Positions 1 through 46,075 of a DNA stretch of 46,075 bases are shown here, piece by piece; positions within the stretch are counted from its first letter, which is position 1, and each line of letters opens with the position of its first letter. Where the stretch lies: assembly GCA_021819125.1 (NCBI GenBank), contig JAKARW010000007.1, forward strand, positions 1 through 46,075, in the 5' to 3' direction. The position numbers and the translations under genes are program-made. Origin of the DNA: Pseudomonadota bacterium. GTDB taxonomy: Bacteria > Pseudomonadota > Gammaproteobacteria > Acidiferrobacterales > Acidiferrobacteraceae. The notes under the pieces are model-generated. The model worked only from the letters and a program-made list of their open reading frames with translations, did no database searches and was not told the origin of the DNA.

Positions 1-83
1 TGCGGGGGTGTATCGGGCGGGGCCGAGGGTTCGGGTGTCATAGCGAAATCCTGTCTGTGGTCGGTCGTCTCAGTATCGTCCAT
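1..83 (-). CDS. partial CDS running off the left edge, unknown product
   Basis: An open frame starts with ATG at 83 and stays open to the window edge. It would encode a polar, Pro-rich N-terminus (begins MDDTETTDHRQ). A GGAGGAG run lies about 9 nt upstream of the ATG, a good ribosome binding site. A second in-frame ATG is at 41. Only 27 codons are visible, so no function can be given. The upstream frame ending in a TAG just before this ATG could mean translational coupling to a decayed or frameshifted gene. Confidence 0.35.
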   Translation of the reverse strand, partial: MDDTETTDHRQDFAMTPEPSAPPDTPP

Positions 84-242
84 ACCCTAGCGCTCCTCCA
101 CCCCGTTATGGAGATACTTGGTGATGGTGTTACGCCCCGATGTAATCGAGGGCGTCGGTCGCGAGCTATTCGAGGCGGGACGATAGGGCGCGTCCCGCGC
201 AGCACTGGGGAATACCGGGTGTTTGAACAACGCGGGACATCC

Positions 243-503
243 TCAAGAGGTGGGAGGGGCTCCCCACATGCGAATGACGGGAAGCAGCTGGTGGTAGATG
301 ACGAGGCAATCGATCTGCTGATGGCGGGTATGAAGGACTTGCATCAAGGCGAGCAGCTCGGCAAATAGGCGTTCATCGAGGCCCAGCAGATCCTGCAGAT
401 CGGCCTTGTAGCGTGTCCCGTGTCCCACAGGCTTAAGCAGGAACTGCGTGATGCGCCGGCTTCCCGACGTATCGCGCGCGGCGAGACTTAGTACGCAAAT
501 TCA
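243..503 (-). pseudogene. possible gene remnant, unrecognised
   Basis: A minus-strand frame from about 503 to the stop at 243 reads like natural protein (segments TQFLLKPVGHGTRYKADLQD and LLGLDERLFAELLALMQVL). It has no ATG at its 5' end: the first usable start is a GTG at 428, which would give 61 residues, and no ribosome binding site is evident. The family is not recognised. The more likely reading is a degraded fragment of a longer gene; a short real protein starting at the GTG is possible. Confidence 0.2.
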
Positions 504-573
504 CAAAATAAAAAGCGGCAGGCCAATACCCCGCAATTGAAAGAAGAAGGCCGCGAGCAGAACCAGGCGACGG

Positions 574-626
574 TGTAAATAAAGAAAAACCCCGGCAAAC
601 ATTAGCGTTCACCGGGGTTTATTTAC
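574..626 (-). terminator. intrinsic terminator downstream of ssb
   Basis: A 9-bp inverted repeat (AAACCCCGG at 587-595, CCGGGGTTT at 612-620) lies about 27 nt past the ssb stop. An outer complementary pair (GTAAAT 574-579 with ATTTAC 621-626) extends it through an internal loop. The arms carry A- and T-rich flanks on both sides, so it could also act on transcripts coming from the left. Confidence 0.75.
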
Positions 627-646
627 ATAAAGCCAGTAGGTAGATT

Positions 647-1123
647 CTAGAAGGGAATGTCGTCGTCGAAGTCCTCTCCCCCCCCAGGGGCCGGTGCCGA
701 CGGTTGAGTCGATCGCGTAGCCGGACCGGACGCGGACGACTCGTAGGGCAGGTCTGCGGGCGGCCCCTCGCCTCCGCCCGCGCCGCCACGACCACCCAGC
801 ATCTGGAGCTCGCTACCTACAATCTCGGTCGTGTAACGGTCCTGTCCGGACTTGTCCTGCCACTTGCGCGTCTGGAGACGCCCCTCGACGTAGATCTGCG
901 CCCCCTTCTTTAGGTATTCGCTCGCGATTTCCGCGAGCTTCCCGAAAAATACGACCCGGTGCCACTCGGTCCGCTCCTGCTTCTCGCCGGTGGTCTTGTC
1001 CTTCCAGGACTCGGAGGTGGCGATATTCAGATTGGCCACGGCGCCGCCGTTCGGCACATAGCGGATCTCCGGGTCCTTGCCGAGATTGCCTACCAAGATG
1101 ACCTTGTTGATACCACGCGCCAT
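647..1123 (-). CDS. ssb: single-stranded DNA-binding protein
   Basis: SSB binds single-stranded DNA as a tetramer during replication, recombination and repair. The 158-residue product begins [20 protein letters not shown] and has the OB-fold over roughly residues 1-110. A Gly/Pro/Ser-rich linker follows, then the acidic tail DFDDDIPF that recruits repair and replication partners. It is shorter than E. coli SSB (178) because of a shorter linker. A GAGGGAG element lies 6 nt before the ATG. It is divergent from uvrA, as in E. coli, where both belong to the SOS regulon; I could not see a clear LexA box (CTGT-N8-ACAG) in the shared intergenic region. Confidence 0.97.
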
Positions 1124-1428
1124 GAACGTCTCCCTCAGGATGAAAAACGGGCCTCGAAGAACCCGCTAGCGGGACGCAAGGCCCTTATGGCCCGCCCCCG
1201 CGCCTCTACAAAGGCCTTCAGTTTATGCCACCCCCTTGGGTCTTGGATAGAGAGGGCCCCCGGGGTATCCGGCCCACCGAATCCCTGGGCCCACCGTGCC
1301 GATCGGCCTCGGCTGTGTCGGACTCCGGCGTGGCACCCGCCGCCGATCGGGCCAAACCCGCCCGCTCTTTGCCTTTGCCTAGGTGTGAGCCGTATAGTAC
1401 CCGATTTACTTCGGCCCGAAAAAAGCCT
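1124..1428. promoter_or_regulatory. ssb-uvrA divergent intergenic region
   Basis: About 305 nt between two divergent genes. It holds the ssb ribosome binding site, the uvrA promoter candidate and no convincing gene. The frame runs open upstream of uvrA, but the extra 68 codons are Pro/Arg-rich and unlike any UvrA N-terminus. No LexA-type palindrome was seen by eye. Confidence 0.5.
1369..1398 (+). promoter_or_regulatory. candidate sigma-70 promoter of uvrA
   Basis: TTGCCT (1369-1374) and TATAGT (1393-1398) are separated by 18 nt and lie 30 nt before the uvrA ATG. The -10 matches consensus at 5 of 6 positions; the -35 is weaker. The resulting leader would be about 23 nt. Confidence 0.4.
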
Positions 1429-4284
1429 ATGGACCTCATTCGTTTGCGGGGTGTGCGCACGCACAACCTGAAGAACCTTGACCTGGATCTGCCACGCGAC
1501 CGCCTGATCGTCATCACCGGGCTTTCGGGCTCGGGCAAGTCCTCGCTTGCATTCGACACCTTGTACGCCGAGGGGCAACGCCGCTACGTCGAGTCCTTGT
1601 CTGCCTACGCCCGGCAGTTCCTGTCGCTTATGGCCAAGCCCGATGTCGATCTCATCGAAGGACTGTCGCCTGCGATCTCCATCGAACAAAAAAGCACCTC
1701 CCACAATCCTCGCTCCACGGTCGGGACCGTCACCGAGATATACGACTACCTGCGACTCCTTTACGCGCGCGTAGGTGAGCCACGCTGCCCACGGCACGAT
1801 GTCGCCCTGGACGCCAAGACCGTGACGCAAATGGTCGACGAGGCGTTGACCCTTCCCCCGGGGACCAAGGCCATGGTCCTGGCACCGGTCATATCAGGGC
1901 GCAAGGGCGAGGCCTTGAACAAACTCGAGGAGTTGAAGGCCCGCGGCTACGTGCGCGCCCGTATCGACGGACAGGTCGTTGAGCTCGGCGAGGCGCCACC
2001 CCTTGCCAAGACCCACAAGCACACGATCGAGGCGGTGGTCGACCGCCTTGTCCTGCGCCCCGGGCAGGAGTCGCGGCTTGCCGAGTCCTTCGAGAACGCG
2101 CTGTCGCTGTCGGAGGGGCTCGTGCGCCTCGTGACCATGCCCGCTGATGGCGAAGTGGCACAGGAACTGCTGTTTTCGGCGCGCTACGCCTGCCCCCATT
2201 GCGGCTTTAGCCTCGCGGAGCTGGAGCCGCGGATCTTCTCTTTCAATAATCCGGCCGGAGCCTGTCCCAGCTGTGACGGTCTCGGCGTTCGCCAGTTCTT
2301 CGACCCCGAACGCCTCATACAAGACCCTACCTTGAGCCTGCCGGCGGGCGCGATACGGGGATGGGATCGTCGCAACCCGTTCTACTTCCAGCTCCTGGAA
2401 TCGATCGCCCGGCATTACGGTGTCGACCTCGAGACCCCTTTCGGAGACCTCCCCAAAAAGGTCCGACAGGTCATCTTGCATGGCAGTGGCGAGGAGCCGA
2501 TCAACTTCACCTATGTGGACCGCGGACGTCGGCATCGACGCAAACATCCGTTCGAGGGCGTGATCCCCAACATGGAGCGGCGCTATCGCGAGACGGAATC
2601 GGCAAGCGTGCGTGACGAACTCGCGCGCTTCATTGGCAACCAGGTCTGCGAGACCTGCGCCGGCAGCAGGCTTCGCGAGGAGGCCCGCAATGTATTCATC
2701 GACTCACGCGCCATTCATGAGGTGACCGGGCTTTCCATTCAGGAAGCCCACGCGTTTTTTCGACACCTACTGCTCCCCGGCCAGCGCGGGGTGATCGCGG
2801 CCAAGATCATTCACGAGATCAGCGAACGCCTCAAATTTCTCGTGAACGTGGGCCTTGATTACCTGACCCTGGCGCGCTCCGCGGAGACTCTTTCGGGGGG
2901 CGAGGCGCAGCGCATCCGGCTGGCATCGCAGATCGGTGCCGGGCTTGTCGGTGTCATGTACGTCTTAGATGAGCCGTCCATAGGCCTGCATCAGCGCGAT
3001 AACGGCCGCCTGCTCGCGACCCTGGAGACACTGCGCGACATGGGTAATACCGTCATCGTCGTCGAACATGACGAAGAAGCGATCCTGGCCGCCGACCACG
3101 TCGTGGACGTAGGTCCCGGGGCCGGGGTTCACGGCGGACGGATCGTAGCCCAAGGGACGCCGGCACAGATCATGGAAAACCCGGACTCCCTGACGGGGAA
3201 ATACCTGAAGGGCATTGAGGAAATCCCGGTACCGGCGAATCGCCGCGCCGGGAACGGGGAGATCGTGATTCGCGGGGCCCGAGGCAATAATCTCTGCGGT
3301 GTCGACGTACGCATCCCCGTTGCGGCCCTGACTTGCGTGACGGGCGTCTCGGGGTCTGGCAAATCCACACTCATCAACGACACGCTATACGCCGCCACCG
3401 CCAATTACCTGAACAAGACACGACTCGATGTGGCGCCGCACGCCGGCATAGACGGGCTGGAATTCTTTGATAAGGTCGTCGACATCGATCAAAGCCCGAT
3501 TGGACGAACACCGCGCTCCAATCCCGCCACATATACTGGCCTTTTTACCCCTTTGCGAGACCTGTTCGCCGCCACCAACGAGGCCCGCGAGCGTGGATTT
3601 GGTCCTGGGCGATTCTCGTTTAATGTTCGTGGCGGCCGCTGCGAAGCCTGCGAGGGCGATGGTCTTGTTAAGGTTGAGATGCACTTTCTTCCCGACATGT
3701 ATGTGCCGTGCGATGTCTGCAAGGGCATGCGCTACAATCGCGAGACGCTCGAGATCCGCTACAAGGGCCGGACCATCCACGAAGTTTTACAGATGACCGT
3801 GGAGGAGGCTTTAAGCTTTTTCGAGGCGGTCCCCACGATGCGCCGCAAGTTAGAGACTTTGACCGACGTGGGACTTGCCTACCTCACCCTCGGGCAGTCG
3901 GCGACGACCCTATCGGGTGGCGAGGCGCAACGCATCAAGCTTGCGCGCGAGCTTTCCAAACGCGACACCGGCCGAACACTTTACATCCTAGACGAGCCGA
4001 CCACAGGTCTCCATTTCCACGACATTCGACAATTGATCAGCGTACTTCAGACATTGACGGAACGCGGCAATACCGTTGTCGTCATCGAGCACAATCTCGA
4101 TGTCATCAAGACCGCGGATTATCTCGTGGATCTGGGTCCCGAGGGCGGGAGCGGCGGCGGCCGCGTGGTCGCGACCGGGACGCCGGAGACGTTGGCCGCG
4201 CACCTTGCGTCTCACACCGGGCGCTACCTGCGGCAGGTCCTCGAGCGTCACGCGCGCCCCTTTCACAGCCTCAGTCCACAATGA
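1429..4284 (+). CDS. uvrA: excinuclease ABC subunit A
   Basis: UvrA is the damage-recognition ATPase of nucleotide excision repair; with UvrB it scans DNA and loads UvrB at lesions. The 951-residue product (E. coli 940) begins [20 protein letters not shown], which matches the family start, so the ATG at 1429 is chosen over upstream in-frame starts. Two ABC ATPase modules are visible: Walker [10 protein letters not shown] at residues 31-39 and GVSGSGKST near 640, each with an LSGGEAQRI signature (near 487 and 828). Zinc-binding Cys pairs are at about 254 (CPHC...CPSC) and 738 (CEAC...CDVC). There is little Shine-Dalgarno sequence. Its last 14 nt overlap the convergent downstream gene. Confidence 0.97.
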
Positions 4285-4984
4285 GAAGCGGGTCGGCAAG
4301 CTGTAGGCCCAGAATCGCGGCCGCTGAGCCCTCGCGGGCGGCGATCTCGAACAGACCGTTGGCGTTTTCGTAAAAGAATGGTTCGCCAGGCACGCCCTCG
4401 GCAAAGTGGCGGACTCGCTTGAGCGGGCGGCCTTTGGCGACGAGAACGGCGGGCCCAGGCCGCGCGCGAAGGCCGGTGACAGCATTCCCATAGTGATCAA
4501 TGAACAGCACGCGCGGCCAGTCGTCGGGCCAGTCGGGAAACCGTGTCAAAGGCACCGGATGGCCGGCTCGGTGGGTTTTGCCTGCTAACGCCGCGGCCGC
4601 CGGCGCGAACACATCGCGCCCGTGGAAGGTGGGTGCAGCCCAGGACGGCACCTCGAGGGCATGGCAGCTCTCCACCCCCTCGCGCCGCGCCACTATCTCG
4701 AAAAGGCCGTTGTCGGGGCCGACGTAGATGCGCCCGCCGGCGCGCAAGACGATGGCCTTACGGGGACCACCTACCCCTGGATCGACGACCGCCATGATGA
4801 CCGCGCCCGCCGGGACGTCGCGGCAATAGGCGTGCACGAGATAGGCGCTGGCCTGAACCGCAAAATTCGGCAGATCGTGGAAGAGGTCGATGACCGGGAC
4901 CCCCGGCGCATCCTTTGCAAGCCGCAGGCGCACCTGACCCACATAAGGGTCGGTCGCCCCGAAATCGGTTAGCAGCACAATCAT
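4271..4984 (-). CDS. S-adenosyl-L-methionine hydroxide adenosyltransferase (DUF62 family)
   Basis: Members of this family hydrolyse S-adenosylmethionine to adenosine and L-methionine using an activated water. The 237-residue product starts [18 protein letters not shown], with the N-terminal D-F-G-x-x-D-x-Y-V-G pattern of the family. It has the internal [10 protein letters not shown] segment, then [10 protein letters not shown] and [12 protein letters not shown], and a C-terminal barrel with [12 protein letters not shown]. The ATG at 4984 is chosen because upstream sequence is not family-like. It is distantly downstream of the glycosyltransferase gene on the same strand and its 3' end overlaps uvrA tail to tail by 14 nt. 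The physiological role in bacteria is poorly defined; the family assignment is firm. Confidence 0.88.
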
Positions 4985-5326
4985 TGCCCCATTGTAGCCG
5001 GCGGGGGTGGACCAGCCCAGGGCCGCGGATCGGCCTTTGACAGGCCGGGGCCAACTCGTTTGAGTCGCGAGGCTAGAAACAGTCTGACGCAGGGGATTAA
5101 ACCGGGGCCATCTCTTCGTGACAAGAGAGCCTCCCGCGAGAACCGCGCATTGGCTTGGGTGGGGGAGTTTTCTCCCATGCAAGCACACAAGGCGCCCTGT
5201 GGCGCCCATCCCGCCATGCGGGCCACGACGTTGGCACCCGAGGCCTTCCAGGACGACCGCTCGCCAGACCTCGGGCGGGGGGCACCGGGCCTTGCGAGGG
5301 CCCAGGCGCCCATGAGCGCCTGGACC
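4985..5326. other. intergenic stretch without a convincing gene
   Basis: The open frames here are GC-biased shadows without recognisable protein character. Visible structure: an 8-bp perfect inverted repeat with a 6-nt loop (CCAGGCGC 5302-5309, GCGCCTGG 5316-5323) directly after the glycosyltransferase stop, lacking a T-run, and a GGCGCC pair near 5191-5207. The region may carry the promoter of the SAM hydrolase gene, but no -35/-10 pair stands out. Confidence 0.5.
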
Positions 5327-6403
5327 TTAACCACCGGCGACCACCCGGAGGGTGCCACCCATTAACTCCAGCGCCTGGGCCACTACCTTTGCGGGGGAGA
5401 TCGCCAAACACTCGAGGTCGTAAGGGCATGCGAGTCTATAGCAAGGAGAGCAAGCGGTCGGCCGACGAAGGATCCGCGCCGGCGCGTGTCGTGGACGCCA
5501 TCGCGCTTCAAGGTCGGTGCCCGCGTACAGGATGACCATAGGGCAACCGACCGCGTCGGCCATATGCATGGGTGCGGCGTCGTTTCCGATCAACAGCCGG
5601 GCGCGCGCGAGCAAGGCAGCAAGCACCGCGATATCGGTCTGCCCGCACAGGGATATGGCACCAGAGGCACTCGCGATGCCCGCGCCACAGGCGGCGTCCT
5701 TGGGGCCGCCAACCACTACGACCACGCGCCCCGCCTGGCGCAGGCCGGCGGCCACCGCCGCATAGCAGTCCTTTGGATAACGCCTGGCGCCGCAGGTCGC
5801 GCCGGGGGCGATCACGACAAAATCCCCGCTTATACCCTGCTCCTGCAACAGCATTTGCGCTTGTGCGTGCGCGGCGCGCGGCACCAAGACGCGCATGACG
5901 GCATTCTCGGGCCCAGTCACGCTGATGCCGACTTCGTGCACAAGGTGCAGGTTTCGATCCACCTGATGGGCGTCGTCGGCCAATGGCCGCACCCAATGGG
6001 TCAGCACTTTCCCGCCAAACTCGCGCGATTGACCGGCGCGCACGGAAATGCCCGCAAGATAGCAGGCATAGGCGAACGGCAACGGGCTTTGCGCCACGCC
6101 TGTGAATATCAGCGCTACGTCAAACGAGCGCCGGGCCAGTTCGGTAATCAGCAACTGCTCGCGTGCCGGATCGAAGGCTATGTCGCTTTGGACGTCCTGC
6201 CAAAGCGCGCGATGCACAAACACCTCATCGAGGCCCGGCACCCATCCCGCTACCGTGGCCCCGGCTGGGGATACCATGAGTGTGAGCTCCGCCGACGGCC
6301 ACGCACGCCGCACCGCGCCTACGGCCGGTGATACCATCAGGACGTCCTTGATATTACCAAGGCGTGCCATGAGAATCCGCTTTGCGTTTCGGAAGGCGTC
6401 CAT
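5327..6403 (-). CDS. glycosyltransferase family 9 (LPS heptosyltransferase-like)
   Basis: GT9 enzymes transfer ADP-heptose to the inner core of lipopolysaccharide on the cytoplasmic face of the inner membrane. The 358-residue product has the N-terminal RILMARLGNIKDVLMVSPA motif, a nucleotide-binding half with IAPGATCGARRYP, then GNDAAPMHMADAVGCP. It ends with the Cys cluster CSPCYRLACPYDLECL typical of heptosyltransferase II-like proteins. The ATG at 6403 is preferred (a GGAAAAGAG element 7 nt upstream); an ATG at 6421 is an alternative. It follows the terminator of the ribosomal operon, so it should have its own promoter. The exact acceptor cannot be read from sequence. Confidence 0.85.
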   Translation of the reverse strand: MDAFRNAKRILMARLGNIKDVLMVSPAVGAVRRAWPSAELTLMVSPAGATVAGWVPGLDEVFVHRALWQDVQSDIAFDPAREQLLITELARRSFDVALIFTGVAQSPLPFAYACYLAGISVRAGQSREFGGKVLTHWVRPLADDAHQVDRNLHLVHEVGISVTGPENAVMRVLVPRAAHAQAQMLLQEQGISGDFVVIAPGATCGARRYPKDCYAAVAAGLRQAGRVVVVVGGPKDAACGAGIASASGAISLCGQTDIAVLAALLARARLLIGNDAAPMHMADAVGCPMVILYAGTDLEARWRPRHAPARILRRPTACSPCYRLACPYDLECLAISPAKVVAQALELMGGTLRVVAGG

Positions 6404-6537
6404 GCCCGGGCTCTTTTCCATTGACTGGCAGCCATTACAGCCCCAGGCGCGAACACCGCCCATCGGCCGAAGGGCCTGCACAAGCCCGCACCCGCCTGCC
6501 CCGAACCCCTGAGGGGCGAGCGAACCGCTCCATAAAA

Positions 6538-6566
6538 AAACCGGCCGACATCACGTCGGCCGGTTT
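6538..6566 (-). terminator. intrinsic terminator of the str-S10-spc-alpha run
   Basis: A perfect 12-bp stem (AAACCGGCCGAC 6538-6549 with GTCGGCCGGTTT 6555-6566) and a 5-nt loop lie 29 nt past the rplQ stop. On the minus strand the stem runs into seven T residues. This is the clearest end of the long ribosomal protein transcript. Confidence 0.92.
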
Positions 6567-6595
6567 TGTGTTTAAGCCCGCGGGCACACCCCTTT

Positions 6596-6991
6596 TTAAG
6601 CGGCGGCTTCCGTCTCCCCGGCCTCTGGCTTCGCCGGTCGATCGATAAGCTGTACCACCGCCATGGGCGCCGTATCTCCGGCACGCAGGCCCATCTTCAG
6701 TATGCGCAAATAGCCGCCGGCGCGGTCCTGATACCGCACACCGAGCTCATCGAACAATTTGCCGACGATCTCGCGATCGCCCAATCGGGCGAACGCCAAG
6801 CGCCGATTTGCGACCGTCGCAGTCTTACCCAATGTGATCAAGGGCTCGGCGATGCGTCGCAACTCCTTGGCCTTCGGCAAGGTCGTTACGATCTGCTCAT
6901 GCCGAAACAAAGACACCGCCATATTCTTGAACAACGCCTTACGATGCGCGCTCGTTACGTTGAATTTCCGTCCGCTGTTGCCGTGCCGCAT
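6596..6991 (-). CDS. rplQ: 50S ribosomal protein L17
   Basis: L17 is a large-subunit protein near the exit-tunnel side of 23S rRNA. The 131-residue product (E. coli 127) begins [20 protein letters not shown], the family signature, and ends in an Ala/Glu-rich tail. It is the last gene of the alpha cluster, 16 nt after rpoA, and is followed by a strong intrinsic terminator. Confidence 0.97.
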
Positions 6992-7007
6992 GGATCACTC
7001 CTCTCTC

Positions 7008-8012
7008 TTACCGATCCAAGCCTTCGCCTGGAACCTTGTTCCGAAGCGACGCCGGCGGCCAGTTCTCCAACTTCATGTCCAAGGTCAGTTCGTGAGATGC
7101 CAGGACATCCTTGATCTCGGTCAGCGACTTCTTCCCAAGGTTCGGCGTCTTCAAGAGCTCCATTTCGCTCTTTTGGACCAGGTCGCCGATATAAAAAATA
7201 TTCTCCGCCTTGAGGCAGTTCGCCGAACGCACCGTAAGCTCCAGATCGTCGACCGGCCGCAACAGTATGGGATTTACGTCCGGCTCTTCCTCGACCCGCA
7301 CCTCCGTCCCCTTGCTCTCCAGATCCACGAACACCGCCATCTGGTCACGCAGGATGTTTGCCGCGCGCCTCACCGCCGCCTCCGGATCAATCGCGCCGTT
7401 GGTCTCGATATCGAGGACCAGCTTGTCAAGATCCGTGCGCTGCTCCACCCGCGCGTTTTCTACGGTATAGGAGACGCGCCGAACCGGGCTGAAAGAGGCA
7501 TCTATCTGCATGCCGCCGAGCGGCCGCTCCTCGTTTAAGGCTCGTGCCGGAACCGGCTCATAGCCTCGCCCCGCCATCACCGTGAGCTCCATCTTCAGCG
7601 AGACCGCCTTCGTGAGCGTCGCAATCACATGGGCGGGGTTCACGATCTCCACATTCTGATCGGTGTGGACATCGGCGGCCGTCACCACGCCAGGCCCGCT
7701 CTTCTCGATCGTCAGCCGCGTCTCGCCCCGCCCTTCCATGCGCATGGCGAGCCCCTTCAGGTTCAGCAGGATATCAATGACATCCTCCTGAACGCCTTCG
7801 ATCGTCGAGTATTCGTGCAACACCCCCTCGATCCGCGCCTCGGTCACCGCGCAACCCGGCATGGACGACAGCAAAATGCGTCGCAGTGCGCTGCCCAAGG
7901 TATGACCGAACCCCCGCTCCAGGGGCTCCAACGTAATCCGCGCGTGCGTCGGACCGAGGGTCTGCACCCCGACGTTCCGGGGCTTCAGAAATTCCGCTGC
8001 CGAACTTTGCAT
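7008..8012 (-). CDS. rpoA: RNA polymerase subunit alpha
   Basis: Alpha dimerises to scaffold assembly of RNA polymerase and its C-terminal domain contacts UP elements and activators. The 334-residue product (E. coli 329) shows the N-terminal dimerisation domain ([19 protein letters not shown]) and the helix-hairpin-helix C-terminal domain ([16 protein letters not shown], then [16 protein letters not shown]). GGAGGGAT precedes the ATG. It lies between rpsD and rplQ as in most proteobacteria. Confidence 0.98.
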
Positions 8013-8031
8013 ATGCTATCCCTCCGGCGAC

Positions 8032-8661
8032 TTACTTCGAGTACAAGGCGATGACGAGCTGTTCGTTAATCTCGCCCGGCATTTCACGACGCTCTGGCAC
8101 AGCCTTGAAGGTGCCCTTCATGCCCTTGCTATCGACCTCGAGCCATTCCGGAAACCCGCGCTGCTCGGCTGCCTCGAGCGCCGCCTTCACGCGCAGCTGC
8201 TCCTTGGCGTCGGAACTCACTTCAACCACATCCTGCGCCGACAGTTGATAGGCCGGAATATTGACCCGCTTACCGTTCACCAGTATGCCGTTATGCCGCA
8301 CAAGCTGCCGCGCCTCGGAGCGCGACGCCCCGAACCCCATCCTGTGCACCACGTTGTCGAGCCGGCACTCCAAAAGCTTCAGAAGGTTTTCGCCGGTATT
8401 GCCGCGACGCCGATCAGCCTCGGAATAATAATTGGCAAACTGCGCCTCGAGCACCCCGTAGATCCGGCGAAGCTTCTGCTTCTCGCGCAGCTGAGATCCG
8501 TAATCCGACAGCCGACTACGCCGCTGACCGTGCTGCCCCGGGGGATAAGTCCGCTTGGACACGGGGCATTTATCCGTAAAGCACTTCTCCCCCTTCAGAA
8601 AGAGCTTGCCGCCCTCGCGCCGGCATTTCCGGCATTTTGCATCCGCGTTCTCACGGGCCAT
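8032..8661 (-). CDS. rpsD: 30S ribosomal protein S4, zinc-type
   Basis: S4 nucleates 16S rRNA 5'-domain folding and in enterics represses the alpha operon. The ATG at 8661 (GGAGAGAGAAGA before it) gives 209 residues (E. coli 206). The N-terminus carries four Cys at residues 10, 13, 27 and 32 (CRKC...CFTDKC). This is the zinc-finger C+ form known from Thermus S4; E. coli S4 lacks it. The rest is canonical: [20 protein letters not shown], the S4 RNA-binding domain [20 protein letters not shown], and the [12 protein letters not shown] end. Finding a C+ S4 in a gammaproteobacterial operon is worth noting. Confidence 0.97.
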
Positions 8662-8678
8662 TCTTCTCTCTCCGTCAA

Positions 8679-9077
8679 CTAGACGCGCCGGCGTTTTGCC
8701 GGCCGACAACCGTTATGGGGAATCGGCGTCACATCAATGATGTTACTGATCTCAAAACCCGCTGAATGCAGGGCTCGAACCGCGGAATCGCGCCCAGGCC
8801 CTGGTCCCTTCACGCGAATCTCAAGCGCCTTCACGCCGAACTCTTGCGCCGCCCGGCCAGCCTTGTCGGATGCCACCTGGGCGGCAAACGGCGTACTCTT
8901 CCGCGACCCCCTGAAACCTGCGCCGCCGGCGGTCGCCCAGGACAACACGTTACCCTGCCGATCGGTGATCGTGATGACCGTGTTGTTGAACGATGCCTGG
9001 ATATGGGCCACGCCTTCGGCCACATTCTTCTTGACGCGCTTTTTGGCCTTGCCCGGTGCGGGTGTGTTAGTCGCCAT
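8679..9077 (-). CDS. rpsK: 30S ribosomal protein S11
   Basis: S11 lies on the platform of the small subunit and helps shape the mRNA exit (anti-Shine-Dalgarno) site. The 132-residue product (E. coli 129) has the conserved core [29 protein letters not shown] and the end [24 protein letters not shown] lies upstream of the ATG. It sits between rpsM and rpsD, 17 nt from rpsD. Confidence 0.98.
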
Positions 9078-9092
9078 ACCTATCCTTTAAAG

Positions 9093-9449
9093 TCACTTCC
9101 GAATGCCCTTGCGCGGGCCCTTGCGCGTGCGCGCGTTGGTCTTGGTGCGTTGTCCGCGCACCGGCAGCCCGCGCCTGTGGCGCATGCCACGGTAGCTCCC
9201 GATATCCATGAGCCGCTTGATGTTCATGGAGACGGTCCGCCGCAAATCGCCTTCGACCACGAGCTTACCGACCTCCGCCCGAATCTTCTCGACCTCAACG
9301 TCCGTCAGATCCTTAACCTTGGCGTCCACCGCCACGCCCGCGGCGTCGCAGATCTGCCGGGAGCGCGGCCGCCCTATACCGTAAATGGACGTAAGTCCGA
9401 TCTCGATATGCTTGTGATTCGGAATATTGATGCCTGCAATACGGGCCAT
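9093..9449 (-). CDS. rpsM: 30S ribosomal protein S13
   Basis: S13 is in the head of the small subunit, touching P-site tRNA and bridge B1. The 118-residue product equals the E. coli length and begins [20 protein letters not shown]. It carries the [12 protein letters not shown] helix-two-turn-helix and the basic tail [23 protein letters not shown] precedes the ATG. The 78-nt gap to rpmJ may hold a weak alpha-operon promoter. Confidence 0.98.
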
Positions 9450-9496
9450 CGTACTGTTCTCTCCTAAACGCGCCCTTCACAAGGGAAAAGCGCGAA

Positions 9497-9525
9497 AGCC
9501 TAGCCTAGAAATCCCGGAATATCAA
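9497..9525 (-). promoter_or_regulatory. weak candidate promoter ahead of rpsM (alpha cluster)
   Basis: On the minus strand TTGATA (9525-9520) and TAGGCT (9502-9497) are 17 nt apart in the gap between rpmJ and rpsM. The -35 is good, the -10 poor. The position matches that of the alpha-operon leader in other proteobacteria, but the evidence is thin. Confidence 0.22.
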
Positions 9526-9527
9526 GC

Positions 9528-9641
9528 TTAGCCTTGCCGCTGCTTGTGGCGCGCGTCGCTACACACGATCCGGACCACCCCTTTGCGCCGCACGACCTTG
9601 CAATTACGGCACAGCTTCTTCACCGACGCCCTGACTTTCAT
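9528..9641 (-). CDS. rpmJ: 50S ribosomal protein L36, zinc-type
   Basis: A 37-codon gene ([20 protein letters not shown] start). L36 is a small zinc-ribbon protein of the large subunit. The ligands of the C+ form are all present: Cys11, Cys14, Cys27 and His32 (CRNC ... CSDARH). It sits directly after secY, as is usual in spc operons, 8 nt downstream of the secY stop. Because the metal-binding form is intact, a zinc-free paralogue may exist elsewhere for zinc starvation, but none is seen here. Confidence 0.96.
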
Positions 9642-9649
9642 GGTTTCCC

Positions 9650-11011
9650 CTACTTAGGTAGCCCGCTCACTCCACCCGTGAGATTCGCCTTTTTCAACAA
9701 ACTCTCATACTGGTGCGACATCAGATGCGCCTGCACCTGTGCCATAAAATCCATGCTTACCACTACGATGATGAGCAACGACGTGCCCCCAAAGTAAAAC
9801 GGCACGTTCCACTTTATGATCAAAAACTCCGGCAACAGACACACAAGCGTGAGATAGATCCCCCCGGACAACGTCAACCGTGACATCACGTCATCAATAT
9901 AACGCCGCGTCTGCTCGCCGGGCCGGATCCCCGGAATGAACGCCCCGGACTTCTTCAAATTGTCCGCCGTATCCTTCGGGTCCATGATCATCGCGGTGTA
10001 AAAAAACGAGAAAAACATCACCGCAACCGTAAACACGATCAGATACACGGGCGCGCCCGGGGCCAGCGCCTCGGCCACCGTATGCAGCCAACCCATGCCC
10101 TTGGCCTGCCCGAACCAGTTCGCGGCCATCGTCGGGAACAAAATGATACTCGACGCGAAAATCGGCGGGATCACCCCCGCGGTATTGACCTTAAGCGGCA
10201 AATGCGTCGTCTGGCCTCCGAAGATCTTGCGCCCTTGCTGACGCTTGGCATAGGTCACCGTAACCCGCCGCTGGCCACGCTCGACGAACACCACAAAAGC
10301 CGTCACCGCCAACGCCACCAAAAACAGCAACAGCACGAACAATGGCTGAAAAGACCCGTTGCTGGCAAGCTCCAAAGTGCTGCCGACCGCCTGCGGCAGA
10401 CCCGCCACGATACCGGCAAAGATGATCATGGAGATACCGTTGCCAATGCCCCGCTCGGTAATCTGCTCGCCTAGCCACATCAGAAACATGGTACCCGCCA
10501 CCAGGGTGACCATCGTAAAAAGCTCAAAGCCGATCCCCGGGGTTATCACCACCGGCACGCCGCCTGCCGTCTGATGCTCGAGGGCGATCGAGATTCCAAG
10601 CCCCTGAAAGGCGGCAAGCGCTACCGTCCCATAGCGGGTATATTGGGTCAGCTTACGCCTGCCGGCCTCCCCGCCATCTTTACGCAACTCATCGAGCTTC
10701 GGAATCACCGGCGTCAGGATCTGGATGACGATCGACGCCGAAATGTACGGCATGATGCCGAGCGCAAACACCGACAAGCGCTGCAAGGCGCCGCCCGAAA
10801 ACATGTTAAACATACCGATGATGGATCCGCTCGTGCGCTGGAAAAGCGCTGCCAACGCCGCCCCGTTGATCCCCGGTACCGGTATGTGTGTCCCGACGCG
10901 AAACACGACCAGGGCGCCCAACAAGAAAAGCAGGCGCTGCTTTAGGTCACTCAAGCGCCCGAGCGTCCCAGGCGTCAGCGTCCCCTGACGTTTCGCGTCC
11001 CGTGCGGCCAT
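9650..11011 (-). CDS. secY: preprotein translocase channel subunit SecY
   Basis: SecY forms the protein-conducting channel of the inner membrane with SecE and SecG. The 453-residue product (E. coli 443) shows about ten hydrophobic segments and the plug-region sequence [20 protein letters not shown]. Cytoplasmic loops contain [18 protein letters not shown] and [12 protein letters not shown]. Its ATG overlaps the rplO stop as ATGA, so it is translationally coupled. The partner secE lies in the same window beside nusG. Confidence 0.98.
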
Positions 11012-11439
11012 CAGTCCTCGACTCGGCCGCCCGCCGCTTCAATGGCGGCGCGTGCGCCCTTGGTCACGGCAATGCCTTTCAACACCAAAGCCTTATCGAT
11101 CGTGCCAGACAGGAAGACCCGCGCCCGGAGCACGGTGGCTGCCACGACGTTCGCGCCCTTCAGTCCCGCGAGATCCACACTCCCATCAAATCTGTTCAGC
11201 TCCCCCAGCCGCACCGCGCCCGTCTCGGCCGCCATCGGCGACCGAAAACCGAACTTCGGCAGGCGCCGCTGCAAGGGCATCTGTCCGCCTTCGAACCCTA
11301 CCTTATGGTAGCCGCCGGCGCGCGCCCGCTGACCCTTATGCCCACGGCCGCAGGTCTTGCCAAGACCAGAACCACCACCACGCCCGACACGTCGGGGCTC
11401 GGTCCGGTGCGGATCGGGCTTGATCGTATTTAAACGCAT
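11011..11439 (-). CDS. rplO: 50S ribosomal protein L15
   Basis: L15 is a late-assembly large-subunit protein. The ATG at 11439 ([10 protein letters not shown]) gives 142 residues (E. coli 144). It is chosen over an upstream in-frame start because AGGAGG lies 9 nt before it. The Gly-rich N-terminus [20 protein letters not shown] is diagnostic. Its start codon shares one base with the rpmD stop (TAATG) and its stop overlaps the secY start. Confidence 0.97.
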
Positions 11440-11627
11440 TACGCGACCTCCTCGCACTTCACCATGTAGGCCACCTTGCGCAACATCCCGCGGGTTGCCG
11501 CACTGTCTTCGACCAGCACGCTATGATGCAGCCGCCGCAAACCCAGTCCCCGCACGCACGCCTGATGGCGCGCACCGGTCCCGAACATGCTGCGCACCAG
11601 GGTCACCTTCATCTGCTTCTTTGCCAT
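11439..11627 (-). CDS. rpmD: 50S ribosomal protein L30
   Basis: A 62-residue small large-subunit protein (E. coli 59). It contains [20 protein letters not shown] and the [20 protein letters not shown] core, ending in VKCEEVA. It lies between rpsE and rplO and overlaps the rplO start codon by one base. Confidence 0.95.
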
Positions 11628-11635
11628 CGCCGCTC

Positions 11636-12151
11636 CTAGCCGCCCGTGATCTCTTCGACGGTCTTGCCACGCTTCGCGGCGATCTCCGCCGGATTGCTCA
11701 CATCGAGCAAGGCCTTCAAGGTCGCGCGTACTACGTTGATCGGGTTGGTGGAGCCCAGAGCCTTGGCTAAGACATTGCGCACCCCCACCACCTCGAACAA
11801 GGCGCGCATGGCGCCGCCTGCGATGATCCCGGTCCCCTCGGAGGCGGGTCTCATGACCACCCGAGACGCCCCATGATTGGCCGTGACCCCGTAATGCAAG
11901 GTGCCGTTCTTCAAATGCACACGCACCATGTTACGGCGCGCATCGTCCATCGCCTTCTGCACGGCCACCGGCACCTCACGGGCCTTGCCCTGGCCTATTC
12001 CCACCCGTCCGTCGCCATCACCGACCACCGTCAGTGCCGCAAAGCCGAACTGCCGGCCGCCCTTGACGACCTTGGCCACGCGATTGATGCTGATGAGCTT
12101 TTCTTGGAGGTTATCGCTGTAACCGTCCGACTCCGTTCCGCCTGCCGCCAC
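11636..12151 (-). CDS. rpsE: 30S ribosomal protein S5
   Basis: S5 lies at the mRNA entry channel and affects decoding accuracy. The 171-residue product (E. coli 167) has the double-stranded RNA-binding domain ([19 protein letters not shown]) and [20 protein letters not shown]. The spectinomycin-site loop follows VAKVVKGGR. It lies between rplR and rpmD. Confidence 0.97.
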
Positions 12152-12160
12152 AATGCCTCC

Positions 12161-12514
12161 TTAAAACTCCAGCCCGCCTTCACGCGCCGCATCCGCCAGG
12201 GCCTGTACGCGCCCGTGATAACGGAACCCGGACCGGTCGAACGCCACCTTGACCACTCCCGCCGCCTTCGCCTTCTCGGCGATTCGACGACCGACGAGCC
12301 GTGCCGCCTCGACGTTCCCGCCGGTCTTCAGGTCCCGGCGCACCTCTACCTCGACCGTCGACGCGCTGGCCAGCACTCGGCTATCCGGCCCTATGATCTG
12401 CGCATACATATGCCGGGGCGTACGATGCACGCACAACCGCTGCACGCCCAGCACCGCGATCCGCCTACGGCCCCGAAACGCGCGCCGCTTGCGTGTTGCC
12501 ACTTTGTCTTTCAT
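12161..12514 (-). CDS. rplR: 50S ribosomal protein L18
   Basis: L18 binds 5S rRNA in the central protuberance with L5 and L25. The 117-residue product equals the E. coli length. It shows the basic N-terminus ([18 protein letters not shown]), [16 protein letters not shown] and the end [21 protein letters not shown]. It sits between rplF and rpsE with 9-nt spacers. Confidence 0.97.
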
Positions 12515-12523
12515 AGGGTCGCC

Positions 12524-13057
12524 TTACTTCTTCTTCGCTTCTTTCTTCACCACCACCTCGTCGCTATAGCGCACACCCTTACCCTTGTAGGGCTCTGGCG
12601 GCCTATAGTTACGTACCTCGGCGGCAACCTGGCCCACGCGCTGCTTGTCGGCCCCCTTGATCACGATCTCCGTCTGGCTCGGGGTCTCTATGGTGATACC
12701 CGCCGGAATGTCATACACGACCGGGTGCGAAAACCCCAGCGTCAGGTTGAGCTTGCGTCCCTGGACCGCGGCGCGATAACCGACGCCCACGATCGACAGC
12801 CGGCGCTCGAACCCCTTGGTGACGCCCATCACCATATTCTGCATGAGCGCGCGGGTAGTGCCGGATAAGGCATTGGCCAAAGTCGAGTCATCGGCCGCCG
12901 TGACGCGCAGAACATTCCCATCCTGCTCCACACCCACGAGCTCGTGGACACGATGCGCCAATTCGCCTTTCGGTCCCTTGATCGTGATATCCGCGCCGTT
13001 GCGGCTCAATGCCACTCCCGACGGCAGACTCACTGGATTTTTCGCAACTCGCGACAT
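12524..13057 (-). CDS. rplF: 50S ribosomal protein L6
   Basis: L6 lies near the factor-binding site of the large subunit. The 177-residue product matches the E. coli length. It has two RRM-like halves, the segment [20 protein letters not shown] and the C-terminal motif [16 protein letters not shown], followed by a Lys-rich end. It is preceded by rpsH and followed by rplR. Confidence 0.98.
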
Positions 13058-13067
13058 GCCTCGCTCC

Positions 13068-13457
13068 TTAAACCACCACGCACACGATCTCGCCGCCGAG
13101 CCCAGCGCTCCGTGCCGCCCGATCCGTCATCATGCCCTTCGACGTCGACACTACGGCGATGCCTAAGCCCCCGTCGACCGTGGGCAGCGCATCATGCGAC
13201 CGGTAGACACGCCGTCCGCCGCGGCTCACGCGATCGATACGCGCAATGACCGGCCGACCGGCATAATACTTAAGCTCGATCTCAAGTTCCGGCTTGACCC
13301 CGTCGATGATCCGGAAGTCGTTTACATACCCTTCGTCTTTCAGGATCTTCGCCAATGCGCGCTTTGGCTTCGACATCATCATCCGCACGCTGACCTTCTC
13401 GGCGCGTTGCGCATTACGGATGCGCGTCAGCATATCTGCTATGGGATCATTCATCAT
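13068..13457 (-). CDS. rpsH: 30S ribosomal protein S8
   Basis: S8 organises the central domain of 16S rRNA and in E. coli represses the spc operon by binding its mRNA near rplE. The 129-residue product (E. coli 130) begins [19 protein letters not shown]. Either of the first two Met codons could start it. The end [21 protein letters not shown] is typical. The gene lies between rpsN and rplF. Confidence 0.97.
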
Positions 13458-13467
13458 GGCCTTATAC

Positions 13468-13773
13468 CTACCAGCTCGCCTTCACCACGCCAGGAATCTC
13501 CCCGCGCATCATCATCTCGCGCAACTTATTGCGCCCGAGCCCAAACTTCCGATAATACCCTCGCGAGCGCCCGGTCATGTAACAGCGGTTGCGCACGCGC
13601 ACCGGACAGGCGTTTCTGGGCTGCTTTGCAAGCGCCGCGAGCGCCTGCTGGCGCTCTTCTTCCGATAGCCGCATATTCACCGACGCCGCCTTCAGTTCGG
13701 CGCGCCGCTGGGCATACTTCGCGACCACAGCCATGCGCTGACGGTTCCGCAATATCTTCGACTTCTTCGCCAT
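13468..13773 (-). CDS. rpsN: 30S ribosomal protein S14, long zinc-free form
   Basis: S14 is a small-subunit head protein. The 101-residue product equals the E. coli long form. It has the conserved C-terminal half [20 protein letters not shown] and [13 protein letters not shown]. It lacks the two CxxC pairs of the short zinc form, in contrast to S4 and L36 of the same gene run, which are zinc types. Confidence 0.97.
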
Positions 13774-13782
13774 GTCCGCCCC

Positions 13783-14325
13783 TTAAACGCGAATCGGCAA
13801 CCGGAAGGCCGTCAACAGGGCTCGCGCCTCGTCATCGGTCTTGGCCGTTGTCGTTATAGTAATATCCATCCCCCGGATCGCGTCGATCTTGTCGTATTCG
13901 ATTTCGGGAAAGATGATCTGTTCTTTGATCCCAAGCGAGTAATTGCCCTGGCCGTCAAACGATCGCCCCGGTAGACCCCGAAAGTCGCGCACGCGTGGCA
14001 ACGCCACGCTGATCAGACGATCCATGAACTCGTACATGCGCGTGCGTCGCAGCGTCACCTTGCAGCCGATCGGCCAATCCTCGCGCACCTTGAACGCCGC
14101 CACCGATTTACGCGCCCGCGTAATGATCGGCTTTTGCCCGCCGATGGCCTGCATATCCGCCACCGCGTTCTCGATGATCTTCTTGTCCGCCAGCGCCTCG
14201 CCCACGCCCATATTGAGCGTTACTTTCACCACTCTTGGCACCTGCATCGGATTTTTATATCCAAAGCGCGCCATGAGCTCTGGCCGAATCGTCTTTTCGT
14301 ACAGCTCCTGAAGCCTGCTCGTCAT
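13783..14325 (-). CDS. rplE: 50S ribosomal protein L5
   Basis: L5 binds 5S rRNA and contacts P-site tRNA across bridge B1b. The 180-residue product (E. coli 179) contains [40 protein letters not shown] and the conserved [20 protein letters not shown]. It ends [18 protein letters not shown]. It follows rplX by 9 nt. Confidence 0.98.
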
Positions 14326-14334
14326 CGCCTTCCC

Positions 14335-14652
14335 CTACGCATCCACGACTTCGCCGCTGCGCTTGAAGACGCGCACCTTGCGACCGTCATCCAAGGTCCG
14401 AAACCCGACGCGCTCGCCCTTGCCGGTCACCTTGTTGAACAAAGCCACATTCGCCCCCGACACCGGCGCCTCGCGCTCGACGATGCCGCCGGTCACGTTC
14501 TTGTTGGGGTTCGGGCGCACATGCCGCTTGACCCGATTCACGTTTTCCACCAACACCCGCCCGTCGGCATAGACCCTAAGGACATTACCGCGCTTGCCTT
14601 TGTCCTTACCGACACGCACCACCACTTCATCGCCTTTCCGGATCTTCTGCAT
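14335..14652 (-). CDS. rplX: 50S ribosomal protein L24
   Basis: L24 is an assembly initiator of the large subunit. The 105-residue product (E. coli 104) has the KOW motif near its N-terminus ([20 protein letters not shown]) followed by [20 protein letters not shown]. It lies between rplN and rplE. Confidence 0.97.
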
Positions 14653-14659
14653 GGCGCAC

Positions 14660-15028
14660 CTATATCACTTCGGGGGCGAGCGATATGATCTTCATGAACT
14701 GCTCGCTGCGCAGTTCGCGGGTCACGGGCCCGAAGATGCGGGTGCCGACCGGCTGATGCTGGGGATTCAAAAGCACCGCCGCATTGCTGTCAAACCGCAC
14801 CACCGAACCATCGGCCCGCCGTACGCCCACCTTGGTGCGTACGATCACGGCGTCGTACACGTCGCCCTTCTTTACGCGCCCGCGCGGCACCGCTTCCTTT
14901 ATGCTGATCTTGATGATGTCGCCAATGCCCGCATACCGGCGCTTCGAGCCACCGAGGACCTTTATGCACTGCACCTTCTTGGCGCCACTATTGTCCGCGA
15001 CGGACAGCACGCTCTGCATCTGAATCAT
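14660..15028 (-). CDS. rplN: 50S ribosomal protein L14
   Basis: L14 forms part of intersubunit bridge B5/B8. The 122-residue product (E. coli 123) begins [20 protein letters not shown] and carries [20 protein letters not shown] and [10 protein letters not shown]. In E. coli rplN is the first gene of the spc operon. Here a 71-nt gap separates it from rpsQ and contains a promoter candidate, so the same division may hold. Confidence 0.98.
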
Positions 15029-15066
15029 GGTGTTCCTTCCGTTAGGCGCGCACTGCGTAGCCCGCC

Positions 15067-15094
15067 ATCATAACATCGATTTACCCGGCCCCAA
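15067..15094 (-). promoter_or_regulatory. candidate spc promoter between rpsQ and rplN
   Basis: In the only sizeable gap of the S10-spc junction, TTGGGG (15094-15089) and TATGAT (15072-15067) stand 16 nt apart on the minus strand, about 40 nt before the rplN ATG. The -10 matches at 5 of 6 positions. The position coincides with the known spc promoter of E. coli. Confidence 0.45.
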
Positions 15095-15099
15095 AGACC

Positions 15100-15372
15100 C
15101 TATACAACAGCAGGCCGGTCAAGGACCCGGACAAGCCGCCAGGTCTTGGTCTTCGATAGCGGCCTGCACTGCTCAACCAGCACCAAGTCGCCCTCACGGC
15201 CCTCATTATTCTCATCATGCGCATGCAGCTTGGTACTCCGGCGCACAAACTTCCCATACACCGGATGCGGCGTCCGGCGCTCGATGAGCACGGTGATCGT
15301 CTTGTCCATCTTGCTGCTCGTCACCCGGCCGGTCGCCGTACGGGCACGCTTTTCCAACGTCGTTTCCGTCAT
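15100..15372 (-). CDS. rpsQ: 30S ribosomal protein S17
   Basis: S17 is an early-binding small-subunit OB-fold protein. The 90-residue product (E. coli 84) shows [20 protein letters not shown], the core [19 protein letters not shown] and [17 protein letters not shown]. It starts 3 nt after rpmC and is the last gene before the spc gap. Confidence 0.97.
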
Positions 15373-15375
15373 GGC

Positions 15376-15567
15376 CTATCGGCTCCCCGCCTGCTGCATA
15401 ACCGTCAATATCCGCGCGATGTCCCGCCGCACCTTCCCGATCTCGCTTACGTCGCGGATCTGTCCCGTGGCGCCCTGCATGCGCAACGTAAACTGTTTTT
15501 CCCGCAGCGCCTCGAGCTCTTTACGCTGCTCCTCGATCGACGCCGCCCGTATCTCTTTCAGGTCCAT
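15376..15567 (-). CDS. rpmC: 50S ribosomal protein L29
   Basis: A 63-residue helical hairpin protein at the tunnel exit, the same length as in E. coli. It begins MDLKEIRAASIEEQRKELEA and has the typical segment LRMQGATGQIRDVSEIGKVR. It lies between rplP and rpsQ. Confidence 0.96.
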   Translation of the reverse strand: MDLKEIRAASIEEQRKELEALREKQFTLRMQGATGQIRDVSEIGKVRRDIARILTVMQQAGSR

Positions 15568-15579
15568 AACCGCCTCTCT

Positions 15580-15993
15580 TTAGGCCACTTGCCGCGCCAC
15601 GAACGCGGTCTGCACCGGCAACTTCGCGGCCGCCAAGCGAAACGCATCCCGCGCCACGGCCTCGCTTACCCCTTCCATCTCATAAAGCACCTTGCCGGGC
15701 TGAATCAGTGCCACCCAGTACTCCGGGTTGCCCTTACCCTTGCCCATGCGCACCTCGAGTGGCTTTTTCGAAATCGGTTTATCCGGAAACACGCGAATCC
15801 ACACACGGCCGCCGCGCTTGATGGATCGCGTAAGCGCCCGCCGCGCGGCCTCGATCTGCCGCGACGTGAGCCGCCCGCGCCCCAAGGCCTTCAATCCGAA
15901 CTCCCCAAAACTCACCTTGTTCCCGCGCGATGCGAGCCCGCGGTTGCGGCCCTTGTGTTGCTTACGAAACTTCGTTCTCTTTGGCTGCAGCAT
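15580..15993 (-). CDS. rplP: 50S ribosomal protein L16
   Basis: L16 organises the A-site region of the large subunit. The 137-residue product (E. coli 136) begins [19 protein letters not shown] and has the conserved [19 protein letters not shown] loop, including the Arg position hydroxylated in E. coli. It follows rpsC by 13 nt. Confidence 0.98.
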
Positions 15994-16006
15994 GCGCTCA
16001 CCGGAA

Positions 16007-16684
16007 TCAGGCCGTAGCCTTCTTCCCCTCCGTCTCCGCGTCCGCGGGGTTCATCTGCCCGTAGATCTCACCCTTGAAGATCCACACCTTGATGCCGATC
16101 ACGCCATACGTCGTATGCGCCTCGGCGACCCCATAGTCGATATCGGCACGCAGCGTATGCAAAGGCACGCGCCCCTCGCGATACCATTCCGTGCGCGCAA
16201 TCTCGGCACCGTTCAAGCGCCCCGCGCACATGATCTTCACGCCCAACGCCCCAAGCCGCATGGCATTGGTCACCGACCGCTTCATGGCACGGCGGAACAT
16301 GATGCGCTTTTCCAGCTGCTGCGCGATATTTTCCGCAACCAAGGCCGCATCGAGTTCGGGTTTACGAATCTCTTCGACGTTTAGCTGCACCGGCACGCCC
16401 GCAAGCTTCGCAAGCTCCTGGCGCATCCGCTCGATGTCCTCGCCCTTCTTGCCGATCACGATCCCCGGCCGCGCCGTGCGAATGGTGATCGTGACACTCT
16501 GCGCCGGGCGCTGAATGATAATCGAACTCACGGCGGCGTGCGAAAGCTTGGCCTTCAGCCACGCCCGCAGCTCCACATCCGCGCGGATATTGGCGGCGTA
16601 CGCCCCACGGTGCGCATACCACTTCGCCGTCCAATCCTTGACGATCCCAAGCCGCATGCCGATCGGATTGATCTTTTGACCCAT
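16007..16684 (-). CDS. rpsC: 30S ribosomal protein S3
   Basis: S3 forms part of the mRNA entry tunnel and helicase centre. The ATG at 16684 ([30 protein letters not shown] upstream) gives 225 residues, a little shorter than E. coli (233). The KH domain is visible with its GKKG loop ([19 protein letters not shown]). The C-terminal domain ends with [11 protein letters not shown] and a short Lys-rich tail. The gene starts one nt after the rplV stop. Confidence 0.97.
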
Positions 16685-16685
16685 C

Positions 16686-17027
16686 TCAGTTCCCCCCGCT
16701 CGCTGCGACCGTGACACTGATGTGGCTCGTGCGCTTTAAAATCCGCGCTCCGCGACCCTTCGCCCGGGCCTGAAACCGCTTCAAGGACGATGCCCCGTCA
16801 ATCTGGATCTCCGAGATCTTAAGCTCGTCTACGTCCGCACCCTCGTTGTTCTCGGCATTGGCAATCGCCGACTCCAACACCTTTTTTAGGATGCGCGCCG
16901 CCTTCTTTGGACTAAACGCCAGCACCTCGAGCGCCCGCCCCACCGGCAGGCCGCGCACCAGATCCGCCACTAATCGCCCTTTCTGCGGCGACACATGAAC
17001 GTTCTTCAAAACTGCCTTGGTCGCCAT
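16686..17027 (-). CDS. rplV: 50S ribosomal protein L22
   Basis: L22 lines the constriction of the peptide exit tunnel. The 113-residue product (E. coli 110) shows [20 protein letters not shown] and the tunnel-hairpin region [20 protein letters not shown]. It lies 2 nt from rpsS and 1 nt from rpsC. Confidence 0.98.
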
Positions 17028-17029
17028 GA

Positions 17030-17308
17030 TTAGCCTCCGGATGCCTTCTTGTCCGCGGTATGACCCTTAAAGGTACGCGTTGCCGCAAACTCGCCAAGCT
17101 TATGTCCGACCATGTTGTCTGAGATCAGCACGGGAACGTGCTGGCGCCCGTTATGCACAGCGATCGTCAGCCCAATGAAGTCCGGCATGATGGTCGAGCG
17201 ACGCGACCATGTCTTGATCGGTTTCTTGTTCCCGGTCCTCTGCGCCTCACCGACTTTCCTGGCAAGATGGTCGTCTAGGAACGGTCCCTTCTTAATCGAA
17301 CGTGGCAC
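17030..17308 (-). CDS. rpsS: 30S ribosomal protein S19
   Basis: S19 is a small-subunit head protein that forms a complex with S13. The 92-residue product equals E. coli. It begins [20 protein letters not shown] and contains [20 protein letters not shown] and [12 protein letters not shown]. It lies between rplB and rplV. Confidence 0.98.
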
Positions 17309-17330
17309 GGTGCGCCCTCACACTTTTCAG

Positions 17331-18158
17331 TTACTTCTGGTACCGACGACGCACGATCATGCCGTCGGTCCGCTTGTTGATTCGTGTCCTATAACCCTTG
17401 GTCGGCGTGCCCCACGGACTCACCGGATGACGTCCACCGGACGTCCGTCCCTCGCCGCCACCATGCGGGTGGTCGACCGGATTCATGGCAACCCCGCGGA
17501 CCGTTGGCCGAATACCGCGCCAACGCGACGCCCCGGCCTTGCCGAGCTTACGCAAGGAATGCTCGCCGTTACCGACCTCGCCGATCGTCGCCCGGCACTC
17601 CACATGCACCTTGCGCACTTCGCCGGACCGCAGCCGAAGCTGCGCGTAATCCCCCTCGCGCGCCACATACTGCAATGACGCCCCCGCCGACCGCCCGATC
17701 TGTGCCCCGCGGCCCACTTTAAGTTCCACGCAATGCACGGTTGTGCCCACAGGAATGCTGCGCAACGGCAAGCAGTTCCCCGCGCGTATCGGCGCATCGC
17801 TGCCCGATAAGATCTCCTGACCGACCTCAAGCCCCTTGGCGGCGATGACGTAACGCCGTTCGCCGTCGGCATACAACATAAGGGCGATATGCGCGCTCCG
17901 GTTCGGGTCGTATTCCAGGCGCTCAACGCGCGCGGCGATCCCGTCCTTATCGCGCCGGAAATCGATCACGCGGTAATGGCGTTTGTGGGCGCCACCGCGG
18001 TGGCGCACGGACACCCGCCCGTTATTGTTGCGCCCATCGATCTTCGCCTTCTTTTCCACGAGACCGGCAAACGGCGCGCCCTTATGCAGGCCCGGATGAA
18101 CTACCTTGACGAGACCGCGGCGTCCCGCCGACGTGGGTCTTACCTTGACGACTGGCAT
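17331..18158 (-). CDS. rplB: 50S ribosomal protein L2
   Basis: L2 is needed for subunit association and peptidyl transferase activity. The 275-residue product (E. coli 273) contains [20 protein letters not shown] and the C-terminal motif [20 protein letters not shown] with the conserved catalytic-centre His. The gene begins 8 nt after the rplW stop. Confidence 0.98.
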
Positions 18159-18166
18159 GCTTCCCC

Positions 18167-18457
18167 CTATTGCCCTGCCCCGAACTGAATATCAAAACCG
18201 GGTTTCAAAGCCACATAGGCCTTCTTCACGTCCGATCGCCGCCCGGGGTTCTTGCCCCCCTTGGCCTTACCCTTCAAGACCGTCACGCGCACATCGGCCA
18301 CTTCCACTTTAAAAAACTTCTCAACAGCCGCCTTCACCGACGCCTTAGTGGCATCCTTGCGCACGCGAAACACGAACTGCCGGTGTTTTTCCGCAATCCG
18401 CGTCGCCTTCTCGGAGACGTGAGGCGCCAGCAAAACTCCATAAATATCGGCCGTCAT
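18167..18457 (-). CDS. rplW: 50S ribosomal protein L23
   Basis: L23 sits at the tunnel exit and docks trigger factor and SRP. The 96-residue product (E. coli 100) shows [40 protein letters not shown] and the [20 protein letters not shown] extension. Its start overlaps the rplD stop by 4 nt (ATGA). Confidence 0.97.
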
Positions 18458-19077
18458 GCCAACAACTCCTCGATCTTCCTCATGGCCCCGACGGTCATGA
18501 GCACCTTATCGTGCGCGATCAACGACACCGGATCGACGTGGTCGCTCGGCCGCACCGTCACCCGGTACAGGTTGCGTGCCGCCCGCGCCAAGCTGTCGTC
18601 GGCCATCTCGGCTACGATCAGCACATCCGGCGAACGCCCGCCGATACCAAACGCCGCGAGCCGCGCCAATAATTCCTTGGTCTTCGGTCCGGTCTGCATC
18701 TCGTCTACGGTTATCAACCGGTCCTGACGAATCAATTCCGACAATATCGAGCGCAGCGCCGCGCGCCGCATCTTCTTGTTGACCTTCTGGCTGAAATCCT
18801 GGGTCGCCGCCGGAAAGGTCTTGCCGCCGCCCCGCCATATCGGACTGCGGATATTGCCCGCCCGCGCCCGCCCGCCGCCTTTTTGCGCCCAGGGCTTGCG
18901 CGTGCTGCCGCTTACCGCCGCCCGGTTCTTTTGCGCGCGGGTCCCCGCGCGACCACCGGCCTGGTAAGCGACCACGATCTGATGCACGAGATGCTCTTTG
19001 AAAGGCACCCCGAAGGCATCGTCCGAGATCTCCATTTCCCCCGTCCCGCCGGAGGCCTTCACCACCGTCATCTTCAT
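18454..19077 (-). CDS. rplD: 50S ribosomal protein L4
   Basis: L4 is a tunnel-wall protein and, in E. coli, the regulator of the S10 operon through its leader. The 207-residue product (E. coli 201) has the tunnel loop sequence [20 protein letters not shown]. It overlaps rplC and rplW by 4 nt on each side. There is no room for a separate S10 leader upstream of rpsJ here (5 nt to tufA), so E. coli-style L4 attenuation is not supported in this window. Confidence 0.97.
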
Positions 19078-19736
19078 GATTGCTTGGCCTCCGCCTTCAC
19101 TGCCTTGACGGCCGGCCGCACCACGACATCCGAGCCCGCCGATCCGGGAACCGCGCCCCGGATCAAAAGAAGGTTGCGCTCCGCATCCACCCGCACCACA
19201 ACCAGATTTTGCTGCGTGCGCGTCTTCGCCCCCAGGTGGCCGGCCATCTTCTTGCCCGGAAATACACGCCCCGGGGTCTGGCGCTGGCCAATCGATCCAG
19301 GCGCCCGATGCGACAGCGAGTTACCATGCGACGCGCGACCGCCCCCGAAATGATGGCGCTTGATGACCCCGGCAAAGCCCTTGCCGATGGTCGTGCCCTG
19401 CACGTCGACCTTCTGGCCTTCCGTGAAAATGTCGACGCGCACCTCCGCGCCGACCTCCAGACCCTGCCCTTCATCCGCCGCCAGACGAAACTCCCACAGA
19501 CTGGCTGCAGGCTCGATCTTCGCCTTGGCAAAATGCCCGGCCTGAGCCTTGGTGACCCGCAGCGGCCGCCGCGTCCCCGCGGCTATCTGCACCGCCCGAT
19601 AGCCGTCGGTCGTCACATCCTTGATCTGCGCGACGTGATTGCGCTCGACGGCAACGACCGTCACTGGCGCAACGGTGCCATCGGCCGCAAATACGCGGCT
19701 CATGCCAATCTTCTTACCCACTATTCCGAGTGCCAT
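19074..19736 (-). CDS. rplC: 50S ribosomal protein L3
   Basis: L3 is an assembly-initiating protein whose extension reaches the peptidyl transferase centre. The 220-residue product (E. coli 209) begins [20 protein letters not shown]. It has the central extension [20 protein letters not shown], which includes the Gln methylated in E. coli, followed by [14 protein letters not shown]. It starts 8 nt after rpsJ. Confidence 0.98.
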
Positions 19737-19744
19737 GACCGCTC

Positions 19745-20056
19745 CTAACTCACTTTGATCTCGACGTCCACACCGGCCGCGAGATTGAGCTTAAGAAGCG
19801 CATCCACCGTCTTCTCCGTAGGCTCGATAATGTCCATGATCCGCTTGTGCGTGCGAATCTCGAACTGATCCCGCGAGCTCTTATCCACGTGCGGTGAACG
19901 CAACAGGGTGTAACGCTCGATCTTGGTCGGTAGCGGAATCGGACCCTTGACAATGGCGCCGGTCCGTTTCGCGGTATCGACAATTTCCGAAGCCGAGCGA
20001 TCGATAAGCCTGTGATCGAAGGCCTTGAGACGAATTCTGATCTTTTGGTTAGCCAT
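19745..20056 (-). CDS. rpsJ: 30S ribosomal protein S10 (NusE)
   Basis: S10 is a small-subunit head protein and, as NusE, a partner of NusB and NusG in antitermination and transcription-translation coupling. The 103-residue product equals E. coli and begins [19 protein letters not shown], with the loop [20 protein letters not shown]. It starts 5 nt after the tufA stop, so the S10 genes are read through from the str genes. Confidence 0.98.
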
Positions 20057-20061
20057 GGCCC

Positions 20062-21264
<1,203 letters not shown>

Positions 21265-21285
21265 GTAGGCTGAATCGTTTTTATC

Positions 21286-23385
21286 CTAACTGGCTTTCTT
21301 TATGACCTGTTCGGCGATATTGCTCGGCGCCACCGCGTAGCGCTTGAACTCCATCGCATAGGTCGCGCGCCCCTGCGTCGCCGATCGCAACGAAGTCGCA
21401 TACCCAAACATCTCGGCAAGCGGCACCTCGGCACGCACGATCTTTCCCGCCGGCGCATCTTCCATCGCCTGGATGACGCCGCGCCGCGAACTCAAATCGC
21501 CGTTCACGCTCCCCATATAATCCTCGGGCGTCACCACTTCGACCGCCATGATCGGCTCGAGAAGCGCCGGATCGGCCTTCAGGCAGCCCTCCCGAAAGGC
21601 CATGCTCGCAGCCATCTTGAAGGCGTTTTCGGACGAATCGACCTCGTGGTAGGACCCGTAGTAAAGGGCGACCTTGACGTCCACCACGGGAAAGCCGGCC
21701 TGAATGCCGCGCTCAAGGGCCTCGCGTACCCCTTTCTCGACCGCCGGTATGTACTCCCGGGGAATCACGCCACCCTTGATCTCGTCGACAAACTCAAAGC
21801 CCTTGCCGGGCGCCTGTGGCTCAATCCGCAGAAACACATGCCCATACTGGCCCCGCCCGCCGCTTTGCTTGGCGAACTTGTGTTCCTGCTCGATCTTCTT
21901 GCGAATGGTCTCGCGGTAGGCGACCTGCGGCTTGCCGACACTCGCCTCGACCCCGAATTCGCGTTTCATGCGATCGACGATAATCTCAAGGTGCAGCTCG
22001 CCCATGCCCGATATGATGGTCTGGCCCGACTCTTCATCGGTTCGCACACGAAACGATGGGTCCTCCTGGGCCAACCGCCCAAGCGCAAGCCCCATCTTCT
22101 CCTGATCGGCCTTGGTCTTCGGTTCCACTGCCTGCGAAATAACAGGCTCCGGGAACTCCATGCGCTCAAGGGTCACCACGCGTTCCGGATTGCACAGCGT
22201 GTCGCCGGTCGTCACGTTCTTCAGACCGACCGCCGCGGCGATATCGCCGGCATGCACTTCCTTGATTTCGTCGCGGTGGTTGGCGTGCATCTGCAAAAGC
22301 CGTCCAACACGCTCCTTTTTCGACTTGCCGGGGTTGAATATCGAGTCGCCGCTCTTCAACACACCGGAATAGACTCGAAAATAGACGAGCTGACCCACGA
22401 ACGGATCGGTCGCAATCTTGAATGCCAGCGCCGCGAACGGCGCGTTGTCATCGGCCGGACACTCAACCTCCGTGCCTGCCTTGTCATCCAGATGCCCCAC
22501 GATCGCCTTCTTCTCTCTTGGCGACGGCAGGTAATCGACGACCCCGTCTAGCATCGACTGCACGCCCTTGTTCTTGAACGCCGAGCCGCACAAGGTCACG
22601 ACGATCTGTGAAGCCAGACTGCGCGCGCGCAGCCCCGCCTTGATCTCCTCGACGGTCAATGTCTCCCCGCCGAGATATTTGTCCATCAAGGTTTCGTTGG
22701 CCTCGGCCGCCGCTTCGATCATGCGTTCGCGCCACTTCTCGCAATCCGCGCGCATCTCCGCCGGGATCTCGCGCTCCTCAAAGCGCATGCCCTGGGTCGT
22801 GTCGTCCCAATAGATCGCCTTCATCTTGACGAGGTCCACGACCCCCTGAAAGCGCTCCTCCGCACCGATCGGCAACTGAATGGGGACCGGTGTCGCGCCC
22901 AGACGCACCCGGATCTGCTCGACCACCCGCAGAAAATTGGCGCCGGCGCGGTCCATTTTGTTCACGAAGGCGATACGCGGCACACCGTACTTGTTGGCCT
23001 GGCGCCATACCGTTTCGGATTGCGGCTCGACCCCGCCGACTGCGCAAAACAACGCGCACGCCCCGTCGAGCACGCGGAGCGAGCGCTCGACCTCGATCGT
23101 GAAATCCACGTGGCCTGGCGTATCGATGATGTTGATGCGGTGCTCGGGGTAATTCGCGGCCATGCCTTTCCAGAAACAAGTCGTCGCGGCCGATGTGATC
23201 GTAATGCCGCGTTCCTGCTCTTGTTCCATCCAGTCCATGACCGCCGCGCCTTCATGGACTTCCCCGATCTTATGGGATACGCCCGTATAGAACAGGATCC
23301 GTTCCGTGGTCGTGGTCTTACCGGCGTCAATATGCGCCATGATGCCGATGTTGCGATAACGGTCGATTGGTGTCGTACGGGCCAC
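21286..23385 (-). CDS. fusA: elongation factor G
   Basis: EF-G is the translocase GTPase and also works with RRF in ribosome recycling. The 699-residue product (E. coli 704) shows [15 protein letters not shown] (17-31), [30 protein letters not shown] and the domain IV loop region [10 protein letters not shown]. The C-terminus [19 protein letters not shown] is standard. It lies between rpsG and tufA with short spacers. Confidence 0.98.
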
Positions 23386-23423
23386 GGCCAGATCCTTACG
23401 CTAAATTCGTGAAATTGCGTGTT

Positions 23424-23894
23424 CTACCAGCGATAATGAGAAAACGCCTTGTTGGCTTCCGCCATGCGGTGGACTTCCTCGCGCTTCTTCACCGCGTTGC
23501 CACGCCGCTCGGCGGCATCCAGCAATTCCCCCGCGAGCCGCGCGCCCATGGACTTCTCGCCGCGCGAACGCGCCGCATCGACGACCCAGCGCATGGCTAA
23601 CGCGAGCTGTCGGCCCGGCCGCACTTCGACCGGCACCTGATAGGTTGCACCACCGACCCGGCGACTCTTGACCTCGACTAGCGGCTTGGCGTTGTCGATG
23701 GCCTGTTGAAACACGGCCAGCGGCTCGCCTTTGTTACGCGAAGCGATCGTTTCAAGCGCGCCATAGATGATCTTCTCGGCCACCGACTTTTTGCCGCTTT
23801 GCATCACCACGCTCATGAACTTCGTGAGCATCTCGCTCCCGTATTTCGGGTCGGGTCGGGTCGGGCGCTTGGGAACTTCTCTTCTTCTCGGCAT
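23424..23894 (-). CDS. rpsG: 30S ribosomal protein S7
   Basis: S7 nucleates the 16S 3' domain and in E. coli represses the str operon. The ATG at 23894 ([25 protein letters not shown] upstream) gives 156 residues, the usual bacterial length. Conserved [20 protein letters not shown] and the end [14 protein letters not shown] are present. The upstream in-frame start would add 14 untypical residues. Confidence 0.97.
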
Positions 23895-23971
23895 ATTCTC
23901 AACCTTCGTACCGTTTATAACGAGAAAACGCCGCACTCAAGGCGTGCGGCGTACCCGGCTTTCAAGACAGC

Positions 23972-24346
23972 CTATGACTTCGGGCGTTTCGCCCCGTACT
24001 TTGAACGGCCCTGGCGCCGGTCTGCGACGCCCGCCGTATCCAGCGATCCTCGGACCGTGTGGTAACGCACGCCCGGCAGATCCTTCACGCGGCCGCCGCG
24101 AATCAGGACGACTGAGTGCTCCTGAAGGTTATGACCCTCGCCACCTATGTAGCTCGTCACCTCGTAGCCATTGGTGAGACGAACGCGCGCGACCTTGCGC
24201 AGCGCCGAGTTCGGCTTTTTTGGCGTGGTGGTATAAACGCGAGTGCAAACCCCGCGCTTTTGCGGGCAGGCGTTCAAGGCCGGCACGGTCGTCTTCTTCC
24301 GCGGCTGTACCCGCGGCTTACGGACTAGCTGGTTAATCGTGGGCAT
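23972..24346 (-). CDS. rpsL: 30S ribosomal protein S12
   Basis: S12 is the decoding-centre protein in which streptomycin-resistance changes arise. The 124-residue product equals E. coli. It begins [20 protein letters not shown] and carries [12 protein letters not shown] (the Lys43 region) and [13 protein letters not shown] (the Lys88 region), both in the drug-sensitive wild-type form. It is the first gene after the strong promoter at 24416-24444. Confidence 0.98.
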
Positions 24347-24415
24347 TCATGACTCCGGTGCAAAAACTGACCTTAGACCCCAATGCACAAACGGGCCTGG
24401 CCTCAAAGGTGCGCG

Positions 24416-24444
24416 ATTGTAGGCATAATGGCGGCCCCTGTCAA
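24416..24444 (-). promoter_or_regulatory. consensus sigma-70 promoter of the str operon (rpsL start)
   Basis: On the minus strand TTGACA (24444-24439) and TACAAT (24421-24416) are separated by exactly 17 nt: a full -35 and a 5-of-6 -10. It would start a leader of about 60 nt before rpsL. The -35 lies inside the hairpin that follows rpoC, so termination of rpoBC and initiation of the str run share the same DNA. Confidence 0.82.
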
Positions 24445-24463
24445 GAGCGCTTCGACAGGGGCC
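24433..24463 (-). terminator. hairpin after rpoC overlapping the rpsL promoter
   Basis: A perfect 10-bp inverted repeat (GGCCCCTGTC 24433-24442, GACAGGGGCC 24454-24463) with an 11-nt loop begins 6 nt past the rpoC stop. No T-run follows, so it is either a weak terminator, an mRNA-processing or 3'-stabilising element, or both. Confidence 0.55.
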
Positions 24464-24469
24464 GACCCT

Positions 24470-27400
24470 TCAGGCAGACGCCGCCTTGTCGTCGCCGTCG
24501 GTGCCCTTGTCGCGCATCGGTAACAAGGCCTCGCGCAAGGCGGTCGCCTCATCCTTCTCGTCGGCGCGCTTTCGCTTGCGCTCCTGATGGTGCGCAAGCC
24601 CGCTGCCAGCCGGAATCAGACGACCGACGATCACATTTTCCTTCAAACCGCGCAGCCGATCACGCTTGCCGCTTATAGCCGCCTCGGTCAAAACGCGCGT
24701 CGTTTCCTGGAAGGAGGCCGCCGAGATAAACGACTCGGTGGCGAGCGACGCCTTGGTGATTCCAAGCAGCAGGCGTTCGGCGGTGGCCAGCCGCTTGCCG
24801 GCCACCTCGGCCTCCTCGTTGGCGTCAAGGAGCCGCGCGCGCTCAATCTGTTCACCGGGCAGGAACTGGGTGTCACCGGCATCGATGATGCGCACCTTGC
24901 GCAGCATCTGGCGCACGATCACCTCGATGTGCTTGTCATTGATCTTCACGCCCTGCAACCGGTAAACGTCCTGGACCTCATCGACGATGAAGTTGGCCAT
25001 GGCCTCCACGCCCAGCAGTCGCAAAATATCCGACGACACGGGGGGCCCATCAACGATGGCCTCGCCCTGCTCCACGGTCTCGCCCTCGAAGACCATGATG
25101 TGCCGGCCCTTCGGAATCAAGTATTCGTGTTCCTCACCCCCCTTATCGGTGATGAGCAGCCGCTGCTTACCCTTGGTGTCCTTGCCAAACGACACCACCC
25201 CGCTCGTCTCCGCCAGGATCGCGTGGTCCTTGGCCTTGCGCGCCTCAAAGAGCTCGGCCACGCGCGGCAGACCACCCGTGATATCGCGCGTCTTGGAGCT
25301 CTCCTGCGGGATACGAGCGAGCACGTCACCTACCCCGATTTTGACGCCATCATCGACTGTGATGATCGCGCCTGGCGGCAGCATGTATTTTGCCGGAATA
25401 TCCGTACCAGGTATGAAGAGGCCCTTACCCTTCTCGTCTAGGAGCGCGATCATCGGCCGGATGTCCTTGGCCCCGGAGCGGTGCTTCGGATCCAAGACCA
25501 CGTAGGTGCTAAGCCCCGTCACCTCATCGGTCTGCTTGTTGACGGTCACCCCGTCGATAAGGTCCGTGAAGGCCACGTTACCCGCCACTTCGGTGATGAT
25601 CGGGTGGGTATGGGGATCCCAGTTCGCCACCACGCGCCCGGCCTTGACCTTGTCGCCTTCACTGACGTTCAAGATCGCGCCGTAAGGGACCTTGTAGCGC
25701 TCACGGTCGCGGCCGTGTTCGTCTTGCACGATAAGTTCGCCCGACCGCGATACCGCAACGTTATTGCCGCTCGCATGACGGATCAGCTTCAGATTATTGA
25801 AGCGTACCGAACCATTGGACTTGACCTCGATCCCGCTCACCGCCGTCGCGCGCGATGCCGCGCCGCCGATGTGGAAGGTGCGCATGGTAAGCTGAGTCCC
25901 CGGCTCGCCGATACTCTGAGCCGCGATCACACCCACCGCCTCACCTTGGTTTACGAGATGCCCGCGCCCCAGGTCACGCCCGTAGCACAGCGCACAGATG
26001 CCATAACGGGTCTCGCAGGTCACGGGCGAACGCACTATGACCTGGTCAATATTGCGCTCCTCAAGCAGGCGCACCTTGCGCTCGTCAAGGAGCGTATTAT
26101 GCGCAACCAGCACACTGCTGTCGGCCGGATCAACGACGTCTCCTACGACCACGCGCCCGAGCACGCTCTCGCGTAGCGGCACCACCACCTCGCCACCCTC
26201 CACGATCACGCTCTTGCGGATTCCAACCTGGGTGCCGCAATCAGGCTCCGTGACCACCAGATCCTGGCAGACATCGACGAGCCTGCGCGTCAGATAGCCG
26301 GAGTTCGCCGTCTTTAAGGCGGTATCGGCAAGCCCCTTGCGCGCGCCGTGCGTCGAGATAAAGTACTGCAGCACGTTCAGGCCCTCACGGAAATTCGCCG
26401 TGATCGGCGTCTCAATGATGGACCCATCGGGTTTGGCCATAAGGCCGCGCATGCCTGCAAGCTGACGGATCTGCGCTGCGCTACCGCGCGCGCCGGAATC
26501 CGCCATCATATAGATGGAGTTGAATGACGGCTGAGTGACGACACGGCCGGTCGCATCGACCACATCCTCGACCCCAAGCTTATCCATCATCGACTTGGCC
26601 ACGCGCTCACTCGTGTGTGTCCAGATGTCCACCACCTTGTTGTAGCGCTCGCCGTCGGTAAGCAGTCCAGACGCATATTGCGTCTGAATACCGCGCACCT
26701 CGGCCTCGGCGTCGCCGATGATCTTGGCCTTCTCGGCGGGCGTCACCATGTCGTTCACGCCAATCGAGATGCCGGCGCGCGCCGCGAACGCAAAACCGGT
26801 ATACATGAGCTGGTCGGCGAAGATCACGGTCTCTTTCAGGCCGACCTGCCGGTAGCAGGCATTGATGAGCTCCGAGATGGTCTTTTTCTTCAAGTCGCGG
26901 TTCACGAGCGCAAACGGCAAGCCTTGCGGCAGAAGCTCCGACAAGAGCGCCCGGCCCACCGTCGTCTCCACGAGCTTGATGGTCTTGACCTTGTTACCGG
27001 CCTCATCGATCGTGACCTCGGGGATGCGCACGCGGCACTTCGCATGCAGCGCCACCTTGCGGCTCTCATAGGCCCGATGGACCTCGGCCACGTCGGCAAA
27101 CACCTTGCCCTCGCCTAGAGCGTTCACACGCACGCGGGTCATATAGTAGAGTCCGAGTACGATATCCTGCGACGGGACGATGATCGGCTCCCCGTTTGCC
27201 GGCGACAGGATGTTGTTCGAGGACATCATGAGGCTGCGCGCCTCGAGCTGTGCCTCGAGCGAAAGCGGAACATGCACCGCCATCTGGTCGCCGTCGAAAT
27301 CCGCGTTGTAGGGCGCGCAGACGAGCGGGTGAAGCTGGATGGCCTTACCCTCGACGAGCACGGGCTCGAACGCCTGAATACCCAGACGATGAAGCGTGGG

Positions 27401-28678
27401 TGCCCGGTTTAGCAGCACCGGGTGCTCGCGTATGACCTCCTCCAGGATATCCCAGACCTCGGGACTGGCCTGTTCGACCATCTTTTTCGCCGCCTTGATG
27501 GTCGTCGCCAACCCGCGCATCTCAAGTTTGCTGAAGATAAAGGGCTTGAAAAGCTCAAGCGCCATCTTTTTCGGGAGCCCGCACTGATGCAACTTCAAGG
27601 CGGGGCCGACCACGATGACCGAGCGCCCGGAGTAGTCCACGCGCTTGCCAAGCAGGTTTTGGCGAAAGCGTCCCTGCTTGCCCTTGATCATGTCCGCGAG
27701 CGATTTCAGCTGGCGCTTGTTGGCGCCGGTAATAGCCTTGCCGCGCCGCCCATTGTCAAGCAGGGCGTCGACCGCCTCCTGCAGCATGCGCTTTTCATTA
27801 CGCACGATGATGTCGGGGGCATTTAAGTCCAGCAGCCGCTTCAGACGATTGTTGCGGTTGATTACGCGCCGGTACAGGTCATTTAGGTCCGATGTCGCAA
27901 ACCGCCCGCCATCGAGCGGCACAAGCGGCCGAAGCTCTGGCGGCAAGACCGGTAATATCTCGATGACCATCCACTCAGGCCGGTTTCCAGAATGCAGGAA
28001 GGCCTCGATAACCTTGAGGCGCTTGGCAAGCTTCTTGATCTTGGTCTCCGAGGTCGTGGCACCCAGTTCCTCGCGCAGCTTGGCGGCCTCTCCGGCAAGA
28101 TCGATCCCCCGCAGAAGGTCGCGAACCGCCTCGGCGCCCATGCGTGCGTCAAACTCGTCGCCGTATTGCTCAATGGCCTCCAGATAGGCGTCTTCCGACA
28201 AAAGCTGGCTGCGCTCAAGCGGCGTCATGCCGGGATCGACAACCACATAGGCCTCGAAATACAGCACGCGCTCGATATCGCGCAGGGTCATGTCGAGGAC
28301 AAGCCCCATGCGCGAAGGCAGGGACTTCAAAAACCAGATATGAGCCACCGGACTTGCAAGGTCGATATGTCCCATGCGCTCTCGGCGCACCTTCGAAAGC
28401 GTCACCTCGACCCCGCACTTCTCGCAGATGACGCCGCGATGCTTCAGGCGCTTATACTTGCCGCATAGGCACTCGTAATCCTTGATGGGACCAAAGATCT
28501 TTGCGCAGAATAGCCCGTCACGCTCGGGCTTGAATGTGCGGTAGTTGATCGTCTCGGGCTTCTTGACCTCCCCAAACGACCACGAGCGTATCTTATCCGG
28601 GGACGCAAGACCGATCCGAATGGAATCGAAATCCTCGGTCTTACCTGACTGCTTAAATAAATTAAATAGGTCTTTCAA
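24470..28678 (-). CDS. rpoC: RNA polymerase subunit beta'
   Basis: Beta' carries the catalytic Mg-binding aspartates and the clamp of RNA polymerase. The 1,402-residue product (E. coli 1,407) has the N-terminal zinc ribbon ([20 protein letters not shown]), the active-site motif [12 protein letters not shown] near residues 458-469, and the second zinc site [11 protein letters not shown] near 889. The trigger-loop region [18 protein letters not shown] is also present. It follows rpoB by 64 nt. Confidence 0.98.
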
Positions 28679-28742
28679 GTCGATCTCCTCAACGCGGCCA
28701 GTGTCTCGACCTGTCGTTTGCGGTCAAATGTCGCAGAGCGGG

Positions 28743-31700
28743 TTATCCTTGATCGAGTTCGATATCGATACCGAGTGAACGGATTTCCTTGATAAGCACG
28801 TTGAACGATTCGGGCATACCAGCCTCCATCTTATGGTCGCCCTTCACAATATTCTCAAACATCTTGGTTCGGCCGGTCACATCATCCGATTTCACGGTCA
28901 GCATCTCCTGCAAGGTATAGGCGGCACCATAGGCCTCCAGCGCCCAGACCTCCATTTCGCCAAACCGTTGACCTCCGGACTGCGCCTTGCCGCCAAGCGG
29001 CTGCTGTGTCACGAGACTGTAAGGACCCGTCGAGCGCGCATGCATCTTGTCGTCGACGAGATGGTTTAGTTTCAGCATGTACATATAGCCGACGGTGATG
29101 GGCCGATCGAAGGCCTCTCCGGTGCGGCCATCATACAGGGTCGTCTGACCGGTACGCGGCAGGCCGGCAAGCTCCAGCAGGTCCATGATCTCCTCTTCGG
29201 TGGCGCCATCGAACACCGGTGTCGCTATCGGCACGCCCTTCACCAGATTGCCGGCAAGACCCACGATCTCGGCGTCGCTCAGCGAGCCGATATCCTCCTT
29301 CTGGCCCCCGCTGTTATAGACCTTCTCCAGAAACTCGCGGACCTTGGCGGCCGCGGCCTGCTGCTTTAGCATCTCGTTGATCTTGTTGCCAAGCCCGCGC
29401 GCCGCCCACCCGAGATGGGTCTCCAGAACCTGGCCCACATTCATGCGCGATGGCACGCCAAGCGGGTTCAGGACGATGTCGATCGTGTCCCCATTGGCCA
29501 TGTACGGCATGTCCTCCACGGGAACGATGCGCGATATGACGCCCTTGTTACCGTGCCGCCCGGCCATCTTGTCGCCCGGCTGGAGTCTGCGCTTCACGGC
29601 CACATAGACTTTTACCATCTTCAGCACGCCAGGCGGCAGATCGTCGCCGGCTATGAGCTTCTGACGCTTCTCCTCGAGCTTGGCATCGAACTCGATCTTC
29701 TGCTGCGCCAAGTGGTCGCGAATCGCCTCGACCGCCTCGCTCACCCCCTCATCGCGCATCCGGACCTCGAACCATTGCGCATGGTTCAGCCCTTCGAGAT
29801 AGCCCTTCGTGACCTTGTCGCCGGCCTTCAAGCCCTTGGGACCGCCCTCCGCGGCCTTGCCGACGAGCAGGTTCTCGATACGGCCGAAGGCATCGTTCTC
29901 GACAATCCGATACTGGTCATTCAGATCCTTCCTAATGCCTACCAGCGCCTGCTCCTCGTTCTGGCGCGCGCGCGCATCCTTCTCCACGCCATCACGGGTG
30001 AATACCTGCACGTCGATAACCGTGCCCGACATGCCGGAAGGCAACCGTAGAGAGCTGTCTTTCACGTCGGAGGCCTTCTCCCCGAAGATCGCGCGCAACA
30101 GCTTCTCTTCGGGCGTAAGCTGCGTCTCGCCCTTGGGTGTCACCTTGCCGACCAGGATATCGCCTGGATTCACCTCGGCACCGATGTAGATGATCCCCGA
30201 CTCGTCGAGTTTAGACAGCGCGCCCTCACCCACGTTCGGGATATCGCGCGTGATCTCCTCAGGCCCGAGCTTGGTGTCGCGCGATACCGTCGAGAGCTCC
30301 TCGATGTGAATGGTGGTGAACGTATCGTCCTCCACCACACGCTCGGATATCAAAATCGAATCCTCGAAGTTGTACCCGTTCCAGGGCATGAACGCGATCA
30401 GAACGTTACGCCCAAGCGCGAGCTCGCCCATGTCGGTCGAGGGCCCATCGGCCAGCACATCACCCTTGGCGATGATGTCGCCCACGCGCACCAGCGGCTT
30501 TTGGTTGATGTTCGTGTTCTGATTCGAACGCGTGTACTTGATGAGGTTGTAGATATCGACGCCCGCTTTGTCGGTCTCGGTCTCCTCATCGTTGACGCGC
30601 ACCACAATCCGGCTTGCATCCACCGAATCCACGCGTCCGCCGCGCCGCGCCGTGACCGCGACCCCGGAGTCGACCGCAACAGTCCGCTCCATGCCGGTCC
30701 CGACAAGCGGTTTCTCGGACCGCAAGGTGGGCACCGCCTGGCGCTGCATGTTCGAACCCATGAGTGCGCGGTTTGCATCATCGTGCTCAAGAAACGGAAT
30801 GAGCGAAGCCGCCACCGACACGATCTGCGCGGGTGCGACGTCGATGTAATCGACCTTGGACACAGCCGACAACGTAAACTCGTTGCGATGGCGGCATGAC
30901 ACCATCTCGTCGGTCAGGCGCCCTTCGGCGTCCACCGCGGCATTGGCCTGGGCAATAATGAACTTGCCTTCCTCGATCGCCGACAGATACTCGATCTTGT
31001 CGGTCACGCGGCCATCGACCACCTTGCGGTAGGGTGTCTCGAGAAACCCGTACTCATTGGTGCGCGCATAGACCGCGAGCGAGTTGATAAGCCCGATGTT
31101 TGGCCCTTCCGGCGTCTCAATCGGGCACACCCGGCCGTAATGCGTCGGGTGGACATCGCGCACCTCGAAGCCCGCGCGTTCGCGTGTAAGCCCCCCGGGG
31201 CCCAGCGCCGACACGCGCCGCTTGTGGGTGACCTCAGACAGCGGGTTGGTCTGATCCATGAACTGCGAAAGCTGACTCGAACCAAAAAACTCCTTGATGA
31301 CCGCCGACACCGGCTTGGCGTTGATGAGTTCCTGGGGCATCAGGTTCTCGGACTCGGCCAGGCTCAGGCGCTCCTTGACCGCGCGTTCCACGCGCACGAG
31401 CCCGATCCGAAACTGGTTTTCGGCAAGCTCCCCCACCGAACGCACGCGGCGGTTGCCGAGGTGGTCGATATCGTCGATCTCGCCCTGGCCATTTTTAAGA
31501 CCAATGAGGACCCTCATGACGTCGATGATGTCGTCACGGCTCAGAATGCCCGGTCCCTCATCGCTACCGCGCCCGAGGCGGCGATTGAACTTCATGCGCC
31601 CGACAGCCGACAAATCGTAGCGATCGAGACTAAAAAACAGGCTTGCAAAAAGATTCTGCGCGGCCTCCTTCGTGGGCGGCTCCCCGGGACGCATCATGCG

Positions 31701-32834
31701 ATAAATCTCGATCTGCGCCTCCATGGCATCACGCGTCGAATCGATCCGTAACGTATCCGATATATACGAACCGCGATCCAGCTCGTTTGTATAGAGCGTC
31801 CGGATCTCGGCGATTCCGGCCTTCATGAACTTCTGTATCAGATCCGCCGTCACGACCTCGTTGGCCTGGGCAATCAACTCGCCGGTCGCGGCGTCAATGA
31901 CGTCTTCGCCCAACGGGCGCCCTGCCAGAAACGCCACGACGTTCTCCGGCGGGATCAGAAGCTCCGTCATCTTGGCCTTGTCGATCTCGCGCACATGGCG
32001 CGCGGTGATGCGCTGGTCCTTCTTTACGATCACATCGCCCGCAGGCGACGCGATATCAAAATCCGCCTGCTCTCCGCGCAGCCTCTGGGCAATCAGCTTC
32101 AAGCGCACATTGCCATCGGCAAGCAGAAAGGTGTCCATCTCAAAAAACGTCTGCAGGATATCCTGGCCGCTCATGCCAAGCGCGCGCAAAAGCGTCGTGG
32201 CCGGCAGCTTGCGGCGCCGATCGATGCGCACGTAGAGGAAATCCTTCGGGTCGAACTCGAAATCGAGCCACGAACCGCGATAAGGAATGATGCGCGCCGA
32301 GAACAAAAGCTTCCCGGATGAATGGGTCTTGCCGTAATCATGATCGAAAAACACGCCGGGAGACCGATGCAACTGGGAAACAATGACGCGTTCCGTGCCG
32401 TTGATGATGAACGTCCCGTTCTCGGTCATGAGCGGGATTTCCCCTAGGTAAACCTCCTGCTCCTTGATATCGCGCACCGACTTGGCGCCGGTCGTCTCAT
32501 CCTTCGAGAACACCACGAGGCGCAAAAGGACGCGAAGCGGGGCTGCGTATATGAGCCCGCGCTGCTGGCATTCCTTGACATCGAACAAGGGTGTCCCCAG
32601 CCGATAACTTACGAACTCGAGTGCCGCCGTCCCGTTGTAGGATTCGATCGGAAATACCGACTTGAACGCCGCCTGCAGCCCCTGATCGATGCGCTGCGTG
32701 CGCTCGACATCGGCCTGCAAAAACCCTTGATACGACTCTTTCTGCGTCGCGAGCAGATACGGAACTTGCAAGAGACTCGGGCGCTTGCCAAAACTCTTGC
32801 GGATGCGCTTTTTCTCGGTGAATGAATAGCTCAT
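28743..32834 (-). CDS. rpoB: RNA polymerase subunit beta
   Basis: Beta forms half of the catalytic cleft and the rifampicin pocket. The 1,363-residue product (E. coli 1,342) begins [20 protein letters not shown]. The rifampicin region [20 protein letters not shown] (about residues 511-530), followed by [12 protein letters not shown], is wild-type. The C-terminal part has [19 protein letters not shown] and [20 protein letters not shown]. It is preceded by a hairpin-containing gap after rplL, a common attenuation or processing point. Confidence 0.98.
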
Positions 32835-32884
32835 AGGTTCCTCAGCTCTGGGTATCCGGACGATTCCGAACGATAGACAAAGAC

Positions 32885-32912
32885 GGACAGGCCGGTTCGC
32901 ACCAGCCTGTCC
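32885..32912 (-). promoter_or_regulatory. rplL-rpoB intercistronic hairpin
   Basis: A perfect 8-bp stem (GGACAGGC 32885-32892, GCCTGTCC 32905-32912) with a 12-nt loop lies in the 127-nt gap between rplL and rpoB. Only a weak T-rich stretch follows. In E. coli this gap holds a partial terminator and an RNase III site that lower rpoBC expression relative to the ribosomal genes; the same role is inferred here. Confidence 0.5.
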
Positions 32913-32961
32913 CGACGATCACCCTGTCGTCACCGCTATTTTCTGGGGCAATCAGCCACCC

Positions 32962-33345
32962 TTACTTCAGGTCGACCTTGGCGCCAGCCTCTTCCAGCTG
33001 CTTTTTCATGGTCTGCGCGTCCGCCTTGGCCACCGCTTCCTTGACCGTCGCAGGCGCTGACTCGACCAAGTCCTTCGCCTCCTTCAAGCCGAGATTGGTG
33101 ATCGCGCGTACCGCCTTGATCACGCCGACCTTGTTGTCTCCGATCGCGGTGAGCACGACATCGAAGCTCTCCTTCTCGGCCGCCGCGGCGGCTCCGGGAG
33201 CCGCCGCGCCCGGCGCCGCAACCGCGACCGCGGCAGCCGCAGCCGACACACCGAACTTCTCTTCCATTTCCTTGATCAACGTCGACAGGTCGAGAACCGA
33301 CATGTTCGCAATCGCGTTCAGGATTTCTTCCTTCGATACCGCCAT
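32962..33345 (-). CDS. rplL: 50S ribosomal protein L7/L12
   Basis: L7/L12 forms the mobile stalk that recruits translation factors; several dimers bind L10. The 127-residue product (E. coli 121) has the N-terminal dimerisation domain ([20 protein letters not shown]) and a long Ala/Pro hinge at about residues 35-56. The C-terminal factor-binding domain includes [20 protein letters not shown]. It follows rplJ. Confidence 0.98.
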
Positions 33346-33398
33346 GATGCTATCTCCTCGAAAATTGACTTAACCTTTAAAGCCTTGAAGGCGCGACG

Positions 33399-33917
33399 TT
33401 ACTGGGCCTTATCGCGTATCGCCGCAAGCGTCCGCACAAACCGCGCCGGCACCTCGTTCAATGTGCGCACAAACTGCGCGACCGGCGCTTGCATGGTGCG
33501 CATCAAAGTCGCCAGCAGCACCTCGCGGCTTGGCAGAAGCGCCAGCGCCTTAAGCTGCTCGCTGGTCATGAGCACACCATCCATGGCGCCGACCTTGATC
33601 ACGAACTTGTCGTTGGCACGCGCAAACTCGCTCAAGACCTTGGCAACCGCCACCGGGTCGGATGACGCCGCGAAGGCCAACGGCCCCTTCAGGTGGTCAT
33701 CGAGACAGGCAAACGACGTGTTTGCCACCACCCGTCGCACCAAGGTGTTCTTGACGACCTTGACGTACACGCCGGCCTTGCGCGCCTCGGCGCGCAGGCT
33801 CGTCATCTGCGCCACGGTCAGTCCCCGGTACTCGGCCACAACCGCCGCTTCGGCGCCGGCAATGGCGGCGGAGACTTCGGCTACGACCGCCTTCTTTTGC
33901 TCAAGATTGAGACTCAA
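33399..33917 (-). CDS. rplJ: 50S ribosomal protein L10
   Basis: L10 anchors L7/L12 dimers at the stalk base and, as an L10-L12 complex, usually represses its own mRNA. The 172-residue product (E. coli 165) begins MSLNLEQKKAVVAEVSAAIA and has VVAEYRGLTVAQMTSLRAEA and VKNTLVRRVV. The 147-nt upstream gap is structured, consistent with an L10 leader. Confidence 0.97.
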   Translation of the reverse strand: MSLNLEQKKAVVAEVSAAIAGAEAAVVAEYRGLTVAQMTSLRAEARKAGVYVKVVKNTLVRRVVANTSFACLDDHLKGPLAFAASSDPVAVAKVLSEFARANDKFVIKVGAMDGVLMTSEQLKALALLPSREVLLATLMRTMQAPVAQFVRTLNEVPARFVRTLAAIRDKAQ

Positions 33918-34064
33918 CGAATCACCCCCTTCACTCCCTCGCCATGAGGGACCGGTGATCCGCGGCTTTAAAGGCCTCGGACACCACCTGCGCCGGCAAA
34001 ATTAAGCGTTTCCGCACCGGCGGTCTTCGATATCTGTCCGTATTCGGGACAGTCCAGCCCTGCC
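33918..34064 (-). promoter_or_regulatory. structured leader upstream of rplJ, candidate L10-L12 autoregulatory element
   Basis: The 147-nt gap between rplA and rplJ contains a nested hairpin on the minus strand. It has an outer stem CGCCGG/CCGGCG (34022-34017 with 33996-33991) and an inner GCG-GAAA-CGC tetraloop stem. A second hairpin near the rplA stop is CTGTCC/GGACAG (34034-34039 and 34047-34052). In E. coli the L10-L12 complex binds the rplJ leader at this place. Assignment rests on position and structure only. Confidence 0.5.
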
Positions 34065-34769
34065 TTACTGTGGCAAGGATCCCTGGTCGACGCGCACCCC
34101 GGGACCCATGGTCGCAGACAGGGTGACACGTTTGACATAGATTCCCTTGGAGGCCGTGGGCTTGGCCTTCTGCAAGGCGGCGATCAACGCCAGGAAGTTC
34201 TCCTTGAGCGCCTCTTCTGTAAACGACACCTTGCCGATCGCGCAGTGCACGATACCGGCCTTGTCGGCGCGGTACTGCACCTGACCGGCCTTGGCGTTTT
34301 CCACGGCCTTCGCCGCGTTGGGTGTCACCGTGCCCACCTTGGGGTTGGGCATGAGGCCGCGGGGGCCCAGGATCTGGCCCAATTGGCCGACGATGCGCAT
34401 GGCCTCGGGGGTCGCTATGACCACATCGAAATCGAGCTTGCCTGCCTTGATCTGGTCGGCCAAGTCCTGGAAACCGACCACGTCGGCCCCGGCCTTGCGC
34501 GCCGCGGCGGCCGCCTCGCCTTCCGCAAACACTGCTACTCGCACCGTCTTGCCCGTGCCGCGCGGCATGACCGCCGACCCACGAACGTTCTGATCCGACT
34601 TGCGGGAATCGATCCCGAGGTTCACGGCCACCTCAACCGCCTCATCAAATTTGGCGCTTGCGGTCTTCTTGACGACCGCCAGGGCCTCGTCCAGACCATA
34701 AAGCCGCGTCCGGTCGACGAGCGGGCGCAGGGCCCGCAGGCGCTTGCCGCCTTTCACGATCTCGGCCAT
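34065..34769 (-). CDS. rplA: 50S ribosomal protein L1
   Basis: L1 forms the mobile stalk at the E site and often represses the L11 operon by binding its mRNA. The 234-residue product equals E. coli. It shows [20 protein letters not shown], the family motif [20 protein letters not shown] and [11 protein letters not shown]. The start codon overlaps the rplK stop by one base (TAATG), so the two are translationally coupled. Confidence 0.98.
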
Positions 34770-35200
34770 TAGACGCCCTCCGTTTCGAGACCCATGCTGC
34801 GCGCGCTGCCCGCGATCAGGCGCACGGCGGCCTCAAGGTCCGCGGTATTGAGGTCCGGCATTTTGAGGCGCGCAATCTCCTCGAGCTGCGCGCGGCTCAC
34901 CCGGCCGACCTTATCCGTATGCGGGGTCTTGCTCCCGCTCGTGATACCGGCGGCCTTCTTCAGCAGAATGCTGGCCGGCGGCGTCTTGGTGACGAATGTA
35001 AAGCTCTTGTCGCTATAAGCGGTTATGACCACCGGGATCGGCAACCCCTCCTCCATGCCCTGCGTGCGGGCATTGAAGGCCTTGCAAAACTCCATGATGT
35101 TCAGTCCGCGCTGACCGAGCGCAGGTCCGATCGGCGGCCCGGGGGTCGCCTTCGTCGCCGGCACCTGCAACTTGATGTAGGCGTCGATCTTCTTTGCCAT
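34769..35200 (-). CDS. rplK: 50S ribosomal protein L11
   Basis: L11 sits in the GTPase-associated centre and is needed for RelA activation. The 143-residue product (E. coli 142) has the N-terminal Pro-rich [20 protein letters not shown] segment and the C-terminal rRNA-binding domain ending [17 protein letters not shown] precedes the ATG. A 64-nt gap separates it from nusG, with no clear promoter. Confidence 0.98.
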
Positions 35201-35264
35201 GTGGGCTCCTCGTGGGGTTCAAGCGCCTCGCGGCTCCCCCGTTCATTTGCGCGATTGGGCGCTA

Positions 35265-35798
35265 CTACGCCTTCTCGACCTGACTGAAATCCAGCTCAAC
35301 CGGGGTCTGACGACCGAAGATCGATACCGAGACCTTGAGCTTGCTCTTTTCGTAATTGACGTCTTCGACGGTGCCATTGAAATCAAGGAACGGGCCATCG
35401 ATGACGCGTACCTGTTCACCGCTCGTAAACGAGAACTTCGGCCGCGGCTTCTCCACGCCATCTTGTACCTGGCGCAAGATCATCTCGGCCTCCTTGTCGC
35501 TGATGGGGGTGGGCTTGGTACCCGAGCCGCCAATGAAGCCGCTGACCTTGGGGACGGCCTTGACCAGATGCCACGACTCGTCGGTCATCTCCATGCGCAC
35601 CAGCACGTAGCCCGGGAAAAATTTCCGCTCGCTCGTGCGGCGCTGCCCGCTCTTCATCTCCACGACCTCTTCGGTCGGTACCAGGATCTCTCCGAACAGA
35701 TCCTGCATGCCGGCGCGCGCAATATGCTCCTTCAAGGTCTTCTCGACGCTCTTCTCAAATCCCGAGAACGCGTGCACGACATACCACCGCATCGCCAT
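35265..35798 (-). CDS. nusG: transcription termination/antitermination protein NusG
   Basis: NusG binds RNA polymerase and links it to Rho or to the S10 protein of the ribosome. The 177-residue product (E. coli 181) begins [20 protein letters not shown], the NGN domain. It ends with a KOW domain ([20 protein letters not shown]). It follows secE by 4 nt, the standard pair. Confidence 0.98.
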
Positions 35799-35802
35799 CG
35801 GA

Positions 35803-36147
35803 TCACGACCTCCCGGTTAACATGCTGACACTCTTGATCAAACCCAGGTCCACGACCCACAAAAACAGCGCGACCAAAAGCACGAGCACGATCACCACCA
35901 GCGTCGTTTGCACCGTTTCCTTACGCGTGGGCCACACCACCTTGCCCAACTCGACCCGCGCCTCTTTGACAAACGTCCATGCCGAACGTCCCGTGGGCGT
36001 CTGCATGACCGCCGCCGTCGCCAACGCGAGCCCCGCCAGCAGCGCCACGACACGCCACAACTCGGGCTCGCCTGCAAGCACGTAGTACCCTACGACCCCG
36101 GCCGCCAGCAACATCATGGCCACGGTGAGCTTTAACTTATCCACCAT
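35803..36147 (-). CDS. secE: preprotein translocase subunit SecE
   Basis: SecE clamps the SecY channel in the inner membrane. The ATG at 36147 gives 114 residues, with three hydrophobic segments like the longer enteric form: two N-terminal ([16 protein letters not shown] and [16 protein letters not shown]) and one C-terminal ([20 protein letters not shown]). The amphipathic motif [17 protein letters not shown] is conserved. A GTG at 36159 is an alternative start with worse spacing to the AAGG upstream. It lies just after tRNA-Trp. Confidence 0.95.
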
Positions 36148-36174
36148 TACTGCCCACACACCTTAAAAAACGAA

Positions 36175-36250
36175 TGGCAGGCCAGGAGGGAATCGAACCC
36201 CCAACCTTCGGTTTTGGAGACCGACGCTCTGCCAATTGAGCTACTGGCCT
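36175..36250 (-). tRNA. tRNA-Trp (anticodon CCA)
   Basis: A 76-nt cloverleaf reading AGGCCAG ... CTGGCCT-G-CCA on the minus strand. The anticodon loop CTCCAAA contains CCA, and the 3' CCA is encoded. It sits between tufB and secE, the normal gammaproteobacterial position. Confidence 0.97.
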
Positions 36251-36280
36251 AAACTCGAATCACCGAAGACGCTTGAGACA

Positions 36281-37483
<1,203 letters not shown>

Positions 37484-37534
37484 AGTTTATGAACCATTCT
37501 TCCCGAGCCGCCGTTCGCCACCCGGTCTTGCATT

Positions 37535-37610
<76 letters not shown>

Positions 37611-37636
37611 CAATCGCCCTCATACATGCCTCAAAC

Positions 37637-37710
37637 TGGAGCGGGTGATGGGAATCGAACCCACGCTATCAGCTTGGAAGGCTGAAGTTCTACCATTGAA
37701 CTACACCCGC
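37637..37710 (-). tRNA. tRNA-Gly (anticodon TCC)
   Basis: A 74-nt cloverleaf, GCGGGTG ... CACCCGC-T-CCA on the minus strand. The anticodon stem TCAGC/GCTGA encloses CTTCCAA, giving anticodon TCC. CCA is encoded. It corresponds to E. coli glyT. Confidence 0.97.
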
Positions 37711-37747
37711 CTAACGCGCCCGCGACAGGCTTTGCCCACCGTAACGA

Positions 37748-37832
37748 TGGTGGAGGGGGGAGGATTCGAACCTCCGAAGGCAGAGCCGTCAGATTTACAG
37801 TCTGATCCCTTTGGCCGCTTGGGTACCCCTCC
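37748..37832 (-). tRNA. tRNA-Tyr (anticodon GTA)
   Basis: An 85-nt class II tRNA with a long variable arm, GGAGGGG ... CCCCTCC-A-CCA on the minus strand. The anticodon stem TCAGA/TCTGA encloses CTGTAAA, giving anticodon GTA. CCA is encoded. It is the first gene after the promoter at 37849-37877. Confidence 0.97.
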
Positions 37833-37848
37833 AAACAGTAAGCCGCGA

Positions 37849-37877
37849 ATTGTGATTAAGGGATGAGCCCTTGTCAA
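37849..37877 (-). promoter_or_regulatory. promoter of the tRNA-Tyr/Gly/Thr-tufB-secE-nusG unit
   Basis: TTGACA (37877-37872) and CACAAT (37854-37849) on the minus strand are 17 nt apart, just before tRNA-Tyr and right after the acn stop. The -35 is full consensus. A small stem AAGGG/CCCTT lies in the spacer. Confidence 0.72.
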
Positions 37878-37890
37878 CACCCGGCGTCAT

Positions 37891-40161
37891 TCATGCGCGC
37901 GCCCGGGCGCCCATGAGGTTCAAGGCCGAGCCCGCCCAGAACCAGTTGATTTGTTCGGCCGTGAGCGTATGGCGGGCCTGCAACTCCCAGGTCTTGCCGT
38001 CCGCGCTTGCGACCACGATAAGGACGGGCACGCCCGGCGCGAGCGCACGGATATCGGGCAGGCTTAAGCGGTCGTCGCGCTTTAGCCGTTCATAATCGGC
38101 GGGATCCGCAAACGTAAGCGGCAAAACCCCTTGCTTTTTCAGGTTGGTCTCGTGAATGCGCGCAAAACTGCGTACCAGGATCACGCGCCCGCCGAGATAG
38201 CGAGGCGACATCGCCGCATGCTCGCGGGAGCTTCCTTCCCCGTAGTTGCCGTCGCCCACCGCCACCCACCCAAGGCCCTGCGCCTTATAGGCGCGCGCGA
38301 GACGCGCAAGCCCCACGCCCGCCTCATGCTTCAAGACATCAAAACCGGTCCCCGGGGCGTCGGCAAAGGCATTGGTAGCCCCCATGAACATGTTGTCGCT
38401 GATGCGGTCTAGGTGGCCGCGATACTTAAGCCATGGCCCGGCCGCCGATATATGGTCGGTGGTGCACTTGCCGACCGCCTTCAACAGGATCGGAAGGTTC
38501 TGAAAATCCTCCGGTTTTGGCGCTGGAAACGGCGCCAGCAGACTCAGGCGCTCGCTGTCTGTACGGATCCGCACCGCGGCCGCGGATCCATCCTCCTGGG
38601 GCCGCGTATAGCCGCCGGTCTCGGCCACGAAGCCCGCGCTCGGCAGTTCGTCTGCGACCGGTGGGGCCAGAGTCACGGTCTTGCCATCCACCGCGATCCC
38701 GGCCAGCGGGTTCTCGCCAAGAGTCCCCGTGAGGGCATAGGCGGTCACCACCTCGGGGCTTGCGATAAACGCATGCGTGCCGGGATTGCCGTCGTTACGC
38801 CGCGGGAAGTTGCGGTTATATGAGGTCAAAATACTGTTCGGCGTGCCCGCCGCCACATCGTCGCGTTGCCACTGGCCTATGCATGGACCACAGGCATTCG
38901 CGAGCACCGTGGCCCCAATGGCCGTAAGATCGGCCAACAACCCATCACGTTCCATGGTGGCGCGTACCTGCTCGGAACCGGGGGTCACCAGAAACGGGAT
39001 TCTGGCCTTGAGTCCCAAGGCATGGGCCTGGCGCGCCACATGCGCGGCCCGCCCGATATCCTCATAGGAGGAATTCGTGCAGCTCCCGATCAAGGCCGCC
39101 TGCAGGGTCTCGGGATAGCCATGGGCACGGACGTCATCGGCCAGGGCCGAGACCGGCCGCGCGAGATCCGGCGTATGCGGGCCCACCACGTGGGGCTCGA
39201 GCGTGGCGAGATCAATGGTCACGACCCGATCGAAGGAGTCCTCGGGATGGGCGGTGACCTCGGGGTCGGCCGTGAGATGAGGCGCCAGGATCCGGGCCTT
39301 GGCCGCCAGTCGCCCCCGGCCGGTCTTTTCGAGATAAGCGGCCATGCGCTCGTCGAACGGGAACACCGAAGTGGTGGCCCCGAGCTCGGCACCCATGTTC
39401 GTGATCGTGGCCTTGGCCGTGGCGCTCAAACACGCGGTGCCCGGCCCGAAGTATTCAATGATATGACCGGTCCCGCCACTCGTAGTCAAGAGCCCGGCGA
39501 GCTTCAAGATGACATCTTTGCCGCTCGTCCAGCCGGACAAGCGCCCGACGAGCCGGACCCCGATCCGTTTCGGCCACTGCAGCTCCCACGGCATGCCCAC
39601 GAGAACGTCCACCGCATCGGCGCCGCCCACGCCGATCGCGAGCATGCCAAGACCTCCCGCATTGGGTGTATGCGAATCCGTTCCGATCATAAGCCCGCCC
39701 GGAAAGGCATAGTGCTCGAGCACGACTTGATGAATGATCCCCGAACCAGGCTGCCAGAAACCAATGCCGTATTTGGCGGACACCGAGGCGAGGAAGGCGT
39801 AGACCTCCTCGTTGGTGCTCTCGGCAATCATGAGGTCCTCGCGCGCGCCCGAGCGCGCCCGGATCAAATGGTCGCAATGGACCGTTGTCGGGACCGCGAC
39901 CTCGGCGCGGCCCGCGCTCATGAACTGCAACAAGGCCATCTGCGCGGTGGCGTCCTGCATGGCCACACGATCGGGATGGAAGGCCTCGGTGCTGGAACCG
40001 GGCACCGGCAGGCCGCCACGATCCACCCAATGGGCGAACAGGATCTTTTCCGCAAGACTGAGCGGTCGATGCAGCCGCGCCCTTATCCGTGCGAGACGGG
40101 CCTCGAGATCGGTATAATAGCCGAGCGCGCCATCTTCGGCGTCGGCGGGAAATTTTTCCAT
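37891..40161 (-). CDS. acn: aconitate hydratase (mitochondrial-type)
   Basis: Aconitase isomerises citrate to isocitrate in the TCA cycle through a [4Fe-4S] cluster. The ATG at 40161 gives 756 residues, the size of the mitochondrial-type branch rather than AcnA (about 890) or AcnB. Cluster ligands are in IGSCTNSSYEDIG (near 357) and NACGPCIGQW (near 422). The C-terminal swivel domain has NYGEGSSREHAAMSPRYLGG with the active-site Arg. It lies between tRNA-Thr(UGU), whose 3' end is 56 nt upstream, and tRNA-Tyr. A 12-nt palindrome, GGGCGGCCGCCC (40175-40186), precedes the start and the Shine-Dalgarno is weak. No separate promoter is visible, so it may be co-transcribed with the tRNA. Confidence 0.95.
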   Translation of the reverse strand: MEKFPADAEDGALGYYTDLEARLARIRARLHRPLSLAEKILFAHWVDRGGLPVPGSSTEAFHPDRVAMQDATAQMALLQFMSAGRAEVAVPTTVHCDHLIRARSGAREDLMIAESTNEEVYAFLASVSAKYGIGFWQPGSGIIHQVVLEHYAFPGGLMIGTDSHTPNAGGLGMLAIGVGGADAVDVLVGMPWELQWPKRIGVRLVGRLSGWTSGKDVILKLAGLLTTSGGTGHIIEYFGPGTACLSATAKATITNMGAELGATTSVFPFDERMAAYLEKTGRGRLAAKARILAPHLTADPEVTAHPEDSFDRVVTIDLATLEPHVVGPHTPDLARPVSALADDVRAHGYPETLQAALIGSCTNSSYEDIGRAAHVARQAHALGLKARIPFLVTPGSEQVRATMERDGLLADLTAIGATVLANACGPCIGQWQRDDVAAGTPNSILTSYNRNFPRRNDGNPGTHAFIASPEVVTAYALTGTLGENPLAGIAVDGKTVTLAPPVADELPSAGFVAETGGYTRPQEDGSAAAVRIRTDSERLSLLAPFPAPKPEDFQNLPILLKAVGKCTTDHISAAGPWLKYRGHLDRISDNMFMGATNAFADAPGTGFDVLKHEAGVGLARLARAYKAQGLGWVAVGDGNYGEGSSREHAAMSPRYLGGRVILVRSFARIHETNLKKQGVLPLTFADPADYERLKRDDRLSLPDIRALAPGVPVLIVVASADGKTWELQARHTLTAEQINWFWAGSALNLMGARARA

Positions 40162-40217
40162 GGACGTGTTCTCGGGGCGGCCGCCCTGCTCTAATTCAAA
40201 GACCCGATAAAAGTGTA

Positions 40218-40508
40218 AGCCCGCAGAGGGATTTGAACCCCCGACCCTCTGATTCATACCCGCTACTGCTTTCGCAGCCCACGAATGGTTTGGGGTCTGG
40301 ACTTTCTCTTCACCTTGTCGGCACTCAAGCACACGATTTAGGTGGATGGTGTAAAGTCTCTACACTCGCCGCTCATCGCGGCTAGCACGGGATTGCCACA
40401 GGACCGACGCCCCAAGGTTTCCCCGTTTTAGCCATCTCCACTGCGAGCGTTTCCGAACGCAGGTGCAATTTTACAAATCAGATGCTCTACCAGCTGAGCT
40501 ATGCGGGC
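40218..40508 (-). tRNA. tRNA-Thr (anticodon TGT) interrupted by a group I intron
   Basis: The 5' exon (40508-40473) carries GCCCGCA, a normal D arm and the 5' half of the anticodon arm ending TCTGA-TTTGT. The 3' exon (40254-40218) resumes AATCAGA and contains the T arm GGGGG-TTCAAAT-CCCTC and TGCGGGC-T. Joined, they give a 73-nt cloverleaf with the 7-nt loop TTTGTAA, anticodon TGT, reading ACA codons. G1-C72 and C2-G71, and G35-U36, fit threonine identity. Unlike the four other tRNA genes here, no CCA is encoded (TACA follows the discriminator). It corresponds to E. coli thrU of the thrU-tyrU-glyT-thrT-tufB operon. Confidence 0.95.
40255..40472 (-). ncRNA. group I intron (IC3-like) in tRNA-Thr(UGU), 218 nt
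   Basis: The intron lies after anticodon base U36 and ends in G (40255). P1 pairs exon UGU with guide GCA (40466-40464), giving the U.G pair at the 5' splice site. Other helices: P2 CTGCG/CGCAG (40462-40458, 40445-40441); P3 GATGG/CCATC (40436-40432, 40349-40345); P4 ACGGG/CCCGT (40426-40422, 40391-40387), followed by GAAA; P6 GCCGC/GCGGC (40382-40378, 40372-40368). P7 is GACTTT/AAAGTC (40358-40353, 40305-40300), P8 CACCT/AGGTG, P9 CTGC-GAAA-GCAG (40277-40266). The core strings GTGTAGAGACT, CCACCTAA and GGTGAAG...AGTCCAG match the Azoarcus tRNA-Ile intron as I remember it. No ORF is encoded, so it should self-splice without a maturase. Confidence 0.94.
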
Positions 40509-40525
40509 ACTGGAAGCGGGGTGCT

Positions 40526-40554
40526 ATTGTAGGCAAAGGGGCGGCTTACCGCAA
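40526..40554 (-). promoter_or_regulatory. promoter of the intron-containing tRNA-Thr (and possibly acn)
   Basis: TTGCGG (40554-40549) and TACAAT (40531-40526) on the minus strand are 17 nt apart and about 18 nt before the tRNA 5' end. A GC-rich discriminator, AGCACCCCGC, follows the -10, a feature of stable-RNA promoters under stringent control. The -35 overlaps a small GCGG-TAAG-CCGC hairpin that follows zwf. Confidence 0.65.
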
Positions 40555-40604
40555 CCAGGCGTCGTGGAACTTGGGCGACTTTCCGTGTGACCGGGATGCG
40601 ATTT

Positions 40605-42044
40605 TCAATCGGTAGCGCCATCGTCACACACTGGATTGGACCAACCACCATCGGCGGCGATGAGCGCCGCGGACTCCTTGGGACCCCAGCTGCCCCGCTT
40701 ATAAGGTTGGACCGGATGGTGCTTTTTCAGTACGGGATCGATCACCGCCCAGGCGGCTTCGACCGCATCTTCGCGCGTAAAGAGCGCGCCATTTCCGGCC
40801 ATGGCAGCGGCTAGCAGCCGTTCATAGGGTGTCTCGGCGCCCCCCTCTTCCCTCAGCAAAAAAAGCTCGCGCTGGTCGCCCACAAACTCCTTACCGGTGC
40901 GCTTGACGCGCGCCGCCAGTGCGAGCGCCGAGTTGGGCGAGAGCCTAAACCGAATATAGTTGGCACGCGCGCCGGGTTGCACGGCATCATCGAACAACCG
41001 TTGCGGGGGCAACTTCAATTTGACCAGCGCCTCCGCGGCGGTGGTGGCCAGGCACTTGCCGGCACGCAGATACCACGGCACCCCCGCCCAGCGCCACGAA
41101 TCGATGAATAGCCGGAGCGCGCAGAACGTCTCAACATCTGAATCTCTGGCCACGCCTGGTTCGCGCCGATAGCCGGCGTACTGGCCGCGCACCAGATCCT
41201 TCGGGTCCACAGGACGCATGGCTTGGAACACCTTCGCCTTCTCGTTGTGGACGCTGCCGTACCCCTGATAGGCCGGCGGTTCCATGGCCAGCAAGGCGAC
41301 GATCTGGAACATATGGTTCTGGATGACATCGCGCAGACATCCAGCGCTCTCATAAAAGGTACCGCGTGTCTTCACGCCAAAGTCCTCCGCGAGCGTGATC
41401 TGTACGCTGGCTATGAAATTGCGGTTCCATATCGGCTCGAGGAAAGAGTTGGCAAAGCGGAAATAGAGGAGGTTCATGATCGCCTCCTTACCGAGATAGT
41501 GATCGACGCGAAAGATCGCCCCCTCGGGAAATATGGACTGCGCCACACGGTTTAGGGCACGCGCCGACGCCAGGTCGCGCCCAAACGGCTTTTCGACGAT
41601 GACACGCCCCCGATCCGCTAGGCCCACCGCCCCCAGCCCCTGAATCACGATCGCGAACAATGCCGGCGGGATGGCAAGATAATATGCGGGGCGCTGAGCG
41701 CCACCGAGCACCTGCTTGAGCGTCCTGAACGTCGCCGGATCGGCGTAGTCACCGCCCACGTACCGCAGTTGCGAAAGCAGCGAGTCAAGCGCCTCACGGT
41801 CGTCGATCTTACCTGCCTGCTTGATGCTGTGCGTCGCCTGGAGACGCAGTTGCGCGAGGTCCCACTTCGAAGACGCGACGCCGACCACCGGCACCGTGAG
41901 GATGCCGCGCTTGGCCATCGCGTAGAGCGCCGGGAAGATCATTTTGTGAGCCAGATCGCCGGTCGCACCGAAAATCACCAGCGCATCGGCGGCCTGCATG
42001 CGATGGGAAGTCTTGGCGACGTCAGCGTTTGTCTTTTTTCTCAT
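40605..42044 (-). CDS. zwf: glucose-6-phosphate 1-dehydrogenase
   Basis: G6PD oxidises glucose 6-phosphate to 6-phosphogluconolactone with NADP+, the entry to the oxidative pentose phosphate and Entner-Doudoroff routes. The ATG at 42044 gives 479 residues (E. coli 491). A GGTGG element lies 5 nt upstream; a TTG at 42056 is an alternative. The cofactor motif [10 protein letters not shown] is at residues 25-34 and the active-site motif RVDHYLGKE near 178. It is followed by the tRNA-Thr promoter. The usual partners pgl and edd are not present in this window. Confidence 0.96.
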
Positions 42045-42087
42045 CGTGTCCACCAAATTATTTTCTCATCGCCGACAACAGTCGGTT

Positions 42088-42116
42088 AGCATAACCACCC
42101 TTGCCACACGACGCAA
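42088..42116 (-). promoter_or_regulatory. candidate promoter of zwf
   Basis: TTGCGT (42116-42111) and TATGCT (42093-42088) on the minus strand are 17 nt apart and about 44 nt before the zwf ATG. A CCGAC-TGTT-GTCGG hairpin lies between the -10 and the gene, in the leader. Confidence 0.42.
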
Positions 42117-42217
42117 AACGCGCAAGGGACGCCACGCTCAGGACTAAAGCGGTATACCTTCATCAATGGCCGCGAGCGCAGTCCAGCACCCGTTCCGTCA
42201 GACTTACTCATTCCCGC

Positions 42218-42588
42218 CTAAACAGGAACAAAGCTGACACCCTGCTTTGCTGAGGCGGGTTTCGTCTTCGTCTTGCGACGAAGGCCAGAGCCTTCCTCCA
42301 TTGCCGGCCGCATGGCCGGTCCACAGGCTGCGGCCGTGGAACTTACGGCCATGTTCTTGAGAGTCATTGCCGCGTTCACGTCGCGGTCGTGATGTACGCC
42401 GCAGTCCGGGCACGTCTTTCTGCTGGCAAACCAGCGCGATCCGCCACAACAACTTCGCCACCGCGCATCGCGGCCTTGTACTCCAACTGCCGCTGGAACT
42501 CGAAGAAGCCCATGTCGGCCACAGAACGGGCGAGATGCCTGTTCTTGACCATGCCGCGCGCGTTCAAATCCTCAATGTCGATATACAT
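42218..42588 (-). pseudogene. IS200/IS605-family TnpB remnant (frameshifted C-terminal fragment)
   Basis: TnpB proteins are RuvC-type RNA-guided nucleases of IS200/IS605 transposons. The fragment begins MYIDIEDLNARGMVKNRHLA, the RuvC-II region with its Glu, and continues through GFFEFQRQLEYKAAMRGGEV to VADR. A GC insertion (net +2) then shifts the frame. Two nt on, the frame resumes WFASRKTCPDCGVHHDRDVN, the RuvC-III Asp, and reads to a TAG at 42218 with the usual tail (NMAVSSTAAACG, EEGSGLRRKTKTKPASAKQG in outline). Only one CPDCG is left of the two zinc-ribbon Cys pairs. A TAG lies just before the first ATG, so the N-terminal two thirds are missing. Confidence 0.85.
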
Positions 42589-42746
42589 GGCCTAAGCGGT
42601 GGATGTTTCGCCGCGACGAAGCACGGGACTCACGCCATAGAAGTAGGGCTTGGCAGGAGCAGTTCATTACATGGCCGCCCTCTGGGCGCCCCTTAGGGGA
42701 CCTTACGGGCATCGCGCCGGGAGGCAAGCGCAAAGGCGCCGGGGCC

Positions 42747-43097
42747 TTAAGGCTTTACGTACGCGTATCCCATGCCCTGGAGGCGGACCACCTCGACGAT
42801 GCCGGCCGGTATCACCGTACACTCCGTGAGGAGTTCTTCGGGCCGGATACCGAGTTTTTTAAGGGCGTTATGGCAGACCAGAAAGCGTACGCCGGCTTGG
42901 ACAAGGGTGGCAATGCGCCGTTGGTACGATTCGGCGTCGTGAGAGCGCAACAGCTTGACGGCGTTCCCATTGGCAACGACGACCACAGCCGGCGTCTCGG
43001 CGGACAACGCCGCAAGGAAATTTTCGATGTTGCCCAGCGCCATGAGGAGGGTCTCGGACCGATCCTCATCGATATGAAATACCACCTTTTCTGCCAT
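42747..43097 (-). CDS. DsrE-family (DsrE/F-like) protein
   Basis: The 116-residue product (MAEKVVFHIDEDRSETLLMA start, AAAGGAACG upstream) has the alternating alpha/beta pattern of small DsrE/TusD-like proteins, with PAVVVVANGNAVKLL and VRFLVCHNALKKLGI. Cys is present in VCHNA, the position often used for persulfide transfer in the family, and in LTECTVIPAG. It could take part in sulfur trafficking, but single DsrE-like proteins are often uncharacterised. An upstream start at 43178 is possible but has no family match. It is flanked by the tnpB remnant and an unrecognised short ORF. Confidence 0.8.
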   Translation of the reverse strand: MAEKVVFHIDEDRSETLLMALGNIENFLAALSAETPAVVVVANGNAVKLLRSHDAESYQRRIATLVQAGVRFLVCHNALKKLGIRPEELLTECTVIPAGIVEVVRLQGMGYAYVKP

Positions 43098-43472
43098 CGA
43101 CGTTCCTTTGCGTCTGAACGACACCGCCCGCAGCACGGCGGGCGGGACTGCCAATAGCCACGGCCCGCTGCCCGACATTGAGGCCGACGGCCATCATGGA
43201 CCAAGTCGCGCCTCGTCGTCCATCTCCGGATCCCTTGGGGCGCAATAATTCACCATGCTCCAAGCCTCGTCAAAGTCCGGATGTGGCTTTGCCCGCCCAG
43301 CGATGGCTGCAATCTTTACCTTCTTTCCGTCATAACGTGAGGGCTTGGCAAACAAAGGGCGGCCATGTATGAGGGCCAGCACGCCGTCAGCAGAAAACCC
43401 CCTCGCTTTTGCCCTGTGTCGGCCGCAATGATGACGGCAAGGTGGGGGCGCGCGAACCGCTGCCGGGGAAGA
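43098..43472. other. 375-nt stretch between SPOR gene and dsrE-like gene
   Basis: No confident gene. It holds the ribosome binding site of the DsrE-family gene and one protein-like short frame (43194-43382), listed separately. No terminator after the SPOR gene and no clear promoter were found. Confidence 0.4.
43194..43382 (-). CDS. unrecognised short ORF
   Basis: From a GTG at 43382 this frame encodes 62 residues, including HGRPLFAKPSRYDGKKVKIA and HPDFDEAWSMVNYCAPRDPE. The composition is less GC-driven than shadow frames, so it may be a true small protein or the tail of a decayed gene; the frame stays open upstream into the SPOR gene region. There is no ribosome binding site and no family match that I can name. 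Confidence 0.25.
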   Translation of the reverse strand: MLALIHGRPLFAKPSRYDGKKVKIAAIAGRAKPHPDFDEAWSMVNYCAPRDPEMDDEARLGP

Positions 43473-44210
43473 CTATCGCCCAACCCCACAGCGTCTGTGC
43501 CCGACACCCTTGAGTTTGTTCAAAAGGCTCCGGGGCGCAGCCGATAGCCGGATCTGCGCATAGTAACGCTGGGGTGCGCCGAAAGGCCCCATGAGCGCCG
43601 CGACATGGTGGGCACGTAGCGCCCGGAGTTGAAGTAAGGCCGCCCGCTTGCGCAGGAACACGCCAAGCGACAAGACCTCCCCGCCGGCCGGCCCGTGGGT
43701 CACATAAGCGCCCACCACACCGAGGCGGCGCAGAGCGCCGGCGGGCGGCCACGCGGGTCCGGCCGGCAGGTAGACCCGGTAGGCAGGCCGCCCCAGGCGA
43801 CTCACCACGCGGCCGGGCACGCCGGTACGATGCAACAGCGCCATGGCCGACTTTCGCCGCTTTACCGGCCCCAGTTCCCAGCACTGGCGAGTACGGGCCG
43901 CCGGGGCCACGTGCGAGGTCGGGGTGTAAGCGGTCTTTTTGAGGGGGGAGACGACTTGCGGCGGCTGGCGGCTTGCGGGAGGAGGGGGCAGCGCCTTCGG
44001 GCGCGCGACCGGCGGCCGGGAGGGCGCGGGCACGGGGACCGGTGCGGCCTTGAGCGCAGTACCGGCCATTGGACCCGCCGAGCCCGACACGACCTGCAAC
44101 CGCTCCGGATGGATCGGGCGCGGCAGGGGGTGGCGCGCGAGCGCATGGGTATAGTTCCAGAACCCAGCCGCGAGGTTTGCAAACAACAATAGGCCGACCA
44201 AGATCTTCAT
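43473..44210 (-). CDS. SPOR-like domain protein with N-terminal membrane anchor
   Basis: The 245-residue product starts with a hydrophobic anchor (KILVGLLLFANLAAGFWNYT). A Pro/Ala-rich linker follows (about residues 30-105), then a C-terminal region beginning CWELGPVKRRKSAMALLHRT. That region has YRVYLPAGPAW and VLSLGVFLRKRAALLQLRAL and resembles SPOR repeats that bind denuded peptidoglycan at the septum. Its start overlaps the coaX stop (ATGA). A SPOR or hypothetical protein in this place after birA-coaX is common in gammaproteobacteria such as Pseudomonas. Confidence 0.72.
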   Translation of the reverse strand: MKILVGLLLFANLAAGFWNYTHALARHPLPRPIHPERLQVVSGSAGPMAGTALKAAPVPVPAPSRPPVARPKALPPPPASRQPPQVVSPLKKTAYTPTSHVAPAARTRQCWELGPVKRRKSAMALLHRTGVPGRVVSRLGRPAYRVYLPAGPAWPPAGALRRLGVVGAYVTHGPAGGEVLSLGVFLRKRAALLQLRALRAHHVAALMGPFGAPQRYYAQIRLSAAPRSLLNKLKGVGHRRCGVGR

Positions 44211-44935
44211 GATGCCATCACCGCCAGACCCTCGAGAGTTAAGTGTGCGAGGTGCTCGTAAGGGCCGGTCAGATACGGGGCGAGACGCGCGGCATCACCA
44301 CCGGTCAATACCAGCCGCGCATGATGACCGAGCACCGCGCCCTGGTCCCTAAAGATACGCTCGATGGCACCGGCCGCGCCCAGGACGAGGCCCGCCCCCA
44401 TGGCGTCATGGGTAGTGCGGCCGTACGCCGCATAAAACCTGTCGTGGGCCGGGATCACGAGGTGGGGGGCGATGGCGCGCAAGGCGTCAGCGGCGGCCAA
44501 AAGGCCCGGCAGGATGGCACCCCCCTGAAAGACCCCCTCACTGTCCATGGCATCGATCGTGATCGCCGTGCCGCAGTCGGCCACACACACTGCCTGCCCT
44601 GGAAAACGCGCACGGGCCCCCACCAGCGCCGCGAAGCGGTCCACGCCCAAAGCATCGGGCGGCTCATAGAGGCTCGAGACACCAAAACCTGCGCGCAGCG
44701 ACCGGTACCAGCATGGACTCAGCGCCCACTGCTTTTCACAAAACCGCGTGAACGCCTCATTGCGATGGCGGGCGACGGACATAGCGGCAATCGCCGTAGG
44801 CTTGACAGGGCCCGCAAGCCGCGTGGCGTAGGTGTTCGTGCCGCTGTAGTCCCCCGCCCCAAAGCCCGAGAGCTGAGCGCCCTCAACCCATGCCCACTTC
44901 ATGCGCGTATTGCCCAAGTCACAAAGAAGTCTCAT
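44207..44935 (-). CDS. coaX: type III pantothenate kinase
   Basis: CoaX phosphorylates pantothenate, the first step of coenzyme A synthesis; the type III enzyme is insensitive to CoA feedback. The 242-residue product has the phosphate-1 motif LLCDLGNTRMKWAW, then GVDRFAALVGARARFPGQAV, the phosphate-2 motif VADCGTAITIDAM and FQGGAILPGL. Its start overlaps the birA stop and its stop overlaps the SPOR gene start, both as ATGA, making a coupled three-gene operon. Confidence 0.95.
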   Translation of the reverse strand: MRLLCDLGNTRMKWAWVEGAQLSGFGAGDYSGTNTYATRLAGPVKPTAIAAMSVARHRNEAFTRFCEKQWALSPCWYRSLRAGFGVSSLYEPPDALGVDRFAALVGARARFPGQAVCVADCGTAITIDAMDSEGVFQGGAILPGLLAAADALRAIAPHLVIPAHDRFYAAYGRTTHDAMGAGLVLGAAGAIERIFRDQGAVLGHHARLVLTGGDAARLAPYLTGPYEHLAHLTLEGLAVMAS

Positions 44936-45879
44936 AGCGGGCGCACACTCACGTCTCCGGCCTGTACCCGCCGCCTCCCCCCCTTGACCTCCACGATCAG
45001 GGCCCCGTCGTCATCGGCATCGACCACAAGCGCCTCAAAGGATTCCCGCCCCTCATGGACGCGCACCGGCATACCCGCGAAGGCGTGCCACCGTCGCCAC
45101 TGCGCAAGCAGTGCGTCGCTTCGCCCCTGCCGATAATCGTCCATGACCGCCAAGAGCTCGCTGATCACCAAGGCCGCCACCTGGCACCGATCGACCCCTG
45201 GGACAATCGTCCGCAGCTCGGCCCACTCCTGATCAATGGCCGCCGCCGCCGCATCGCCGAGCGCGACATTGATGCCAACACCCGCGACGACCCGCATGGC
45301 GCCGGCCTCGCCGCGCATCTCGATCAATATCCCGGCGAGCTTGCGAGCCTGCCAAAGCACGTCATTGGGCCACTTCAAAACGGCTTCCCGCACACCCAGG
45401 GCCTCCAAGGCCCTCACCACGGCAACACCCGCCCCAAGGCTTACGATCCCAAACGGCCCGGCGGTCTCTGTAATCGTCCAGGCCACCGATACCAACACGC
45501 TCCCATAAGGTGTCGCCTGCCAGCCCCGGCCGCGGCGGCCGCGCCCCGCCGTCTGGCGCTCAGCAAGGCATGCGTACACACCGTCGCCCGGTGTGGCAAG
45601 CAAGGTCTGGTTGGTCGACGCGATCTCTTCGTGGATGGTGAGACCGTCGAGTGTACGGCCGGTCCCCGCCACGAATTCCTGGATCCGCGCCGCATTCAAT
45701 GGCCGAAATGCGCTTGCAAGGTGGTAGCCGCGATGATCCACGGCGATAGGGATATCCGCCGCAAGGCCCACGGCCTTCGATATGGCGGCGCGGCTCACCC
45801 CGAGGCGCTGCGCAAGCGCGACGCCCGAGTGCCGCTCCCCATCGGCAAGAATTTCGAGGACTCTATGAAGCAAACTCAT
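44932..45879 (-). CDS. birA: bifunctional biotin-protein ligase / biotin operon repressor
   Basis: BirA makes biotinyl-5'-AMP and attaches biotin to the acetyl-CoA carboxylase carrier protein; with an HTH it also represses biotin genes. The 315-residue product (E. coli 321) has the N-terminal winged helix (VALAQRLGVSRAAISKAVGL). The ligase domain has AERQTAGRGRRGRGW, where adenylate binds, and VLKWPNDVLWQARKLAGIL. It begins 36 nt past the rrn terminator with no strong Shine-Dalgarno, so transcription may come from read-through or a promoter not recognised here. Confidence 0.96.
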   Translation of the reverse strand: MSLLHRVLEILADGERHSGVALAQRLGVSRAAISKAVGLAADIPIAVDHRGYHLASAFRPLNAARIQEFVAGTGRTLDGLTIHEEIASTNQTLLATPGDGVYACLAERQTAGRGRRGRGWQATPYGSVLVSVAWTITETAGPFGIVSLGAGVAVVRALEALGVREAVLKWPNDVLWQARKLAGILIEMRGEAGAMRVVAGVGINVALGDAAAAAIDQEWAELRTIVPGVDRCQVAALVISELLAVMDDYRQGRSDALLAQWRRWHAFAGMPVRVHEGRESFEALVVDADDDGALIVEVKGGRRRVQAGDVSVRPL

Positions 45880-45914
45880 TCAAGAAGTCTAGCAAAGAGT
45901 CGGCGCAGACAAAA

Positions 45915-45947
45915 AAACCCCCGCTCACGGTACATGAGCGGGGGTTT
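45915..45947 (-). terminator. intrinsic terminator of the rRNA operon
   Basis: A perfect 13-bp stem (AAACCCCCGCTCA 45915-45927 with TGAGCGGGGGTTT 45935-45947), a 7-nt loop and, on the minus strand, a run of seven T residues after the stem. It lies about 10 nt beyond the 5S rRNA 3' end. Confidence 0.93.
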
Positions 45948-45956
45948 CGCATTAAA

Positions 45957-46075
45957 AGCCTGGCAGTGTCCTACTTTCGCATAGGGAGACCCCATACTAT
46001 CATCGGCGCTAAGCGTTTTCACTTCCGAGTTCGGAATGGGATCGGGTGGTTCCCGCTCGCTATGGCCACCAGGCA
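45957..46075 (-). rRNA. rrf: 5S ribosomal RNA
   Basis: On the minus strand the sequence begins TGCCTGGTGGCCATAGCGAG at the window edge. It contains the conserved CCGAACTCGGAAGTGAAA and GGGGTCTCCC segments and ends CACTGCCAGGCT; the ends pair TGCCTGG with CCAGGC. The length of about 119-120 nt fits gammaproteobacterial 5S. The rest of the rrn operon should lie beyond the right edge. Confidence 0.96.

Follow-up and report, generated by a model that had tools for sequence, protein, structure and literature searches.

Reviews and surveys of group I introns in bacterial tRNA genes name tRNA-Leu(UAA), tRNA-fMet and tRNA-Ile2(CAU) as hosts. Bacterial tRNA-Arg(CCU) is also a host, and the tRNA-Ile(CAU) intron of Azoarcus, which is ~200 nt long, is inserted after U36 with a U.G pair at its splice site, as is the Thr intron described here. 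A group I core does not fit into an insert of 22-49 nt. Claims of Arg, Gly and Lys hosts in cyanobacteria rest on inserts of 22-49 nt (PMC5733544). In the gammaproteobacteria Beggiatoa and Thiomargarita, tRNA-Arg(TCT) and tRNA-Leu(TAA) genes were missed by annotation through putative group I introns, much like the gene studied here, however, those introns are given without structural analysis and include no Thr case (PMC4853749). The Azoarcus intron, of subgroup IC3, uses a 3-nt guide (PMC6274277), a feature shared with the Thr intron when the two are compared by description. We found no earlier report of a Thr host in the open-access literature, with subscription papers outside the search. 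The suggestion of a preliminary description that such a host may be new thus agrees with the literature searched, in which the hosts described are Leu(UAA), fMet, Ile2, Arg(CCU) and Arg(UCU).

We analyzed a window of 46,075 nucleotides, contig C76 of an Acidiferrobacteraceae genome (2.15 Mb, 99.7% complete, 108 contigs), in which the two halves of a tRNA gene are separated by a 218-nt insert. The coordinates first proposed for this insert, 40255-40472, are exact, and the gene lies on the minus strand. The features of the locus are as follows:

40473..40508, minus strand: 5′ exon of tRNA-Thr(UGU), positions 1-36, ending ...TTTGT
40255..40472, minus strand: group I intron, 218 nt, after U36 in the anticodon loop
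40218..40254, minus strand: 3′ exon of tRNA-Thr(UGU), positions 37-73, AATCAGA...GCGGGCT, CCA not encoded
37894..40161, minus strand: aconitase gene, downstream of the interrupted tRNA-Thr (Pfam Aconitase 1e-137)
Predicted exon junction after splicing of tRNA-Thr(UGU): ...TTTGTAATCAG...

ARAGORN missed the interrupted gene in the unjoined window sequence, and on the joined exons it reported tRNA-Thr(tgt) with a complete cloverleaf, as expected of an anticodon-loop insertion whose removal leaves an intact tRNA. Other families of the order carry an intron-free tRNA-Thr(UGU) gene that departs from the joined exons by one or a few bases, and in one relative (G021) this gene is 99% identical to them over 76 nt. 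Because these orthologues are near-identical to the joined exons, they fix the intron boundaries and establish both the host, tRNA-Thr(UGU), and the insertion after U36, each as originally put forward. They also rule out the solutions that ARAGORN offered with introns allowed, a tRNA-Tyr(gta) host or a junction 1-2 nt off.

Upstream of the gene, a promoter scan returned nothing at the scan thresholds; a TACAAT-like element is present there, and TANAAT is retained in many relatives. Encoded CCA is absent from the interrupted tRNA-Thr of genera g1 and g2 (window:40212-40220, loci L002-L015) and is retained in that of sister genus g3 (L016/L070) and of the other gammaproteobacterial carriers. The usual order tRNA-Thr(UGU)-Tyr-Gly-Thr(GGU)-tuf is broken by aconitase between Thr(UGU) and Tyr (window:37535-40508), beyond which the cluster reads tRNA-Tyr, -Gly(UCC), -Thr(GGU), then tuf.

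The Rfam model Intron_gpI (RF00028) matched the intron with an E value of 8.1e-6, however, the score of 29.7 bits lies under the gathering score of 50 bits. Together with the ARAGORN miss, the sub-threshold score means that routine annotation drops this gene. A covariance model (R2) whose sole input was eight tRNA-Leu(UAA) introns, all from other genomes, gave a single match in the 46-kb window, at 40436-40255 on the minus strand (112.2 bits, E 2.8e-30), and its end point is the terminal G of the intron. All core helices P1-P9 named in the preliminary description are present, including the P7 strands and the GAAA-capped P9, and so is the terminal G:

40464..40475, minus strand: P1/P10 guide, exon UGU (40475-40473) with internal guide sequence (IGS) GCA (40466-40464), U36.G at the splice site
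40469-40467, minus strand: P10 candidate, AUU with exon AAU; UU can pair with A37 A38
40442..40461, minus strand: P2 hairpin, two-sided changes in the family alignment
40345..40436, minus strand: P3 (40436-40432 with 40349-40345), encloses P4, P5 and P6; two-sided changes in P3 and P6
40358-40353 with 40305-40300, minus strand: P7, the guanosine-binding helix, GACTTT with AAAGTC, 99.3% of cells paired in 23 homologues
40344-40341 with 40314-40311, minus strand: P8, A-U to G-C changes
40295-40293 with 40261-40259, minus strand: P9.0, part of 40259..40295
40277-40274 with 40269-40266, minus strand: P9, GAAA-capped, within 40259..40295
40255, minus strand: terminal G (omega-G), the end of the R2 match; G185 of the core, invariant in the alignment of 23 Thr introns

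We scored this structure (P3, P4, P5, P6, P7, P8, P9.0, P9 and P9a, with P7 crossing P3) on an alignment of 23 divergent Thr introns. Standard pairs form in 98.7% of core-helix cells, and pairing falls to 37-50% when one strand is slid by 1-3 columns. Two-sided changes number 101, against 35.7 +/- 4.9 in shuffles (reached in 0/500). P3, P6, P8, P9 and P9a covary; P4, P5 and P7 are nearly invariant and are thus supported by conservation. Chance similarity to group I introns is ruled out by the match of the Leu-only model and by homologues at the same site. A covarying core in which P3 and P7 cross, a terminal guanosine, a covariance-model match and a sequence related to the introns of tRNA-Leu and tRNA-Arg identify the insert as a group I ribozyme of the type known from bacterial tRNAs. 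It would belong to an IC3-like subgroup, an assignment made via its kin introns only.

The interrupted gene was found in 16 of the 18 genomes of the window's family, Acidiferrobacteraceae, at 79-92% identity (the window itself, 100%). Neither exon was matched in the remaining two, most likely due to assembly gaps. When 84,980 species were scanned with a 3′-junction pattern, 31 of the 32 loci returned were interrupted tRNA-Thr(UGU) genes, 13 of them in the window's family and 18 in other gammaproteobacterial metagenome-assembled genomes (MAGs), some titled Acidiferrobacterales or Arenicellales. This brings the carriers to at least 34 gammaproteobacterial genomes (16 of the family and 18 further MAGs), and the exons are tRNA-like in all of them. 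Most of the relatives are draft MAGs, although one carrier is assembled into a single contig and a second into four. Evenly drawn samples held no further carrier of the Thr intron besides the window genome (1/369 class genomes; 1/398 phylum genomes). The host is therefore rare but scattered. The sampled other families of the order carry an intron-free tRNA-Thr(UGU), and their RpoB is 80-82% identical to that of the window genome, compared to 70-75% for carriers outside the family, leaving out one locus with a very long branch (L080). Viral contigs gave no match to the Thr intron. Over the window genome, the Thr intron was the sole match to a further model, R1, and a whole-genome Rfam search, which also missed the Thr intron, found no second group I intron. 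By its distribution, the Thr intron is a conserved gammaproteobacterial lineage and is not peculiar to the window genome. A similar insertion, TTTGT|...GTTGCA...G|AATCAG, is present on a 1.26 Mb plasmid of Tritonibacter mobilis (Alphaproteobacteria, Rhodobacterales).

In each of the 31 loci confirmed from the pattern scan, TTTGT closes the 5′ exon and TTGCACC follows a few bases into the intron. UUGCA and exon UGU|AA are invariant (31/31), U36 faces the guide G in every case, and the guide holds while loops P5, P6, P8 and P9a vary freely. The U.G splice-site pair and a GCA guide re-tuned to UGU, both claimed from the window alone, are thus general to these introns. Leu introns have the guide UUGAG for CUU|AA, Arg(UCU) introns UAGGAG for CUU|CUA, and Arg(CCU) introns TTGGG for CCU|AA. 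Since the guide matches the anticodon arm of its own host across the Thr, Leu, Arg(UCU) and Arg(CCU) introns, the guide follows the host.

The tRNA-Leu introns, which also occur in this order and class, share with the Thr intron the core (112 bits with the Leu-only model) and a UU:AA P10, however, they are inserted at 34/35 rather than 36/37 of a different host and pair GAG with CUU where the Thr intron pairs GCA with UGU. The tRNA-Arg(CCU) introns of alpha- and gammaproteobacteria are inserted after U36 (CCU|AA), as in Thr, and differ in host and in a guide of GGG instead of GCA; the Azoarcus intron likewise differs in its host tRNA and its guide, GUG. The guide region takes the form ATTGAGCACC in Leu introns, ATTGGGCACC in Arg(CCU) introns and ATTGCACC in Thr introns, and the two-base length difference between ATTGAGCACC or ATTGGGCACC and ATTGCACC suggests how the guide may have been re-tuned. 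As donor candidates, Leu and Arg(CCU) introns do not differ in how close their guides come to the Thr guide. The Synechocystis-type tRNA-fMet intron, also an anticodon-loop group I intron and one that occurs in this order (L121, L039), carries a PD-(D/E)XK endonuclease ORF (PF11645), whereas the Thr intron encodes no endonuclease: no ORF of more than 28-29 aa lies wholly inside it, and longer reading frames enter only from its flanks.

By standard decoding rules, UGU is the only anticodon among the Thr tRNAs here that reads ACA. The other 35 tRNAs of the window genome include Thr(GGU) and Thr(CGU), and no second tRNA-Thr(UGU) was found in this 99.7% complete genome (G000). Among 24 carriers, including the single-contig and four-contig genomes, in which the intron is present, no intact near-identical copy was detected by a search that recovered the intron-free control at 99% over 76 nt. 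Five genes, rpoB, rpoC, tuf, zwf and acn, together hold 21 ACA codons. With only UGU reading ACA and no other tRNA-Thr(UGU) detected, the cell probably needs splicing for ACA decoding, and the earlier wording, that splicing is probably essential, can be retained. We hypothesize that the pre-tRNA is transcribed and the intron folds around P3-P7, upon which a P7-bound guanosine would attack at the U36.G splice site. The freed 5′ exon would then attack after the terminal G, aided by P10 (UU with A37 A38), and the product would be an intact tRNA-Thr(UGU) that reads ACA.

Two other accounts of the locus bear on this mechanism. If the tRNA gene were dead and the insert a degenerate group I remnant that does not splice, ACA would have to be read by another tRNA. 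The low Rfam score (29.7 vs 50) would suit such a remnant, as would the loss of an encoded CCA that 35/35 other tRNAs of the window genome keep. However, an enzyme can supply the CCA, the core either stays constant or changes with compensation in 23 divergent introns, the exons stay tRNA-like in all carriers, 24 of which are without a detected intact tRNA-Thr(UGU), and the five genes named above contain ACA codons. We regard a dead gene as very improbable. Splicing with the help of a host protein, such as a maturase-like factor, is a less remote prospect that we still consider unlikely. It would fit a small intron with a P1 of 3 bp and without a protein-coding frame, and some group I introns are known to have protein help (PMC3984707). 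The Azoarcus tRNA-Ile intron, on the other hand, has a 3-nt guide and is the standard case of self-splicing (PMC6274277), and the GAAA tetraloop and GC-rich core suggest that the Thr intron, too, would splice on its own.

The path by which the intron reached this family can be read in part from its exons and its tree. The family's exons share a TCTGA stem with the intron-free relatives of the order, and distant carriers have a GCTGA stem. As the exons thus side with the intron-free relatives and not with the distant carriers, the intron probably entered the family alone, without its host gene, although its loss from sister families would account for this as well. The gammaproteobacterial Thr introns form one group apart from the Leu, fMet and Arg introns (97/92; 91/97 with more rows). 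This grouping, and the fact that the Thr introns partly follow RpoB groups, would also be expected if the intron were ancestral in Gammaproteobacteria and had been lost, rather than never received, in the intron-free families. Yet tRNA-Thr(UGU) is uninterrupted in the sister families sampled from the order, and with the window genome as the only carrier among 369 class and 398 phylum samples, very many losses would be needed. We find ancestry with loss doubtful, and given the rarity of the intron, we favor spread by transfer.

The Tritonibacter insertion falls outside the gammaproteobacterial Thr group in the tree, however, joining the two gives p-AU 0.41, so the tree is compatible with a common as well as an independent origin. 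We offer only tentatively, and with some doubt, the broader proposal that tRNA-Thr(UGU) is an unreported host class reached by a small guide change (ATTGAGCACC or ATTGGGCACC to ATTGCACC, a 2-nt loss, GAG or GGG to GCA, with P10 retained), that bare introns without an endonuclease spread between gammaproteobacterial lineages, and that the same site was hit again independently in Rhodobacterales, on the Tritonibacter mobilis megaplasmid.

Several other tRNA introns were met along the way. The tRNA-fMet introns of the order (L121:949-1500, L033, L039) have the PD-(D/E)XK ORF (PF11645, E 1.7e-50) and resemble the cyanobacterial fMet type. Order relatives (L136-L147) have a different group I class in tRNA-Ile2(CAU), at 61-89 bits with Rfam, and the tRNA-Arg(UCU) introns of the order (L124, L126, L129, L130, L132-L135) are inserted at 34/35 with a guide complementary to CUU|CUA. 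A related intron sits in an apparent tRNA-Lys(UUU) gene, GACTTTT...AATCAG (L204; G271:C120:16628-16810, minus strand); to our knowledge, tRNA-Lys(UUU) is not known as a group I intron host. A truncated intron with its 3′ exon adjoins an intact tRNA-Leu(UAA) (L038:460-585, minus strand, in G023), which looks like an intron-bearing copy that decayed next to a working gene. The conjugative IncL/M plasmid pCTX-M3 (NC_004464.2; L238:561-857) has a tRNA-Leu(UAA) gene interrupted by a group I intron, which scores 99 bits with R2. A core segment similar to this intron matches ~1,260 mostly enterobacterial plasmids, a match that was read in pCTX-M3 alone, and plasmids of this kind are a possible vehicle for the spread of such introns.

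Because the known hosts Leu, Arg, Ile and fMet recur nearby, we view the Thr intron as a retargeted lineage of a known kind of tRNA intron that brings no new mechanism; the surprise is the host, the conserved guide and the scattered spread. We are highly confident in the reading as a whole, in which a small, IC3-like group I intron that would self-splice follows U36 in the one tRNA-Thr(UGU) gene detected, is predicted to be removed to give the tRNA that reads ACA, would descend by retargeting from the Leu/Arg/Ile/fMet kind, and probably entered as an intron alone.

Threonine joins the few isotypes known as intron hosts among bacterial tRNAs, and the interrupted gene accounts for why tRNA-Thr(UGU) would seem to be missing in such genomes. 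It also indicates that a new anticodon can be matched in nature by re-tuning a 3-nt guide, which bears on designed Azoarcus-type ribozymes, where the triplet sets specificity. With no intact tRNA-Thr(UGU) detected in carriers, ACA decoding in these bacteria probably hangs on ribozyme splicing. If so, this dependence would make the family a natural test of how an intron persists and moves without an endonuclease.
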